From Pseudidiomarina homiensis (lineage in GTDB: Bacteria; Pseudomonadota; Gammaproteobacteria; Enterobacterales; Alteromonadaceae), in the NCBI RefSeq assembly GCF_003987225.1, contig NZ_PIPX01000001.1:1-64000 (forward strand): a stretch of 64,000 nucleotides of DNA. Direction: 5' to 3'. Under the pieces are notes generated by a model. That model ran no database searches. It saw nothing but the letters and a program-made list of their open reading frames with translations, and was not told where the DNA came from. Position 1 is the first letter of the stretch. Each line of letters opens with the position of its first letter. Of the stretch, positions 1 to 64,000 are shown in pieces. The translations under genes and the position numbers were made by a program.

Positions 1-57
1 TGGAAGCGTAGTAATGCGTTGAGCTAACCCGTACTAATTGCCCGTGAGGCTTAACCA
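1..57 (+). rRNA. rrl: 23S ribosomal RNA, 3' end (partial)
   Basis: The first bases match the conserved 3' terminus of gammaproteobacterial 23S rRNA, including GAGCTAACC, GTACTAAT and CCGTGAGGCTTAACC. The rest of the gene lies before the window. The exact mature end is estimated by analogy with E. coli. Confidence 0.95.
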
Positions 58-118
58 TACAACACCGAAGGTGTTTAGGGTTGTCTCGAACACATGTTCG
101 ACCCTTTACCAAATGTAG

Positions 119-137
119 CCCGTAGTTTTACTACGGG
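119..137 (+). repeat. Hairpin in the 23S-5S spacer
   Basis: CCCGTAGT pairs with ACTACGGG around a TTT loop, a perfect 8-bp stem. A second direct copy of CCCGTAGT lies at 154-161, and a 10-bp unit GCGACGACGA is tandemly doubled at 172-191. There is no U-tract, so it is not a terminator. A role as a processing signal in the pre-rRNA is possible but is only inference. Apart from these repeats I see nothing in the 58-251 spacer. Confidence 0.6.
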
Positions 138-251
138 GTCGCTTGAAGTTGAACCCGTAGTAGAACGACGGGCGACGACGAGCGACGACGAAACAAGCAG
201 AGTGGCACGTAGCCTACACAATCAGCTTTGACCTTATTTTTGACAAGTTTA

Positions 252-370
252 TGCCTGGCGGCCATAGCGAAGTGGAACCACCTGATCCATTCCGAACTCA
301 GTAGTGAAACGCTTCAGCGCCGATGGTAGTGTGGGGCCTCCCCATGTGAGAGTAGGACACCGCCAGGCTT
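252..370 (+). rRNA. rrf: 5S ribosomal RNA
   Basis: It begins TGCCTGGCGGCC and ends CGCCAGGC, so the two ends pair to form helix I. The conserved internal stretches CCGAACTCAG, AGTGAAACG, CGCCGATGGTAGTGTGGGG and GAGAGTAGG are all present. It follows the 23S end by about 195 bp in the same operon. Confidence 0.97.
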
Positions 371-382
371 TAAATAGAGAAC

Positions 383-410
383 CCCAGTCCAAATGGACTG
401 GGTTTTTTTT
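383..410 (+). terminator. Intrinsic terminator of the rRNA operon
   Basis: CCCAGTCC pairs with GGACTGGG around the loop AAAT, directly followed by nine T residues. It lies 13 bp after 5S and is a textbook Rho-independent terminator. Confidence 0.95.
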
Positions 411-434
411 TATGTCTCACGGACAACTGCGCTA

Positions 435-524
435 TTCGCTCTTCGCACGCTCACTGCGTTCGCTCTTCGTTCTTGGTTTAAACAAACAGCGAACAGCAAA
501 CAGCAAACACCGCTTTTCGCTTTT
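435..524. repeat. Short 7-bp-type tandem repeats between rrn and murB
   Basis: TTCGCTCTTCG occurs at 435-445 and again at 459-469. Four 7-bp units of the form AACAGCR/AACACCG run from 485 to 512, and CGCTTTT is doubled at 511-524. GTTCGCT (458-464) can pair with AGCGAAC (488-494) around a GTTTAAAC core. No gene is supported in 411-564. Confidence 0.6.
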
Positions 525-564
525 CTAACTCGCCTTTCATTCGGGCGTAGTTTAAAATGCATGC

Positions 565-1566
565 ATGACAATGCATCAAAACTCTATTTCACTGAAATCC
601 TTACATACTTTTCAACTTCCTTATTCAGCTTCTGAAGTTATTACAATTCAAAAGGCCGAGGAATTGGAAGAAATTGAAGGAAATTATCTCGTGCTCGGGG
701 AAGGTAGTAATACTATTTTCACCTGTGATTTTGCGCGACCTGTCCTACGCATCGCGCTGCAGCATATAAACGTAACTGAAACCGACGATAGTTTCCGCTT
801 ACGTATCGGTGCGGGGGTAAACTGGCATCAACTTGTCATCTATACGCTCAAGCACAATATGCCAGGTTTAGAGAACTTAGCATTGATACCCGGAAGCGTG
901 GGTGCGGCACCAGTGCAAAATATCGGTGCGTACGGCGTCGAAGTCGGTGAGTTCATCGAGAATGTAACAGCTTGGGATAGAATAAAACGCACGTGGCGTG
1001 TTTTCGATAGGGACGCATGTGCATTTGCTTATCGTGATAGCATTTTCAAGCGCAAACCTGACCAGTTTGTGATTACCGAAGTGTCTTTAACCCTGCCCAA
1101 GGAATGGCAACCTCAGTTGAGTTATGGAGCGCTTGCACACGTCGGTAAAGATGCGAGTGCTAATGAGATTATGGCGGCGGTGATAGCTGTAAGAAACAGT
1201 AAACTACCTAACCCCCACGAAATTCCCAATGCTGGTAGCTTCTTTAAAAATCCAGAAGTTACCCTTAAAAAGTTTAAAAGCATCCAACAACGCCACCCTG
1301 ATGTCGCGCATTATCAGTTAGCGAATGGAAACATCAAGCTAGCAGCCGGTTGGTTGATTGATCAATTAGGCTTAAAAGGCTTTCAATGTGGTGGTGCAGC
1401 GGTGCATCGTCAGCAGGCGCTGGTGTTAATCAATTGCGAAGATGCCGACGGCGATGATGTCCTGACTCTTGCGCGACATGTCCAGCAGAAAGTTGCAGCA
1501 GAGTTTCAAGTAAGCCTGGAGCCTGAAGTAAGGTTGATGAATGAACAAGGACTTATCGAATTATGA
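565..1566 (+). CDS. murB: UDP-N-acetylmuramate dehydrogenase (UDP-N-acetylenolpyruvoylglucosamine reductase)
   Basis: This cytoplasmic FAD enzyme reduces UDP-GlcNAc-enolpyruvate with NADPH to UDP-MurNAc, the second step of peptidoglycan precursor synthesis. The 333-residue protein has the usual type I length. It shows the FAD-binding stretch LGEGSNTIF near residue 47, the GSVGAAPVQNIGAYG signature near 111-125, NAGSFFKNP near 222, and the C-terminal acidic LEPEVRL with the catalytic Glu. A second in-frame ATG lies two codons downstream, so the start is uncertain by two residues. It overlaps birA by 4 bases (ATGA), which suggests translational coupling. rrn-murB-birA order is the same as at E. 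coli rrnB. Confidence 0.97.
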   Translation: MTMHQNSISLKSLHTFQLPYSASEVITIQKAEELEEIEGNYLVLGEGSNTIFTCDFARPVLRIALQHINVTETDDSFRLRIGAGVNWHQLVIYTLKHNMPGLENLALIPGSVGAAPVQNIGAYGVEVGEFIENVTAWDRIKRTWRVFDRDACAFAYRDSIFKRKPDQFVITEVSLTLPKEWQPQLSYGALAHVGKDASANEIMAAVIAVRNSKLPNPHEIPNAGSFFKNPEVTLKKFKSIQQRHPDVAHYQLANGNIKLAAGWLIDQLGLKGFQCGGAAVHRQQALVLINCEDADGDDVLTLARHVQQKVAAEFQVSLEPEVRLMNEQGLIEL

Positions 1567-2552
1567 GTAGGCGTAACGAACGAATGATCAGAGTCATAGA
1601 GCTGTTGGCCGATGGTGAGTTTCATTCGGGTGAGCATATCGGTAAGGAAATTGGCGTATCGCGAACTGCAATAAGTCAATACATCAAGAATATACAGGCT
1701 CTAGGTTTGGATGTGTTTCGTATAACCGGCAAAGGCTATAAACTTTCTCAAGCAATTGAGTTGTTAGACTTGGCCCGAATCGAATCCTTATTAAATCGAG
1801 AAGCTAAAGGCTCAGTTGCGTTAGAACGTATCGTTACATCCACTAATGATGTTATGCGTGATCGCCTGCAGAACGGTTATACCTTTAAGGCTGGTGAAGT
1901 CTTATTAGCGGAGGCGCAAACTGCGGGTAGAGGTCGGCGAGGTAAGCAATGGTACTCACCCTTCGCGACCAATCTTTACTTATCAATGTATTGGCCACTA
2001 GGGCGTGGTATGAGTGCAGCGATGGGACTCAGCATTGTCGTTGGTACACTGCTAGCTGAAGCGATAAAAAATGCTGGGGTTACTGATGTCGCACTGAAGT
2101 GGCCAAACGACGTTCTTGTTAAAGGTAAAAAACTTGCGGGCATTCTTATTGATCTCGAAGGCCAGGTTATTGACGACGCCCATGCGATCATTGGTGTTGG
2201 TGTTAATCTGTCGATGCCGGAATGGTTAGCCACCCCGATTGATCAAGCATGGACCGATTTGCAGTCTGAACTTACGACCAAGCTCAATCGTAACGAATGG
2301 GTTGCCGATCTCATAACTCGTATACGCAGCGGTCTGGCGATGTTCGATGAGCAAGGTCTTGAACCTTTCATCAAGCGCTGGCTTGACTACGATGATTTGT
2401 TTGAGCGCAATGTCACGTTAACGATGGGGTCGAAAAACCTTCATGGTATTGCCAAAGGCATAGCTAGTGACGGTGCCTTGTGTGTTGCGATTGATGGTAC
2501 GGTAAAACATTTTCATGCTGGCGAGGTGAGTCTGCGTTATGACACCAATTAA
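1563..2552 (+). CDS. birA: Bifunctional biotin protein ligase / biotin operon repressor
   Basis: BirA attaches biotin to the carrier subunit of acetyl-CoA carboxylase through biotinyl-5'-AMP and, when loaded, represses biotin synthesis genes. Residues 1-65 form a winged helix-turn-helix (IGVSRTAISQYIKNI), so this is the regulatory two-function form rather than a bare ligase. The catalytic domain carries the biotinyl-AMP loop TAGRGRRGKQW near residue 120 and KWPNDV near 180, followed by a C-terminal SH3-like domain. The length of 329 matches the family. It overlaps murB by 4 bases and coaX by 14, so the three genes form one operon. Confidence 0.97.
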   Translation: MSRRNERMIRVIELLADGEFHSGEHIGKEIGVSRTAISQYIKNIQALGLDVFRITGKGYKLSQAIELLDLARIESLLNREAKGSVALERIVTSTNDVMRDRLQNGYTFKAGEVLLAEAQTAGRGRRGKQWYSPFATNLYLSMYWPLGRGMSAAMGLSIVVGTLLAEAIKNAGVTDVALKWPNDVLVKGKKLAGILIDLEGQVIDDAHAIIGVGVNLSMPEWLATPIDQAWTDLQSELTTKLNRNEWVADLITRIRSGLAMFDEQGLEPFIKRWLDYDDLFERNVTLTMGSKNLHGIAKGIASDGALCVAIDGTVKHFHAGEVSLRYDTN

Positions 2553-3273
2553 ACTTTTAATCGATGCTGGCAATACGCGGGTAAAAACCGCCTTAATGGA
2601 TGCCGATGGTCATATTGAACCTTGGTTCAATTTGCCTTATGAGGACATCCTTGCGCAGCAACTCCCCGCAACTGTGAACGTTTGTTGGCTGTCTCTGGTC
2701 GGCGGCCCACAGCAACACAAACTACTTGAGAAGTGGTTGGGTCACAAGCTTGCAGTGCATCAAGTAGAATCTGAAGCGCAGGCGTTTGGCGTGAGCAATG
2801 CTTACGCCGAACCAAGGACCTTGGGTATTGATCGCTGGCTTGCAATGCTTGGCGCTTATAACGAACAACCTAAAGCAACGGTCATTATTGACGCTGGTAC
2901 CGCAATAACCGTTGACTGGGTAACTGCCGATGGCAGGCATTTGGGGGGCTGGATCGCCCCTGGTGTCGATCTGATGCAAACAGCGGTGACGAGCCGCGCA
3001 CCGCGAGTGTTTACTCGACAAGAGCAAATGTGGGGACGGGTCAACCAACTGGGTACAAGTACCCCTGATGGTCTGTTGGATGGATGCGTTAACATGTTCG
3101 CTGGAATAGTGCGGCAAGCTATTTACGTTAGTGAAGTTGAGCTAGATTGGTTCGACTTTCGATTACTCTTTAGCGGTGGTTCAACGCCACTGTTACCGAT
3201 CGAGCTCAAGCGGCGTGGCGAACACCGCAGTGAGCTGGTTTTGCAAGGCTTAGCTCTTTACGCCAACACATAA
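2539..3273 (+). CDS. coaX: Type III pantothenate kinase
   Basis: CoaX phosphorylates pantothenate, the first step of coenzyme A synthesis. The 244-residue protein has the ASKHA-fold phosphate loop DAGNTRVK at residues 9-16, the GIDRWLAM stretch near 98, and DAGTAITVDWV near 117. These mark the type III family, which is unrelated to E. coli CoaA and is typically not feedback-inhibited by CoA. It overlaps birA by 14 bases. In E. coli the gene next to birA is coaA (type I), so the neighbourhood keeps the function but with a non-homologous enzyme. Confidence 0.96.
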   Translation: MTPIKLLIDAGNTRVKTALMDADGHIEPWFNLPYEDILAQQLPATVNVCWLSLVGGPQQHKLLEKWLGHKLAVHQVESEAQAFGVSNAYAEPRTLGIDRWLAMLGAYNEQPKATVIIDAGTAITVDWVTADGRHLGGWIAPGVDLMQTAVTSRAPRVFTRQEQMWGRVNQLGTSTPDGLLDGCVNMFAGIVRQAIYVSEVELDWFDFRLLFSGGSTPLLPIELKRRGEHRSELVLQGLALYANT

Positions 3274-3276
3274 AAA

Positions 3277-3311
3277 AGGCGCCATTAAACTAATGGCGCC
3301 TTTCCTTTTTA
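3277..3311. terminator. Bidirectional terminator between coaX and nspC
   Basis: A perfect 12-bp stem, AAGGCGCCATTA / TAATGGCGCCTT, surrounds an AAC loop. A T-rich run follows it on the plus strand, and six T residues follow it on the minus strand. It can therefore end both converging transcripts. Confidence 0.93.
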
Positions 3312-3328
3312 TGGCTACTCACAAATGC

Positions 3329-4468
3329 TTACGATAAGCGATTACGGAAGTCTTCATAAGTAAATGAGCGAACGAGATCGAAGCGACCATCGCGTCTTAA
3401 GATACCAATTGAAGGGTGCTCAACGCCATTGAAGAACGTCGTCTTCACCATGGTGTAATGCATCATATCTTCAAAAATAATGCGCGAACCGGGTTGTAAC
3501 GGTTCGGCAAAACTATAAAGACCTATGACATCGCCCGCCAAGCAAGAGTTACCGCCGAGCTTGTACGTGTGCGCTAGCACCCCTGGTTCCTTCGCATCGG
3601 TGATGGTTGGTCGGTAGGGCATCTCCAACACGTCAGGCATATGCGCAGTCGCTGAGATATCCAGAATCGCAATTGGACCATCATTCTCGACGATATCCAC
3701 CACCTCAGCGATCAATGGGCCGGTTTGCCACGCAACCGCTGAGCCTGGTTCCAGAATGACTTGCAGGTCATAAGTTTCACGTAACCGCTTGAGCTGTGCA
3801 ATTAGATGCTCAACATCATAACCCTCACGCGTCATCAAATGACCGCCACCAAGGTTCAGCCATTTCATTTGCTTAAGCAGTTGCCCAAACTTGCTTTCAA
3901 CCGCTTGCAGTGTGCGCTCCAAGGCATAGGAGTCACATTCGCAAAGGTTGTGAACGTGCAAGCCCTCGATACTAGTTAAATCGGCATCTGCAAGGTCAGC
4001 GGCACGAATACCGAGACGCGAACCGGGCGCGCTTGGATCATACAACTCAGTCTCGGCTTCTTGATGTTCTGGATTGACCCGAAGGCCGGCCGAAACTCCT
4101 GCCGCAGCTACTTGCTCACGGTAACGTTGCCATTGGCCTAAGCTATTAAAAGAAATGTGATTCACAAGTGGTAATAGCTCATCAATTTCTTTTGCTTTGT
4201 AGCCTGGGGCATAGGCGTGTACTTCGCGGCCGAATTCAAAGGCTGCTAATTTGGCTTCCCAAACAGAGCTTGCAGTACAACCTTGAAGATATTCTCGCAC
4301 TAATGGAAAGGTGCTCCACATCGAGAACCCTTTTAAGGCAAGAATAATGTCAGCGCCACTTTCTTGCTGGACACGCTGCATGAGTTTTAAGTTGCGTTCC
4401 AGCAACGCCTCGTCACATACGTAACAAGGCGACGGTATTGCATCTGTTAAATAGCGGTTTTGGGTCAT
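3329..4468 (-). CDS. nspC: Carboxynorspermidine/carboxyspermidine decarboxylase
   Basis: This PLP enzyme of the alanine racemase/group IV decarboxylase fold removes the carboxyl group from carboxy(nor)spermidine to give (nor)spermidine. The PLP lysine is seen in ILALKGFSMW near residue 46. Other marks are the LNLGGGH stretch near 208-214, EPGSAVAW near 243, and the glycine-rich LGGNSCLAGD near 304, whose Cys is the residue contributed to the partner subunit's active site in the family. The length of 379 is typical. Only 4 bases separate it from the upstream carboxynorspermidine dehydrogenase, its pathway partner. Confidence 0.94.
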   Translation of the reverse strand: MTQNRYLTDAIPSPCYVCDEALLERNLKLMQRVQQESGADIILALKGFSMWSTFPLVREYLQGCTASSVWEAKLAAFEFGREVHAYAPGYKAKEIDELLPLVNHISFNSLGQWQRYREQVAAAGVSAGLRVNPEHQEAETELYDPSAPGSRLGIRAADLADADLTSIEGLHVHNLCECDSYALERTLQAVESKFGQLLKQMKWLNLGGGHLMTREGYDVEHLIAQLKRLRETYDLQVILEPGSAVAWQTGPLIAEVVDIVENDGPIAILDISATAHMPDVLEMPYRPTITDAKEPGVLAHTYKLGGNSCLAGDVIGLYSFAEPLQPGSRIIFEDMMHYTMVKTTFFNGVEHPSIGILRRDGRFDLVRSFTYEDFRNRLS

Positions 4469-4472
4469 GAGC

Positions 4473-5672
4473 TTACTGCTTAAACGGGGTGTCGCATTCG
4501 ACCACCTGCCAAGGGAGACCGTACTGGTTCAAACGCTCCATGAACTCATCTGGATCGAACTGTTCCATATTCCAAACACCGGCTTTCATCCAGTGTCCTT
4601 GCAACATCATCGATGCACCAATCATAGCTGGTACGCCAGTTGTGTAGCTAACCGCCTGCGCACCAACTTCGGCATTACATACTGCGTGGTCGCAGTTGTT
4701 GTAAATGAAAATGGTCTTTTCTTTGCCATCCTTCAAGCCAGTTACATAAGTACCGATACAGGTCATGCCGGTATAGCCTTCTGCAAGCGAGCCTGGATTT
4801 GGTAATACGGCTTTCAAGAATTCCAACGGGACAATCTTCTGTCCTTGAAACTCAACAGGTTCAATTGACGTCATACCTACGTTCTCAAGCACGCGTAAAT
4901 GGGTCAGGTACTGTTCACCGAACGTCATCCAGAAACGCGCACGTTTCAGAGTTGGGAAGTGCTTGACCAATGATTCCAATTCTTCGTGAAAGAGCAGGTA
5001 AGAAGCGCGAACACCAACATTAGGATAGTCTAGGTCTTCACGAACACTGATAGGGTCAGTCTCGTGCCACTCACCGTTTTCCCAGAATTTACCGCGTTGC
5101 GTAATCTCACGAATATTGATCTCTGGGTTAAAGTTTGTTGCAAAGGCCTGACCGTGGTCGCCGCCATTACAATCGACGATATCTAAGTAATGAATTTCGT
5201 CGAAGTAGTGCTTAGCAGCGTAGGCGGTAAAGACGTTGGTTACGCCAGGGTCAAAACCGGCACCTAGTAGTGCCATGATACCTTTTTCTTTAAACCGCTC
5301 GTGGTAAGCCCATTGCCACGAGTACTCGAACTTCGCTTCTTCTTTCGGTTCGTAGTTAGCAGTATCAAGGTAGTGCACGCCCGTTTCTAGACAAGCGTCC
5401 ATGATAGGCAAGTCTTGGTAAGGCAAGGCAACGTTGATAACCAGTGCAGGTTCAACTTTACGAATCAACGCAGCAACTTCAGTTGCTTGATCGGCATCGA
5501 CTTGATAAACCCCAACAACGCGATCTTTGCCAGCTTCTTCTTGCAGCTTTTCGCACTTAGAAACGGTGCGACTAGCAAGGTGAATTTCTGAGAAATACTC
5601 CGGCAACATAGCGCATTTTTTTACCACAACACCGGCAACTCCGCCGGCACCAATAATTAAGACTCGTGACAT
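4473..5672 (-). CDS. Carboxynorspermidine (carboxyspermidine) dehydrogenase, saccharopine dehydrogenase family
   Basis: It condenses aspartate semialdehyde with a diamine (diaminopropane or putrescine) using NADPH to form carboxy(nor)spermidine, the step before NspC. The N terminus is a Rossmann fold with LIIGAGGVAGVV at residues 4-15, followed by the saccharopine dehydrogenase C-terminal domain. I chose the ATG at 5672, which gives MSRVLIIGAGG, because an in-frame extension to 5729 would add 19 residues before the Rossmann strand, and AAGGG precedes this ATG. The product is 399 aa. Its tight spacing with nspC indicates an operon. No diaminobutyrate enzymes for diaminopropane supply are in the window. 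Confidence 0.93.
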   Translation of the reverse strand: MSRVLIIGAGGVAGVVVKKCAMLPEYFSEIHLASRTVSKCEKLQEEAGKDRVVGVYQVDADQATEVAALIRKVEPALVINVALPYQDLPIMDACLETGVHYLDTANYEPKEEAKFEYSWQWAYHERFKEKGIMALLGAGFDPGVTNVFTAYAAKHYFDEIHYLDIVDCNGGDHGQAFATNFNPEINIREITQRGKFWENGEWHETDPISVREDLDYPNVGVRASYLLFHEELESLVKHFPTLKRARFWMTFGEQYLTHLRVLENVGMTSIEPVEFQGQKIVPLEFLKAVLPNPGSLAEGYTGMTCIGTYVTGLKDGKEKTIFIYNNCDHAVCNAEVGAQAVSYTTGVPAMIGASMMLQGHWMKAGVWNMEQFDPDEFMERLNQYGLPWQVVECDTPFKQ

Positions 5673-5764
5673 GAAATGACCCTTTTTTCCGATCTGTAAA
5701 CGGGTGATATAAAGGCTGAAAGATAGCATATTTTCACGGAAACAGCATCCGTAATGAGGAGCAT

Positions 5765-7693
5765 TCAGAGGAATTTGTTCTGGTCGATATGGCGTAAAAA
5801 CAGCGCGGCCTCTTGCCGTAACTTTCGTTCGAGATCGGTGCGGCTCGTTGCAGAGCTATTGCGCACCAATTCTGCAGTGCTTTGCTGCGATTGGAGAACA
5901 TCACGTGCAATAGTTCTCGAGTCCCCTGAAAGGTGAGCTAGCAACCACCAAGCAAAGCGGGCATCGGAAAATGGCAAGGCGCCGCCACAGAACCCTTGCA
6001 GTATCGCAAGGCAATGCTGAGCTAATGACGGCGTAGCAAGGTGTGCAAATTCTGCTGCGCCGCCCCTTGTCCAAGCATTTTCAAGCCGTTGAAGGGTTGC
6101 CAGTTCATCAATAATTGCACGCGCTTCAGGTGCTAATCCAAACGCCCATAACGCACTTACCGTGCCACTTGCTGCGTTCTTTTTCAAACCGCGGCGGACC
6201 TCCTGCAACGGTGTGTCCGACCAAAAACATTCGACCTCAGGCGTTACGCCAAAGCTGGTACCAATCGCAGTAACATTATGTTGTTGCGCATGTTTGATGG
6301 TCGCACTGAGCATTTTCGCACCAATACGCTGACGGCGGTGCTGCGGTGCGACCGCTATTCGAACGATACGCCACCAAGCCCAACCTAGGCTCTGTGCTTG
6401 TTGTCGGTAAAAGCCAAGAGCTTGCGGGAGGAGTTGCCCTTTGATGCGACGTTCGCCGCGCATAATCGGTGTATGCAAGTCGTTCGCGATTGGCCCCTCA
6501 GTGGCAAGCCAGGTCACACCAAGAATTGCTTCGTCGTCACAGGCAAGCAGCAAATGTTGATCGGGGTCATCAAGCAACAACCGCAAGTCATTGGGGCTGC
6601 TTTGGTAATGCGCTTCTAATAGCAACGCCATGACCTGTGCTAAAGCGCTCTCGTCGAGTTGACTGGCGTGGCAAAACTGCAACCGTAAGGTTTCGGACGG
6701 TGGTTGACAACGTTGGCGACGATCGCTCGAAACCATTAATAATGCTCTGTTCAACCAAGTTTCACAGCAGTCGTCATTCGCCCAGCGTAACGGCTCAGTC
6801 AGTTGGTGTCGGATGATCTGGAAGTGTTGTGTCAGCCATTCAAGAAAACGCAAAACAAAACCTTGACCACAGCCTTCATAACCCTCAACGGTCGTTGCGA
6901 CAGCCCACACTTGATAGTTATTACAGAGCGCTTGCAGGCAATGGAGTGGAATCGCCGCGGCTTCATCAATAACCAGAGTTTGTCCGTGGCTCGACGCATC
7001 TCCAAGCAGGCGGTCCCAGGCACGAAATTCAGCATTTGCGCCGGCTTCTTGCAACAAAGTGGTGAGCGCTGATGGACGGGGACCGGTGACAACAATAGGC
7101 TTGGTTGATTTTGCTTGCCGAATAGCAAGCCCAAGCGTAGTGCTTTTTCCGCGCCCACGATCGGCCATCAAAACATGGGTGTGTGTTGGGTGCTCCAGTA
7201 GCGTATTAATAATGGCTTCTTGGTCCTGACTTGGCAGGCTTGGTGCTGGGCTAGCTGGCGGCAAACTTGGCGCCGAGGTGTTGAGTAAAGCTAAAAAATC
7301 TTGCCATCTGGCGCAATGAAATAAACCCGTAATCTGCTCGGCGTGGATTAGTAAGCGTTGTTGAAAGCATGATGAATGCGGTGGTAGAACCAGCCATAAA
7401 CAACCACCTCCACGAACAGTGCCGGCCAGTGCGGCAAGGGCATCAGCGTGAATCAACTGTTGAAAATCTAACACCACATGCTGGGTGTTTTGTCCCAAGT
7501 AATCACGATAACGATGCATCTGCGCTACCTGACGAGCGCTATCGGAAAGCCACAAAGTGCGACTTGGTAATTGGGTCAGTTGGTCGAGAATGAGATCACG
7601 CTCATGTTGATGCGCGGGGCTGAAAATGAAGACAGCGCGTTGCCGCGCTGCCTTGAAGGGTTCTAACCAGTGTTCGAGCTGTTGTTCGAACAT
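5765..7693 (-). CDS. tmcA: tRNA(Met) cytidine acetyltransferase
   Basis: TmcA uses acetyl-CoA and ATP to make N4-acetylcytidine at the wobble C34 of elongator tRNA-Met, which prevents misreading of AUA. The 642 residues show the family order. An N-terminal DUF1726 domain is followed by an RNA-helicase-like ATPase with Walker A GRGKST at 180-185 and Walker B VIDEA at 241-245. Next come a GNAT acetyltransferase module with VRIAVAPQHRRQRIG around 444-458 and a C-terminal tRNA-binding domain. It is slightly shorter than the E. coli protein (about 670 aa). It lies 18 bp after the transporter gene upstream and is probably cotranscribed with it. Confidence 0.95.
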   Translation of the reverse strand: MFEQQLEHWLEPFKAARQRAVFIFSPAHQHERDLILDQLTQLPSRTLWLSDSARQVAQMHRYRDYLGQNTQHVVLDFQQLIHADALAALAGTVRGGGCLWLVLPPHSSCFQQRLLIHAEQITGLFHCARWQDFLALLNTSAPSLPPASPAPSLPSQDQEAIINTLLEHPTHTHVLMADRGRGKSTTLGLAIRQAKSTKPIVVTGPRPSALTTLLQEAGANAEFRAWDRLLGDASSHGQTLVIDEAAAIPLHCLQALCNNYQVWAVATTVEGYEGCGQGFVLRFLEWLTQHFQIIRHQLTEPLRWANDDCCETWLNRALLMVSSDRRQRCQPPSETLRLQFCHASQLDESALAQVMALLLEAHYQSSPNDLRLLLDDPDQHLLLACDDEAILGVTWLATEGPIANDLHTPIMRGERRIKGQLLPQALGFYRQQAQSLGWAWWRIVRIAVAPQHRRQRIGAKMLSATIKHAQQHNVTAIGTSFGVTPEVECFWSDTPLQEVRRGLKKNAASGTVSALWAFGLAPEARAIIDELATLQRLENAWTRGGAAEFAHLATPSLAQHCLAILQGFCGGALPFSDARFAWWLLAHLSGDSRTIARDVLQSQQSTAELVRNSSATSRTDLERKLRQEAALFLRHIDQNKFL

Positions 7694-7711
7694 AAATTGT
7701 CCAGAGGTACC

Positions 7712-9130
7712 TTAAAGGAACGAAGTACCGAAGAACTTCGTCGCCACGGTGTTAGCAAATATGACGGCTAAAATTACCGGAATGAAGGTACCGATCGAGA
7801 AGTCGACATACTTGTGTAACCATGACGTCTGATAGTTGGGGTTGCCTTCACTCAGCTCAGCGGCGAAATTTTTGCGCTTCCAACGGAAACGAACAAATAA
7901 GCAGATAAGCAGGCCGTTAAGCGGCAGGATGGTGTCGTAGAAGACGTCAACAATAACGTCAAACAATGACTTATCAACGCCAGCATAATGGGCAACGTTG
8001 CTGACCCAAGGTAATAAACCGAAAGAAGTTGCGGCAAGTAGAGTTAGTAAAGTGATGGCAAATCCCATCGCCAACAGCGCCTTCTTTCGTGAGACGTTGT
8101 GACGCTCCATAAATGATGAGGTCGGAACTTCAATAATGGAAACCAACGAGGTGATTGCGGCAACAAAAGCTAGCAAAAAGAAAATTGACGCCGCTACCGT
8201 TGCAAAACCGTAGCCCACAATGTCAGACAGCTGCATAAATATTTGTGGGAAGAATGAGAAAATCATCGAGACGGATGAATCGCTCAGGCTTTCAGGATTG
8301 GTGTCAGGATAGATGGCAAAAATGGCGGGTAGTGTCATTAGGCCCGCGGTGAATGCTACGGCTGTATCGGTAATTGCAACCAACTTACCCGAGGTTACAA
8401 TATCGTCGCTACGACGGAAATAAGAGCCGTAAGTGATTAGGATCCCCATACCTAGCGACAGCGAGAAGAACGCTTGCGCTAAAGCGCCATTGATCACACT
8501 GCCATCGATTTTGCTAAAATCAGGAACTAAGTAAAACTCAACGCCTGCCATTGCATTATCGAGTGTCAGCACGAAAATAACTAACAGCACGAGCATGAGG
8601 AACAGGGTCGGCATTAGGATTTTCGACGCCCGCTCGATGCCTTTGCGAACCCCGCCTACCAAAATGAAATTGATAATTACGGTAACCGCAACGAGGTAGC
8701 CGACAAAGGAGTAGTCGTTTACAAACTTACCAAAATAATCGGGCTGCGCGATGATATCCAAGTTGCCAGAGAGGGTTTGGAACAGGTAGCCGAAGATCCA
8801 CACCGTGATGACCATATAAAACACCGCAATCATAAACGGCGTAATGGTGGCTAACCAGCCGGCAATCCGCCAGCGTTTGGTATCTTGTCCTAACTCTGCG
8901 TAGGCTTTGTATGGGCTGTGCTGGGCGCGGCGACCTAAGCCCATTTCGGCTAACATCACGGGTAGGCAGATGAAAGCAACAAACAGTGCGTAAATGATTA
9001 AGAATGCGCCACCACCATTTTTGGTTGCAGCTACAGGGAAACCAACGAGGTTTCCGATACCCACTGCAGAACCTGCAGCAGCAAGTATGAAGCCAATTTT
9101 CGAGCTAAAGTGCTCGCGAGAAGTACTCAT
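7712..9130 (-). CDS. Sodium-dependent transporter of the neurotransmitter:sodium symporter (SNF/NSS) family
   Basis: This is an inner-membrane Na+-coupled symporter of the LeuT type, probably for an amino acid or related solute; the substrate cannot be read from sequence. The first membrane helix contains the unwound ion-binding motif AAAGSAVGIGNLVGFP (residues 17-32) with the characteristic glycines. About eleven to twelve hydrophobic segments follow over 472 residues, within the range for bacterial members. It starts with ATG after an AGGAG-like site. It is divergent from alkB across a spacer containing a nested dyad at 9168-9209, and tmcA follows it 18 bp downstream. Confidence 0.9.
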   Translation of the reverse strand: MSTSREHFSSKIGFILAAAGSAVGIGNLVGFPVAATKNGGGAFLIIYALFVAFICLPVMLAEMGLGRRAQHSPYKAYAELGQDTKRWRIAGWLATITPFMIAVFYMVITVWIFGYLFQTLSGNLDIIAQPDYFGKFVNDYSFVGYLVAVTVIINFILVGGVRKGIERASKILMPTLFLMLVLLVIFVLTLDNAMAGVEFYLVPDFSKIDGSVINGALAQAFFSLSLGMGILITYGSYFRRSDDIVTSGKLVAITDTAVAFTAGLMTLPAIFAIYPDTNPESLSDSSVSMIFSFFPQIFMQLSDIVGYGFATVAASIFFLLAFVAAITSLVSIIEVPTSSFMERHNVSRKKALLAMGFAITLLTLLAATSFGLLPWVSNVAHYAGVDKSLFDVIVDVFYDTILPLNGLLICLFVRFRWKRKNFAAELSEGNPNYQTSWLHKYVDFSIGTFIPVILAVIFANTVATKFFGTSFL

Positions 9131-9167
9131 AGAGGAGACCTTTTGTTTATAGTTATTATGCGCGATG

Positions 9168-9209
9168 AAGGGCTCTCAATAGCATGTAGTATGCTCGCAC
9201 AGCGCCCTT
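9168..9209. promoter_or_regulatory. Nested inverted repeat in the divergent transporter/alkB spacer
   Basis: The outer arms AAGGGC (9168-9173) and GCCCTT (9204-9209) and the inner arms AGCAT (9181-9185) and ATGCT (9191-9195) share almost the same centre, near 9188. It sits 38 bp upstream of the transporter start. It could be an operator or a leader hairpin; the function is unknown. Confidence 0.4.
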
Positions 9210-9276
9210 GAAAGTTATTCGCTCAATCCTAGCGTATGCCGTAAACTGCGGCAAGCACTCAACACGTAACAAAATT

Positions 9277-9924
9277 ATGCAACACGACCTTTTTTCGCAA
9301 GATAGCCACCAATCACTTTTACAGTTAAGTACGCAAGCCTTTGTGTTAAAAGGCTTTGCGCAAGAACGGGATGATGCTTTGTGGCAAGCTGTGCAAGAGG
9401 TCGTAGCAGTCGCTCCTTGGCGACAGTTGTTAACGCCGGGCGGGCGGCGGATGTCGGTACAGACGACGAACTGCGGTCGTTGGGGCTGGTTAAGTGATGC
9501 GAAAGGGTACCGTTATGAACGGCTAGACCCGCTACGCAATGCCCCGTGGCCCGCAATGCCTGAAGCCTTTTTGGAACTTGCTAAAGCAGCGGCTACAGCG
9601 GCTGGTTTTGCGAATTTTGAACCTGATGCCTGTCTGATTAATCGCTATCAACCAGGTACGCGTATGGGGTTGCATCAAGACCGCGACGAAGACGTCCTCG
9701 AAGCACCAATCGTGTCGGTTTCGCTCGGTTTAAGCGCACAGTTTCTTTGGGGTGGAGAGGCACGAAGTGACCGACCGCAGCGCATCGTTGTAAACCATGG
9801 TGATGTGGTGGTCTGGGGCGGCGTCGATCGGCTGAAGTATCATGGCATAGCGACGATTATGTCCGGCAGCCACCCGCTGCTCGGCGAGCAGCGGATTAAT
9901 CTAACGTTTCGTCGCGCTAAATAA
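9277..9924 (+). CDS. alkB: Alpha-ketoglutarate-dependent DNA repair dioxygenase AlkB
   Basis: AlkB is a non-heme Fe(II)/2-oxoglutarate oxygenase that removes 1-methyladenine and 3-methylcytosine lesions by oxidative demethylation. From the ATG at 9277 the protein is 215 residues, essentially the E. coli length. The iron ligands appear as HQD (His133, Asp135) and His189 in KYHG, and the 2-oxoglutarate arginines are Arg206 and Arg212 in QRINLTFR. An in-frame upstream start at 9208 would add 23 residues with no family counterpart. No Ada or AidB gene is nearby, so it looks like a single gene. Its stop lies 1 base from the converging ybbN stop. Confidence 0.93.
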   Translation: MQHDLFSQDSHQSLLQLSTQAFVLKGFAQERDDALWQAVQEVVAVAPWRQLLTPGGRRMSVQTTNCGRWGWLSDAKGYRYERLDPLRNAPWPAMPEAFLELAKAAATAAGFANFEPDACLINRYQPGTRMGLHQDRDEDVLEAPIVSVSLGLSAQFLWGGEARSDRPQRIVVNHGDVVVWGGVDRLKYHGIATIMSGSHPLLGEQRINLTFRRAK

Positions 9925-9925
9925 T

Positions 9926-10774
9926 TTAGTACATCATGCTGTAGAGTTTGCGCCGATAATGTGCAGCAAGAGGATCGCCTTTCGGTAAGCCATTCAGCAT
10001 GTCCAAGGTCTGCTTTTTCGCCGAACCGAAATTAAAGTCTTTCACTAACACACTAAAGGCGAGCTCGAGCGCTTCTTCCATTCGTTGCGCATCGTAAAGC
10101 TTAGTCGCTAACTCGAGTTGCAATTCGAGGTTGTCCGGTTGCGCGCTTGCTTGCTCTTGCAAGGCGCGTAGCTCTGGGCTATCAGCCGCTTGCTTAGCAA
10201 GTTCAAGCTTGCTGACAACATGCTGATAGTAACTGTCTTGATCGGCTAAACCGATAGCTTTTAAAAGTTCTTCGGTTTGCTCTAGGCGACCAACGCTACA
10301 AGCGGCGTCAGCGAGCGTAAGCTGCGCAGTTATAGCTTCCGGCTGCAAATCGTAAGCCTGTTTTGCGAGTGCATATGCCTCTTGGTAGCTCTCTTGTTGC
10401 AACAAATCTTGTGCTTGCTGCACAAGGTCGGCACCAGGTCCCGGTATGTGCTGCTCGATACGTGCTCGGATTGCGCTTTCCGGTTCGACACCGGCAAAGC
10501 CATCGACAGGCTGGCCGTCTTTAAAGAAAGCGACGGTCGGCAGACTACGAATGCCAAACTGAGCGGCGAGCTGTTGCTGATCTTCGCAGTCTATTTTTGC
10601 CAACGTCACGCGATCGCTAAATTCGTCGGCCAGCTTTTCTAAAATCGGCATGAGCTGCTTACAGGGCTCACACCAGTCCGCCCAGAAATCAACGATGACC
10701 AGCTTCTGCTTAGAGCCTTCTAGGATGACTTGCTGGAAATTCTCAATCGTGACGTTAATACTTTGATTTGCCAC
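9926..10774 (-). CDS. ybbN: Thioredoxin-domain co-chaperone YbbN/CnoX with intact CxxC
   Basis: CnoX-type proteins hold unfolding clients, can protect their cysteines under oxidative stress, and pass them to GroEL and DnaK. The 282-residue protein has an N-terminal thioredoxin fold (about 1-110) with active site WCEPC (Cys35, Cys38) and the cis-proline region RSLPTVAFF. A C-terminal TPR-like helical region (about 115-280) follows. E. coli YbbN has lost the CxxC pair and is redox-inactive; here both cysteines are present, so oxidoreductase activity is plausible. It stands alone between convergent alkB and the aldehyde dehydrogenase gene. Confidence 0.92.
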   Translation of the reverse strand: MANQSINVTIENFQQVILEGSKQKLVIVDFWADWCEPCKQLMPILEKLADEFSDRVTLAKIDCEDQQQLAAQFGIRSLPTVAFFKDGQPVDGFAGVEPESAIRARIEQHIPGPGADLVQQAQDLLQQESYQEAYALAKQAYDLQPEAITAQLTLADAACSVGRLEQTEELLKAIGLADQDSYYQHVVSKLELAKQAADSPELRALQEQASAQPDNLELQLELATKLYDAQRMEEALELAFSVLVKDFNFGSAKKQTLDMLNGLPKGDPLAAHYRRKLYSMMY

Positions 10775-10855
10775 AGCTATTCCTTCTCAACGACAAATGA
10801 ATGTTGATTAAATGGGGGCGGTCAGCGGTTTTTCAACTACCTTCCAGCCCTTGCT

Positions 10856-12217
10856 TCAACTAAACCAACGTAACAGTTTTTGCTTGAACGAAGTGTAGGG
10901 TGGATAACGGAACTTCGGATCAAACCAAAACGGGCGCTGCATGACAGCTTTCTGATGGCTGAACGTATCAAAGCCAAACTTGCCGTGATAACGGCCCATA
11001 CCACTTGGGCCAACGCCGCCAAAGGGTAACTCTGGATTCAGCATAAACATGAGCGTGTCATTGTTACATTGGTTGCCGGCGTGCGTTTGTTCGGTGATTT
11101 GTTGGAGCGACCGCGTTGAGGCACTAAAACCATACAGAGCAAGCGGTTTATCGCGCTCGCGAATAAATTCAATGGCACTGGCGAGGTTCGGAATACTTAG
11201 TATTGGCAGAATCGGACCAAAAATTTCTTCCGCCATAACTGGGCTGTCAGGCGCCACGTTGGTCAGGATGGTCGGTGCTAAAAAGCAGTGTTCGCGGTCA
11301 TAGTCGCCGCCGTGGACGATGGTGCCGTCGTCGAGGTAATTGACGAGACGTTGCCAGTGTTGTTCGTTGACGATGCGGCCGTAGTCATCGGCGTCACTTG
11401 GGTCGCTGCCGTAAAAGTCTTCGACGGCCTCTTTCAATGCCGCAATCAACGCTTCGCGCTGGTTTTCGGCCACCAGCACATAATCAGGTGCTATACAGGT
11501 TTGTCCGGCATTCAACCATTTGCCCCAGGCAATTCGGCGCGCAGCAGTTTTGATGTCAGCATCGTCTAAAACGACAGCGGGACTTTTACCACCGAGCTCA
11601 AGCGTGACAGGAGTAAGGTGTTTCGCTGCCGCTTCCATGACGATGCGACCGACACGACCGCCGCCGGTATACATAATATGGTCAAAGCGTTGCGCAAGCA
11701 GCTCTTGTGCAACCTCAGCGCCACCAGTTACCACTTGTACCGCTTCATTAGCGAGGTAGTCAGGCAACAATTTAGCGATGAGCTCAGCTGTTCGTGGCGC
11801 AAGTTCCGAAGGCTTCACCACGGCGCAGTTGCCCGCTGCCAGCGCCGCTACGAGTGGGCTCAATAACAGCTGTAATGGATAGTTCCAAGCGCCAATAATG
11901 AGCACCACACCTAATGGCTCGGGGTGTAGGTAACTCTTGCCCGGCCAAGCCATGAGTGGCTGTGAAACGCGTTTCCCGCGCATCCACTTGGCTAAGTGTT
12001 TGCAGGTATAATCGATGTCACTATTGAGATAACCCAGCTCGGTAAGCCAACCTTCCGCTTTGCTTTTTCCCAAATCATGCTCAAGCACTTTAAGAAAATC
12101 GTTTTCGTGATCAGTCAGCATCAGTTTGAGCTGTTTTAATTGCTCAAGGCGCCAAGTCAGCGGGCGCGTTAGCCCGCTGATTGAGCTATGGCGCAGACGT
12201 TCCATCATGTCGTTCAT
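10856..12217 (-). CDS. Class 3-like (coniferyl-type) aldehyde dehydrogenase
   Basis: It is an NAD(P)+-dependent oxidoreductase that turns an aldehyde into the acid; the physiological substrate is unknown. The 453-residue length is that of the ALDH3/coniferyl aldehyde dehydrogenase group, shorter than ordinary ALDHs. The catalytic Cys lies in AGQTCIAPDYV near residue 245, the general-base Glu in TLELGGKSPAV near 210, and the cofactor-binding Asn in IGAWNYPLQL near 114. Its ATG overlaps the stop of the upstream gabD-like gene by 4 bases (ATGA), so the two dehydrogenases are translationally coupled and may act on related aldehydes. Confidence 0.88.
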   Translation of the reverse strand: MNDMMERLRHSSISGLTRPLTWRLEQLKQLKLMLTDHENDFLKVLEHDLGKSKAEGWLTELGYLNSDIDYTCKHLAKWMRGKRVSQPLMAWPGKSYLHPEPLGVVLIIGAWNYPLQLLLSPLVAALAAGNCAVVKPSELAPRTAELIAKLLPDYLANEAVQVVTGGAEVAQELLAQRFDHIMYTGGGRVGRIVMEAAAKHLTPVTLELGGKSPAVVLDDADIKTAARRIAWGKWLNAGQTCIAPDYVLVAENQREALIAALKEAVEDFYGSDPSDADDYGRIVNEQHWQRLVNYLDDGTIVHGGDYDREHCFLAPTILTNVAPDSPVMAEEIFGPILPILSIPNLASAIEFIRERDKPLALYGFSASTRSLQQITEQTHAGNQCNNDTLMFMLNPELPFGGVGPSGMGRYHGKFGFDTFSHQKAVMQRPFWFDPKFRYPPYTSFKQKLLRWFS

Positions 12218-13671
12218 GCGAAACCACCGAGCGTTAGGGTTTTGGTTTCTTGGTACTCGGCGAGGCCGTAACGCGAACCTTCGCGGCCAATACCGGACTC
12301 CTTCACGCCGCCGAATGCATTGTAGGCATGCGATATGGCACCAGCATTAATGCCGAGCATGCCGCATTCAAGAGCGGTGCTGACACGTTCAATGCGACGA
12401 TAGTCCTGCGCACAAAAGTAACCCGCAAGTCCAAACGGCGTGTCGTTGGCTTTGCGTATACCTTCTTCTTCGTCGGCAAAACTTTGCACCGCAACAACTG
12501 GCCCAAATATCTCTTCTTGGGCGATGTCCATGGTTGAGCTCACGTTGGTCAATAACGTCGGTGCGTAGAACAGCTCGCCGACATCTTGCAATACTTCACC
12601 ACCGAGTAAGCATTCGGCGCCTTGGTCGCGCGCATCGCTCACGAGACGTTCGACCTTCTCGATCGCGGCTTGGTTAATTAATGGACCGTAGTCAACGTCA
12701 TCTGCGCTACCGGCAGCGACTTTAAGGTTTTGCATTGCCGTTTTAAGCTTATTCACAAAGTCATCAAGCACGCTTTCTTGCACCAATACTCGATTAGCGC
12801 TAATACACGTCTGGCCTGCGTTACGGAACTTACAAATCATCAGTTGCTCGACGGCATGTTCAATGTCGGCATCATCAAAAACGATAAAAGGCGCATTGCC
12901 ACCGAGTTCAAACGATACTTTTTTCACATTCGTCGCGCATTGTTGCATGAGCTGCTTGCCAACTTCGGTTGAGCCAGTAAAGCTAAACTTACGAATCAAT
13001 GGATGTTCGGTAAGCACCTTGCCAACACCTTTGGAGTCGGTACTTGGCACAATATTGAGCACGCCATCAGGGATACCTACTTCGCTGGCAAGTTGCGCAA
13101 TAGCAAGTGCGGAAAGCGGCGTGAGTTGTGGTGGCTTGACGACCATCGTGCAGCCTGCGGCGAGGGCAGGTGCAACTTTCCGCGTAATCATCGCATTCGG
13201 GAAATTCCAAGGCGTGATAGCGCTACAGACGCCGACGCCTTGCTTGACAATCGAAACCCGCTTATCGGTGCTTTGTAGCGGCAGCACATCACCGTAACTA
13301 CGCTCGGCTTCACCAGCAAACCACTTCACAAAGCTGGCGCCATAATCGATTTCGCCCGCCGCTTCAGCGATGGGTTTACCTTGCTCCGCGCACATGAGTT
13401 CGGCAAGTGCTTGTTTATTTGCTTGCATTGCTTCGAACCATTTTAACAGCAGATTGGCGCGTTCATGGGCTGGTCGTGAACGCCATGCGGGTAACGCGCG
13501 GTGTGCGGCCTCTACTGCTCGTTCGGCAAGTGCTGCGTCGGCATCGGCAACTTCAGCAAGTGTTTCACCGGTGGCTGGGTTCGTAACCGTGAAACGCTGA
13601 TCCACTGGAACCCAGTGTCCATCGATGAACGCATTGGTTTTGGTTAACGAACGCATGCTATGGGATGACAT
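12214..13671 (-). CDS. gabD: NAD(P)-dependent succinate-semialdehyde dehydrogenase
   Basis: It oxidises succinate semialdehyde to succinate, the last step of GABA/putrescine breakdown. The 485 residues carry the ALDH signatures in order: ITPWNFPNAMI near 161, FTGSTEVGK near 238, the Glu in FELGGNAPFIV near 261, and the catalytic Cys in AGQTCISANR near 295. EEIFGPVVAV follows near 391. The N-terminal FIDGHWV and the length match GabD better than betaine aldehyde dehydrogenase. The substrate assignment rests on family resemblance. A GGGGGAA ribosome site precedes the ATG. No gabT is in the window. Confidence 0.87.
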   Translation of the reverse strand: MSSHSMRSLTKTNAFIDGHWVPVDQRFTVTNPATGETLAEVADADAALAERAVEAAHRALPAWRSRPAHERANLLLKWFEAMQANKQALAELMCAEQGKPIAEAAGEIDYGASFVKWFAGEAERSYGDVLPLQSTDKRVSIVKQGVGVCSAITPWNFPNAMITRKVAPALAAGCTMVVKPPQLTPLSALAIAQLASEVGIPDGVLNIVPSTDSKGVGKVLTEHPLIRKFSFTGSTEVGKQLMQQCATNVKKVSFELGGNAPFIVFDDADIEHAVEQLMICKFRNAGQTCISANRVLVQESVLDDFVNKLKTAMQNLKVAAGSADDVDYGPLINQAAIEKVERLVSDARDQGAECLLGGEVLQDVGELFYAPTLLTNVSSTMDIAQEEIFGPVVAVQSFADEEEGIRKANDTPFGLAGYFCAQDYRRIERVSTALECGMLGINAGAISHAYNAFGGVKESGIGREGSRYGLAEYQETKTLTLGGFA

Positions 13672-13751
13672 AGTATTCCCCCTGCTGTTTCACTAAATGA
13701 TTGTTTTAAGAGTATGTTGCTTATACGCAGGAGTTGCAATGATAGTTTACC

Positions 13752-13780
13752 TTGTACTTTTGTTATATTTAGCGTATAGT
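13752..13780 (+). promoter_or_regulatory. Sigma70-type promoter of deaD
   Basis: A -35 box TTGTAC (13752-13757) and a -10 box TATAGT (13775-13780) are separated by exactly 17 bp. Transcription would start near 13787, leaving a leader of about 150 nt before the deaD start. Confidence 0.7.
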
Positions 13781-13784
13781 GCGC

Positions 13785-13848
13785 GCTCCTCAGGGTCATT
13801 ACCGCTAATGATGGGAGCGGCTCAACCCCTGATTCGCTGGGGTTCAGC
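13785..13848 (+). promoter_or_regulatory. Structured 5' leader of deaD mRNA (two consecutive hairpins)
   Basis: The first hairpin has GCTCC (13785-13789) pairing with GGAGC (13815-13819) and an inner perfect stem TCATTA-CCGC-TAATGA (13796-13811). The second has GCTCAACCCC (13820-13829) facing GGGGTTCAGC (13839-13848) with one mismatch. Long structured leaders control cold-shock genes, including E. coli deaD, so a regulatory role is a reasonable inference. I recognise no known riboswitch class. Confidence 0.5.
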
Positions 13849-13935
13849 GCCTATATCCTGCCAGAGTGTTCATCGTGTTCTGTAGCCGGGCGTACATTCC
13901 CCCTTTATGCTTTACAGAAATGATGTGAGACAACT

Positions 13936-15729
13936 ATGTCAGAAGTTATTGCGGACCAGTCGTTTGCCGACTTGGGTCTACCTAGTCCTGTGCTTAATCA
14001 ATTAAACAGCATGGGCTTTACTGCTCCTACCCCTATTCAATTACAAGCCATTCCAGCCATGCTGGAAGGTAAAAACGTGCTTGGTGAAGCACAAACGGGT
14101 ACCGGTAAAACCGCAGCTTTCGGTTTGCCTGGCCTTTCGTTACTTGACGCGAACACTCGTGAAACGCAGATGTTGGTGGTTGCACCAACGCGTGAGCTCG
14201 CTATTCAGGTTGCCGAAGCACTCTCGGAGTTTGGGCAAAAGATGCGTGGTCTTGAAGTCGCTACCGTTTATGGTGGTGCTGCATTCGGCCCGCAAATTAA
14301 AGCCTTACGAACTGGAGCACAAATCATTGTGGGTACTCCAGGGCGCTTGCTCGATATGCTGAATAAAGGTGTGTTGAAACTTTCTGCACTGCGCATGGCG
14401 GTGCTTGATGAAGCCGATGAAATGCTCAACATGGGCTTCATCGAGGACATCGAAACCATTATGGGTGCGGTACCGAATACTGCTCAGCGTGCATTGTTCT
14501 CAGCGACCATGCCAAATGCAATTCGTAAATTGGCAAAAACCTTCTTGGTCAATCAAGCAGGTGAACAGCCAGTAAATATCAAAATTGCTGCGAAAACGCA
14601 GAATAAAGCCAATATCCGCCAGCGCGCATGGCAAGTCCGTGGCTTGACCAAAATGACCGCCTTAACACGGTTACTAGAAACCATGGAGTACCAACGGGTA
14701 CTGATTTTCGTGCGTACGCGCAACGACACTATGGAGCTCACCGAGTTACTGCAAAAATCTGGCTTTAAAGCATCGCCTTTGAGTGGTGACTTAAACCAAA
14801 GTCAGCGTGAACAGACGGTGAGCCAGTTACGTAGTGGTCATATCGAGATTTTGGTAGCAACTGACGTTGTTGCGCGTGGTCTTGATGTACCAGAGATCAC
14901 CCACGTCATTAACTATGATTTACCGGGTGACAACGAGTCTTACGTACACCGCATTGGTCGTACGGGTCGCGCTGGACGAAGTGGTGAAGCCATTTTGTTC
15001 TTCCGTCCACGCGAAAAACACTTATTGCGTCAATACGAGCGTCTAACGAACGGCTCAATTGAGTTCTTCGAAGTGCCTAATGCCGCTGAATTAAGTAAGC
15101 ATCGCCAAAACTCTTTGCAAGAGAAGTTAGTCGCACAAGTCGCGAAAGGTGGCTTGGATGAAATGACGGCGATCATCGAAAAGATGCAAGAAGAAACCGG
15201 CCTGAGCGCTACTGAAATTGCCGTTGCACTGTTATCGCAACAACAGCAACAGCGTCCACTTATCGTCGCTGCGGATCCTGCTCCGAAGAAGTTCGCTGAA
15301 CGTCCGGAGCGTGCTGATCGTGGTGACCGTAAGCGCAATGACAAGCGTGTTGGTGGTCGTGACCGCCGTGATGCTAATGTCGAATTCGATACTTATCGCA
15401 TTCAAGTTGGCCGTGAACATGGTGCGCGTCCACAAGATATCGTTGGCGCTATCGCCAATGAAGGTGATATCGATAGTAAATATATCGGTCAAATCCAACT
15501 CTTTGATAACCACAGTCTGGTCGAGCTGCCGAAGGGTATGCCTACTGGCGTGTTGCGTATTCTGCAGCGCGCACGCGTGCGTCAACAGCAAATGGGGATG
15601 GAAATCTCTGACAACGCCATTGCTGCACGTCCACGTAAACCTCGCGGCGAGCGTCCAGCGCCGAAAGGCTTCGCTGGTGGTAAAGAGCGTCAAGCCCGTG
15701 GCGAACGTCGCGGACGTCGCGTTCAATAA
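13936..15729 (+). CDS. deaD: DEAD-box ATP-dependent RNA helicase DeaD/CsdA
   Basis: DeaD unwinds RNA duplexes during cold-adapted ribosome assembly and mRNA decay. The 597 residues show the Q motif near 21-40, Walker A AQTGTGKT at 52-59, the DEAD box at 158-161, SAT near 195 and the helicase C-terminal motif HRIGRTGRAGR near 339. After that come a dimerisation region, a DbpA-type RNA-binding domain (about 480-555) and an Arg/Gly-rich tail, which together mark DeaD rather than RhlE or SrmB. It is monocistronic, with its own promoter and terminator and a structured leader of about 150 nt that may confer cold regulation. Confidence 0.95.
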   Translation: MSEVIADQSFADLGLPSPVLNQLNSMGFTAPTPIQLQAIPAMLEGKNVLGEAQTGTGKTAAFGLPGLSLLDANTRETQMLVVAPTRELAIQVAEALSEFGQKMRGLEVATVYGGAAFGPQIKALRTGAQIIVGTPGRLLDMLNKGVLKLSALRMAVLDEADEMLNMGFIEDIETIMGAVPNTAQRALFSATMPNAIRKLAKTFLVNQAGEQPVNIKIAAKTQNKANIRQRAWQVRGLTKMTALTRLLETMEYQRVLIFVRTRNDTMELTELLQKSGFKASPLSGDLNQSQREQTVSQLRSGHIEILVATDVVARGLDVPEITHVINYDLPGDNESYVHRIGRTGRAGRSGEAILFFRPREKHLLRQYERLTNGSIEFFEVPNAAELSKHRQNSLQEKLVAQVAKGGLDEMTAIIEKMQEETGLSATEIAVALLSQQQQQRPLIVAADPAPKKFAERPERADRGDRKRNDKRVGGRDRRDANVEFDTYRIQVGREHGARPQDIVGAIANEGDIDSKYIGQIQLFDNHSLVELPKGMPTGVLRILQRARVRQQQMGMEISDNAIAARPRKPRGERPAPKGFAGGKERQARGERRGRRVQ

Positions 15730-15742
15730 CAACTAGAAGTTG

Positions 15743-15770
15743 AAAAAGGGAGCTCAGGCTCCCTTTTTTT
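15743..15770. terminator. Bidirectional terminator between deaD and the photolyase gene
   Basis: AAAGGGAGC pairs with GCTCCCTTT around a short TCAG loop, with T-runs on both strands. It sits just after the deaD stop and just after the stop of the converging photolyase gene. Confidence 0.92.
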
Positions 15771-15776
15771 GTTTGA

Positions 15777-17375
15777 TTAAAGGTGGTCGAGAAATGCCTC
15801 GGCTTCGCGCACAATTTGTTGCTTTTCGCTCGCTTCACGCTTGTCCCACTGTTTTAAAATGAGTCCCATGCGGCCATTACCTTGTAGCTGTGCAAAATGG
15901 CGATCAATGAAATGCCAATAGAGCAAGTTGAAGGGGCAGGCACCGTCACCGGTTTTACGTTTCACGTCATAGTGGCAATCACCACAATAGTTCGACATTT
16001 TAGCAATGTAGCTACCGCTGGAAACATAGGGTTTGGTTGCGAGCACACCGCCATCAGCGTACTGACTCATGCCCCTGGTGTTCGGTAGTTCTACCCATTC
16101 AATCGCGTCAATATAGATCCCCAAATACCAAGCATCCACTGCATCGGGATCGCAACCCGCCAGTAACGCAAAATTACCCGTGACCATCAGGCGCTGTATG
16201 TGGTGGGCATAGGCATAATCCAATGATTGTCGAATACTTTGCGCCAAACAGTTCATCTTTGTTGCACCGGTCCAGTAAAAGTCGGGGAGCTCGCGGTGAT
16301 GGTTAAAATGATTACGTTGGCCGTAGGACGGCATGAGCTGCCAATATATGGCGCGAACAAATTCACGCCAGCCGATGATTTGGCGGACAAAACCTTCGAT
16401 CTGGTTGAGTGAGATTTCTTCGGGGCGAGCGTGCCAAGCGGCTATCGCTGTTTCTACCACGTGCCGCGGACTCAACATCTTGGTATTCAGCGCGAAGGAT
16501 AGACGCGAATGGTAGAGACTCCACTGTTGTGTAACCATGGCGTCTTGATAATCGCCAAAAGCTGGCAATAGGCGTTGCACAAAATCGCTCAACATTTGTT
16601 GGGCTTCTCGCCGACCTAATGGCCAGATAAATCGATGTACGTCGATTTCACCAATGGTTTGTACTTGTTGCGCCACCAGCATTTCGTGAATCGCGCTCAC
16701 GTCATGGGCGAAAGTCAGAGGTTTGGGGTAGTCATGTCCAGCGTTCGGTGTCTTGCGGTTGTCGTGATCAAAATTCCATTTGCCGCCGGCGGGTTTGCCA
16801 TCCGTCATCAAGTAACCGGTTTGTTTACGTACCCGCCGATAAAAGTGTTCCATGACATAATTGTCTTGGTCGCCAAACCAATCCTGCAATACCGAGCGTT
16901 GGGTGATGAAATGTTCCGAGTCAAACCATTCAACCTTAGCCTTGGTGGTGCGACACCAGTCTTGCAGTTGCTGATCGAGACGGTATTCGTCGGGTTGTTG
17001 TAGCTGCACTACTGTGGCTTGGCTGGCGCTTATGATGGCCGCTAAGTTGTCGGTGAGCGTCTGTCGGTTATCACCATTATCCAAGCTTAAGTAAAGAACG
17101 TTATGGCCTGCTCTGGCAAGGGCGCTAGCGAACCTACGCATAGCGGCGAAAAAGCCGACAATTTTTTGTATATGGTGCCGGCAATAATCGGTTTCTTGAC
17201 GTATTTCCATCAGCACAAAAAGCCGCTCAGCTGCTCTATCGTTGAACCAGCTATGGCTAGCGTTAAGCTGATCACCAAGTACGAGCGCGATGGTTTTAAA
17301 GTTGTTTTGTTGAAGCTGCGTAAGTTGTAGCAGGCAAGCGTTGCTGAGCAACGCACGGGTGGAAGGCTTGGACAT
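15777..17375 (-). CDS. Cryptochrome/photolyase family protein with [4Fe-4S] cluster (PhrB/FeS-BCP type)
   Basis: This flavoprotein is related to bacterial (6-4) photolyases and iron-sulfur cryptochromes, which repair UV (6-4) photoproducts using blue light. The 532-residue protein has an N-terminal antenna-binding Rossmann domain beginning KTIALVLGDQLN and a C-terminal FAD-binding helical domain. Four cysteines at about 376, 464, 467 and 480 (the last three in NYCGDC and GDGACPFN) have the spacing of the cluster ligands of Agrobacterium PhrB. I start at the ATG at 17375; a TTG three codons earlier is also open. Repair versus signalling role is not decided by sequence. Confidence 0.92.
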   Translation of the reverse strand: MSKPSTRALLSNACLLQLTQLQQNNFKTIALVLGDQLNASHSWFNDRAAERLFVLMEIRQETDYCRHHIQKIVGFFAAMRRFASALARAGHNVLYLSLDNGDNRQTLTDNLAAIISASQATVVQLQQPDEYRLDQQLQDWCRTTKAKVEWFDSEHFITQRSVLQDWFGDQDNYVMEHFYRRVRKQTGYLMTDGKPAGGKWNFDHDNRKTPNAGHDYPKPLTFAHDVSAIHEMLVAQQVQTIGEIDVHRFIWPLGRREAQQMLSDFVQRLLPAFGDYQDAMVTQQWSLYHSRLSFALNTKMLSPRHVVETAIAAWHARPEEISLNQIEGFVRQIIGWREFVRAIYWQLMPSYGQRNHFNHHRELPDFYWTGATKMNCLAQSIRQSLDYAYAHHIQRLMVTGNFALLAGCDPDAVDAWYLGIYIDAIEWVELPNTRGMSQYADGGVLATKPYVSSGSYIAKMSNYCGDCHYDVKRKTGDGACPFNLLYWHFIDRHFAQLQGNGRMGLILKQWDKREASEKQQIVREAEAFLDHL

Positions 17376-17561
17376 ACATGGCAACCTAATGAAAGTGTAT
17401 TACAGTAGTAGTACGTCTACGCTTTAAAATTGTGAAAAGATCGCCGTTTACGCGCTCAAACAGGCCAGATAAATACCTGAAATCGGTGGCTAAACATAGC
17501 CATAATAAGCAATATTTGGCAGAATGCACGCATACGACAAGATACCTACAGGCAGGACAAA

Positions 17562-18302
17562 ATGCAGCCAGTTAATGTGATTTGTATTAAATGGGGCCAA
17601 AAATATGGCTCTGACTACGTCAATACGCTCTACTCGATGGTGAGTCGTCATTTATCGCGACCATTTCGTTTCGTTTGTTTTACCGACGATCATGAAGGTA
17701 TCCGTGACGAAGTAGAGGTTAAGCCAATTCCTGAAGTGGGCTTTAAAGACTTTGACGAACGCAAGCCGTGGACTTTCGGGCATGGTTGGCTGAAGCTTAC
17801 CGTATTCGCTCAGCCGTTGTATGACTTAGAAGGCCCAACACTGTTTTTGGATCTTGATATTGTCATCGTGGGTAGCCTGGACGAATTCTTTGAACCTGAG
17901 GGTGAGTTCTTGGTGATCAAAGAGTGGGATAAATCGGATGCGACTGGCAACACTTCGGTTTTCCGCTTCAACATTGGTGCTCATGTTGATGCACTAGAGC
18001 ACTTGAAAGACGACCCCGTTGGCGCACGCAAGAATGTGCGTAACGAGCAGGAATATATTACCCAGTATGTCGATCGCCAGAACAAACTGATGTATTGGCC
18101 GGCGGAATGGTGCCGCAGCTTTAAACGTCACTGCTTACGCCCGTTCCCATTGAGTTTTTTCCAAGAGCCGCGTATTCCTGAGGGCGCAAAAGTTATTATT
18201 TTCCATGGTCGCCCACACCCTGACGATGCGATCGCTGGACGCAGTGGCAAGTGGTACCGCAAGGTTCTGCCAACATCGTGGATTAAAGAGTACTGGCGTT
18301 AA
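17562..18302 (+). CDS. Putative glycosyltransferase next to the Kdo transferase gene
   Basis: The 246-residue protein looks like a GT-A fold sugar transferase. It begins with the strand NVICIKWGQKYG, has a DxD-type metal/nucleotide-sugar motif in LFLDLDIVIVG near residue 101, and a C-terminal KVIIFHGRPHPDD resembling the His/Gly region of GT8-like enzymes. Donor and acceptor are unknown. It precedes the waaA-kdkA fusion by 5 bp on the same strand, so an operon and a role in LPS core sugar addition are inferred. The spacer before it (17376-17561) contains a small perfect hairpin, TGGCTA-AACA-TAGCCA, at 17487-17502. Confidence 0.75.
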   Translation: MQPVNVICIKWGQKYGSDYVNTLYSMVSRHLSRPFRFVCFTDDHEGIRDEVEVKPIPEVGFKDFDERKPWTFGHGWLKLTVFAQPLYDLEGPTLFLDLDIVIVGSLDEFFEPEGEFLVIKEWDKSDATGNTSVFRFNIGAHVDALEHLKDDPVGARKNVRNEQEYITQYVDRQNKLMYWPAEWCRSFKRHCLRPFPLSFFQEPRIPEGAKVIIFHGRPHPDDAIAGRSGKWYRKVLPTSWIKEYWR

Positions 18303-18307
18303 GGCTT

Positions 18308-20329
18308 ATGACAGCCGTTTATCGACTGCTCATTCGGCTGTTAATGCCGGCTGTTTTTGTTTACTTGTGGTTGCGGGGGCGTAAAGCTCCCGCTTACCGA
18401 GAGCGTTGGAATGAACGCTTAGCACTGCAATCCATACCTGCCCGTTATCGTCATGGTCTACTTATTCATTGTGTTTCGGTTGGCGAAACGGTTGCTGCGC
18501 GGCAACTTATCGAGACGTTGCTGAACGATTACCCGCAGGTACCGATAACGCTGTCCTCGATGACGCCAACGGCGGCCGAACTGGCCTATAAGCTATTTGG
18601 CGATCGTGTGCACCATTTGTACTTACCTTTTGATACCCCAGGTGCTATGCGCCGATTTTTCACTAACTTAGCGCCTTGTGCAGTGCTGATTTTAGAGACT
18701 GAAGTATGGCCCTGCTTTGTGCGTGAAGCGCAACGTCGCAAGGTACCTGTGCTTTTACTAAACGCCCGAATGTCGGAAAAATCATTTTCGTCGTATCACC
18801 GATTTGCCTGGTTACTGGGCCCTATTTGGCGTGAGCTCAGTTGGGTAGCAGCGCAAACTCAAGCAAGTCTTGAACGTTTTGTAGCGTTGGGCGTGCCAGC
18901 AGAACGGTCGGCGCTGCGCGGCAATCTGAAGTTTGATAGCCATGTACCCATGGCAACACTCGCAGCAGCGACGGCAATGAAACAACGCTTGGAGCGTCCG
19001 ATTTGGGTTGCCGCAAGCACTCACAAGGGCGAGGATGAGTTATTGCTGGCAGCGTTTAAGCAGATTCTTAGCGAATTGCCCACTGCGCTGCTTATTTTAG
19101 TGCCGCGACATCCAGAACGGTTTGCCAGTGTCGGTGAACTCGTTGCACGAGAAGGTTTTACCTACGTCACTCGTAGTGCCGGTACCGAGCCGCAAGCGCA
19201 ACATCAGGTTTTACTGGGCGATAGTATGGGCGAGCTCCTGTTGTGGTATGCGTTGGCTGACGTTGCTTTTGTTGGCGGCAGTCTGATTACCCGCGGCGGG
19301 CATAACCCTTTAGAGCCGGTGGCGACACACACACCAGTCGTATCAGGCCCACATGTATTTAACTTTAAAGATATTTATCAGCGGCTAACGAACGCTCGAG
19401 CAGTGCGTTTTGCGGACACTACCGAGCAAATCGCGCGACATACTCTTGAGTTGTTGTGCGATGCACAATTGCGGCACAAGTTACAGTGTGCGGCACAGCG
19501 TGAATTTGCCCAGGATCAAGGTGCAACAGCGGCAATGTTGGCCGATATCAAACAGCAGTTTTCACAGTCACAACAAGGAGTACCGCTGGCGATGCAGAAC
19601 GTAGAGGTTTTACAACCGACCAAAGGCGAGACGATTTGGTACCGACAGGACCGTTTTGGCGAGTTTTCAGCAGCATTTTTTAGTGCGGATTATTGGCGTC
19701 AACAAGGCCAAATCAAAGGTGCGGCGACGGGTCGTAGTACCGCTTGGTTTATCGCGAGCCAACCCACGGACATGCTACTACGCCATTATTACCGTGGTGG
19801 CTTGGTTGGCAAATTGAATAAAGATCGCTTCAAACGTGAGCCGGTGGCTGTGAGCCGCGCAATGGCCGAATTTGAATTATTGCTGAAGTTATCTGAGCGG
19901 GGACTGCCCGTACCGGAGCCTCTTGCAGCGCGCTATGTTAAAGCACCTGGCTGGGGCTATCGAGCGGATATTTTAGTTGCTGTGATCCCCACGGCAAAAG
20001 ATGTCTTCAAACTGCTTGGTGAACGACATTTAAGTGAGCAGGAATGGAATACGCTGGGACAAGCAATCCGCTTGCTACATGAACATCGGGTTTATCATTC
20101 TGATTTGAACTGCCATAACTTGATGCTTGATGAGGCCGGTAAGGCTTGGATCGTTGACTTTGATAAGTGTGGTTTCCGCGAGCCAGGGGACTGGACGCAA
20201 GCGAATTTAGCAAGATTACTGCGGAGCTTTAATAAAGAACTGGGTAAAGCAAAAGAGGCCAGGCACGACTTCCATTGGCAGGAAGCACGTGATTGGCCTC
20301 TGTTACTTGCTGGTTACCAAGCAAATTAG
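18308..20329 (+). CDS. waaA-kdkA: Fused Kdo transferase (WaaA) and Kdo kinase (KdkA)
   Basis: One 673-residue open frame joins two LPS inner-core enzymes normally made separately. Residues 1 to about 420 are WaaA (KdtA): an N-terminal membrane anchor, the catalytic-base motif SVGET (Glu60), ETEVWP near 130 and the sugar-nucleotide motif GGHNPLEPVA near 330-339. It transfers Kdo to lipid IVA. Residues about 435-673 are a KdkA-type kinase with HSDLNCHNLM (Asp599) and IVDFDK (Asp617, Asp619), which phosphorylates Kdo at position 4. No frameshift or stop lies between them. An internal AAGGAG plus ATG near the junction (19575-19594) might also give a free kinase. Confidence 0.93.
   Translation: MTAVYRLLIRLLMPAVFVYLWLRGRKAPAYRERWNERLALQSIPARYRHGLLIHCVSVGETVAARQLIETLLNDYPQVPITLSSMTPTAAELAYKLFGDRVHHLYLPFDTPGAMRRFFTNLAPCAVLILETEVWPCFVREAQRRKVPVLLLNARMSEKSFSSYHRFAWLLGPIWRELSWVAAQTQASLERFVALGVPAERSALRGNLKFDSHVPMATLAAATAMKQRLERPIWVAASTHKGEDELLLAAFKQILSELPTALLILVPRHPERFASVGELVAREGFTYVTRSAGTEPQAQHQVLLGDSMGELLLWYALADVAFVGGSLITRGGHNPLEPVATHTPVVSGPHVFNFKDIYQRLTNARAVRFADTTEQIARHTLELLCDAQLRHKLQCAAQREFAQDQGATAAMLADIKQQFSQSQQGVPLAMQNVEVLQPTKGETIWYRQDRFGEFSAAFFSADYWRQQGQIKGAATGRSTAWFIASQPTDMLLRHYYRGGLVGKLNKDRFKREPVAVSRAMAEFELLLKLSERGLPVPEPLAARYVKAPGWGYRADILVAVIPTAKDVFKLLGERHLSEQEWNTLGQAIRLLHEHRVYHSDLNCHNLMLDEAGKAWIVDFDKCGFREPGDWTQANLARLLRSFNKELGKAKEARHDFHWQEARDWPLLLAGYQAN
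19575..19594 (+). promoter_or_regulatory. Possible internal ribosome binding site and start for the KdkA half
   Basis: AAGGAG (19575-19580) lies 11 nt before an in-frame ATG (19592-19594, Met429 of the fusion), exactly where the kinase-like half begins. The spacing is slightly long. It may be a relic of the ancestral separate gene or a working internal start. Confidence 0.4.
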
Positions 20330-20331
20330 AC

Positions 20332-20362
20332 CAAATCGCGATGGACTTTAGTCGCGAATTTG
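20332..20362. terminator. Inverted repeat at the waaA-kdkA / proA convergent ends
   Basis: CAAATCGCGA (20332-20341) and TCGCGAATTTG (20352-20362) form a stem with one bulge and span the proA stop codon. T-tracts are weak, so termination activity is uncertain. Confidence 0.35.
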
Positions 20363-21601
20363 CCCAGTACCCGTAACTACGAATTTTTCGGTGGTCAATG
20401 CTTGTAAGCCCATTGGCCCGTAGGCATGCAGCTTACTGGTTGAGATACCGATTTCAGCACCTAAACCTAACTGACCACCATCACTGAAGCGCGATGATGC
20501 GTTCCACATAGTTACTGCTGAATCAACTTCACGGATGAAGCGTTGTGCGGTTGCTTCGTTTTCGGTGGCAATAACTTCCGTATGGCCACTACCGAAATCT
20601 TGAATGTGGGCAATCGCACCGTCAAAATCGGCAACAGTTCGTACGGCAATCTCAAGCGCCAAGTACTCTTCACCAAAAGCATCGTCAGCAATCACATCAG
20701 CATCGGCAAAGTAGTGTGCAGAGGCTTTGTCACTGTGGATTTTGACGCCTTTCTCTTGCAAGGCTTGCGCAGCCATTGGCAAGAATTTAGCGGCAATCTC
20801 AGAGTGTACCAGCAAGCCTTCGAGCGCGTTACAAACGCCTGTACGCTGAGTTTTACCGTTCAGTAACAAGTTCAACGCTTTATCTAGGTCCGTATCTTTA
20901 TCGACATACAAGTGGCAAACACCCTTGTAGTGCTGGATGACAGGGATCTTACTGTTGTCGCTAACAAAGTGGATCAAACCTTCCCCGCCACGCGGAATAA
21001 CCAAGTCGATGTACTGATCTTGCTGGAGCAGCTCCAGCATTAGCTCGCGGTCAGGGGTCGGTACCACGGTAATTACATCTTCAGGTAGACCACTTTCGCG
21101 CAGGGCCTCATGCAAGGCTGCAGCAATCGCTTTACTACTTTCAATCGCTTCACGACCACAGCGCAAGATAACCGCGTTGCCTGATTTGAAGCACAGTGCG
21201 CCTGCATCGGCAGTTACATTTGGTCGCGCTTCGTAAATCATACAGATAACACCTAATGGGATTCGCATCTTTTCAACTTCAATGCCATTAGGACGAGTAG
21301 TGAACGGCATACGCTCACCTACTGGATCTTTGAGTTCGATGATTTCTTCAATTGCGGTTGCCATTCCTTCGATGCGTTCAGGGTTGAGCTGCAATCGATC
21401 CAGCATGGAATCCGACAGTTGCTTTTCGCGGCCAGCGGCCATGTCTTTTTCATTTACCGCAAGAATTTCATCTTGATGTTTGCGAATGGTATCTGCCATT
21501 TTTTGTAAAACAGCATTTTTTTGCTCTTCGCTCAGTGTTGCTACTGCCCGTGCCGCTACTGCCGCACGTTTTGAAATTTCAGTTGCTACGGAGTTACTCA
21601 T
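20348..21601 (-). CDS. proA: Gamma-glutamyl phosphate reductase
   Basis: ProA reduces gamma-glutamyl phosphate with NADPH to glutamate-5-semialdehyde, the second step of proline synthesis. The 417 residues equal the E. coli length and show the ALDH-like fold with IPLGVICMIYEARPNVT near 113-129, the catalytic Cys in KTQRTGVCNALE near 255, and the C-terminal GPMGLQALTTEKFVV. Its ATG overlaps the proB stop by 4 bases, the usual proBA operon in which kinase and reductase act as a complex that shields the unstable phosphate intermediate. Confidence 0.97.
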   Translation of the reverse strand: MSNSVATEISKRAAVAARAVATLSEEQKNAVLQKMADTIRKHQDEILAVNEKDMAAGREKQLSDSMLDRLQLNPERIEGMATAIEEIIELKDPVGERMPFTTRPNGIEVEKMRIPLGVICMIYEARPNVTADAGALCFKSGNAVILRCGREAIESSKAIAAALHEALRESGLPEDVITVVPTPDRELMLELLQQDQYIDLVIPRGGEGLIHFVSDNSKIPVIQHYKGVCHLYVDKDTDLDKALNLLLNGKTQRTGVCNALEGLLVHSEIAAKFLPMAAQALQEKGVKIHSDKASAHYFADADVIADDAFGEEYLALEIAVRTVADFDGAIAHIQDFGSGHTEVIATENEATAQRFIREVDSAVTMWNASSRFSDGGQLGLGAEIGISTSKLHAYGPMGLQALTTEKFVVTGTGQIRD

Positions 21602-22710
21602 ACATCCTCCAATATCATTAAATCGTTACTTTCGATGACTTCGGTGATCGGGCTGTAGCCATACTGTTCAGCAATGTGGCTAACTTCTTGACCTTTGATG
21701 TGCAGAAGCTCGTGGGAGCTATATTGGCAAATCCCTTTGGCCACAGCCTCTGCATTTTCACCATTACGAATGACTACTGCGTCGCCGCGATTAAAGTCAC
21801 CTTGAACGTCAACAATGCCTGTAGTGGTTAACGCTTCCCCGGCGAGCAAACTGTCCACGGTAGCACTATCGACCACAATTTCACCTTGTGATACTAACGT
21901 ATGGCGCAACCAGTGTTTCTTATTACTCATTGGGTCTTGCTGACGTTTAAATAGAGTACCTGGGTTCTCACCCTGCAACATCAATTCAAAGGTCTCACCT
22001 TTACGGCCATTGACGATATAGGTATCGATACCGTGCGATGTCGCTTTTTCAGCTGCTTCAATCTTGGTACGCATTCCACCTGTTGCGATTTTGTTCGTGG
22101 TACCGCCTGCAAGTGCGAAAATTTCCTCGGTGATTTCATCGACCACGGGAATTTTTTTCGCGTCCGGCTTCACCCGCGGATCGGCATCGAACAAACCGTC
22201 GATGTCTGAGCAAATAAACAACGCATCAGCATCAACTAAGGTCGCGACCATCGCTGCTAGGTTGTCGTTGTCACCTACTTTCATTTCGTCGGTTGCTAGA
22301 GCATCGTTTTCGTTCACAATCGGTAATACATCGTGTTCTAACAATGTGTGCAAGGTGTTCCGAATACTCACATATCTAGCGCGGTCACGTAAGTCACCAT
22401 GAGTCATCAGCACCTGAGCGCACGGGAAGTCAAAAAAACGTGACCAATTGGCCATCATGTCATTTTGTCCGACCGCCGCCATAGCTTTCTTTACGGTGAC
22501 TGGGATGGTATCGCTATCATAAGCGATATGTTTGCGTCCGGCCGCAGCGCTGCCGGATGAAACTAAGACTACTTCTTGCCCACGTTCGTGGCACTCTATA
22601 ATGAAGCGGGCAATAGCTAGTAAGTATTTAGTGCTCGTTCCTGTTTCGTCTGGCGCAATCAAAGCGCTGCCTACTTTTACCACGGCGCGCTGCCAGGAAG
22701 GCATTTTCAT
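21598..22710 (-). CDS. proB: Glutamate 5-kinase
   Basis: ProB phosphorylates glutamate with ATP, the committed and normally proline-inhibited step of proline synthesis. The 370 residues comprise an amino acid kinase domain (about 1-255), with VVKVGSALI at 10-18, VSSGSAAAGR near 50 and NENDALAT near 134. A C-terminal PUA domain (about 280-370) completes it. GGGAG is placed 5 nt before the ATG. It is coupled to proA by a 4-base overlap. Confidence 0.97.
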   Translation of the reverse strand: MKMPSWQRAVVKVGSALIAPDETGTSTKYLLAIARFIIECHERGQEVVLVSSGSAAAGRKHIAYDSDTIPVTVKKAMAAVGQNDMMANWSRFFDFPCAQVLMTHGDLRDRARYVSIRNTLHTLLEHDVLPIVNENDALATDEMKVGDNDNLAAMVATLVDADALFICSDIDGLFDADPRVKPDAKKIPVVDEITEEIFALAGGTTNKIATGGMRTKIEAAEKATSHGIDTYIVNGRKGETFELMLQGENPGTLFKRQQDPMSNKKHWLRHTLVSQGEIVVDSATVDSLLAGEALTTTGIVDVQGDFNRGDAVVIRNGENAEAVAKGICQYSSHELLHIKGQEVSHIAEQYGYSPITEVIESNDLMILEDV

Positions 22711-22862
22711 AGTGGCTCCCTTTTGAAAAATTCGTTCGTAGTCTAACAGAATTGCAGGGGTTTCTCTAGGTTCGGCCTATAAGTCGTGCCTATGTTGATC
22801 ATAGCTTAGTCAAATTTAGGAAATAGTGCTTAAAGATTGTGCAAAAATATGCAACGAGGGGT

Positions 22863-22889
22863 ACAAAAAAGCCCCTATGAAAGGGGCTT
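22863..22889 (-). terminator. Terminator of the mutY-yggX operon
   Basis: Read on the minus strand, AGCCCC pairs with GGGGCT around a 6-nt loop, followed by six T residues, shortly after the yggX stop. It separates this operon from proBA on the same strand. Confidence 0.88.
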
Positions 22890-22899
22890 CAGTAGGTAT

Positions 22900-23172
22900 T
22901 TATGCGCTGGGCGGGGTGTACCCTTCGATTTTTACGTCTTTACCTTCAAAAAGAAAAGCTTTCATCTGCTCTTCAAGGAATTCTCGAGATTTGGGGTCCA
23001 TAAGATTAAGGCGGTTCTCGTTAATCAACATGGTTTGCTTCTTTTGCCATTCGGCCCAAGCTTCTTTCGAGATATTCTCAAAAATCTTTTGCCCTAACTC
23101 ACCCGGGTAGAGTTGGAAATCTAAGCCTTCTGCTTCTTTCTTTAGGTACTGGCAATATACGGTGCGACTCAT
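22900..23172 (-). CDS. yggX: Fe(2+)-trafficking protein
   Basis: YggX is a small cytoplasmic protein linked to iron handling and protection of iron-sulfur enzymes from oxidative damage. The 90-residue product begins [19 protein letters not shown] with the family's conserved Cys7, contains PGELGQKIF and the helical [19 protein letters not shown] region, and has the usual length. It lies 42 bp after mutY on the same strand. The pairing with mutY, whose product carries an iron-sulfur cluster, is conserved in Gammaproteobacteria. Confidence 0.96.
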
Positions 23173-23214
23173 GGTTACCTCAACGTCTTCAATGTATAAG
23201 CAAAATTTTACGCT

Positions 23215-24258
23215 CTATTGCTTGGTGTTACAAACTTCATCCCAATCGATCTTAGCAAGTAACTTGCGGATTGGGGCGGGCAGGCCGTAGTCAGCAAGAT
23301 CGCTGTAAGGTACTTGCATTAAGTTGCCGGTAGTTGTTGCTGGTTCAGCTAACCACACTTTTCCGGCTAACTTATAATGACTAAAAGTGTGATTGAACTC
23401 GTACCCTAACTCAGCATCTGGTGCTTGAGATACTTCAGGTAAGCACCACAGTGACGGCCATATGCCGTTGGCGGGACGTTGTTCGAGACAAACTCCGAAG
23501 CGATTAATCGCCAACAAGAAATGCCCAGTTTTGGTAGGGATTGCTTTCTTTTGCTTGCGTTTAGGATAGTCCTCAACGCATGCATTCGCATAAGTGCGGC
23601 ATCGACTTTGCAGCGGACAGGCGTGACAAAGCGGTTGTTTTGGTTTGCAAATTGTCGCACCGAGATCAAGTAACCCTTGGGCAAAACGTCGATTCTGCGA
23701 TGTCGGCGTGTAGTGTTCGGCAAGTTCCCAAAAATAGCGGTCATTGGCACTATGATTAACGGCATAAGGCAGCATAAACAAACGCGCGAACAATCGTTTG
23801 ACGTTGCCATCGACAATTGCCGCTGGAGCGTTAAAAGCAAAGGAGCGAATGGCTCCTACGGTGTACGGACCTATACCCGGTATTTCGCGCAGCTCAACGG
23901 CTTGCTCTGGTATCTGCGCCGCATAGTCGGCAACGATGGTCTTCGCAGCGGCGTGTAAATTCCGCGCTCGCCTGTAGTAGCCAAGCCCCTGCCAATGCGC
24001 CATAACTTCTTGTTCTTCGGCGGCAGCCAGCGTGGTCACATCTGGGAAACGCTGCAGCCAACGTTCGAAGTAAGGAATGACAGTGGTGACCTGAGTTTGC
24101 TGCAACATGAGCTCGCTCACTAGCACATGGTACGGATCGTTGTGTTGCTGCCAGGGAAGGTCATTGCGACCATGTTGCTGCTGCCACGTAACAACAATTT
24201 TTGCGAACTCTTTTGCCGGTATGACCGTTTTGGCTGCCGTTGTTGAAAAATCAACCAC
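23215..24258 (-). CDS. mutY: A/G-specific adenine DNA glycosylase
   Basis: MutY removes adenine mispaired with 8-oxoguanine. The 347 residues show the catalytic Glu49 in SELMLQQTQV, the helix-hairpin-helix EIPGIGPYTVGAI near 125-137 and the catalytic Asp150 in VDGNVKRLF. The iron-sulfur ligands Cys204, Cys211, Cys214 and Cys220 have the C-x6-C-x2-C-x5-C spacing. The C-terminal third is the NUDIX-like 8-oxoG recognition domain. It is cotranscribed with yggX and divergent from the ompA-like gene. Confidence 0.97.
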   Translation of the reverse strand: MVDFSTTAAKTVIPAKEFAKIVVTWQQQHGRNDLPWQQHNDPYHVLVSELMLQQTQVTTVIPYFERWLQRFPDVTTLAAAEEQEVMAHWQGLGYYRRARNLHAAAKTIVADYAAQIPEQAVELREIPGIGPYTVGAIRSFAFNAPAAIVDGNVKRLFARLFMLPYAVNHSANDRYFWELAEHYTPTSQNRRFAQGLLDLGATICKPKQPLCHACPLQSRCRTYANACVEDYPKRKQKKAIPTKTGHFLLAINRFGVCLEQRPANGIWPSLWCLPEVSQAPDAELGYEFNHTFSHYKLAGKVWLAEPATTTGNLMQVPYSDLADYGLPAPIRKLLAKIDWDEVCNTKQ

Positions 24259-24322
24259 TTATACTGCTCCACGCAAATGTTTTAGAATTTTCATTAAAGC
24301 CTTACTAAGTTCTCGTAAAACT

Positions 24323-24351
24323 TTGGTAAAAACCGAAGAAACCGCTAAAAT
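24323..24351 (+). promoter_or_regulatory. Sigma70-type promoter of the OmpA-like porin gene
   Basis: TTGGTA (24323-24328) and TAAAAT (24346-24351) are 17 bp apart. A second possible -10, TATAGT, lies at 24377-24382 without a good -35. Transcription would start about 70 nt before the GTG start. Confidence 0.55.
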
Positions 24352-24428
24352 ATAAGCAAAATCTACATATTTCGTATATAGTAAAGGGAAATTCGAATCT
24401 ATTCATTGGGAAATTAAAGGAGCATCTC

Positions 24429-25496
24429 GTGAATCGTTTAGCCGCAGTTTCATTAGCAGTTTTAGCAGGTCTTTCATACACTGGAACCGCCTATGCGCAA
24501 TCTAGTGAAGAAGGTGAGTGGTATGTCGGTCCTCGAATTGGTCCAATGGGCACCGACTCTGACCGTCTTGCCCTTGAAAATGGTCAATTGGTCAAGTTCA
24601 AAGGTGGGTTCGATACAGCCTTCTATGGTTTAGAAGCTGGCTTCAAGTTTACCCCAGAGTGGGGCACTCGTGTTTATCTCGACTATATCCGAGGTGATGT
24701 CGAGGTTGGTGGTAGTTCAACCGGTCACGTTTACGGGGCAGACTTAGTTTATAGTTTCTCGGAAAGCGCCTACGGTACTATTGGTTTGAACGAGACTGAT
24801 TTAGGTGAGTTCTCAGACACCTTTTTACGTGTTGGAGCAGGGTATCGTGAGCAGTTAAACCGCAATTGGGATATCTTTGCTGAAGGTGCTGTGCAACAAA
24901 GTGAGGGTGACCTTACCGAGTTTATGTTGATGACAGGTCTGCGCTATTACTTTGGCCGTTCAGCGGCACCAGCGCCAGCACCGGCTCCAGTTTCACCACA
25001 ACCGCAACAAGCGGGACCAGCTGATTCAGATGGCGATGGTGTGGTGGATGCTGAAGACCTCTGTCCAAACACTCAGCCTACCTTCAAAGTGGATAACACT
25101 GGTTGTGTGGTGTACGCAGATGAAACCATTACTCATGAGTTAATGATCAACTTTGCGTTCGACTCGGCTGCTATCCCAGCGGAAGCGCAGGGTGAAGTAC
25201 GCGAAACTGCTGACTTCTTGAATGAATACCCAGCAGTTAAAATTCTTATCGAAGGTCACACAGATAGCGTGGGTACTGTTGAGTATAACCAAGGTCTATC
25301 TGAGCGTCGGGCGAAGTCGGTTGGCGATAGCTTGATCAATGATTATGGCATTGAACAAGATCGCGTTGACACTGTAGGTTACAGTGAGAATCGTCCACTG
25401 GTTCCAAATGACACGAAAGAAAATCGTGCGAAGAACCGTCGCATCGAAGCGAAGATGTCAATCACCAAAGAAAAACCGGTGACAAAAGGCAACTAA
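24429..25496 (+). CDS. OmpA-family outer membrane protein with calcium-binding linker
   Basis: This is an outer membrane beta-barrel tethered to peptidoglycan. The order is a signal peptide (about 1-23, ending TAYA), an OmpA-like barrel (about 28-178), and an Ala/Pro linker (APAPAPAPVSPQPQQ). A thrombospondin type 3-like Asp-rich repeat DSDGDGVVDAEDLCP near 200 and an OmpA C-terminal domain (about 230-345) follow. The C-terminal domain carries the peptidoglycan-binding signature EGHTDSVGTVEYNQGLSERRA. The start is GTG at 24429, supported by AAAGGAG immediately upstream. It sits between mutY and trmB, genes that are close together in E. coli, so it looks like an insertion there. Confidence 0.93.
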   Translation: MNRLAAVSLAVLAGLSYTGTAYAQSSEEGEWYVGPRIGPMGTDSDRLALENGQLVKFKGGFDTAFYGLEAGFKFTPEWGTRVYLDYIRGDVEVGGSSTGHVYGADLVYSFSESAYGTIGLNETDLGEFSDTFLRVGAGYREQLNRNWDIFAEGAVQQSEGDLTEFMLMTGLRYYFGRSAAPAPAPAPVSPQPQQAGPADSDGDGVVDAEDLCPNTQPTFKVDNTGCVVYADETITHELMINFAFDSAAIPAEAQGEVRETADFLNEYPAVKILIEGHTDSVGTVEYNQGLSERRAKSVGDSLINDYGIEQDRVDTVGYSENRPLVPNDTKENRAKNRRIEAKMSITKEKPVTKGN

Positions 25497-25514
25497 GCTT
25501 TAATTGGTAAAGAA

Positions 25515-25550
25515 AAGGCGCGCTAAGCTTCGCTTAGTAGCGCCTTTTTT
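25515..25550 (+). terminator. Terminator of the OmpA-like gene
   Basis: AAGGCGCGCTAAGC pairs with GCTTAGTAGCGCCTT (one bulge) around TTC, followed by six T residues. Confidence 0.9.
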
Positions 25551-25590
25551 GTCTTTAAATTAGGTCTGTAAATCGAGTAGTAGAATCCTC

Positions 25591-26340
25591 ATGTCCGACA
25601 GCAATACGCCACCAGAAACACATAAAAACCTAGAAGCAGCGCAGGAAAAAGGGCGCTATATTCGTCAAGTTCGCAGCTTTGTTAAACGCGAAGGACGCCT
25701 AACGAAAGGGCAAGCTGCTGCACTTGAACGCAGTTGGCCGAGTATGGGCTTAGAACACGCCAATGGCCCCATCGACTTGGCCAAGGTATTTGGTCGCACT
25801 GCTGATACGATCGTTGAAATTGGCTTTGGAATGGGGCATTCGCTGGTCGCAATGGCTGCGGCTGCACCAGACAAGAACTTTATTGGTATTGAAGTTCACC
25901 GTCCAGGCGTGGGGGCCTGCTTGTTGGAAGCTGAGCAGCAGAACGTCACGAATTTGCGCGTATATGAACATGATGCCGTCGAGGTGTTTCGCGATTGTTT
26001 AGCGGAAGACAGTTTAGCTGGCGTGCAAGTATTCTTTCCGGACCCTTGGCATAAAAAACGTCATCATAAGCGTCGCTTAATCCAGCCGGAGTTCGTCGAG
26101 AAATTACGGGCAAAGCTTCGTATTGGTGGAGTGCTGCATCTTGCGACTGACTGGGAGAATTACGCTGAGCACATGCTGGAAGTTATGCAAGCAGCAGAGC
26201 AAGAGGGTAAGTGGGAAAATCTTTCTGCAAGCAATGACTTTATTCCTCGCCCAGAAGAACGTCCGCTGACCAAATTTGAAAAGCGTGGTGAGCGATTAGG
26301 GCACGGCGTGTGGGATTTGAAATTCCGTCGTCGAATCTAA
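25591..26340 (+). CDS. trmB: tRNA (guanine-N7-)-methyltransferase
   Basis: TrmB makes m7G46 in the variable loop of many tRNAs using S-adenosylmethionine. The 249-residue protein has an Arg-rich N terminus ([14 protein letters not shown]), the SAM-binding strand [11 protein letters not shown] near 72-82, and [11 protein letters not shown] near 98. The catalytic motif [16 protein letters not shown] is near 150 and the C-terminal [20 protein letters not shown] completes the family pattern. It is a single gene whose stop is adjacent to the converging hemW stop. Confidence 0.97.
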
Positions 26341-26341
26341 C

Positions 26342-27478
26342 CTAAACCATCTCATCCAAAATTGAATTCAAAAAACGGCGTCCAAGTGGCGTCGTTTTCC
26401 ATTCCGTCGGACTATCTTCCATTAATCCTTTCGTGATGGCTGGCGCCAGAGCAGTTTCTGCCACTGCTAGCGGCAGACCAGTGCGCTCGGTGAATAAGTT
26501 TTTGGGAATCGGCTCAGCTAAACGTAGAAGGTTCATGAAAAACTCAAACGGTAGCTCTGCGGTTGACACGTCCCAGACTCGATAACGCAGCGGGCGGGTG
26601 AGATCTAAATAGCCCTGCGGGTGTTTGATTTTCTCGCTACGAACAATGCGAGAGGAGCCCGGTAAAGTGATTTTTCCATGGGCACCACAACCAATCCCTA
26701 AATAGTCGCCAAACTGCCAATAATTGCGATTATGTCGACTCTGGTGGTTTGGTTTCGCATAAGCACTCACTTCGTAATTTTCATAGCCCGCAGCAAGCAG
26801 TTTGGCATGCCCTTGTTCATTAATTTCGGCAAGAATGTCATCTTCTGGCAAGCGTGGCGGCCGGCTTGCAAACGAGGTGTTGGGCTCAATGGTAAGCTGG
26901 TACCAAGAAATATGCGGTGGCTCGAGTGCGATAATGGCATCGAGATCAGCCATAGCTTGTTCGATGCTTTGTTCAGGCAAGCCATGCATCAAGTCCAAGT
27001 TGAAACTTTGCAATGGTAATTGCTTAGCATAGTGTGCGGCAGTGAGAGCCTGATCAGGATCGTGAATACGGCCAAGGCGCTGTAACTGCTCAGCATTGAG
27101 GCTTTGCACGCCGATCGACAGGCGGTTAACACCGGCGGTAATGAAACCAGCGAAACGTTCTTGCTCGAAGGTGCCTGGGTTCGCCTCTAAAGTGATCTCA
27201 CAGTCCTCCGCTAGGGGCAGTTGTGCGGCGACTCCCTGAAGTAGTCGTGTTACGGCTTGCGGGGTAAGTAAGCTCGGTGTGCCACCACCGATAAAAATAC
27301 TAGAAATGGTTCGCCCTTGAACCCATTCGTGGTCGGCACGAAGATCGTCGAGCAGTCTTGCAACATAAGCATCTTCTGGAACACCGCCTTTTAGAGCATG
27401 CGAGTTAAAGTCACAGTAGGGACATTTCTGCACGCACCACGGAATGTGGATATAGAGAGATAGTGGCGGTAAGTTCAT
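26342..27478 (-). CDS. hemW: Radical SAM family heme chaperone HemW
   Basis: HemW is a heme-binding protein related to coproporphyrinogen dehydrogenase HemN that is thought to deliver heme to membrane targets. The 378 residues show the radical SAM cluster motif C-x3-C-x2-C at Cys15, Cys19 and Cys22 ([11 protein letters not shown]), [11 protein letters not shown] near 61, and a C-terminal HemN-like domain. HemN proteins carry an extra Cys after the cluster motif; here the residue after Cys22 is Asp-Phe, which supports HemW. Its start overlaps rdgB by 4 bases. Confidence 0.95.
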
Positions 27479-28068
27479 GACTGCTCGAGCTGTTGGATTA
27501 GCTGGCGCAAGGCTTGGCCGCGGTGGCTTAACGCTTGTTTACGTTCCTTGCTTAATTCCGCTGCGGTGCAGTTTTCACTCGCTACCCAAAATACCGGGTC
27601 ATAACCAAAGCCTCCGTCACCGGATGGCTGCATCGTTATTTCGCCCTGCCAAGTGCCATGACAAATGAGTGGTGTTGGGTCTTCGGCATGCTGTAAAAAG
27701 GCGAGTACACAGTGAAATTCCGCTTGTCGCTCACCCGCTGGTACCTGCTGTAACGCATCCAGCAATTTAGCGACGTTGGTTGCATCAGTGGCGTCAGTGC
27801 CAGCGTAGCGGGCTGAATAGATGCCAGGGGCACCACCAAGTGCTCGCACGGCGAGACCTGAGTCATCAGCAAGTGCTGGTAATCCCGTGTGTTGAGCGGC
27901 ATGGCGAGCTTTCAGTATGGCATTTTCAATGAAGGTTAGACCGGTTTCCTCGGCCTCGCTAAAGCGCCATTCGCTCTGTGGGCGAACGTGCCATTGAAAT
28001 GGGCGCAAAAGCTCGCTCAGTTCGCGGACTTTACCTTGGTTTCCAGTAGCTAGTACGACTTCTTGCAT
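27475..28068 (-). CDS. rdgB: XTP/dITP diphosphatase (non-canonical purine NTP pyrophosphatase)
   Basis: It hydrolyses dITP, XTP and dHAPTP-like nucleotides to monophosphates, keeping deaminated purines out of DNA. From the ATG at 28068 the protein is 197 residues, the E. coli length, starting [17 protein letters not shown]. The family motifs ADDSGLAV near 68, [11 protein letters not shown] near 79, and GFGYDPVF and SHRGQAL near the C terminus are visible. An open frame extends 78 codons upstream, but that part overlaps the divergent nhaP2 start and has no family match. It is coupled to hemW by a 4-base overlap. Confidence 0.96.
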
Positions 28069-28129
28069 GACAGCTGCCTTGCTTTTCGGCACAATGAAAA
28101 CATTATACGTCATCGTGGCAATACGACCC

Positions 28130-28144
28130 AAGGAGAAATACTTG
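28130..28144 (+). promoter_or_regulatory. Ribosome binding site setting a TTG start for nhaP2
   Basis: AAGGAG (28130-28135) lies 6 nt before TTG (28142-28144). The two in-frame ATGs upstream, at 28067 and 28094, lack such a site and overlap the rdgB start region. Confidence 0.75.
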
Positions 28145-29881
28145 TCTGATGTAAACAGTGTCATGCTTTTAATGGGCTCATTGTTATTGGTCAGTATTCT
28201 GGCTGCGGTGGTGTCATCGCAGTTTGGCGCTCCATTGTTACTGGTTTTTCTCATTGTCGGCATGCTCGCGGGTGAAGAAGGCCTGCTTGGTATCGAGTTC
28301 AATCAACCTGAGATAGCATTCTTTATTGGCTCGTTGGCCTTGGTGATCATCATATTTGATGGTGGCATGCGCACGCGCAAAGAGAAGTTTAGGGTGGCGT
28401 TATGGCCGGCAATCAGTCTTGCGACATTAGGTGTCGCACTTACCTGTTCGCTTACCGCATTAGGCATTGTTTGGTTCTTTGATCTACCGTGGCCAATTGC
28501 CTTGCTGATCGGTGCCATTCTAAGTTCGACCGATGCAGCTGCAGTCTTTGGTATTTTCCAATCCCAGAATTTAAAAATTCAACAACGGGTTGCTTCAACC
28601 TTAGAGATCGAGTCGGGCACCAACGATCCGATGGCCGTTATTCTAACCCTCACCATGACCTCAATCATTGCCGCGACCGAGGCGTTTTCGTTGACGGCAG
28701 TTGGTTTCAACGTCATGCAACAATTAGTGCTCGGCTATCTAGGCGGTTGGCTGGGCGGGCGTTTGTTTATCTTTATGGCACGCAAAATCACTGCGCAGTT
28801 CACTTTCTTTCCGTTGCTGGCCGCCGCCAGTGCGGTGGTGATCTTTGCGATTACCTCCGGTCTGGGGGGCAGTGGATTTCTTGCCGCCTATTTAATGGGC
28901 TACATGATCGGTAACGCTCGTTTACCGCAACTGATGCATATTCTTCAGGTACAAGATGGTCTCGCTTGGCTGAGTCAAATCATGATGTTCTTGATTTTGG
29001 GCCTCTTAGTCACACCATCTCATTTAGTTGACAATATTGGTTTGTCGCTCGCTGTTGCTGGTTTAATGATTTTTATTGTTCGTCCGTTGGCAGTGTTCAT
29101 TAGTTTGGCACCGTTTTCTTTTCCGCTGCGCGAGCAATTCTTTATTAGTTGGGTTGGCTTACGTGGTGCCGTGCCCATTATCTTGGCGCTTTATCCGTGG
29201 CTTAACGGCGTTGAAGGGCAAGAACTGTTTTTTGATATCGCCTTTGTGGTTGTGCTGGTCTCTTTGGTGTTGCAAGGCTGGACGCTAGCTCCCATGGCGC
29301 GCTGGTTAAAGTTAGAAGTTCCGGCGCAGGCAGAACCCGATCGGCGCATGGCCCTTGACCAAGTTGGCAGTAAAGACCCGTTAGAATTGTGGGCCTATGA
29401 GATAAGCGAGCGCTCACCTGCATGCGATCACTTTTGGCATGAATTACGCTGGTCGGTACCACTCGAGTTCGTTGGCGTGATTCGCCAAGGTGAATGGTTA
29501 CGCCCACAGAGTCGTCTGAAGCTCTGCGAAGAAGACCGAGTTCTGGTGGTGGCAAAGGTTCAACATATTGATGAGATCAGCCGGGTACTCGCGGCGGGCG
29601 GTAAAGCACGAACCTTGAATAGCAGTGACTTCTTCGGCGACTTCACGTTGAATGGTGACCTTACCTTGGGTGACGTCGGAAGTTTCTACCCGTTGGGTGA
29701 GCTGTCACCAGAACAGCGGCAACTGAGCCTACATGATTACTTTTCGCGCAAATTTCATCGACGTATGGTGGTTGGGGACCAGTTAGTGCTCGGAAATGTC
29801 CAGCTCACGGTACGCGAGCTGGATGAGCAAGATAAAATCAGTAAGGTTGGGGTGAAGTTACTAGATCTGGGGGAGTCCTAG
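28142..29881 (+). CDS. nhaP2: K+/H+ antiporter NhaP2 (CvrA) family
   Basis: This inner-membrane cation/proton antiporter of the CPA1 family is involved in potassium and volume homeostasis. I start at TTG 28142 because of its strong AAGGAG site; the resulting 579 aa matches E. coli CvrA (578). About twelve membrane helices fill residues 1-390, with IIFDGGMRT near 70, STDAAAVFG near 127 and the ion-binding [13 protein letters not shown] near 148. A cytoplasmic TrkA-C domain (about 400-480) and a CorC/HlyC-like C-terminal domain follow. It lies on the opposite strand inside an otherwise conserved rdgB/yggT/yggS gene block. Confidence 0.93.
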
Positions 29882-29882
29882 C

Positions 29883-30329
29883 TTAATTGCGCCAGAACTC
29901 TTTCGAGAACCGTAGTTCCTGAACTTCATTTCCCTGTTTTATGGTAATAAAAAAGCGCAGTGTTTCGAGGTTGGTAAACGACGTTTGTGCCAGGTAATAA
30001 ACCGCATCGCCTTCGATAACTTCATTAAATTCGAGCTTCTGTTGCATACTCAACGGGTTCATCGCGTAGCCTGCCACGGTGACCCGCTGGGCGGGCTTGC
30101 CAGGTTTTTCGGCGGCGAGCACGGCAATATTGAGCGTGGCGATGGTCTCGCCACGTTCGAGGTTGTACTGGCGAGCCATTTCAGGGCGCAGTGCCGTTGA
30201 GTTAAAGGCGTTGTAATGGACTTCCCACGGCCCCAAGCGCTGACTTTGCTCAGCCGCAACTGTGGTTGCGGTAAATGTGGCCCAAGTAACGAGCAGCAAA
30301 TAAGCACAGCCCAACAAGAACTTTTTCAT
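29883..30329 (-). CDS. Exported DUF4426 domain protein of unknown function
   Basis: The 148-residue protein has a signal peptide of about 25 residues ending ATTVAAEQ, so it is probably periplasmic. The rest matches the DUF4426 family pattern as I recall it: an N-terminal GPWEVHYNAFNST and a C-terminal FFITIKQGNEVQELRFSKEF typical of a small beta-sandwich. No catalytic motif is visible. It follows yggT by 13 bp, and DUF4426 genes are commonly found at the end of the yggS-proC-yggT cluster in marine Gammaproteobacteria. Function is unknown. Confidence 0.85.
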   Translation of the reverse strand: MKKFLLGCAYLLLVTWATFTATTVAAEQSQRLGPWEVHYNAFNSTALRPEMARQYNLERGETIATLNIAVLAAEKPGKPAQRVTVAGYAMNPLSMQQKLEFNEVIEGDAVYYLAQTSFTNLETLRFFITIKQGNEVQELRFSKEFWRN

Positions 30330-30342
30330 GGTTCATTCCTTT

Positions 30343-30867
30343 TTACATACCAATCAGAATGCGTAATGCCTGAATTGCGATCACCAGCACCAGTACCGAC
30401 AGGTCAAGCCCGCCGATGGGGGGAATAATTCGCCGAATCGGCGCTAAGAAGGGCTCCGTGAGTTGCACTAAGATGGCCATCATGGGGTTATAACCTTGTG
30501 CAAACCAACTTAACAGAGCACGAATGATGACAATCCAGAATAATAACTGCAAAAATTGGGTTATGGTGCCTATAACTCCTCTCAAGAGAATCTCAGGCCA
30601 CATAAATAGGGCGCCCGCTAGGGCATATAGTGCGGTGTACTTTCCTATACTTACTAAAAGAGCCAAAATAATGGTTGCAAGGTCCCAAACACCGACTGTT
30701 GGGATAAACTTCCGCAAGGGTAAAACTAACGGATTAGTCAACTTTACTACAAATTGACTCATCGGATTATAGAAGTCAGCGTGAACAGCCTGTAACCAAA
30801 CTCTCAAGATGACTACCATCAAGAAGAGTTCAAAGACTGTTCGAATTAGAAAACCCATAAGTTCCAT
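30343..30867 (-). CDS. yggT: YggT family integral membrane protein
   Basis: The 174-residue protein contains two YGGT repeats. Each has paired hydrophobic helices (VFELFLMVVILRVWLQAV near the N terminus, LLFWIVIIRALLSWFAQG near 105) and an NP(M/L) plus PLR/PIRR turn. E. coli YggT is linked to osmotic and ion homeostasis, but the molecular role is not settled. It lies 12 bp after proC and 13 bp before the DUF4426 gene, within one operon. Confidence 0.92.
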   Translation of the reverse strand: MELMGFLIRTVFELFLMVVILRVWLQAVHADFYNPMSQFVVKLTNPLVLPLRKFIPTVGVWDLATIILALLVSIGKYTALYALAGALFMWPEILLRGVIGTITQFLQLLFWIVIIRALLSWFAQGYNPMMAILVQLTEPFLAPIRRIIPPIGGLDLSVLVLVIAIQALRILIGM

Positions 30868-30879
30868 AGTGCTTAGCCT

Positions 30880-31707
30880 TTAAAAGAGTTTTGCCATTTC
30901 TTGGTTTCGTTTGACTGCTGCTTCGACCGCATCGGCTGAGATTTTATCAATGTCATAGGCTTGATACTGTTCGATACCTTTTGCGGTGGAGCCACCTTTA
31001 CTGGTGACTTGTTTACGTAAATCTTCTAATTCGAGCTCGCTCGCGATGGCCATTTCAGCTGCACCGAGAGCTGTTTGTTGCACCATGGTACGCGCTTTAT
31101 CACGATCAAAACCAAGCTTCACAGCGGCTTTTTGTAGGCTTGCCATGAACTCGAAAAAGTATGCTGGCCCGCTACCTGCAACTGCGCCTAAGATATCGAG
31201 CTCGTCTTCGTCAGCGACCCATAACGTGGCACCAACACCGTCGAAAGCTTCGGTGATGTAGTTTTTGTCGTCATCGGTCACGCGGTTATCGGCAACTAAG
31301 CCTGACATGCCTTTACCCACTAACGATGGGGTATTCGGCATTACACGGATCATACGAATGTCATCGCCAAGGTACTGGCGGTATTTTTCGATGCGAATCC
31401 CCGCCGCAATGGTGACGATAAGCTTATCGCTCAGGTTTGCAACTTCGTTACGCAATGCGGCACAAACATCAGCCATTAATTGTGGCTTTACAGCTAACAC
31501 GATAACGTCCGCTTGCGCGGCTACTTCGGCGTTATTTTGGCTGGTGTTGACCTTGAGTTCACTCGCCATTTTTTCTAGTTTACCCGTGCTTGGGTTGCTC
31601 ACGGATATAGCAGCAGCGGGGTAGCCACTAGCTACCATACCACCGACGATACTTTGCGTCATATTACCGGCGCCGATAAAAGCGATGTTACGTGAATGCG
31701 TGGACAT
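30880..31707 (-). CDS. proC: Pyrroline-5-carboxylate reductase
   Basis: ProC reduces pyrroline-5-carboxylate to proline, the last synthetic step. The 275 residues begin with the Rossmann motif AFIGAGNMTQSIVGG (9-23), have VLAVKPQLM near 71, VRVMPNTPSLV near 120, and the C-terminal TSKGGSTAKGIE stretch that lines the substrate pocket. It is in the yggS-proC-yggT arrangement, separate from proBA 8 kb away. Confidence 0.97.
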   Translation of the reverse strand: MSTHSRNIAFIGAGNMTQSIVGGMVASGYPAAAISVSNPSTGKLEKMASELKVNTSQNNAEVAAQADVIVLAVKPQLMADVCAALRNEVANLSDKLIVTIAAGIRIEKYRQYLGDDIRMIRVMPNTPSLVGKGMSGLVADNRVTDDDKNYITEAFDGVGATLWVADEDELDILGAVAGSGPAYFFEFMASLQKAAVKLGFDRDKARTMVQQTALGAAEMAIASELELEDLRKQVTSKGGSTAKGIEQYQAYDIDKISADAVEAAVKRNQEMAKLF

Positions 31708-31717
31708 AGGTTACTCC

Positions 31718-32410
31718 TTAAGTTGTCTCGCGGGCGCCAAATAGCGCAGTGCCGACGCGCACCATTGTGGAGCCGGCAGCGATGGCGGGAGCAAGATCAT
31801 TGCTCATACCCATTGAAAGTGTATCTACTGTTGGATATTGGGACGCTAACTCAGAATACAAGCTTTGCATGGCGCTTAAGCTCTCGCTCGCTGCTTTGGC
31901 AGAAGTTGTTGCGGCGGGAATCGTCATGAGGCCACGTAAGGTAAGTTGCGGAAATTGCGCAATGCTTGCGGCTAAGTGAGCAACTTCGTCCGGCGCCACA
32001 CCGGATTTGCTTGCTTCGTCGTCAATATTGACTTGAATCAGTACCTGCAAGGGCGGTAATGAGTTCGGGCGTTGTTCGTTCAGGCGGCGCGCAATTTTAA
32101 CTCGGTCTATACTTTGTACCCATGCAAAATGAGCGGCAATATCGCGGGTCTTATTGGACTGGATGGGCCCAATAAAATGCCAGTCGAGGGCTTCTAAATC
32201 TTTCAGTTCTTGTTGTTTCGACAAGGCTTCTTGCAGGTAGTTTTCGCCAAAGCTGCGTTGTCCAGCTTGGTAAAGCGCACGTATTGCGCTGGCCGGTTTG
32301 GTTTTGCTTACCGCTAACAATTGCACCGAATCTGGGCTACGATTGCATTGTTGGCAAGCGTTTTCGATTTGGCTACGGACTTCTTTTAAGCGTTCAACTA
32401 TGCTATTCAT
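31718..32410 (-). CDS. yggS: YggS family pyridoxal phosphate homeostasis protein
   Basis: YggS-type proteins bind PLP as a single TIM-barrel domain without known catalysis and keep vitamin B6 and amino acid pools balanced. In the 230-residue product the PLP lysine is in LLAVSKTKPA near residue 36, with GENYLQEA near 56, WHFIGPIQSNKT near 79, and SMGMSNDL followed by VRVGTALFG at the C terminus. It heads the yggS-proC-yggT-DUF4426 operon and is divergent from pilT across only 38 bp. Confidence 0.95.
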   Translation of the reverse strand: MNSIVERLKEVRSQIENACQQCNRSPDSVQLLAVSKTKPASAIRALYQAGQRSFGENYLQEALSKQQELKDLEALDWHFIGPIQSNKTRDIAAHFAWVQSIDRVKIARRLNEQRPNSLPPLQVLIQVNIDDEASKSGVAPDEVAHLAASIAQFPQLTLRGLMTIPAATTSAKAASESLSAMQSLYSELASQYPTVDTLSMGMSNDLAPAIAAGSTMVRVGTALFGARETT

Positions 32411-32448
32411 TTGCTAACGGCTCACCCATAACAACAAAGAGAAAGAGT

Positions 32449-33486
32449 ATGGATATTACTGAGTTACTCGGCTTCGCCGTCAAACATAATTCCTCGGACT
32501 TACATTTGTCGGCGGATTCGCCCCCTATGATACGGGTAGATGGTGACGTTCGTAAAATCAATATTCCGGCGCTGAACCATAAACAAGTGCAAGAGCTGGT
32601 TTATGACATTATGAATGACCGCCAGCGCAAAGAGTATGAACAGAACTTTGAGTGTGACTTTTCCTTTGAGGTTCCGGATTTAGCTCGCTTCCGGGTGAAC
32701 GTATTCGTACAAAACCGCGGTTGTGGTGCGGTATTACGTACTATTCCTAGCGATGTTTTAACGCTTGAGCAATTGGGTGCTCCTGATATTTTTAAAACGA
32801 TTGCCGACCAACCTCGGGGATTAGTGCTGGTTACTGGACCCACCGGCTCAGGTAAATCAACCACGCTTGCGGCGATGGTCGATTTCATTAATGAAAACAA
32901 ACATCACCACATTCTCACCATTGAAGATCCAATCGAGTTTGTGCACAAAAACAAACAAAGCCTGATCAACCAACGGGAAGTTCATCGTGATACCCACAGC
33001 TTTAGCAATGCCTTGCGCTCGGCGCTGCGGGAAGATCCTGATGTTATTCTGGTGGGTGAGATGCGAGATCTCGAAACGATTCGCTTAGCGATGACTGCTG
33101 CGGAAACAGGTCACTTAGTGTTTGGTACCTTGCACACCACCTCAGCACCGAAAACGATTGACCGTATTATTGATGTGTTTCCGGGCGATGAAAAGCCGAT
33201 GGTACGTTCAATGCTCTCGGAATCCTTGCGCGCCGTTATTTCGCAGACCCTGCTGAAAAAGGTTGGCGGTGGTCGTGTGGCTGCGCATGAAATCATGATT
33301 GCCACACCGGCGATCAAGAATCTTATTCGCGAGGATAAAGTCGCGCAGATGTATTCATCCATTCAAACGGGTGCTGCTCATGGTATGCAAACGCTCGATC
33401 AAGGTCTGCTGAATTTGCTCAACCAAGGTCTGGTGTCGCGCATTGATGCTCGTGCTAAAGCTGCCAATAAAGAGGCGTTTAAATAA
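32449..33486 (+). CDS. pilT: Type IV pilus retraction ATPase PilT
   Basis: PilT is a hexameric cytoplasmic ATPase that retracts type IV pili and drives twitching. The 345 residues start MDITELLGFAVKHNSSDLHL. They show Walker A GPTGSGKST near 130-138, the Asp box, Walker B RSALREDPDVILVGEMRD near 188, the His box TGHLVFGTLHTT, and the C-terminal retraction motif (canonical AIRNLIRE, here AIKNLIRE). I chose the ATG at 32449 rather than an in-frame upstream start within yggS because it gives the family N terminus. pilU follows 33 bp later. Confidence 0.97.
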   Translation: MDITELLGFAVKHNSSDLHLSADSPPMIRVDGDVRKINIPALNHKQVQELVYDIMNDRQRKEYEQNFECDFSFEVPDLARFRVNVFVQNRGCGAVLRTIPSDVLTLEQLGAPDIFKTIADQPRGLVLVTGPTGSGKSTTLAAMVDFINENKHHHILTIEDPIEFVHKNKQSLINQREVHRDTHSFSNALRSALREDPDVILVGEMRDLETIRLAMTAAETGHLVFGTLHTTSAPKTIDRIIDVFPGDEKPMVRSMLSESLRAVISQTLLKKVGGGRVAAHEIMIATPAIKNLIREDKVAQMYSSIQTGAAHGMQTLDQGLLNLLNQGLVSRIDARAKAANKEAFK

Positions 33487-33519
33487 GCCATGGCGAACGA
33501 TAAGCAATCAGGAGGCCGT

Positions 33520-34632
33520 ATGTTGTTGGACAAACTACTCAAGGTCATGATCGAGAAAGAAGCCTCGGATCTGTTCATCTCGGCGCTGTTACCACCGAGT
33601 GCAAAAATCAATGGCGAGTTGCGCCATTTGACCGAACAGAAACTTAGCGAAGAGCAAGCACTGGAATTGGTCAAAGAGGCGCTTGGTGAGAAGCATCAAG
33701 ACGAATACTTTAAAGAGCAAGAAGCGAACTTCGCGATTTTCCGTGAGGGCATCGGGCGCTTTCGTGTCAGTGCTTTTTGGCAGCGCCAACGCGCAGGTAT
33801 GGTTATCCGTCGTATCGTTACAGAGATTCCGACGGTTGAACAACTTAAACTTCCAGAAGTATTAACCAAGCTGATCATGGCTAAACGTGGCTTAATGCTG
33901 GTTGTGGGTGGTACCGGTACCGGTAAATCGACCAGTCTTGCGGCCTTAATTGGTTTCCGAAATCAGCATTCTCGTGGACACATTCTGACGATTGAGGATC
34001 CGGTCGAGTTTGTTCATGAACATGGTAAATCAATGGTGACTCAACGTGAGGTCGGCACCGATACCGAGAGTTTCGAGGCGGCCTTGAAGAGTTCATTGCG
34101 GCAGGCCCCTGACGTTATTCTGGTGGGTGAGATTCGCTCGCAAGAAGTCATGGAGTATGCGTTAACCTTTGCTGAAACCGGTCACTTGTGCGTTGCGACC
34201 TTGCACGCCAACAATGCCAACCAAGCGATTGAACGTATTATGCACATGGTGCCAAAAGAGAAAATTGGCAAATTAATGTTTGATTTGTCGTTGAACCTGC
34301 GCGGAATTGTGGCACAGCAATTAGTGCCAACCACCGACGGTGGCCGGGTCGCGGCGATAGAAGTTTTGCTTAACAGTCCAATCGTTGCAGAGAAAATCGC
34401 CAAAAACGATATGGGCGAGATCAAAGAGATCATGTCGAAGTCGCGAGAACTTGGCATGCAGACCTTTGACCAAGCGCTTTTCGACCTTTACAAGGCCCGT
34501 AAGATTTCCTTTGAAGAAGCGCTTCGTCACGCAGATGCACCAAATGACCTTCGCTTACGCATTAAACTAAGCGGTGAATCGCGTGGTGGCGAGGATGGTC
34601 CATTGAAAGGTGTGACTGTAGATTTAGAGTAA
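33520..34632 (+). CDS. pilU: PilT-like retraction ATPase PilU
   Basis: PilU is the accessory pilus-retraction ATPase that works with PilT. The 370-residue protein begins MLLDKLLKVMIEKEASDLFI and carries Walker A GGTGTGKST near 131, the Walker B region APDVILVGEIRS near 195, and a GHLCVATLHANN His box. PilU homologues are longer than PilT at the C terminus, as here. An ATG 30 bases upstream (33490) is also open, but AGGAGG at 33510-33515 points to 33520, although its 4-nt spacing is short. It forms an operon with pilT. Confidence 0.94.
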   Translation: MLLDKLLKVMIEKEASDLFISALLPPSAKINGELRHLTEQKLSEEQALELVKEALGEKHQDEYFKEQEANFAIFREGIGRFRVSAFWQRQRAGMVIRRIVTEIPTVEQLKLPEVLTKLIMAKRGLMLVVGGTGTGKSTSLAALIGFRNQHSRGHILTIEDPVEFVHEHGKSMVTQREVGTDTESFEAALKSSLRQAPDVILVGEIRSQEVMEYALTFAETGHLCVATLHANNANQAIERIMHMVPKEKIGKLMFDLSLNLRGIVAQQLVPTTDGGRVAAIEVLLNSPIVAEKIAKNDMGEIKEIMSKSRELGMQTFDQALFDLYKARKISFEEALRHADAPNDLRLRIKLSGESRGGEDGPLKGVTVDLE

Positions 34633-34696
34633 CTTCGATTACACTATTGCCTTTCCAAAATGAGTGCTCTTGGGCGCAGTTTGTATGAGGTTGGCA

Positions 34697-35725
34697 ATGC
34701 GTGTATTAGGAATTGAAACATCTTGTGATGAAACCGGTATCGCTATTTTTGATACCGAGCATGGGTTACTTGCTCATCAACTGTACTCACAAGTAAAACT
34801 TCACGCAGATTATGGTGGTGTGGTGCCGGAATTGGCATCACGCGACCACGTGCGCAAAACCCTTCCGCTCATTCAAGCCGCATTAAAACAAGCAAACCTC
34901 ACCGCCGATCAAATCGACGGCATTGCCTACACCGCTGGCCCTGGCCTCGTTGGTGCGTTGCTGGTGGGGGCCTGTATTGGCCGCAGTTTAGCACTGGGCT
35001 GGCAAGTTCCTGCGGTGGCCGTCCATCATATGGAAGGTCACTTGTTGGCACCGATGCTTGAAGACAAGCCACCAGCATTTCCGTTTATTGCACTGTTGGT
35101 GTCCGGCGGCCATACGCAACTGGTGCGCGTAGACGGCATCGGGCAGTATCAACTACTGGGTGAGTCTGTTGATGATGCCGCCGGCGAAGCCTTTGATAAA
35201 ACAGCAAAGTTGATGGGGTTGGATTACCCTGGCGGGCCACGGTTGGCAGCATTGGCTGAGCAGGGCCGCGCTGATTGTTATAAATTTCCACGGCCGATGA
35301 CCGATCGGCCAGGACTTGATTTCAGTTTTAGCGGGTTAAAAACCTTTGCCGCAAACACTATAGCTGCGGCTGATGATGATGCGCAAACGCGCGCGGACAT
35401 CGCGCGCGCGTTTCAAGACGCCGTTGTTGATACGTTGGTGATTAAATGTCGCCGCGCCCTGAAAGAAACCGGTTTAAAACGCCTTGTGGTTGCTGGTGGC
35501 GTAAGCGCGAATAAAGAGTTGCGCGCACAGTTGCATGCATTTGCTGAGAAAATTGGCGGTGAAGTGTTTTTCCCGCGCCCTGAGTTTTGTACCGATAATG
35601 GCGCGATGATTGCTTATGCTGGTGCACAACGTCTGGCCGCCGGAGAACAGGTTGATGAACGCGTGAAAACCTATCCGCGCTGGCCATTAGAACAGCTAAA
35701 AGAACCTGTCAGCGATTGCGCTTGA
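34697..35725 (+). CDS. tsaD: tRNA N6-adenosine threonylcarbamoyltransferase
   Basis: TsaD transfers threonylcarbamoyl from TC-AMP to A37 of tRNAs that read ANN codons, together with TsaB and TsaE. The 342 residues begin [14 protein letters not shown] and carry the metal-binding HHMEGH motif near 111-116, SGGHTQL near 137 and the C-terminal [13 protein letters not shown] chose ATG 34697, preceded by GAGG at 6 nt, over an in-frame start 33 bases upstream. Its last 17 bases overlap the end of the converging plsY gene. Confidence 0.97.
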
Positions 35726-36299
35726 TGCGCTGTTCGTTACCATGGCGTAAGCGCGAGATATTCGATTGGTGGCGCCAAATAATGAGTGCTGAAATCATAA
35801 TTACCGGGACGGTATACTGCGGCTTAATCCAATAAGCATAAAACGGCGCTAGCGATACAGTAATAATCGCTGCCAATGACGATAGTTTGCTAACTTTAAA
35901 GACCACTAGCCAAGTAAAGATAAGTAGCAGCGCCATTTCCCATGCCACTGGAAACATTGCGCCTAAAGCTGTTGCCACCGCTTTACCGCCTCGAAAATGG
36001 AAGTACAGTGGAAAAATGTGGCCTAGACATGCGGCAACGGCGATCATCCCGAGAAACAGTGGTGGAATGCCAAGAAAGTACGATCCCCAGACTGGAATCA
36101 TACCTTTGAGGACATCAAAAAAGAGGGTAAGAATCGCTGGAACTTTACCGCCAAGGCGATAAACATTTGTGGCACCGGGATTATTCGAACCATTTTGGCG
36201 TGGGTCAGGAAGACCAAACAGTTTGCAGATCAGCACAGCGCTGCTAATCGAGCCAAACAGATAAGCGATCACGATCGCTAAAATAATTAATCCACCCAT
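35709..36299 (-). CDS. plsY: Glycerol-3-phosphate acyltransferase PlsY (acyl-phosphate dependent)
   Basis: PlsY is an integral membrane enzyme that acylates glycerol-3-phosphate from acyl-phosphate, opening phospholipid synthesis. The 196 residues contain about five to six membrane helices and the three family motifs: the SxxxAxxICKL-like [35 protein letters not shown] near 37-52, and [17 protein letters not shown] near 102. The gene is convergent and overlapping with tsaD. A 12-bp palindrome, GGAAACGTTTCC, lies directly before its start codon. Confidence 0.96.
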
Positions 36300-36301
36300 A
36301 G

Positions 36302-36313
36302 GGAAACGTTTCC
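36302..36313. promoter_or_regulatory. Perfect palindrome GGAAACGTTTCC at the plsY start
   Basis: A 12-bp perfect palindrome with a central CG starts 2 bp upstream of the plsY ATG, in the plsY-folB divergent spacer. Its core AAACGTTT resembles operators of LacI/PurR-type repressors. No regulator gene is nearby, so it is only a candidate site. Confidence 0.4.
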
Positions 36314-36397
36314 GCTGTGCTTTTCATTCTTAAGTAAAGCACTTAGCATAAGCGCTTTGCAGAAAAATTTCTATGCTGACAAAAAGAGTAGCGTTCA

Positions 36398-36751
36398 ATG
36401 GATAAAGTGTTTGTCAAAGGTTTGCGTGTGGATGCCTACATTGGTGTGTACGATTGGGAGCATGAGCAAACCCAACCTTTGTTTTTGGACCTAACGATGG
36501 CTTGGGACCAAACGGCTGCTGGCGGCAGTGACGCCCTGTCCGACGCTTTGGATTACGACACCTTGAGTAAAGCTGTGGTGGCGTTGATACAAGCGCGTCC
36601 GCGACAGTTAATTGAAACCGTCGCTGCTGAAGTTGCGCAACTGATCCTCACCGAATTCAATGTTGCGTCAGTCACGGTGCGCGTCGAAAAACCTCAAGCA
36701 GTGGCTGCGGCAAACACCGTTGGGGTCGAAATCACGCGGAGTCGCGCATAA
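36398..36751 (+). CDS. folB: Dihydroneopterin aldolase
   Basis: FolB cleaves 7,8-dihydroneopterin to 6-hydroxymethyl-dihydropterin and glycolaldehyde in folate synthesis. The 117 residues begin MDKVFVKGLRVDAYIGVYDWE, the typical entry strand with the pterin-site Glu, and include SDALDYDTLSKAV near 48 and the conserved RQLIETVAAEVA near 69. The next gene, folK, which acts on its product, starts at the base following its stop codon. Confidence 0.96.
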   Translation: MDKVFVKGLRVDAYIGVYDWEHEQTQPLFLDLTMAWDQTAAGGSDALSDALDYDTLSKAVVALIQARPRQLIETVAAEVAQLILTEFNVASVTVRVEKPQAVAAANTVGVEITRSRA

Positions 36752-37273
36752 ATGGCTGTGGTTTACTTAGGGCTTGGGAGTAATCGGGACCGGAGCAAGC
36801 ACATTCGAGCTGGCCTTCGTGCCTTGCATGACACCTTTGCTTCAGCGGCGCATCCATTGCGTGTGTCGCGGGTGTATGAAAGTGCCGCGGTTGGCTTTGA
36901 TGGACACGATTTTTACAACACCGTGGTGGAATTCCGTACGGACCTCTCGCTTCAGCAAGTGGTACAGACCTGTAAAGCCATTGAACAAGCGCACGGGCAT
37001 CCTTCTAATGTGCCCAAATACAGTCCTCGCACACTTGATATTGATGTCTTGTTGTATGACGACTTCATTTGTCGTCAGCCTATACAACTACCTCGTGGTG
37101 AAGTATTAAAAAATGCTTTTGTATTGTGGCCATTAGCTGAATTGGCGCCCGCATTACGGCATCCTGAGACGGGCATAAGCTTTGCAGAACATTGGCAATC
37201 TTACGCTAGCGAGCAACGTCTAAAGCCGTTAGACTTTGCCTTTGAGCCATTACCTTATTTACTTACGCCTTAG
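36752..37273 (+). CDS. folK: 2-amino-4-hydroxy-6-hydroxymethyldihydropteridine diphosphokinase
   Basis: FolK transfers pyrophosphate from ATP to 6-hydroxymethyl-dihydropterin, the step before condensation with p-aminobenzoate. The 173 residues show YLGLGSNRDRSKHI near 5-18, YNTVVEFRTDL near 56, and the metal-binding signature SPRTLDIDVLLYDD near 94-107 with LPRGEVLKNAFVLWPLAELAP after it (family: PHxxxxxRxFVLxPL). It directly abuts folB, forming a two-step folate unit in the folB-uppP interval. Confidence 0.95.
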   Translation: MAVVYLGLGSNRDRSKHIRAGLRALHDTFASAAHPLRVSRVYESAAVGFDGHDFYNTVVEFRTDLSLQQVVQTCKAIEQAHGHPSNVPKYSPRTLDIDVLLYDDFICRQPIQLPRGEVLKNAFVLWPLAELAPALRHPETGISFAEHWQSYASEQRLKPLDFAFEPLPYLLTP

Positions 37274-37291
37274 ATCACAAGGAAGCTGACG

Positions 37292-38086
37292 TTGTCTACT
37301 TTTGAAGCCATTATTCTAGCGCTTATTCAAGGTCTCACGGAATTTCTTCCGATTTCGAGTTCGGCGCATTTAATCTTGCCGTCGCAACTGCTTGGCTGGC
37401 AGGACCAAGGTCTTGCGTTTGACGTAGCAGTACATGTAGGAACGCTTGCGGCAGTGGTGTTTTATTATCGCCAACAGGTGACCGAATTGCTGATGGGATG
37501 GTTGGGCACCTTTCGTGGCCAGTATACCGAGTCGAGCCGATTGGCGTGGTTTATTATCTGGGCAACGGTTCCGGCAGGCCTTGCGGGGTTGTTTGGCGCG
37601 GACTTGTTAGAAAACTACGGCCGCTCAGCGTTGGTCATTGCCACCACAACTATCGTTTTTGGTCTTGCCCTATGGTACGCCGATCGCCGTGCTAGCGAGA
37701 AAGCAGCTTTGGCGACGTTAACGTTGCGGCAAGCGATGTTTGTCGGGATAGCACAAGCCATCGCCCTGATTCCTGGCACCTCGCGCTCAGGTATTACCAT
37801 TACCGCAGGACTCTTGCTGGGCCTAACGCGCACTGATGCTGCACGTTTTTCGTTCTTATTGTCGATTCCGGTGATTGCCTTAGCGGGAGGCTATAAAGGC
37901 TTGCAGTTAGCGCAACAAGCGGAGCCAGTCGCTTGGTCCTTCGTATTGATAGGCATGGCGGTATCGTTTGTTGCGGCTTACCTGTGTATTAAGCTGTTTT
38001 TACAGGTTATCGAACGCATGGGTATGCTGCCATTTGTACTCTATCGATTAGCACTTGGCGTGGTGTTATTCCTCATGTTTTTGTAG
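37292..38086 (+). CDS. uppP: Undecaprenyl-diphosphatase (bacitracin resistance protein)
   Basis: UppP (BacA) dephosphorylates undecaprenyl pyrophosphate at the inner membrane, recycling the lipid carrier for peptidoglycan and other envelope polymers. The 264-residue polytopic protein shows both family motifs: [15 protein letters not shown] near residue 14 and [13 protein letters not shown] near 160. The start codon is TTG at 37292, supported by AAGGAA 7 nt upstream. It follows folK by 18 bp and is probably part of the folB operon. Confidence 0.96.
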
Positions 38087-38091
38087 TTCAC

Positions 38092-39198
38092 TTACGCTAG
38101 CTGCGTTTGCAAAACACTGGCACGAGCTTGTTGTACCGCAGCGCCGATTGCTGGGCCAGACAAGGTTTCGCCTCTTGTTTTTGCTGCAGCGATCACCTCT
38201 GTCGTTGCTACTTTTCGCGCAGCGTTAAAAGCCTCGAGTAAGCGTTGTGCGTCGTACGTTGTTAGCCCTTGCAGTTGCCAAATTGCGACTAGCTTCGGTA
38301 CCCGCTCCGGGCGGCGCCAACAATCAGCCTGATTTAGACAAGTAAAGAAACAAGTGCTGGTGGCAAGCCGATGTTTGGCGGCGTGCCAACGGTGCGCCAA
38401 CAGGGCCATGTGCCGCCAGTCGGTGGGTACCCGCAAACGCTCACAGCACGCGACGACTTGTGCTTCGTTATCGAGCTCTCCTTGCCACCCAGCAAATACC
38501 AGTTCAGCTTGGTCGGCTGTGCAGTGATTAAGCCGCGCTAGGACGCCGTCCAGCGTGCGTTCATCGGTAAGTTCAGTGAACCACGGTGCAAGGGCATTAG
38601 CCTGCGCTAAAACCGCAAAGTAGGTGGCTGGACTAGCGCTGTTGAGTGCTTTCACGGTTTCGTGCCAGACGCGTTCATTGGCCAATTCTTGCAACTCATT
38701 GGCGGCGCTCATGCTCTGCATGAGTTCTAGGGTTTCCGGTGCCACGGTAAAACCGTCATCGGCAAAGCGTGCGGCAAAGCGCGCAACGCGAAGAATGCGT
38801 AACGGATCTTCGACGAAGGCTGCCGAAACGTGGCGTAATTGACGTGCGTTGATGTCGTTGAGGCCGCCGTAAGGGTCTATTAGGTGGCCATCTTGGTCTT
38901 GGGCGATGGCATTAATGGTGAGATCACGGCGTAAGAGATCTTCTTCAAGTGTGACGTTAGGATCGGCCGCTATGGTAAAGCCCGTATAACCTCTTCCCGA
39001 TTTACGTTCGGTACGTGCAAGCGCATACTCTTCGTTGGTTTCTGGGTGCAAAAACACTGGAAAGTCTTTGCCGACTTGGCGGTAGCCTTTGGCCAGCATT
39101 TCTTGTGGCGTTGCGCCGACGACGACGTAATCTTTTTCATGTACGGTTTTACCAAGCAATTGGTCACGTACAGCACCACCGACAAGATAGACTTTCAC
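38092..39198 (-). CDS. cca: CCA tRNA nucleotidyltransferase, form lacking the HD domain
   Basis: Cca adds or repairs the 3' CCA end of tRNAs. The 368 residues have the nucleotidyltransferase head [13 protein letters not shown] (3-15), the metal-binding [13 protein letters not shown] stretch, and the [15 protein letters not shown] and [15 protein letters not shown] motifs near 110-150. The E. coli enzyme is about 412 residues and carries a C-terminal HD phosphohydrolase domain with an HTMM-type motif. I find no such HD signature here, so the phosphatase and phosphodiesterase functions are probably missing. It converges on uppP with 5 bp between stops. Confidence 0.94.
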
Positions 39199-39303
39199 TG
39201 CAAACTCCTTCTTTGTTTCATTGATGATCGCTAATGACTAGCTCTGATGCAAGTCAATCGTTACACTGGAGTTCGACTTGGTTTCGCAAACGACAGACAA
39301 ACT

Positions 39304-40755
39304 ATGTATCTGAACTATTTTGGCCTACAAACAGAACCGTTTTCTATAGCGCCCGATCCAACATTTTTGTATATGAGCGAGCGCCATCAAGAGGCGCTGG
39401 CGCATTTAAGTTATGGTTTGCAAGGTAGTGGCGGCTTTATTTTATTGACGGGTGAAGTAGGGACCGGTAAGACCACGGTATCAAGAGCCTTGCTCGACCA
39501 GCTTTCGGAAGAAACCCGCACAGCGTTTATTTTGAATCCGATGCTCAACGAAACTGAGTTACTCGCAACCTTATGCGATGAGTTTGGGATTCGTTATGCG
39601 AAGCGCAACATTACCAATAAACGGTTGACCGATAAGCTGTCAGAGTTTCTCTTAGCGGCTAATGCCGAAGGCCAACAATGTGTCGTACTGATTGATGAAG
39701 CGCAGCATTTGCGTCCCCAGGTACTTGAACAATTACGGCTACTTACGAATCTCGAAACCAATCAGAACAAACTCTTGCGGGTCATCTTAATTGGCCAGCC
39801 GGAATTACAAGACTTATTACGCCGTCGTGAGTTAAGACAATTGGCGCAGCGCATTACCGCTCGTTATCATTTATTACCGCTGCAGGCGAGTGATACTGAA
39901 CGCTACATTAATTACCGCTTGCAAGTGGCAGGGGCGCAACGTGCGCTGTTTGATAGTAACGCTATTAAAAAGGTACATGAGCTAAGTGGTGGAATACCGA
40001 GGCGGTTAAATTTACTTTGTGATCGGGCATTGCTCGCGGCGTATAACGACCAAGTCCAAACGGTAACTAAAGCACAGATTAAAACTGCGGCACGAGAGCT
40101 AGGTGAGCATGAACAAACCCAGCGACGCAGCTCGTCACCTCTGGCAATCGCCGCAGGCATCTTAGTGGCTTTGTGCCTTGGCGTTGCGCTTGCTGCTTGG
40201 CAGTTGGTTCCGGCCAGTGATGCAGCGCTGCCAGCTGCCGGTTCGAGCAATGTACAGGCGCAACAGCCAACGTCTGCTGGCGCTCAGCAAGGGATTCGGC
40301 AATTATTACAGGCGTGGCAGTTGCCGCAACCGCCTTCCAATCAGCCTATTTGTGAATGGGTCACCGATTATCAACTTGGCTGTGCGCAAGCACGGTTACG
40401 TTTCGATCGCATCGTGGCGTTAAATTTACCGGCACTTTTACAACTGGCTGATGGCAGTTGGCAGTTTATCGAGAATGCCCAAATGAGCCCTGCTGAAACT
40501 TGGACTGGTGAATTTCTGGCGTTGTGGCCACTGCCTCCTGGTTACCAATTAGATGACCCTAACACCTACCAAAACTGGTTAGCCAAACAGTTGCAGCGTT
40601 ACCGTCAGAGCGATGCCGATGATCTGACTCGCTTAGCCCAAACCCTGCAGCAAGAGCATGGCCTTCCGATCACCGCCCAACTTGATGCGGTAACGTTGGC
40701 GTGGTTAACAAGTCACCACACCACCTTGGGACCACGGCTAGAGGGGGGGCGCTAA
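39304..40755 (+). CDS. ExeA/GspA-like AAA ATPase with peptidoglycan-contact region
   Basis: GspA/ExeA proteins help insert the type II secretion secretin through peptidoglycan. The 483 residues start MYLNYFGLQTEPFSIAPDP. Walker A is GEVGTGKTT near 46, Walker B VVLIDEAQHL near 117, and a membrane helix (LAIAAGILVALCLGVALAAW) lies near 280-300. The periplasmic C-terminal part ends with a peptidoglycan-binding-like segment (LQQEHGLPITAQLDAVTLAWL). I chose ATG 39304 over an in-frame ATG at 39247 because it gives the conserved N terminus. The partner gspB overlaps by 1 base. No gspC-N operon is in the window. Confidence 0.88.
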   Translation: MYLNYFGLQTEPFSIAPDPTFLYMSERHQEALAHLSYGLQGSGGFILLTGEVGTGKTTVSRALLDQLSEETRTAFILNPMLNETELLATLCDEFGIRYAKRNITNKRLTDKLSEFLLAANAEGQQCVVLIDEAQHLRPQVLEQLRLLTNLETNQNKLLRVILIGQPELQDLLRRRELRQLAQRITARYHLLPLQASDTERYINYRLQVAGAQRALFDSNAIKKVHELSGGIPRRLNLLCDRALLAAYNDQVQTVTKAQIKTAARELGEHEQTQRRSSSPLAIAAGILVALCLGVALAAWQLVPASDAALPAAGSSNVQAQQPTSAGAQQGIRQLLQAWQLPQPPSNQPICEWVTDYQLGCAQARLRFDRIVALNLPALLQLADGSWQFIENAQMSPAETWTGEFLALWPLPPGYQLDDPNTYQNWLAKQLQRYRQSDADDLTRLAQTLQQEHGLPITAQLDAVTLAWLTSHHTTLGPRLEGGR

Positions 40756-41480
40756 TGTCGTCAGTATTGAAAGCGTTAAGGCAACAACAGTCGCAACTCA
40801 TTCCGCCGCAACAACCGATTCAACTTACTGCTGCAACATCGTCGTCGCGCTTTACCTTGCGGTGGTGGTGGTTAGTGCTACCTCTCGCGTTACTCGGTGG
40901 GTGGGCCGGTGCTTATTGGCTTTTTGGGGCGACGCCACTGACGACCGATAAAGCTGATACGGTACCGACAGCTCAAGTAAGCTCCAGTGGACCAAGCCTT
41001 ACGTTGGGACAACCACAGCAGGTACGTGTTGTTGAACTGCCGCAGCAAGAAGTGCCTGAAGTAGCACAATCGTCTCAGTCGCAACCTACCCGCTCGACGT
41101 TTGAAGCGGTACCTGAGGTCGCTGCAGATCAAGCATTAAGCCTTGATGAGGTGCCCGCAGATTTGTTGGCGGCGTTTGAAGAAGCCATTGTCGCCACTGG
41201 CAACAGTACTTCGACAGCGACACCAGAGTCGGTACTGCCGCGTATTGCCGAACTTGAGCGCAGCTTAAGACAACAAATTCCGCCATTTACTTATGATGGT
41301 CACCAATACTCGTCACGAGCGGCAGAACGCTTCGTCGAGCTTGCGGGGCAACGCTTGCGCCAAGGTGATTATTGGCAGGGTATTCAGGTGCTTACTATAG
41401 CGCCGAATCATGTCGTTTTGGCACTTGGCAAGGACGCTTTCCAGCAACCTGCGTTAGAAGACTGGACAACTCAGCCGTAA
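40755..41480 (+). CDS. gspB: General secretion pathway protein GspB
   Basis: GspB is the inner-membrane partner of GspA in assembling the type II secretion secretin. The 241-residue protein begins MSSVLKALRQQQSQ, the typical N-terminal helix. It has one membrane segment (WWWLVLPLALLGGWAGAYWLF, about 36-56), a low-complexity Ser/Gln/Thr/Pro periplasmic linker, and a C-terminal GspB domain (about 180-241) with HQYSSRAAERFVEL and VLTIAPNHVVL. Its start overlaps the ExeA-like stop (TAATG). An earlier in-frame start inside exeA is rejected on this basis. Confidence 0.88.
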   Translation: MSSVLKALRQQQSQLIPPQQPIQLTAATSSSRFTLRWWWLVLPLALLGGWAGAYWLFGATPLTTDKADTVPTAQVSSSGPSLTLGQPQQVRVVELPQQEVPEVAQSSQSQPTRSTFEAVPEVAADQALSLDEVPADLLAAFEEAIVATGNSTSTATPESVLPRIAELERSLRQQIPPFTYDGHQYSSRAAERFVELAGQRLRQGDYWQGIQVLTIAPNHVVLALGKDAFQQPALEDWTTQP

Positions 41481-41491
41481 GTTGATATTAA

Positions 41492-41532
41492 AACACCTGT
41501 TTAAATTCATTGTTTGATTTTTTTGAGGTGTT
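41492..41532 (+). promoter_or_regulatory. Stem that pairs with the ribosome site of the acyl-CoA dehydrogenase gene
   Basis: AACACCT (41492-41498) is the exact complement of AGGTGTT (41526-41532), which contains most of the GAGGTG ribosome binding site of the next gene. The loop is 27 nt and A/T-rich. It could reduce translation initiation; there is no other evidence. Confidence 0.35.
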
Positions 41533-41534
41533 GT

Positions 41535-43313
41535 ATGGCTGACTATCGTGTTCCGCGCGAAGATATGCAGTTTTTGCTGCAGGATGTATTCCGAGTCGAT
41601 CAGGATTGGGCACGTTTCCCTGCACTGAACGAAGTTGATATGGACATGGCAAGCGCCATCATCGACGAAGCCGCTAAATTGGCCGAAGGCCTGATAGCGC
41701 CGCATGCGCGGGCGGCCGATGAAGAAGGCGTACGCTTCAACGATAGCGTGGTGACCACGCCAGCTAATTACCGCGAAAACTATCAGCAACTGGCCGCTGG
41801 AGGTTGGGTCGGCGTGACCGCCAATCCTGAATTTGGCGGCATGGGCCTACCCAAAGTTGTTTCGGCGCAATATGAAGAGATGTTATGCGCTGCAGACATC
41901 TCATTTTCCCTTTATCCGGGCCTCACCGCAGGTGCCATCATCACCCTTGATGCTTATGCCAGCGATGCATTGAAGCAGCTCTATTTGCCGAAAATGACCA
42001 GTGGTGAATGGACGGGTACCATGTGTTTGACCGAACCGCATGCGGGTACCGATCTTGGTATCATCCGCACTAAAGCTGAACCGCAAGAGGATGGTACTTT
42101 CGCCATCAGCGGTACCAAAATCTTTATCACTGGTGGTGAGCACGACCTCACTGACAACATTGTTCATTTGGTGCTAGCAAAACTGCCTGACGCACCAGCT
42201 GGAAGTAAAGGCATTAGTCTATTTTTAGTACCGAAATTTTTACCTGATGCCGATGGTAATCCAGGTGAGCGAAATGCAGTAAAGTGTGGCTCTATCGAGC
42301 ACAAAATGGGGATTCATGCGTCGGCGACCTGTGTGATGAACTTTGATGGCGCAACGGGCTGGCTTATTGGCGAGCCGCATCAAGGTTTGCCGGCGATGTT
42401 TACCATGATGAATTACGAGCGCCTTGGGGTTGGTATTCAGGGCCTTGGCGCGGCTGCGCGGTCGTACCAGAATGCTTTAGAGTATGCACAAGATCGTTTG
42501 CAGGGGCGAGGTGCAAAAGCGACTCGTGCGCAAGACAAAGAAGCAGATCCATTGATCGTGCATGGTGATATTCGACGCATGCTGTTAACCATGAAAGCTT
42601 TTGTTGAAGGTGGACGAGCTTTCTCAACTTATGTCGGCCAGCAGTTGGATATCGCCAAGTACAGCGAGGACGCAGAAGAGAAAGCGCGTGCTGATGCGTT
42701 GGTCGCATTGCTCACCCCCATTGCGAAAGCGTTCATCACCGATACGGGCTTTGAAACTACCGTGATTGGTCAGCAGGTCTTTGGTGGGCATGGTTATGTG
42801 CGTGAGTGGGGCCAGGAACAGTTAGTCCGCGATTGCCGTATTGCCCAAATCTATGAAGGTACTAACGGTATTCAAGCGTTAGACTTATTGGGCCGTAAAG
42901 TCGCTGGGTCGCGTGGCGAATTGGTGAAGCCACTGCTGGAAGACATTCAGGCGCTATTAGCTGAGCCGGTTGCGGAGTTGGCGGCCGAGTATGAACAGCT
43001 CGGTAAAGCGGTACAGCGCACCGAAGAAGTAACCGGCCAAGTACTGCAACAAGTTGCGGGTGGCGATGAGAACGTCATCAATAGCGTTGCGGTTGAGTAT
43101 CTGCACTTACTTGGTTACGTGACGTACGGTTACTTATGGTTACGCATGGCGAAAACTGCGCAGCCGTTGGTTGCTGAGCGTCCGTATTTAGCCAGTAAGG
43201 TGAAAACCGCGAAGTTTTATATGGCGCGGTTGTTACCGCGGGTGGAAAGCTTGGCCGCCGCCATTGCCGACGGCAGCCAGTCATTGTACCTACACGAATT
43301 GGAAGATTTTTAA
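41535..43313 (+). CDS. Acyl-CoA dehydrogenase (long form with C-terminal extension)
   Basis: This FAD flavoenzyme introduces the alpha-beta double bond in fatty acyl-CoA during beta-oxidation. The 592 residues exceed the common 380-residue form and match the group with an additional C-terminal acetyl-CoA dehydrogenase-like domain. Visible motifs are MCLTEPHAGTDLG near 158, GTKIFITGGEHD near 195, MMNYERLGVGIQGLG near 290 and QVFGGHGYVREWGQEQLVRDCRI near 414-436, with the catalytic Glu in YEGTNGIQALDLLGR. ATG 41535 is preceded by GAGGTG. Chain-length preference is unknown. Its end overlaps the converging putA end by 4 bases. Confidence 0.92.
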   Translation: MADYRVPREDMQFLLQDVFRVDQDWARFPALNEVDMDMASAIIDEAAKLAEGLIAPHARAADEEGVRFNDSVVTTPANYRENYQQLAAGGWVGVTANPEFGGMGLPKVVSAQYEEMLCAADISFSLYPGLTAGAIITLDAYASDALKQLYLPKMTSGEWTGTMCLTEPHAGTDLGIIRTKAEPQEDGTFAISGTKIFITGGEHDLTDNIVHLVLAKLPDAPAGSKGISLFLVPKFLPDADGNPGERNAVKCGSIEHKMGIHASATCVMNFDGATGWLIGEPHQGLPAMFTMMNYERLGVGIQGLGAAARSYQNALEYAQDRLQGRGAKATRAQDKEADPLIVHGDIRRMLLTMKAFVEGGRAFSTYVGQQLDIAKYSEDAEEKARADALVALLTPIAKAFITDTGFETTVIGQQVFGGHGYVREWGQEQLVRDCRIAQIYEGTNGIQALDLLGRKVAGSRGELVKPLLEDIQALLAEPVAELAAEYEQLGKAVQRTEEVTGQVLQQVAGGDENVINSVAVEYLHLLGYVTYGYLWLRMAKTAQPLVAERPYLASKVKTAKFYMARLLPRVESLAAAIADGSQSLYLHELEDF

Positions 43314-46300
43314 TCGCCCAGCGAGAGTAGGGTAGCGTTACCACCAACAGCAGTAATGTTGTTGGTGCGCGTTTTTTCGGTGATAAAGCGGGTAAGGTAG
43401 TGTGGACCGCCCGCTTTGGGTCCAGTACCCGACATGCCGCGGCCACCAAATGGCTGCACACCTACTACAGCGCCAATCTGGTTGCGGTTAATGTACACAT
43501 TACCAACGTCGATACGACGGGCAACATCGGCCGCGAAGGTTTCGTTACGGCTATGAATGCCGAACGTTAAACCAAAACCAGTTGCGTTAATGCTATCAAT
43601 CACGTCATCTAGCTTGTCAGTAGAGTAGCGGATGACATGTAGAATTGGCCCAAAGTTCTCTTTCACCAACTGATTGATACTGTCGATTTCGATGGCGGTC
43701 GGTGCTACGAAAGTGCCGTCATTGGTATAGTCAGGCATAGGTGCACGGGCTATCAGGCGACCTGCCTGTGAAATGTCCGACACATGCTGCTCAAGGTTAC
43801 TCTTGGCCACACCGTCGATCACTGGACCTACGTCAGTTTCATGTAACAGTGGGTCACCCACTTTCAGTTCAGCCATTGCACCTTTGAGTAGATCGATGAC
43901 GCGGTCGGCAATGTCATCTTGCACGAACAATACGCGCAAGGCCGAACAACGTTGGCCTGCACTCTTGAAAGCACTGGCAACAATGTCGGTGACGGCTTGT
44001 TCAGGTAGCGCTGTTGAGTCAATCAACATGGCGTTTTGGCCGCCGGTTTCTGCAACTAATGGCACAATTGCACCGGTACGTGCGGCAAGCGCACGGTTAA
44101 TCGATTGTGCAGTATAGGTGGAACCGGTAAAGCATACACCGCCGATGTCTTCTTGGCTGACCAAGAATGAGCCAACTTCAGCACCACTACCAGGCATAAA
44201 GTGCACCACGTCGCCTGGAATACCAGCTTCAAGTAACAGTTGCACAGCACGGAAGGCGATTAAGCCAGTCTGCTCTGCAGGTTTGGCGATAACACAGTTA
44301 CCGGTAACCAATGCGGCCACCACTTGGCCAGTGAAAATCGCTAAAGGGAAGTTCCAAGGGCTGATGCAGATAAAGGTACCACGGCCTTGCACGAACAACT
44401 CATTGGTCTCGCCTGTAGGCCCTGGCAAAGTAGTGCCTTCGCCCATAAGTTTGCGTGCTTCGACCGCGTAGTAACGGCAAAAGTCGACCGCTTCACGAAC
44501 TTCATCGATACCGTCTTGTAAGCTCTTACCTGCTTCGAGAGAGCACAAAGCGATGAGCTCATCGCGGTTGGCTTCCATTAAATCAGCAAACTTTTCTAGC
44601 GCTTTTGCACGAACTTCGACGTCCGTGTCGCGCCAGCGGCGATAGGCCGCGTTAGCACTATTGAGCGCCTGCTCAGCCAGCGCCTTGTCGCCCCAGCAAA
44701 TGCTACCGATTTGGCGTTGGTTCTCTTGCGGACTATTAATGCTCACTCGGTGGTGGGCATCATCAATCACGTCGCCATTAACGATCGGGCCACCTTGCCA
44801 TTGTTTGTCGCGGTATTGCTGCACGGCAGCAATGAAATCATCTGCTTGAGAGTGAATGTTCATGTTCAATCCTAACGAGTTTTTGCGATCGCTGAAAATC
44901 TGCGTCGGTAAAGGAATTTTGGTATTCGCCAAGCTTTCGTACTTGGTGATGGTGCGCATCGGGTGCTGGGTGAGTTCGTCAACCGGCGTCTCTGGGTCCA
45001 CCAATTTATGCACAAATGACGTATTGGCGCCGTTTTCTAACAAGCGGCGTACTAAGTATGGCAGCAAGTCTTTATGTGCACCGACCGGAGCGTAAATGCG
45101 CACCGTTGTATTTTCATCTTCCTGCAGTAGTGTGTCATAAAGATCATCACCCATGCCGTGCAGGCGTTGAAACTCGATACGGCGCTGCGTGGCTTCGTTC
45201 ATCTGGCGAATGGCAATTACCGTTTGCGCATTGTGCGTGGCGAACTGCGGATAAATTGCACCATCGGTCTGTTCGCAAAGCAGGTAACGGGCGCAGGCCA
45301 AGTAGCTTACATCAGTATTGGCTTTGCGCGTGAACACGGGATAGCCCGTCAAACCATTGACCTGACAAAGTTTGATTTCAGTGTCCCAGTAGGCGCCTTT
45401 AACAAGACGAACTGGAATCTCATCACCACACTCTTTCGCTAGTGCGGTGAGCCAAACTAAAGTTGGCAGTGCACGCTTGGAATAGGCTTGTACCACCAAG
45501 CCGAAACGCGGCCAGCCTTTGCAAACACCACTGCGATACACTTTTTCGAACAGTTCTAACGAGAGCTCGTGGCGGTCTGCTTCTTCGGCATCAATAGTGA
45601 CACCAACGTCGGCTTCTTTGGCGAGCTTAACCAACTCTGTTAGGCTTTGCGCGAGCTCCGTTAAAACGCGCTCATGGTTTGCCGACTCATAGCGCGGATG
45701 CAGCGCCGACAACTTGATCGAAATGGTTGGGCGTGGCGCTTTAGGGTTATTAAAGTTTTCTTGCGCAACAACGTTGATCGAGTTCACATAATCGGCGTGA
45801 TAACGTCGTGCGTCAGCCATTGTCAAAGCCGCCTCGCCTAACATGTCGTAGGCGTGCGTGTAGCCCTTGTCGCGATTGGCACGGCTATTTTTTAACGCTT
45901 CTTGAATGGTGCGTCCTAGTACGAACTGCTTACCCATGATACGCATGGCGGCGTAGGTTGCCTTGCGCACGATTGGCATCCCCAAGCGGCGGGTCAAACG
46001 GCGGAATACGCCGCGTGGTGTCGCCATTGGTTGACCTGTTGGGTTAATCACCGAATTGGTCAGCGCTAAACCCCAAGTACCTGAGTTTACTAACCAAGAG
46101 GCACTTTCGCCCATGTGCTTTTGCCAATCACCGCCGGATAACCGATCTTGAATCAGTGCATCAGCGGTATAGGCATCAGGGATGCGTAATAAGGCTTCAG
46201 CCAAGCACATAAGAATAATACCTTCTTGCGTATCAAGGCTGTACTCTTGCAAAAAGGCATCAACGCCACCGCCATCGGCGCGGTCACGTACGGTATTGAC

Positions 46301-46480
46301 CAACTTTGCCGTGCGCTCGGTCACTTGATCGAGCGTCGAATCATCGTTGGGCACCAGTTGCATCAGTTCTTGCAAATAGGCGTCTTCATCGACCAAGTAG
46401 TTGTCGGTAATGGCGCGTTGCAAGGTGCCGAGGTCGGCACCGGTATACTGAGCCTGAAGTACTTCACTGGCTTTGAACAT
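43310..46480 (-). CDS. putA: Bifunctional proline dehydrogenase / glutamate-semialdehyde dehydrogenase (short PutA)
   Basis: PutA oxidises proline to glutamate: an FAD-dependent proline dehydrogenase barrel makes pyrroline-5-carboxylate, and an NAD+-dependent ALDH domain oxidises the hydrolysed semialdehyde, with channelling between sites. From ATG 46480 (AGGAG 6 nt upstream) it has 1056 residues. PRODH motifs lie around 250-480 (TISIKLSALHPRYE, RLVKGAYWDTE). The ALDH part carries SPWNFPLAIFTG, the Glu in AETGGQNAM and the Cys in SAGQRCSALRV. There is no N-terminal ribbon-helix-helix domain, so unlike E. coli PutA (about 1320) it should not repress its own gene. Confidence 0.95.
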   Translation of the reverse strand: MFKASEVLQAQYTGADLGTLQRAITDNYLVDEDAYLQELMQLVPNDDSTLDQVTERTAKLVNTVRDRADGGGVDAFLQEYSLDTQEGIILMCLAEALLRIPDAYTADALIQDRLSGGDWQKHMGESASWLVNSGTWGLALTNSVINPTGQPMATPRGVFRRLTRRLGMPIVRKATYAAMRIMGKQFVLGRTIQEALKNSRANRDKGYTHAYDMLGEAALTMADARRYHADYVNSINVVAQENFNNPKAPRPTISIKLSALHPRYESANHERVLTELAQSLTELVKLAKEADVGVTIDAEEADRHELSLELFEKVYRSGVCKGWPRFGLVVQAYSKRALPTLVWLTALAKECGDEIPVRLVKGAYWDTEIKLCQVNGLTGYPVFTRKANTDVSYLACARYLLCEQTDGAIYPQFATHNAQTVIAIRQMNEATQRRIEFQRLHGMGDDLYDTLLQEDENTTVRIYAPVGAHKDLLPYLVRRLLENGANTSFVHKLVDPETPVDELTQHPMRTITKYESLANTKIPLPTQIFSDRKNSLGLNMNIHSQADDFIAAVQQYRDKQWQGGPIVNGDVIDDAHHRVSINSPQENQRQIGSICWGDKALAEQALNSANAAYRRWRDTDVEVRAKALEKFADLMEANRDELIALCSLEAGKSLQDGIDEVREAVDFCRYYAVEARKLMGEGTTLPGPTGETNELFVQGRGTFICISPWNFPLAIFTGQVVAALVTGNCVIAKPAEQTGLIAFRAVQLLLEAGIPGDVVHFMPGSGAEVGSFLVSQEDIGGVCFTGSTYTAQSINRALAARTGAIVPLVAETGGQNAMLIDSTALPEQAVTDIVASAFKSAGQRCSALRVLFVQDDIADRVIDLLKGAMAELKVGDPLLHETDVGPVIDGVAKSNLEQHVSDISQAGRLIARAPMPDYTNDGTFVAPTAIEIDSINQLVKENFGPILHVIRYSTDKLDDVIDSINATGFGLTFGIHSRNETFAADVARRIDVGNVYINRNQIGAVVGVQPFGGRGMSGTGPKAGGPHYLTRFITEKTRTNNITAVGGNATLLSLGD

Positions 46481-46533
46481 AGCATCTCCTGTAAGACTCA
46501 GCCGTTGGCTGGAGGGGACATAATTTGCGCGCA

Positions 46534-46561
46534 AGTATATTGCTTTTTTACTGCGCGTAAA
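46534..46561 (-). promoter_or_regulatory. Candidate promoter of putA
   Basis: On the minus strand, TTTACG (46556-46561) and TATACT (46534-46539) are 16 bp apart, about 54 nt upstream of the putA start. The -10 is strong and the -35 is moderate. Confidence 0.45.
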
Positions 46562-46706
46562 GCCCACTTCGTCAGTTTTTCTAAACTTTTCGTCGCCGCC
46601 CACGGTGCAATTTTTGTACGCACCTGTCAAGCCCATTAAAGTTGACCCACACAGCGCCTACGAGTACCGTATTTAGCAGGATCAAAATGTTGACGTGAGA
46701 GCGCGT

Positions 46707-48197
46707 GTGAGCCAAGAAATCGAACTAAAATTACTGGTCGACGGTGCCAGCAAAGAAAAGATACTGGAATTATGCCAAAGCTTCGCAAAAGATGCGGAGC
46801 AGGCCACCTTTGAGCTGGGCAATCGTTACTTTGATACTGCCGATTTGCGGTTACGGCAACACGATATGGGGCTGCGTATTCGCCAAAAGGGCGAAGAGCG
46901 CGAACAAACGATTAAGTTAGCCGGAAAAGTCCTTGGCGGCATGCACAGTCGTCCCGAATACAATGCCGTCATAACCGCTGATAAGCCTGATCTAACATTA
47001 TTCGAAGAAGATATTTGGCCTGACGACTTTCCTTTGTTCGATATCAATCGCGAGCTCGAAGAAATTTTTTCTACCAACTTTACTCGACACCGTTGGCACA
47101 TTCCCAGTGGGGATGGCCGTATTGAGTTGGTCTATGATGAAGGTGTGATCCAAGCTGGTGCCGAGCAACGTCCGATTGCCGAGGTCGAGATTGAAGTGCA
47201 ACAAGGCAACCTGGCCGATGCTTATAAGATCGCGCGCCGTTTAGTAACGCGTTTAAATGCCCGCATGGGGAGTTTAAGTAAAGCTGCACGTGGCTATCTA
47301 TTGGCCGGCAAAACCGTACTCGAACCCTTTACCCATGCACACTTTGTTCCACAAGAAGCAAATGACGATGTGGGCACAGGCCTTTATCGGGCATTGACCT
47401 ATGCCTTGCAGTACTGGCAACACAATGACGCTTGTTTAGGCGAAGCGCCAAGTGTCCGTGCCGTTGCTGGAATCACCGATGGCATCCGCCTGAGTAAAGT
47501 CGTGCTGCAGCAGTTAGCGACCCTCGAAGTCGACGTCAGTGATCATATTTTACGACTTGAGCAAATGCTCGGTCATTTGGGCTGGTTAAGTCGCTACGAT
47601 GGCTTGACTGAGCTCACAGCTGAGGACGGCGCTTATCATCGTGCACTGAAGCAATATCCCAAGCTTTATGAAGCGATCCTTGAACAGCAAGAACATGCCG
47701 TACAGTTAGAACTGGTCCAAAGTTTAAGTATTCGCGACGATTATCAACTGACCTTGCTTGAGCTGGGCGCTTTGTGCCAGCAGCAACCACGTCACGAGCA
47801 AGTGTCGCAGTTACCACTGCGGCAATGGGCATCACAGCGTCTTCGCGAAGACTGGCAAAGCGTCATTGATGCGTTTGCAAAAGACGATGAATTAAAACCG
47901 GAATATTATTTAAAGCAATTACCACTGTTACAGAGCTCGCTGCAACTCGGTTATTGCGTTGGCTACCTATTTGATGAGCAAGATCGTGAGCTCTTTCGTG
48001 CGCCATGGCAGGACATGGTGCGGGGAATTCGCGAGATCATGGCGCTCAAACTGTTACGTGAAGCCATCAAGGACAATGAAGATAGTCAACCTGAACGCTT
48101 GTTAAACTGGCAAGGCATACAACTAGAGACGTTGCTCTATGCGCTTGAGCACTCGCGCAAGGCGGCTCTGAAACAAGAGCCTTATTGGCTGAATTAA
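46707..48197 (+). CDS. ygiF: CYTH and CHAD domain protein (inorganic triphosphatase YgiF type)
   Basis: YgiF hydrolyses inorganic triphosphate. The N-terminal CYTH domain (about 1-205) has the ExExK signature in QEIELKLL, and the C-terminal helical CHAD domain (about 220-490) is a polyphosphate-binding fold with conserved His and basic residues. The product is 496 residues. The start is uncertain: GTG 46707 gives MSQEIELK, matching the E. coli N terminus, while GTG 46695 is 4 codons upstream. glnE follows directly, as in E. coli ygiF-glnE. Confidence 0.92.
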   Translation: MSQEIELKLLVDGASKEKILELCQSFAKDAEQATFELGNRYFDTADLRLRQHDMGLRIRQKGEEREQTIKLAGKVLGGMHSRPEYNAVITADKPDLTLFEEDIWPDDFPLFDINRELEEIFSTNFTRHRWHIPSGDGRIELVYDEGVIQAGAEQRPIAEVEIEVQQGNLADAYKIARRLVTRLNARMGSLSKAARGYLLAGKTVLEPFTHAHFVPQEANDDVGTGLYRALTYALQYWQHNDACLGEAPSVRAVAGITDGIRLSKVVLQQLATLEVDVSDHILRLEQMLGHLGWLSRYDGLTELTAEDGAYHRALKQYPKLYEAILEQQEHAVQLELVQSLSIRDDYQLTLLELGALCQQQPRHEQVSQLPLRQWASQRLREDWQSVIDAFAKDDELKPEYYLKQLPLLQSSLQLGYCVGYLFDEQDRELFRAPWQDMVRGIREIMALKLLREAIKDNEDSQPERLLNWQGIQLETLLYALEHSRKAALKQEPYWLN

Positions 48198-48223
48198 ATC
48201 GTGCAGTGAGCGAACCTATTGTT

Positions 48224-51007
48224 ATGACGCTATCGTCCCCGTTACTTGAAAAATTGGCTCAGCTAAGTCCGTTTATAGCGGATGTATTGGCGCATGAGGG
48301 TGGGGCGGACGAACCGATAACCATTGCGCTGACCGATGATGAAACGCTTGAGCTCATTGCACCGACAGACTACTTGCCGCGGTTACAGCAAGCTCTTGCC
48401 GAGGTAAGCGATGAAGCAACTGCGCAGCGAGTATTGCGTCGTCATCGCAAACAATGGTTTGCGGCATTAGCGGCAGCGGATTTGACTGGGCAATTACCAT
48501 TGCGTGACATGCTTGAGCATTTAAGCGCTGCCGCAGATGCTTTCATTATTGCCGCTCGTGATTGGCTTTATCCGCGTTTTACCGAGCGCTACGGTACGCC
48601 GCTTGATAATGACGGAAAAGCGCAGCCGCTGTGGGTATTAGGGATGGGCAAACTCGGTGGACGGGAATTGAATTTCTCGTCGGATATTGACCTCATTTTC
48701 TGCTATCCCGAGCGCGGTGAAACCGATCATCCACGAAAACCGGTTGAAACCGATGTGTTTTTTACCAAGTTAGTACAAGGCATGATGAGTTTGCTTGATG
48801 CGCTCACTGCGGATGGTCGTGTTTTCCGCGTAGATTTGCGCTTACGTCCGTTCGGTCAGTCGGGGCCTGTGGTTACGAGTCTCGCTGCGCTGGAGTATTA
48901 CTACCAAGAGCAAGGTCGTGATTGGGAGCGCTATGCGATGGTGAAGGCACGCCTGATTGGTGCCGATAAAGCGAGTGAACAGGCCTTTAAAGACTTGCTG
49001 CGTCCGTTTGTTTATCGGCGTTATATTGATTTTTCGGCAATCGACGCACTGCGCAAGATGAAAACGTTGATTAGCCAAGAAACCAAGCGCCAAGGGGTAC
49101 AGAACAATATTAAACTGGGCCCGGGTGGTATCCGCGAGGTGGAATTCATTGCGCAAACGTTTCAACTTATTCGCGGCGGCCAGCAAAGACAATTACAGAC
49201 GCAGTCACTGTATCAAGCCTATCAGGTGATTGCCGAGCAAGAGTTACTTCCCGCCGCAGCTGTACGGGAGTTGCTGGCGAGCTATGAATTTCTGCGTCGC
49301 GTTGAGCATGCGCTGCAAGAGTACAACGATGAACAAACACAGACACTGCCTGACGATCACGCACGACAAGCGGCGCTGGCTGCGGTTTTTGGGCAAACAT
49401 GGCAAGCCTTGGTAAATGATATTCAACAAGCAATGGCGCGTGTTCATCAACACTTCCAGAATGTCATTGGTGACAATGACAGCGATGATGAAGACGCTGG
49501 CGCCTTACAGTTACTTTGGCAAGATATGGTCGAAGACAGCACTGCGCTTGATGTGTTACATGATTACGGGCTTGATAAGCAGCGCGCGCAACTGATTTGG
49601 CAACATGTGAATGAGTTGCGCCTTGAGGTACGTAAGCGTGGCAGTGGTCCTCGTGGGCGCAAGGCCATGGCAAAATTGGTACCGGTGTTGGTGCAACGTT
49701 GCCTTCAGCTTGCTGATGCCGAGGTGGTTCTCGAACGCGTGTTTACCTTGTTACGGCGGATTATGAGCCGTACGGCGTATGTTGAGTTACTGGTTGAGAA
49801 CCTTGGTGCACGTGAGCAGCTGGTCAAACTTTGCCGAGCGAGCTCGTGGATTGCGCAGCATTTAGCCAATTTTCCCATTTTGCTGGATGAACTCATTGAT
49901 CCGCAGCATTTGTATGAGCTGCCAGAACTTACCGATTATCGTGCGATTATCGATGAATACCTGTTGCGTATTCCTGAACAAGAAGATGATCTTGAAGCAC
50001 AAATGAATGCACTGCGGCAAGCGCGGCAATCGTGCCAATTGAAAATTGCTGCGGCCGATATTAGCGGTGCATTGCCATTGATGAAGGTAAGTGATCATTT
50101 GAGCTACCTCGCCGAGGCTATTATTGGTGCGGTAGTGCACTTGGCGTGGCAACAGCTTACGGCGCGGCATGGCTGTCCACCTGGTTGTTCACCGTCGCGC
50201 ATGGGCTTTGCAGTTGTGGCTTATGGCAAGCTCGGCGGACTGGAATTAAGCTACAGTTCTGATCTCGATCTGGTCTTTATCACCGACAGCGATTACCAAG
50301 GCGAAACCGACGGCGCCAAGCCCCTTGAAGTACAACAATTTTATCTGCGTTTAGCGCAGCGCATACTGCATTTATTCACGACGCGTACCGTTATTGGAAC
50401 GCTCTACGAAGTCGATATGCGGCTACGTCCATCCGGTAAAGCTGGGCTGTTGGTGACGCGTTTATCAACTTATGCCAGTTACCTCCAAGAGGACGCTTGG
50501 ACCTGGGAGTTGCAAGCGCTCGTTCGTGCGCGACCGGTATTTGGCGACCAAGAACTTTGCGCGGCGTTCCAGCAACTGCGCCAAGCGCAACTGCGGCAGT
50601 CGCGAAATGTCACCGAACTCGCCATGCAAGTTGTTGAAATGAGAGAAAAAATGCGTAGTCACAAAGAACAGCGTAGTGAGCAGCATAGCTTTGATCTGAA
50701 GCAAGGCGTGGGCGGCATTACCGATATCGAATTTCTTGTGCAGTATTTGGTTTTACGTTTCAGCACAGAGCATCCTGCACTGACGACTTATACCGACAAC
50801 GTTAGAATTTTAGAACAAGCGGGGCAACTAGAGGTGATGCCTGCAGCACAAGCGCAGCAGTTAACCGAGATTTATATTCGTGAACGCGAATGGTTACATC
50901 AGTTGGCGCTGGACGATCGCGGTTCGCTCACCCACCAACCTTTCGCAGATGAGCGTTCCGTAGTTGCCAAAGCTTGGCAAGAGTGGTTTGCCGAGGTACT
51001 CCATTAA
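48224..51007 (+). CDS. glnE: Bifunctional glutamine synthetase adenylyltransferase/deadenylase
   Basis: GlnE attaches AMP to or removes it from glutamine synthetase in response to PII, tuning nitrogen assimilation. The 927 residues carry two nucleotidyltransferase domains. The N-terminal deadenylase has GKLGGRELNFSSDIDLIFCY near 143-162, and the C-terminal adenylylase has GKLGGLELSYSSDLDLVFI near 668. Each is followed by a helical domain. ATG 48224 gives MTLSSPLLEKL, resembling the E. coli start. In-frame TTG 48185 or GTG 48206 would overlap or nearly abut ygiF. Its stop overlaps the end of the converging lpxL gene by 4 bases. Confidence 0.95.
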   Translation: MTLSSPLLEKLAQLSPFIADVLAHEGGADEPITIALTDDETLELIAPTDYLPRLQQALAEVSDEATAQRVLRRHRKQWFAALAAADLTGQLPLRDMLEHLSAAADAFIIAARDWLYPRFTERYGTPLDNDGKAQPLWVLGMGKLGGRELNFSSDIDLIFCYPERGETDHPRKPVETDVFFTKLVQGMMSLLDALTADGRVFRVDLRLRPFGQSGPVVTSLAALEYYYQEQGRDWERYAMVKARLIGADKASEQAFKDLLRPFVYRRYIDFSAIDALRKMKTLISQETKRQGVQNNIKLGPGGIREVEFIAQTFQLIRGGQQRQLQTQSLYQAYQVIAEQELLPAAAVRELLASYEFLRRVEHALQEYNDEQTQTLPDDHARQAALAAVFGQTWQALVNDIQQAMARVHQHFQNVIGDNDSDDEDAGALQLLWQDMVEDSTALDVLHDYGLDKQRAQLIWQHVNELRLEVRKRGSGPRGRKAMAKLVPVLVQRCLQLADAEVVLERVFTLLRRIMSRTAYVELLVENLGAREQLVKLCRASSWIAQHLANFPILLDELIDPQHLYELPELTDYRAIIDEYLLRIPEQEDDLEAQMNALRQARQSCQLKIAAADISGALPLMKVSDHLSYLAEAIIGAVVHLAWQQLTARHGCPPGCSPSRMGFAVVAYGKLGGLELSYSSDLDLVFITDSDYQGETDGAKPLEVQQFYLRLAQRILHLFTTRTVIGTLYEVDMRLRPSGKAGLLVTRLSTYASYLQEDAWTWELQALVRARPVFGDQELCAAFQQLRQAQLRQSRNVTELAMQVVEMREKMRSHKEQRSEQHSFDLKQGVGGITDIEFLVQYLVLRFSTEHPALTTYTDNVRILEQAGQLEVMPAAQAQQLTEIYIREREWLHQLALDDRGSLTHQPFADERSVVAKAWQEWFAEVLH

Positions 51008-51942
51008 CTCCGCTGATAAAGACTTGGATCATCTTCATTTGGCCGTGTTTTGAACCGTCGGTGCACCCACAAATACTGCTCTGGGCGCTGCATAATGGCA
51101 TATTCAACCATTTTATTGACGCGGGTAACGTCGGCCAAATCATCACCCGTCGGAAAGTTCTCGAACTCGGGATAGAAGGTTACGTCGTAGCCAGTGCCAT
51201 CACTGCGGCGAAAGCAGGTGGTGGGTAATACCGCGCATTTTTTGCTATTCGCAAAGAGCAGCGTACCGGTTGTCGTACTGGTTTCTGAAACGGCAAAAAA
51301 GGGCGCAAATAAAGTCCGACGACGACCATAATCTTGGTCAGGTAAATAACCTGCAATTTCCCCATCTTGGATGGCTTGCTTCATGCTGCGGACGTCGTTG
51401 CGTGGAATCATGTATTTATTTGAACGCCCGCGGCCGCGGGTTTGCAAGTATTCCATGACGGCGTTGTTGTGGGGGCGATATAGTCCTACGGCTGGTTTCA
51501 CAAAGCCGTGCAGACGAGCATGCACTTCCAGGCTGAGAAAGTGAAAAAGTAGCAACAGTACGCCTTTACCTTCATTGAGCGGTGCATGTAAATGCTCAAC
51601 ACCGTGCACATGAAGTTTGCGGCGAATGCGCCAATCTGGCCACCACCAAGCCATCCCTGTCTCGAAGAAGGCGATCCCCGTGTTTTGCATGTTCTCACGA
51701 ACCAGCGCTTCGATTTCGTCGGCGGATTTGTCAGGAAAACAAAGTTCAAGATTACGTCGTGCAACTTCGGCGCGTTTGGGCACAAACTTGTAAAAAAGTT
51801 TACCCAGCCCACGCCCTAGGGCGAGCTGCCATTTGTAAGGTAACCAAGAGATAAAATAAAGAAGGCTGACCCCTAACCAGGTCAGCCAATACTTAGGAAG
51901 TAAAAACCGTGCTTCAAATTTTGGTTTTTCAATTATTTTCAT
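51004..51942 (-). CDS. lpxL: Lipid A lauroyl (late) acyltransferase
   Basis: LpxL adds a secondary acyl chain to Kdo2-lipid IVA (or a mono-Kdo form) at the inner membrane, using acyl-ACP. The 312 residues have an N-terminal membrane helix (LTWLGVSLLYFISWLPY) and the HX4E active site in HFLSLEVHARLHG near 132. RPHNNAVMEYLQTRGRGRSNK near 152 and PDQDYGRRRTLFAPFFAV near 198 follow. These resemble LpxL more than LpxM. Its ATG lies 14 bases inside the end of tolC, so the two are translationally coupled. The actual acyl chain is not predictable. Confidence 0.93.
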   Translation of the reverse strand: MKIIEKPKFEARFLLPKYWLTWLGVSLLYFISWLPYKWQLALGRGLGKLFYKFVPKRAEVARRNLELCFPDKSADEIEALVRENMQNTGIAFFETGMAWWWPDWRIRRKLHVHGVEHLHAPLNEGKGVLLLLFHFLSLEVHARLHGFVKPAVGLYRPHNNAVMEYLQTRGRGRSNKYMIPRNDVRSMKQAIQDGEIAGYLPDQDYGRRRTLFAPFFAVSETSTTTGTLLFANSKKCAVLPTTCFRRSDGTGYDVTFYPEFENFPTGDDLADVTRVNKMVEYAIMQRPEQYLWVHRRFKTRPNEDDPSLYQRS

Positions 51943-53287
51943 TAATGAGACTTGCGTTAATGGCCATCAGATCTTGTTCACTAATCTTACCTGAAGCTTG
52001 CTGCAGTGTCAGTGATTGTCGGATGTAATTATAACGCGCAGTCGAGAGATTACGGCGGGCATTGAACAGGTTGCGTGTGCTATCTAACACGTCAACGATA
52101 GTACGTGTACCGACTTCAAAGCCTGTTTGCGTAGCATTTAAGGCGCTTTCCGCAGAAACCACGGCCTGCTCGAGTGCTTTAATAGTCGCTACTGCTGCAA
52201 CCACATCGTAGTAGGCGTTGCGAACTTCGCGCTCAACGCCTCGACGAGTGAATTCAAGTTGTTGACTGCTGGCCACGTAGTTTGACCGTGCTTGGTCAGC
52301 TTGTGCTGAGGTACGGAAGCCACTGAAGATCGGCACATTCAAAGTGACGCCAATAGACGAGCTATCCATACGCGGGCTATCGTTGGTTTGGCCTTGAACT
52401 TCTTGTTCAGCGTCAGAGGTACCATAACTAGCTTGCAAACCCACACGAGGATAGTGACCGGCCTGGGCAAGATCGATTTGTTGTTCGGAAATTTCAACCG
52501 CAACGCGTTGAACTAATAATTGCAGGTTTTTGTCTTCAGCCGTGGTTACCCATGCATCGGCTTTCTCTGGATTAGGCGATGATGGTGAAAAATTATCGGT
52601 ATCAAGCTCGGCGAGGTCTTCGTGATAGCGACCAGTGATTTCACGTAGGCTTTCTTGTGCGATTTCGACAGCATTCTTCGCTTGGATCTCGCGGGCCACC
52701 GCGTTATCAAACTGCGCCTGAGCTTCGTGGACATCGGTGATCGCCGTAAGGCCTACAGAAAAGCGTTGTTTGGTTTGCTCAAGTTGGCGCTCAATCGCAC
52801 GTTTTTCCGCCTGTGCAAATTCGAGATCATCCATTCGCTCCAGCACACTGAAATAGGCGTTGACGACGCGAATCATCAATTGCTGGCGCTCGCTCAAATA
52901 ATTAACTTCAGCTTGATAAGCTTGCTTTTCAGCTATCTGGGTTTGTTCCCAAACGCTTTTGCTAAACAGAGTCTGACTAAGGCTTATGCCAGCATCCCAA
53001 CCGGTGGTTGTGATGTCGTACATAAAAGTGTTGCCGGTGTTATCGAAGTCTAGTGTTTCACGCTGACTACGCGAATAACCTGCTTCAAAGCCAAGTTGCG
53101 GCCACCAATCGGCTTGAGCGATATCAACGCCTTTTTTCGCCGCATCACGTTGCGCTTGCGCTTGCTTGAGCGTAGGGTCATTTTGCAACGCTAATTGGAA
53201 AATTTCGGCAAGGTCGTCAGCGAATGCTGCCGAGCTGCTTGCTGCAAAAGTAAGTCCGATAACTGCTGAAAGAATCGTTTTTTTCAT
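51929..53287 (-). CDS. tolC: TolC family outer membrane channel
   Basis: TolC is the trimeric outer membrane exit duct for drug efflux pumps and type I secretion. The 452 residues begin with a signal peptide (MKKTILSAVIGLTFAASSSA, cleaved near AFA). They then show two tandem outer-membrane-efflux-protein repeats (about 30-215 and 240-440) of long coiled helices, and the QAQRDAAKKGVDIAQADWWPQLG motif region. E. coli TolC is slightly longer at the C terminus. It is divergent from nudF, as in E. coli, with a 222-bp spacer. lpxL overlaps its 3' end. Confidence 0.95.
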   Translation of the reverse strand: MKKTILSAVIGLTFAASSSAAFADDLAEIFQLALQNDPTLKQAQAQRDAAKKGVDIAQADWWPQLGFEAGYSRSQRETLDFDNTGNTFMYDITTTGWDAGISLSQTLFSKSVWEQTQIAEKQAYQAEVNYLSERQQLMIRVVNAYFSVLERMDDLEFAQAEKRAIERQLEQTKQRFSVGLTAITDVHEAQAQFDNAVAREIQAKNAVEIAQESLREITGRYHEDLAELDTDNFSPSSPNPEKADAWVTTAEDKNLQLLVQRVAVEISEQQIDLAQAGHYPRVGLQASYGTSDAEQEVQGQTNDSPRMDSSSIGVTLNVPIFSGFRTSAQADQARSNYVASSQQLEFTRRGVEREVRNAYYDVVAAVATIKALEQAVVSAESALNATQTGFEVGTRTIVDVLDSTRNLFNARRNLSTARYNYIRQSLTLQQASGKISEQDLMAINASLINENN

Positions 53288-53509
53288 GAGTTCCGTAATC
53301 CTGGAGGTTCGTCTGGCTCAGATGACCGTTGCTAAACTTTTTCGGTATTTTACATACACATTTGAATGAATACTAGCATACTCCGATTGCCAGCGGGATT
53401 CATGTGTTGAGTTGCAACAACTTAGGTCTAAATGTAACCAATTATGAGATTGTAGTGTGGTTAATTTAGTAAAAACTAATAGACGTTAGAAAGAGAGAAA
53501 AGGTTTACA

Positions 53510-54115
53510 GTGCAAAAATTTAATCATGAAGATTATCAAATTATTGAAAAAACCACTGTTCGTGAGGGCTTTTTAAGCCTTTATAAGTATCGCTTAAAAC
53601 ACCGTTTGTTTGCCGGTGGCTGGTCGCCGGAGTTTGAGCGTGAGGTGATGGAGCGAGGGCATGCGGTGATGGTGATCCCTTATGATGTAGCGCGCGACCA
53701 ACTGGTGGTTTTGGAACAATTTCGCATTGGTGCGCTCCAACAACAAGACTCGCCTTGGTTGCTTGAGTTTGTCGCCGGTATGATCGACAAGCCCGAAGAA
53801 AGCGCCTTAAGTGTTGCCAAACGGGAGCTTGAAGAAGAGGCGGGGTTGCAATCCGACGACTTGCACTATGCGTTGACTTATTTATCGACCCCTGGGGGAT
53901 GCACCGAGAAAATCTCGATTTACATTGCCGAGGTCGACAGTACCAAGGCCGTGGAGCATGGTGGTTTGCCAACAGAAAATGAGGACATCAAGGTACATGT
54001 ACTGCCGCGCAGTGAAGTCATGAACCTGCTCGAACAAGGAAAAATTAACAACGCTGCCAGCGTGATTGGACTACAATGGTTGCAATTACATTTGGAGCAA
54101 ATACGTAAGTCATGA
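53510..54115 (+). CDS. nudF: ADP-ribose diphosphatase (Nudix)
   Basis: NudF hydrolyses ADP-ribose to AMP and ribose-5-phosphate. The 201 residues contain the Nudix box from about 90 to 112, with G at its start and the core KRELEEEAGL, preceded by the conserved LLEFVAG strand. A C-terminal dimer element includes TPGGCTEKISIYIAEV near 126. The start codon is GTG at 53510. It overlaps the DUF1249 gene by 4 bases. The 222-bp spacer shared with tolC holds a small AGTTG-CAA-CAACT inverted repeat and no further gene. Confidence 0.95.
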   Translation: MQKFNHEDYQIIEKTTVREGFLSLYKYRLKHRLFAGGWSPEFEREVMERGHAVMVIPYDVARDQLVVLEQFRIGALQQQDSPWLLEFVAGMIDKPEESALSVAKRELEEEAGLQSDDLHYALTYLSTPGGCTEKISIYIAEVDSTKAVEHGGLPTENEDIKVHVLPRSEVMNLLEQGKINNAASVIGLQWLQLHLEQIRKS

Positions 54116-54552
54116 CTCGAGACGTGAAACGCCAACGCTATCAATTTGACCTGGCAGCCCTGCAACGGCTGGCGGCGGTCAACTATGCTGCGCTAACGAA
54201 ACTCGTGGCGCAGCTTAAGCAGGGCCGAGAACAGCTTATAAAGGTAGGAACTCATTTACACTTTCGTGTGAAAGTGCTGCAGCGTGCGCCCTACACAACA
54301 GATATTCGGATTCAGCAGCATGCGCTGCAGAAGCGGTTACCAGGCCTCGTTGAAACGGAGCTTGAAGTGCGTTTGTACCATGATGCGCAGTTGGCAGAAG
54401 TCATGCGTAGTCAGAATGTTTCGCGCCTACAACCGAGCTATGAGCAGCCGAATCCCGCAATGCATCACAGCAACGAAAAATTTCAGGTGAACCGCTTTTT
54501 ACAAGAGTGGCTTGAGCTTATCCGAAAACAAGGTCTCGCCACAGAATACTAG
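54112..54552 (+). CDS. yqiB: DUF1249 family protein YqiB
   Basis: The 146-residue cytoplasmic protein has an unknown function. It shows DUF1249 features: an N-terminal helical segment YQFDLAALQRLAAVNYAALTKL cut into two helices, a central beta region with TELEVRLYHDAQLAEVM near 82, and the C-terminal KFQVNRFLQEWLE. It is coupled to nudF by a 4-base overlap. In E. coli nudF-yqiB continues into cpdA and yqiA before parE; here the next gene is parE itself. Confidence 0.9.
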   Translation: MTRDVKRQRYQFDLAALQRLAAVNYAALTKLVAQLKQGREQLIKVGTHLHFRVKVLQRAPYTTDIRIQQHALQKRLPGLVETELEVRLYHDAQLAEVMRSQNVSRLQPSYEQPNPAMHHSNEKFQVNRFLQEWLELIRKQGLATEY

Positions 54553-54566
54553 CTTGAGTTTCCGCT

Positions 54567-56521
<1,955 letters not shown>

Positions 56522-56535
56522 GGAGTATAAGAAGA

Positions 56536-58776
56536 ATGTCGATGGATACTGTTGAACAAATTCCACTACGCCGCTTTACCGAGGACGCCTACCTAAATTA
56601 TTCCATGTACGTGATCATGGATCGTGCGTTGCCGCATATCGGTGATGGCCTTAAGCCGGTGCAACGGCGCATCATCTATGCGATGTCAGAGTTAGGTTTA
56701 TCAGCTCTCGCGAAATATAAAAAGTCAGCCCGTACCGTGGGTGACGTGTTGGGTAAATTCCATCCGCACGGCGATAGTGCTTGTTATGAAGCCATGGTAC
56801 TGATGGCGCAGCCGTTTTCGTATCGCTACCCATTGGTTGATGGCCAAGGGAACTGGGGCTCTCAAGATGATCCCAAATCCTTTGCGGCAATGCGTTATAC
56901 CGAAGCGAAACTCTCGCGTTTTAGCGAGTTGCTACTAAGCGAGCTTGGGCAGGGGACCGTGGACTGGGTGCCAAATTTTGATGGCACAATGAAAGAGCCG
57001 CGCATGTTGCCGGCGCGTTTACCGCATATTTTGCTCAATGGGGTAACGGGCATTGCGGTTGGTATGGCGACCGACATTCCTCCGCACAACGCACGAGAAG
57101 TGGCCCATGCTTGTGCATTGTTGCTGGAAAAGCCAAGCGCAGATTTAGCAGAAGTCATGGAGCACTTACGAGGTCCTGACTACCCAACAGATGCTGAAAT
57201 TATCACCCCGCAAGATGAAATTGTGAAGCTCTACGAGAGCGGCCGCGGCAGTATTCGTATGCGTGCTAAGTATCACTTAGAAGATGGCGAAGTCGTTGTT
57301 TATGCTCTCCCACATCAAGCTTCGGGCGCTAAAGTCTTAGAGCAAATCGCCGGACAAATGCAGGCGAAAAAGCTTCCTATGGTGGCAGATTTGCGCGATG
57401 AGTCTGACCATGAAAACCCAACGCGTTTAGTGATTGTGCCGCGCTCAAACCGGGTAGATGTGGAGCAAATGATGCAGCATTTGTTTGCCACCACTGACTT
57501 AGAAAAACAGTACCGCGTAAACCTGAATATGCTGGGGCTTGATGGACGACCACAGGTAAAACCGATACTAACGGTACTTAAAGAGTGGTTAACCTTCCGC
57601 CAAACCACTGTTACTCGTCGGCTGCAGCATCGCTTAGATAAAGTTTTGGCGCGTTTACATATCTTGGAAGGCCTATTGATAGCGTATCTTAATATCGACG
57701 AAGTGATCGCTATTATTCGCTATGAAGATGAGCCCAAAGCTGAATTAATGAAACGCTTTTCGCTGACGGAAACGCAAGCTGAAGCTATTTTGGAGTTGAA
57801 ATTACGCCATTTGGCCAAGCTTGAAGAAATGAAGCTGAAAGGCGAGCAAGATGAGTTGGAAAAAGAACGCGAACAGCTTGAGTTGTTACTTAGCTCCGAT
57901 CGCCGTTTGAAGACGCTTATTCGCAAAGAAATCCTTGCGGATGCAGAGAAATATGGTGACGACCGCCGTTCACCTTTGGTTGAGCGTGAAGAGGCTAAGG
58001 CTTTAAGTGAACGCGACTTAACGCCTGCCGAGGCGGTCACTGTGGTACTGTCCAAAAAAGGTTGGGTACGTGCTGCGAAAGGTCATGATATCGACGGTTC
58101 GAGTTTGGCCTATAAATCTGGCGATAGCTACCTTTCAAGTGCGCAGGGCAAGAGCAACCAACAGGTTGTGTTCCTCGATAGTTCAGGGCGTAGCTTTGCC
58201 TGTGAGGCACACCTATTACCTTCCGCACGGACCCAAGGCGAGCCACTGACCGGCCGCTTTAGCATGGTTGCTGGTGAAACCGTTGAACAAGTGATGATGG
58301 CGAAAGATGATCAGCGTTACTTGCTGGCTTCTGATGCTGGCTACGGTTTTGTCTGTCAGTTTAGCGATTTAGTGAGCCGCAATAAGAATGGTAAAGCGAT
58401 TTTGAATTTACCTACGGGCGCGAAAATCCTGCCGCCCCAACGCGTGAATAATCGCGATGACGACTTGTTGGTGGTGGTGTCAAATGAAGGGCGCATGCTG
58501 ATCTTCCCTGTCGCCGATTTACCTGAACTAGCGAAAGGTAAGGGCAATAAGATGATTAGCATTCCGGCGTTGCGTGCGCAATCGCGTGAAGAATATGTGG
58601 TCGCGACATCGGTGGTACCGAATGATGCTGCGATTACCTTGCTCGCCGGTAAGCGCAAGCTGACACTTAAGCCCGCTGATTTAGAGCATTATCGTGGTGA
58701 ACGTGGCCGTCGTGGCAACAAATTACCACGAGGCTTGCAACGGGTTGACGCAATCGATGTCGAGAGCCAAGACTGA
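56536..58776 (+). CDS. parC: DNA topoisomerase IV subunit A
   Basis: ParC is the DNA-cutting subunit of topoisomerase IV. The 746 residues show the catalytic Tyr121 in [13 protein letters not shown], the quinolone-determining region [14 protein letters not shown] with wild-type-like Ser81 and Glu85 (equivalent to E. coli Ser80 and Glu84), and a coiled-coil region near 430-475. A C-terminal beta-pinwheel domain from about 500 completes it. By these two residues, no classical quinolone-resistance change is present. A large hairpin begins 5 bp after its stop. Confidence 0.97.
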
Positions 58777-58781
58777 TCGGA

Positions 58782-58827
58782 CGTATTTTGCTGCGGAAAC
58801 AGGTATACTAGCGCGCAGTAAAATACG
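58782..58827 (+). repeat. 14-bp stem hairpin between parC and plsC, enclosing a -10-like box
   Basis: CGTATTTTGCTGCG (58782-58795) and CGCAGTAAAATACG (58814-58827) are complementary at 13 of 14 positions, and the remaining pair is G-U in RNA. The 18-nt loop includes TATACT (58804-58809), a -10-like hexamer. The right arm ends at the first G of the plsC ribosome site GAGGAG. There is no T-run after it. Confidence 0.7.
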
Positions 58828-58837
58828 AGGAGATGGC

Positions 58838-59587
58838 ATGCTCGCAGTAGTACGATTGATTTTATTGGGCTGTTTTGTCGTGATTTGTGGTGTTTTAGGC
58901 TTGTTATTTTGCCTAGTGCGCCCGTTTCACCCTAACAATACGCCAATTTTTGCCCATTGGTATGGGCGTATGCATAAGTTGCTTGGTGTGGAATTAGAGA
59001 TTCGTGTACCTGAGGGCCTCTATGATGGTGGTCCTTATGTCTATATCGCTAATCATCAAAATACCTATGACATTTTCACCCTTAGCCGAGCAATGCCTCC
59101 ACGTACGGTAAGTATCGGTAAGAAAAGCTTAAAGTGGATCCCGTTCTTTGGTCAGTTGTATTGGCTTTCGGGAAACATTCTCATTGATCGCAAAAATAGT
59201 GGACGTGCCCGCGGTACGATTGAACAAGCTGCAGAAGCGATCAAGGAACGAAAGATTTCGGTGTTGTTGTTCCCAGAGGGAACGCGCAGCTACGGACGTG
59301 GCTTATTACCTTTTAAGACTGGAGCCTTTCGTACAGCGGTGCAAGCACAAGCGGACGTGGTACCTATTTGTGTGTCTAACTTGCACGGTCGCATTAAACT
59401 TAATCGCTGGAACAATGGCAAGCTGATTATCGAAATGTTGCCACCGATTCAAACGAGTGAATTCGGGGCAGATTCGGTACGCGCTTTGAGTGCTCATTGT
59501 CACCAATTGATGCAAAACAAAATCAGCGAACTCGATCATGAGTTGGCGACCACTTCGCCTAAAGGAGCGTCTAGCCATGGCAAATGA
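58838..59587 (+). CDS. plsC: 1-acyl-sn-glycerol-3-phosphate acyltransferase
   Basis: PlsC acylates lysophosphatidate to phosphatidate at the inner membrane. The 249 residues have an N-terminal membrane helix (LAVVRLILLGCFVVICGVLG), the HX4D catalytic motif NHQNTYD near 75, ILIDRKNSGRARG near 117, and FPEGTRSYGRG near 146. I chose ATG 58838, with GAGGAG 5 nt before it, over an in-frame ATG within parC. It overlaps rraB by 11 bases. The parC-plsC adjacency is conserved with E. coli. Confidence 0.95.
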   Translation: MLAVVRLILLGCFVVICGVLGLLFCLVRPFHPNNTPIFAHWYGRMHKLLGVELEIRVPEGLYDGGPYVYIANHQNTYDIFTLSRAMPPRTVSIGKKSLKWIPFFGQLYWLSGNILIDRKNSGRARGTIEQAAEAIKERKISVLLFPEGTRSYGRGLLPFKTGAFRTAVQAQADVVPICVSNLHGRIKLNRWNNGKLIIEMLPPIQTSEFGADSVRALSAHCHQLMQNKISELDHELATTSPKGASSHGK

Positions 59588-59939
59588 CATACAAGCATTA
59601 CTCGCACAGAGTGACGAGACCGTCGCGGCGTTGCTTGAAGATGGTGCTCAGCGCGAAGACCTCTTCACGATTGAGCATCATTTGGTTGGTACCGACTTCA
59701 CCAAACTCGAAAAAGCCGCCGTTGAACTGGTAAAAGTTGGCTATCACGTTGATGATGCTGATGAATTTGAGCTCGATGATGGCAGTCGTTTGTTTGCTTT
59801 TGCAGCGGTCTGTGAGGTAAAACTAGACAATGAAGTTTTACGCCAGCAAATCCAAGAAGTAGCCAAAATAGCAGATCTTGCCGGCGTCGATTACGATGGC
59901 TGGGGCACGTTTTTTGGTGATGCCGACGAAGAAGAATAA
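59577..59939 (+). CDS. rraB: Regulator of ribonuclease E activity RraB
   Basis: RraB binds RNase E and inhibits cleavage of a subset of transcripts. The 120-residue protein has the acidic alpha/beta fold pattern of the family, with EHHLVGTDFTKLEKAAVEL near 30, GYHVDDADEFEL near 53, and the C-terminal YDGWGTFFGDADEEE. It is shorter than the E. coli protein (138 aa), mainly in the acidic tail. ATG 59577 follows AAAGGAG and lies 11 bases inside the plsC end. Confidence 0.92.
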   Translation: MANDIQALLAQSDETVAALLEDGAQREDLFTIEHHLVGTDFTKLEKAAVELVKVGYHVDDADEFELDDGSRLFAFAAVCEVKLDNEVLRQQIQEVAKIADLAGVDYDGWGTFFGDADEEE

Positions 59940-59951
59940 CGCGTTCATCAA

Positions 59952-59980
59952 GCCCCCTTATTAAAACCAAAACAGGGGGC
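59952..59980 (+). promoter_or_regulatory. GC hairpin that includes the gntP-like ribosome site
   Basis: GCCCCC (59952-59957) pairs exactly with GGGGGC (59975-59980) around an A/T-rich 17-nt loop. The AGGGGG half is the only plausible ribosome binding site, 5 nt before the ATG at 59985. There is no T-tract, so a translation-level effect is more likely than termination. Confidence 0.45.
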
Positions 59981-59984
59981 GCTC

Positions 59985-61346
59985 ATGCTCGCAGATCTAG
60001 GGCTCATTGCTGGACTCGCTTTACTTATTTTACTGGCGCTGCGCGGCGTCAATATCCTACTCGCCGTACTCCTCTCTATTTTAGTGATTGGCTTGAGCAA
60101 TAACATTGCGCTCGCTGATGTCTTTCTTAAACATTTTCCATTCGGTGCCTCTGGGGCCTTTAGTTTCGCTGGCAATTTTTTATTGCTCTTTTTATGTGGT
60201 GGTTTGTTTGGTCGCATTATGGCGGCCAGCCATGCCGCACAGGGTGTTGCTATGGGGATAACCGCGCGGCTAGGGCAGCAACGCGCGTTATGGATTGCTA
60301 TGTTGGTTTGTGCGGTGCTCACCTACGGCGGTGTTATTGTCTTTGTGGTGATGTTTACCATGTATCCGATTGGCGTGAGTCTTATGCGGAGTGCGAATAT
60401 TCCGCGACGCCTTTATGCTGCGGCAATCGCGTTAGGCGCAGGAACCTTTACCATGACCGCTTTACCCGGTACGCCATCGATTCATAATGTGATTGCGGCG
60501 CGAGGCTTGGGGACCGATCTTTTTGCTGGCGGTTGGTATGGACTGTTAGCCGGATTCATAATGGCCGGTATCGGGATGTGGTACCTGCAGTGGCAATGGC
60601 GACGTGCGTTAGCTCAAGGTGAGCACTATGTCGCCAATGACAAAGATCAACAAATGGCAGCCCTGGCTCCTGCACAAGATGCCGAATTGCCAGGGTTAGT
60701 ACGCTCGCTATTGCCGATCCTGATGGTGCTTATCACTATTCTCGTCCCACGACTACTGGCGATGGCCGGTGTGAGCGCAGATTGGCTGACTTTTGCTAAT
60801 AGCCAACCGGTGCTATGGGCGAGTTTCGCCTTAATTTTGGGGAGCTTACTTTGCTTTGTACTGTTTGCGCCTGTACGGCAACAATTTGTCGCAGCTGCTG
60901 GGCGTGGAGTGGACGATGCCATGCTCCCCCTCATCAATACTGCCGCTGTGATTGGGTTTGGCGGGGTGGTCATTCAAACTGAAGGTTTTCATGCCTTTGC
61001 CCAATGGTTACTCGGCCTTGATATGCCTGCTTTATTGTCTGTTTTCGTCTCGGCGAACTTGATTTCGGGCGTTACCGCATCAGCATCCGGAGGATTGCAG
61101 ATCTTTATGTCGAGTTTGGCACCCGCCTATTTAGACGCTGGGGTTAGTGCTGAAGTTTTACATCGTATTGCGAACCTAGCCGCAGGTGGCTTGGACTCGT
61201 TACCGCATTCAGGGGCGGTCATTGCCTTGTTTACGCTGATGGGATTAAGCCATAAAGAGGCTTACAAGGATATATTTGTGGTGACTGTGGCAATCCCAAT
61301 GTTGGCTGCCTTGGTGGCGGTAGTAACAGCACTACTTTTCGCTTAG
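59985..61346 (+). CDS. GntP family permease
   Basis: This is an inner-membrane organic acid:H+ symporter of the gluconate permease superfamily; the substrate (gluconate, hydroxybutyrate, glycerate or similar) cannot be assigned. The 453 residues form about twelve hydrophobic segments. GNFLLLFLCGGLFGRIM near 60, TALPGTPSIHNVI near 160 and SGVTASASGGLQIFM near 360 are consistent with the family's conserved helices and re-entrant regions. It follows rraB by 45 bp, and a GC hairpin overlapping its ribosome site may control it. No catabolic gene adjoins it. Confidence 0.85.
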   Translation: MLADLGLIAGLALLILLALRGVNILLAVLLSILVIGLSNNIALADVFLKHFPFGASGAFSFAGNFLLLFLCGGLFGRIMAASHAAQGVAMGITARLGQQRALWIAMLVCAVLTYGGVIVFVVMFTMYPIGVSLMRSANIPRRLYAAAIALGAGTFTMTALPGTPSIHNVIAARGLGTDLFAGGWYGLLAGFIMAGIGMWYLQWQWRRALAQGEHYVANDKDQQMAALAPAQDAELPGLVRSLLPILMVLITILVPRLLAMAGVSADWLTFANSQPVLWASFALILGSLLCFVLFAPVRQQFVAAAGRGVDDAMLPLINTAAVIGFGGVVIQTEGFHAFAQWLLGLDMPALLSVFVSANLISGVTASASGGLQIFMSSLAPAYLDAGVSAEVLHRIANLAAGGLDSLPHSGAVIALFTLMGLSHKEAYKDIFVVTVAIPMLAALVAVVTALLFA

Positions 61347-61362
61347 CAAAAAGTAGTGCTGT
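61328..61362. terminator. Inverted repeat at the permease/valS convergent ends
   Basis: CAGCACTACTTTT (61328-61340) and AAAAGTAGTGCTG (61350-61362) make a perfect 13-bp stem with a 9-nt loop holding the permease stop codon. A/T pairs top the stem and no U-run follows, so it is an atypical terminator or an mRNA-end stabiliser. Confidence 0.5.
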
Positions 61363-61376
61363 GGTCTCTCAATAGC

Positions 61377-64000
61377 TTACAGAGCGGCGATTTTCGTACG
61401 CTGCTGTTGTAACTGTTGCAAGGTTTCTTCAGCGTCAGCAAGCTTCTCGCGTTCTTTTGCAATGACTTCGGCTGGCGCTTTACTAACAAAGTTTTCGTTG
61501 CCGAGCTTACGGGCAAACATGGCAACTTCTTTCTCTGCTTTTTCGATGGCTTTATCAAGGCGCGCAAGTTCTGCCGCAGTATCGATAAGTCCCGCCATAG
61601 GAATATGCACTTCCATGCGGCCGACTAAGGCAGTCGCACTTGCTGGTGCTTCCTCGCTGGACGCTAAAAAGTCGATAGATTCGAGCTTCGCCAATGCTGC
61701 CAAGAAACTTTGGTTTTCCTGTAGGCGTTGCTGAGCTTTATCATCGGCGTTGGCAATCAAAATTGGCAACGGCTTATTCGGCGAAAGATTCATTTCGCCA
61801 CGAATGTTGCGCACGGCAACAATCACTTGCTTAAGCCATTCCATGTCATCACGCGCGGTGGCAAAGCGTTCTTGCTGCGCTTGCGGGTAGGCTTGCAACA
61901 TAATCGTCTCGCCCTGCACGCCAGCCAATGGCGCAACACGCTGCCAAATTTCTTCGGTAATAAATGGCAGCAATGGGTGCAACAAGCGCAGCAGTTGTTC
62001 AAGCACGGTTACCAACGTATGGCGAGTGCCGCGTAGCTGAGCTTCGCTGCCGTTGAACAGAATCGGCTTGGTTAGCTCAAGATACCAGTCACAGAATTGG
62101 TTCCAGGTGAACTCATAAGCAATCGCTGCTGCTTGGTCAAAACGGTAGTTATCTAACGCATGACGGAATTGTTTTACCGTGTCATTAAAGCACTCAACAA
62201 TCCACTGATCGGCTAACGACAGTTGTAGCTCACCGCCGTTAACGCCACAGTCATGCTCTTCAGTGTTCATCAACACATAGCGACTGGCATTCCAAAGTTT
62301 ATTACAGAAATTGCGGTAGCCTTCGAGGCGTTTCATGTCCCAGTTGATATCACGACCAGTCGAAGCAAGTGCAGCTAGAGTAAAGCGCAGTGCGTCGGTA
62401 CCGTGGGCAGTGATCCCCTCAGGGAACTGCTTTTCGGTGCGTTTCTTGATTTTCGCTTCAAGCTGCGGCTGCATCATGTTGGCAGTGCGTTTCTGGACCA
62501 AGGTTTCCAGATCGATGCCATCAATCATGTCGAGCGGGTCGAGTACGTTACCTTTCGACTTCGACATTTTCTGACCTTCTTCGTCACGAATCAAACCGGT
62601 CACATAAACGGTCTTAAACGGAACTTGAGGCTTGCCGTTTTCGTCTTTCAAGAAGTGCATGGTCATCATGATCATACGTGCGACCCAGAAGAAAATAATA
62701 TCGAAGCCCGTCACCAACACGTCGGTCGGGTGGAAGGTCTTCAAATCATCTGTGTTTTCTGGCCAACCTAAAGTCGAGAAGGTCCATAGTGCTGATGAGA
62801 ACCAGGTATCAAGTACGTCGTCGTCTTGTTGCAATACGACATCGTCGGCTAGGTTGTTGTCACGACGCACTTCGGCTTCGTCACGCCCCACGTAGACGTT
62901 ACCGTCGTTGTCGTACCATGCCGGAATACGGTGGCCCCACCACAACTGGCGTGAAATACACCAATCTTGAATGTCACGCATCCACGCGAAGTACATGTTT
63001 TCATACTGCTTCGGCACGAATTCGATTTCACCGTCTTCCACGGCCTTGGTCGCGACTTCAGCCAGCGGTGCGACGCGCACGTACCATTGGTCGGTCAAGT
63101 GCGGTTCAATCGGCACGCCACCGCGATCACCGTAGGGAACTTTGTTGGTGTGTTTTTCGACTTTGTCGAGTAAACCTAACGCCTCAAAGTCAGCTACGAC
63201 CTGTTTGCGAGCTTCGAAGCGCTCAAGGCCGCGATAGGCTTCTGGCAGCATGCCATCAAAGTCACCGATGTTATCAATGGCTTCACCCGTTGCAGTATAC
63301 AAACCGGCGCGCTCACGCACGTTAGCGTGGTCATCAAGTACGGCAATCATTGCCATTTGATTACGTTTACCAATGTCGTAATCGTTGAAGTCATGCGCCG
63401 GGGTGATTTTGACACAGCCGGTACCAAATTCTTGGTCGACGTAGCTGTCGGCAATAATTGGAATGCGGCGGTTTACGAGTGGCAGTTCAATACATTTACC
63501 GACCAATGCTTGGTAGCGTTCATCATCAGGGTGTACCGCGACACAAACGTCTCCGAGCATGGTCTCCGGGCGCGTGGTTGCAACTACCAAGTAGTCTTTG
63601 CCGTCAGCAGTTTGAGCACCGTCAGCCAACGGATAACGCAAGTGCCAGATGTGGCCTTGCTGCTCTTTGTTCTCAACTTCGAGGTCTGAGATCGCAGTCT
63701 GTAGTTTCGGATCCCAATTAACGAGACGCTTACCGCGGTAAATCAGGTTTTCTTTGTGTAGACGCACAAACACTTCTTTGACGGCGTTGGATAAGCCTTC
63801 GTCCATGGTGAAGCGCTCACGGTCCCAATCGACGGAGTCGCCGAGACGGCGCATTTGTTGGGTGATGGTACCGCCGGAATGTGCTTTCCAGTCCCAAATC
63901 TTCTCAATGAACTTGTCACGACCTAATTCCGTGCGGGTTTGCCCTTGAGCAGCGAGTTGGCGCTCAACCACCATTTGCGTGGCAATACCGGCATGGTCCG
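61377..64000 (-). CDS. valS: Valine--tRNA ligase (partial, N terminus beyond the window)
   Basis: ValRS charges tRNA-Val and edits misactivated threonine. The gene runs off the window: reading continues upstream of an internal Met through [15 protein letters not shown], a segment found near residue 80 in the family, so roughly the first 80 residues, including the HIGH-type motif, are missing. Visible are the CP1 editing domain ([17 protein letters not shown]), the [10 protein letters not shown] stretch and the [12 protein letters not shown] signature. The anticodon-binding helical domain and the C-terminal coiled coil ([20 protein letters not shown]) typical of ValRS follow. It converges on the permease gene. 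Confidence 0.97.

Follow-up and report, generated by a model that had tools for sequence, protein, structure and literature searches.

The window, a 64,000-nucleotide stretch of the Pseudidiomarina homiensis genome, contains a gene that most probably encodes a two-domain enzyme in which a WaaA domain adds one Kdo and a tethered KdkA domain phosphorylates it at O-4 (Table 1). We put the probability of this reading at about 0.88, from the sequence and from analogy with known enzymes; the function is very likely the one given in the original prediction, and we infer both activities for this protein in this species. The WaaA domain would transfer one Kdo from CMP-Kdo to lipid IVA, the tethered KdkA domain would then phosphorylate that Kdo at O-4, and the product, a phosphorylated Kdo-lipid A precursor, would be used by later enzymes. 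By way of proposal, the joining of the domains may speed the hand-over and may keep scarce any Kdo still lacking its phosphate, whose O-4 could otherwise accept a second Kdo.

Table 1. Features of the waaA-kdkA locus (positions are those of the window).
Feature	Position	Strand	Remarks
PF04244 gene (photolyase-related)	15777-17384	-	Pfam
ORF 'GT246', 246 aa, DLD motif 97-99	17562..18302	+	candidate Kdo-acting sugar transferase; stop 5 bp before fusion start
waaA-kdkA fusion gene	18308..20329	+	673 aa; both NCBIfam equivalogs above cut-off; sole genome match
WaaA (predicted Kdo transferase) part	18308..19543	+	residues 1-412; predicted N-terminal helix 3-23
Glu60 of SVGET (57-61)	18485..18487	+	same in 91/91 fused proteins
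Linker, poorly conserved	19544..19627	+	about residues 413-440
KdkA (predicted Kdo kinase) part	19628..20326	+	residues 441-673; PF06293 + NF002475
Kinase catalytic-loop motif HSDLNCHNLM (597-606)	20096..20125	+	D599, N604 in 91/91
Kinase DFD motif IVDFDK (615-620)	20150..20167	+	D617, D619 in 91/91

Translation of positions 18308-20329 gives one frame of 673 residues with no internal stops, as originally predicted, and each half is recognized by the profiles of its own family. In the N-terminal half, the Pfam families PF04413 and PF00534 match residues 32-210 (200.2 bits, E 2.6e-59) and 285-397, and the NCBIfam WaaA equivalog NF004388 spans residues 3-420 with 490.1 bits against a cut-off of 438. 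The C-terminal half had been assigned to the KdkA family, and this assignment holds: the KdkA equivalog NF002475 matches residues 438-672 with 264.6 bits against a cut-off of 142, and PF06293 matches residues 461-670 (141.2 bits, E 4e-41). Protein kinases also turned up in a sequence search, but weakly (E 0.0013 and higher). The catalytic motifs described at the outset as intact are all present, namely SVGET with Glu60 (which we take to be the catalytic residue of WaaA), HSDLNCHNLM and IVDFDK. Nine residues (E60, H239, R267, H268, N333, D599, N604, D617 and D619) were checked across a set of 91 fused proteins, all of them distinct, and every one is invariant; both Pfam families are present in each of the 45 members of this set that were scanned. 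The least conserved block in the 91 proteins is residues 421-440 (mean conservation 0.15, vs 0.41-0.86 elsewhere), and aligned positions 411 and 461 are separated by 37-63 residues. The linker delimited here is close to the boundary of residues 421-434 first suggested.

An AlphaFold2 model of the whole fused protein, for which 45 of the 91 sequences served as input, has a pLDDT of 91.1 and a pTM of 0.84. Its residues 27-420 share the fold of the monofunctional WaaA of Aquifex aeolicus (2xci; Z 33.9, rmsd 5.2, 354 aligned residues, 26% identity, by VIA-align), and in a fold comparison the WaaA part matches 4bfc with Z 30.2; unlike the fusion, 2xci is a chain of 354 residues without a kinase domain. 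In a fold search with the whole protein, the matches listed all fell on the WaaA part and none on the KdkA part. Relative to a homologue that is 96% identical, dN/dS is 0.05 in the WaaA part and 0.10 in the KdkA part; in comparisons with four relatives further away, the synonymous sites of both domains are at or near saturation. A kinase half that has drifted to another substrate, or has become inactive, is very improbable, given the invariance of its motif residues in 91/91 proteins, an equivalog score well over the cut-off, this low dN/dS and the presence of Kdo-4-phosphate in the lipooligosaccharide (LOS) of Idiomarina zobellii (PMC9695755).

The two domains are very unlikely to owe their union to a sequencing accident. 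A stop or frameshift between the halves was sought and none was found, 25 other genomes of the genus give a full-length match without stops, and error as the source of the fusion was rejected on finding 91 genomes that each carry one uninterrupted fused ORF. The rest of the 2.61 Mb genome (99.95% complete) holds no second match to the fusion. A promoter and terminator scan of positions 17350-20450 yielded sites in about the numbers obtained from shuffles (5 vs 3.9; 5 vs 3.6). Downstream on the minus strand, at 20348-22710, lies an aldehyde dehydrogenase family gene, proA-like, overlapping a proB-like ORF; both names are our presumption.

The WaaA/KdkA enzyme pair is already known. Haemophilus influenzae, Vibrio cholerae and Bordetella pertussis possess a separate WaaA (KdtA) and KdkA of the same two families, with the same predicted product, phosphorylated Kdo1-lipid A (PMC3178793 and PMC10743493); there are two proteins there but one here, where we infer the function. 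The one-protein form is not found in print: literature searches, with most subscription papers outside reach, returned no published report of a waaA-kdkA fusion, a search pairing KdkA with Idiomarina found nothing, and passages on Kdo kinases in a 2005 overview of the architectures of bacterial kinases describe no such fusion (PMC1262709). The KdtA of V. cholerae is monofunctional: its single Kdo is phosphorylated by KdkA, and LpxL depends on the phosphate of the resulting phosphorylated Kdo-lipid IVA (PMC3178793). Both kdtA and kdkA resisted inactivation in B. pertussis, where they are essential (PMC10743493).

The single phosphorylated Kdo of the original prediction agrees with the LOS of I. 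zobellii, a heptose-free pentasaccharide with one alpha-Kdo bearing phosphate at O-4 and alpha-Glc at O-5, followed by Neu (PMC9695755). One Kdo with phosphate at O-4 is what the fusion would be expected to yield, and 18 of the 19 genomes drawn from that genus carry the fusion; the agreement is thus at the level of the genus rather than of this protein. Kdo-4-phosphate is also found in the LOS of Kangiella japonica, together with heptose (PMC12472108), and is no hallmark of fusions. Nor is the fusion needed for function, since the two genes are separate in most of the genus labelled g11 in our draws, in one Idiomarina genome (G289) and in many relatives. A different explanation for the single Kdo, which we consider unlikely, is that the WaaA half intrinsically adds two Kdo residues and the tethered kinase caps O-4 first. 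The second Kdo would occupy position 4, the same as the phosphate (PMC10743493), and a covalent tether with 37-63 residues between positions 411 and 461 would hold the kinase beside each new product; on the other side, V. cholerae WaaA is described as monofunctional (PMC3178793) and relatives with separate genes manage without a tether. A WaaA domain that adds one Kdo, followed by phosphorylation at O-4, remains the preferred reading.

In the genus Pseudidiomarina, the fusion is present in 26/26 genomes, that of P. homiensis included. A search of named genomes returned seven loci, of which five are full-length (58-96% identity) and belong to Pseudidiomarina, and two are distant and partial. 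The original prediction had pointed to the taxonomic spread of two-domain proteins; mapped here, it takes in one family, with a fused gene in 85 of 345 genomes drawn from the family (matches verified as single ORFs). By genus, designated by our draw labels, these comprise g1 (20/20), g28, which is read as Idiomarina (18/19), g18 (21/21), g75 (19/20), g72 (5/6), g11 (1/17) and g78 (1/1); G324 (g75) and G196 (g72) have no match at E 1e-20. Across g1, g28, g18, g75 and g72, the fusion is kept in 83 of the 84 drawn genomes with a match. Draws from the order (345 genomes, 316 outside the family), the class (229, 227 outside) and the phylum (150, 146 outside) contained, among the matches listed, none outside the family that covers both halves in one frame, though the draws overlap and the weakest matches fall outside those listed, so that a very divergent fusion could escape. 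Three matches outside the family extend past residue 461 (G466 to residue 482, G687 to 529, G988 to 465); each runs through 2-3 stop codons, and they were therefore not counted as fusions. No record in a plasmid collection (34 records) covers 80% of the query, and the best 30 of the 34 end at residue 421 or earlier. WaaA matches in G984 (C73:1400-2638), G1004 (C66:6034-7263) and G755 (C4:174638-175885) lie inside open frames of 1299, 816 and 848 codons respectively, possibly representing other WaaA fusions or open flanking sequence. Judged from these sequences, the fusion is widely distributed within a single family, where it recurs.

Genus g11 retains an arrangement in which waaA and kdkA are separate but in tandem (13/17 loci); one further locus is fused and three lack kdkA in the stretch fetched. 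The two ORFs overlap by 4 bp or abut at 6/17 loci (L070, L120, L121, L123, L125 and L126), and in G365 the start of kdkA follows the waaA stop codon directly and in frame. On trees of 60/118 KdkA rows and 63/121 WaaA rows, the fused label requires four and five changes respectively. A single clade of all fused proteins, with the split pair of G289 held together with the fused rows, is rejected by AU tests on these trees (p 3e-99 for WaaA, 1.4e-5 for KdkA), so fusion or fission has recurred. The KdkA tree groups the two big fused clades with a support of 91 (not starred), and holding Idiomarina, Pseudidiomarina and g11 together on it gives a p-AU of 0.032. The WaaA tree places the mostly unfused g11 beside Idiomarina and Pseudidiomarina, and constraining the big fused set to one group on that tree gives a p-AU of 0.011. 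G273 (inside g11) and G111 (g78) fall apart from the main fused group. On both trees, G289, the one drawn Idiomarina with two genes, is surrounded by relatives with the fusion, a position suggestive of fission; an assembly error would be the alternative. At this locus (L063, G289:C3:28300-36300), the homologue of the ORF upstream of the fusion is absent, and HldE and a GT9 heptosyltransferase adjoin the waaA/kdkA pair.

These patterns bear on what the union itself contributes. A serious contender, whose odds we place somewhat below even, is that the joining is neutral: tandem genes would have lost the stop codon between them, with no gain from coupling. This account is compatible with the two-domain enzyme proposed above. 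It accords with the overlapping or abutting genes in g11, with the four or five label changes, which include the apparent fission of G289, and with a linker that is unconserved in the fused proteins, but sits less easily with retention of the fusion in all but one of the matching genomes of g1, g28, g18, g75 and g72. The two-domain enzyme acting on Kdo is the preferred reading under either history.

The ORF upstream of the fusion, here called GT246, has a homologue in 26/26 Pseudidiomarina and 18/18 fused Idiomarina, each time with its end 4-12 bp short of the aligned fusion start. In other fused genera, among the loci where both were seen, 2 have the homologue 17 bp upstream and 11 have it 0.9-1.9 kb upstream. 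Four g11 genomes (G183, G258, G273 and G285) carry it on another contig or more than 0.5 Mb from waaA, which counts against a fixed link to waaA. The protein has no NCBIfam assignment and no Pfam match at E up to 1, the GT9 family included, and 24 members of its family yield no glycosyltransferase family among their Pfam matches at E up to 1, hence no sequence match to GT8 (PF01501, which we take to be its Pfam family). D97 and D99 are conserved in 24/24 members. A moderately confident structure model (pLDDT 76.4) retrieved glycogenin, LARGE1 and LgtC with Foldseek (E 2.7e-9 to 1.5e-7, mostly glycogenin, among the best 50 matches listed), and a PDB profile search gave three matches, the best a galactosyltransferase at E 0.086. 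GT246 thus models as a GT8-like fold with a DxD motif: it shares the fold match and the conserved DLD motif with GT8-fold transferases such as glycogenin and LgtC, but differs in having no Pfam match and a model of limited pLDDT, and is said to work like GT8 rather than filed as GT8. GT8 enzymes are retaining, and hence alpha-forming. Homologues also occur directly beside a stand-alone waaA in G053 (L030, 733-1452), G135, G269, G290 and G364; G053 and G135 have no KdkA match at E 1e-20. A weaker subfamily with 40-44% identity is found in G113, G198 and G217 (g80) and in G269 and G364 (g5), and a partial homologue (40% identity) flanks waaA in another family of the class (G740, L178, 1-596, minus strand).

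GT246 and the enzymes of the heptose route are distributed in a nearly exclusive manner. In the heptosyltransferase route, HldE and GT9 provide the O-5 sugar of Kdo, and it is this role that we propose for GT246; the P. homiensis genome differs in that a search for GT9 gave no match and one for HldE nothing above cut-off. Within the family draw (345 genomes), a GT246 homologue is present in 64 and a GT9 protein in 208, both at E 1e-10. None of the 61 genomes with GT246 at 53% identity or more also has GT9 (Fisher p 1e-29, kinship ignored); with weak homologues counted, the overlap is 3/64 (p 2e-25), all three being genomes of g80 with 42-44% identity (G113, G198 and G217), which were set apart after seeing the identity gap to the next genome (53%). 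HldE is found in 0/61 of the close-GT246 genomes, 10 having none above cut-off and 51 no match at E 1e-40, and is above cut-off in all 28 GT9 genomes tested (7, including one outside the family, plus 21), 27 of which belong to the 208 of the draw. Neither GT9 nor GT246 is present in 76/345 genomes, so other solutions exist; these include 12/17 g11 and 9/21 g18 genomes.

On a tree of 110 of the 121 WaaA rows (the 11 dropped belong to genomes absent from the GT246 and GT9 searches), GT246 presence requires seven changes and GT9 nine. For GT246 vs GT9, seven independent pairs show on average 0 differing the same way, 3.1 the opposite way and 3.9 without difference (sign test median p 0.25). Four independent pairs compare fusion with GT246 (same way 2.2, opposite 0.1, p 0.5) and fusion with GT9 (same way 0.2, opposite 1.7, p 0.5); four to seven pairs are too few for any paired control to reach significance. 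The fusion was rejected as a mark of a heptose-free core: the 85 fused genomes comprise 52 with GT246, 23 with GT9 and 10 with neither. GT246 may nevertheless replace the GT9 heptosyltransferase, supplying the next sugar where heptose is lacking, and would by this account add the O-5 sugar, which is glucose in I. zobellii. A more elaborate proposal, which we advance tentatively and rate as rather doubtful, is a compact heptose-free inner-core line in which the fusion would place and cap Kdo and hand it over directly, GT246 would add alpha-glucose to O-5 in place of the heptosyltransferase and the heptose pathway, and the switch would have occurred more than once in the family.

In this marine bacterium, the first two steps of core synthesis, Kdo addition and then phosphorylation, are apparently carried out by one fused protein. 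As a natural and recurrent fusion, it represents a ready construct for asking whether KdkA acts on a product still bound to WaaA, and whether a 'monofunctional' WaaA is intrinsically so or has this property imposed by the kinase. Its neighbour GT246 is possibly more interesting than the fusion itself, being a candidate transferase for beginning a core without heptose, of the kind found in I. zobellii.
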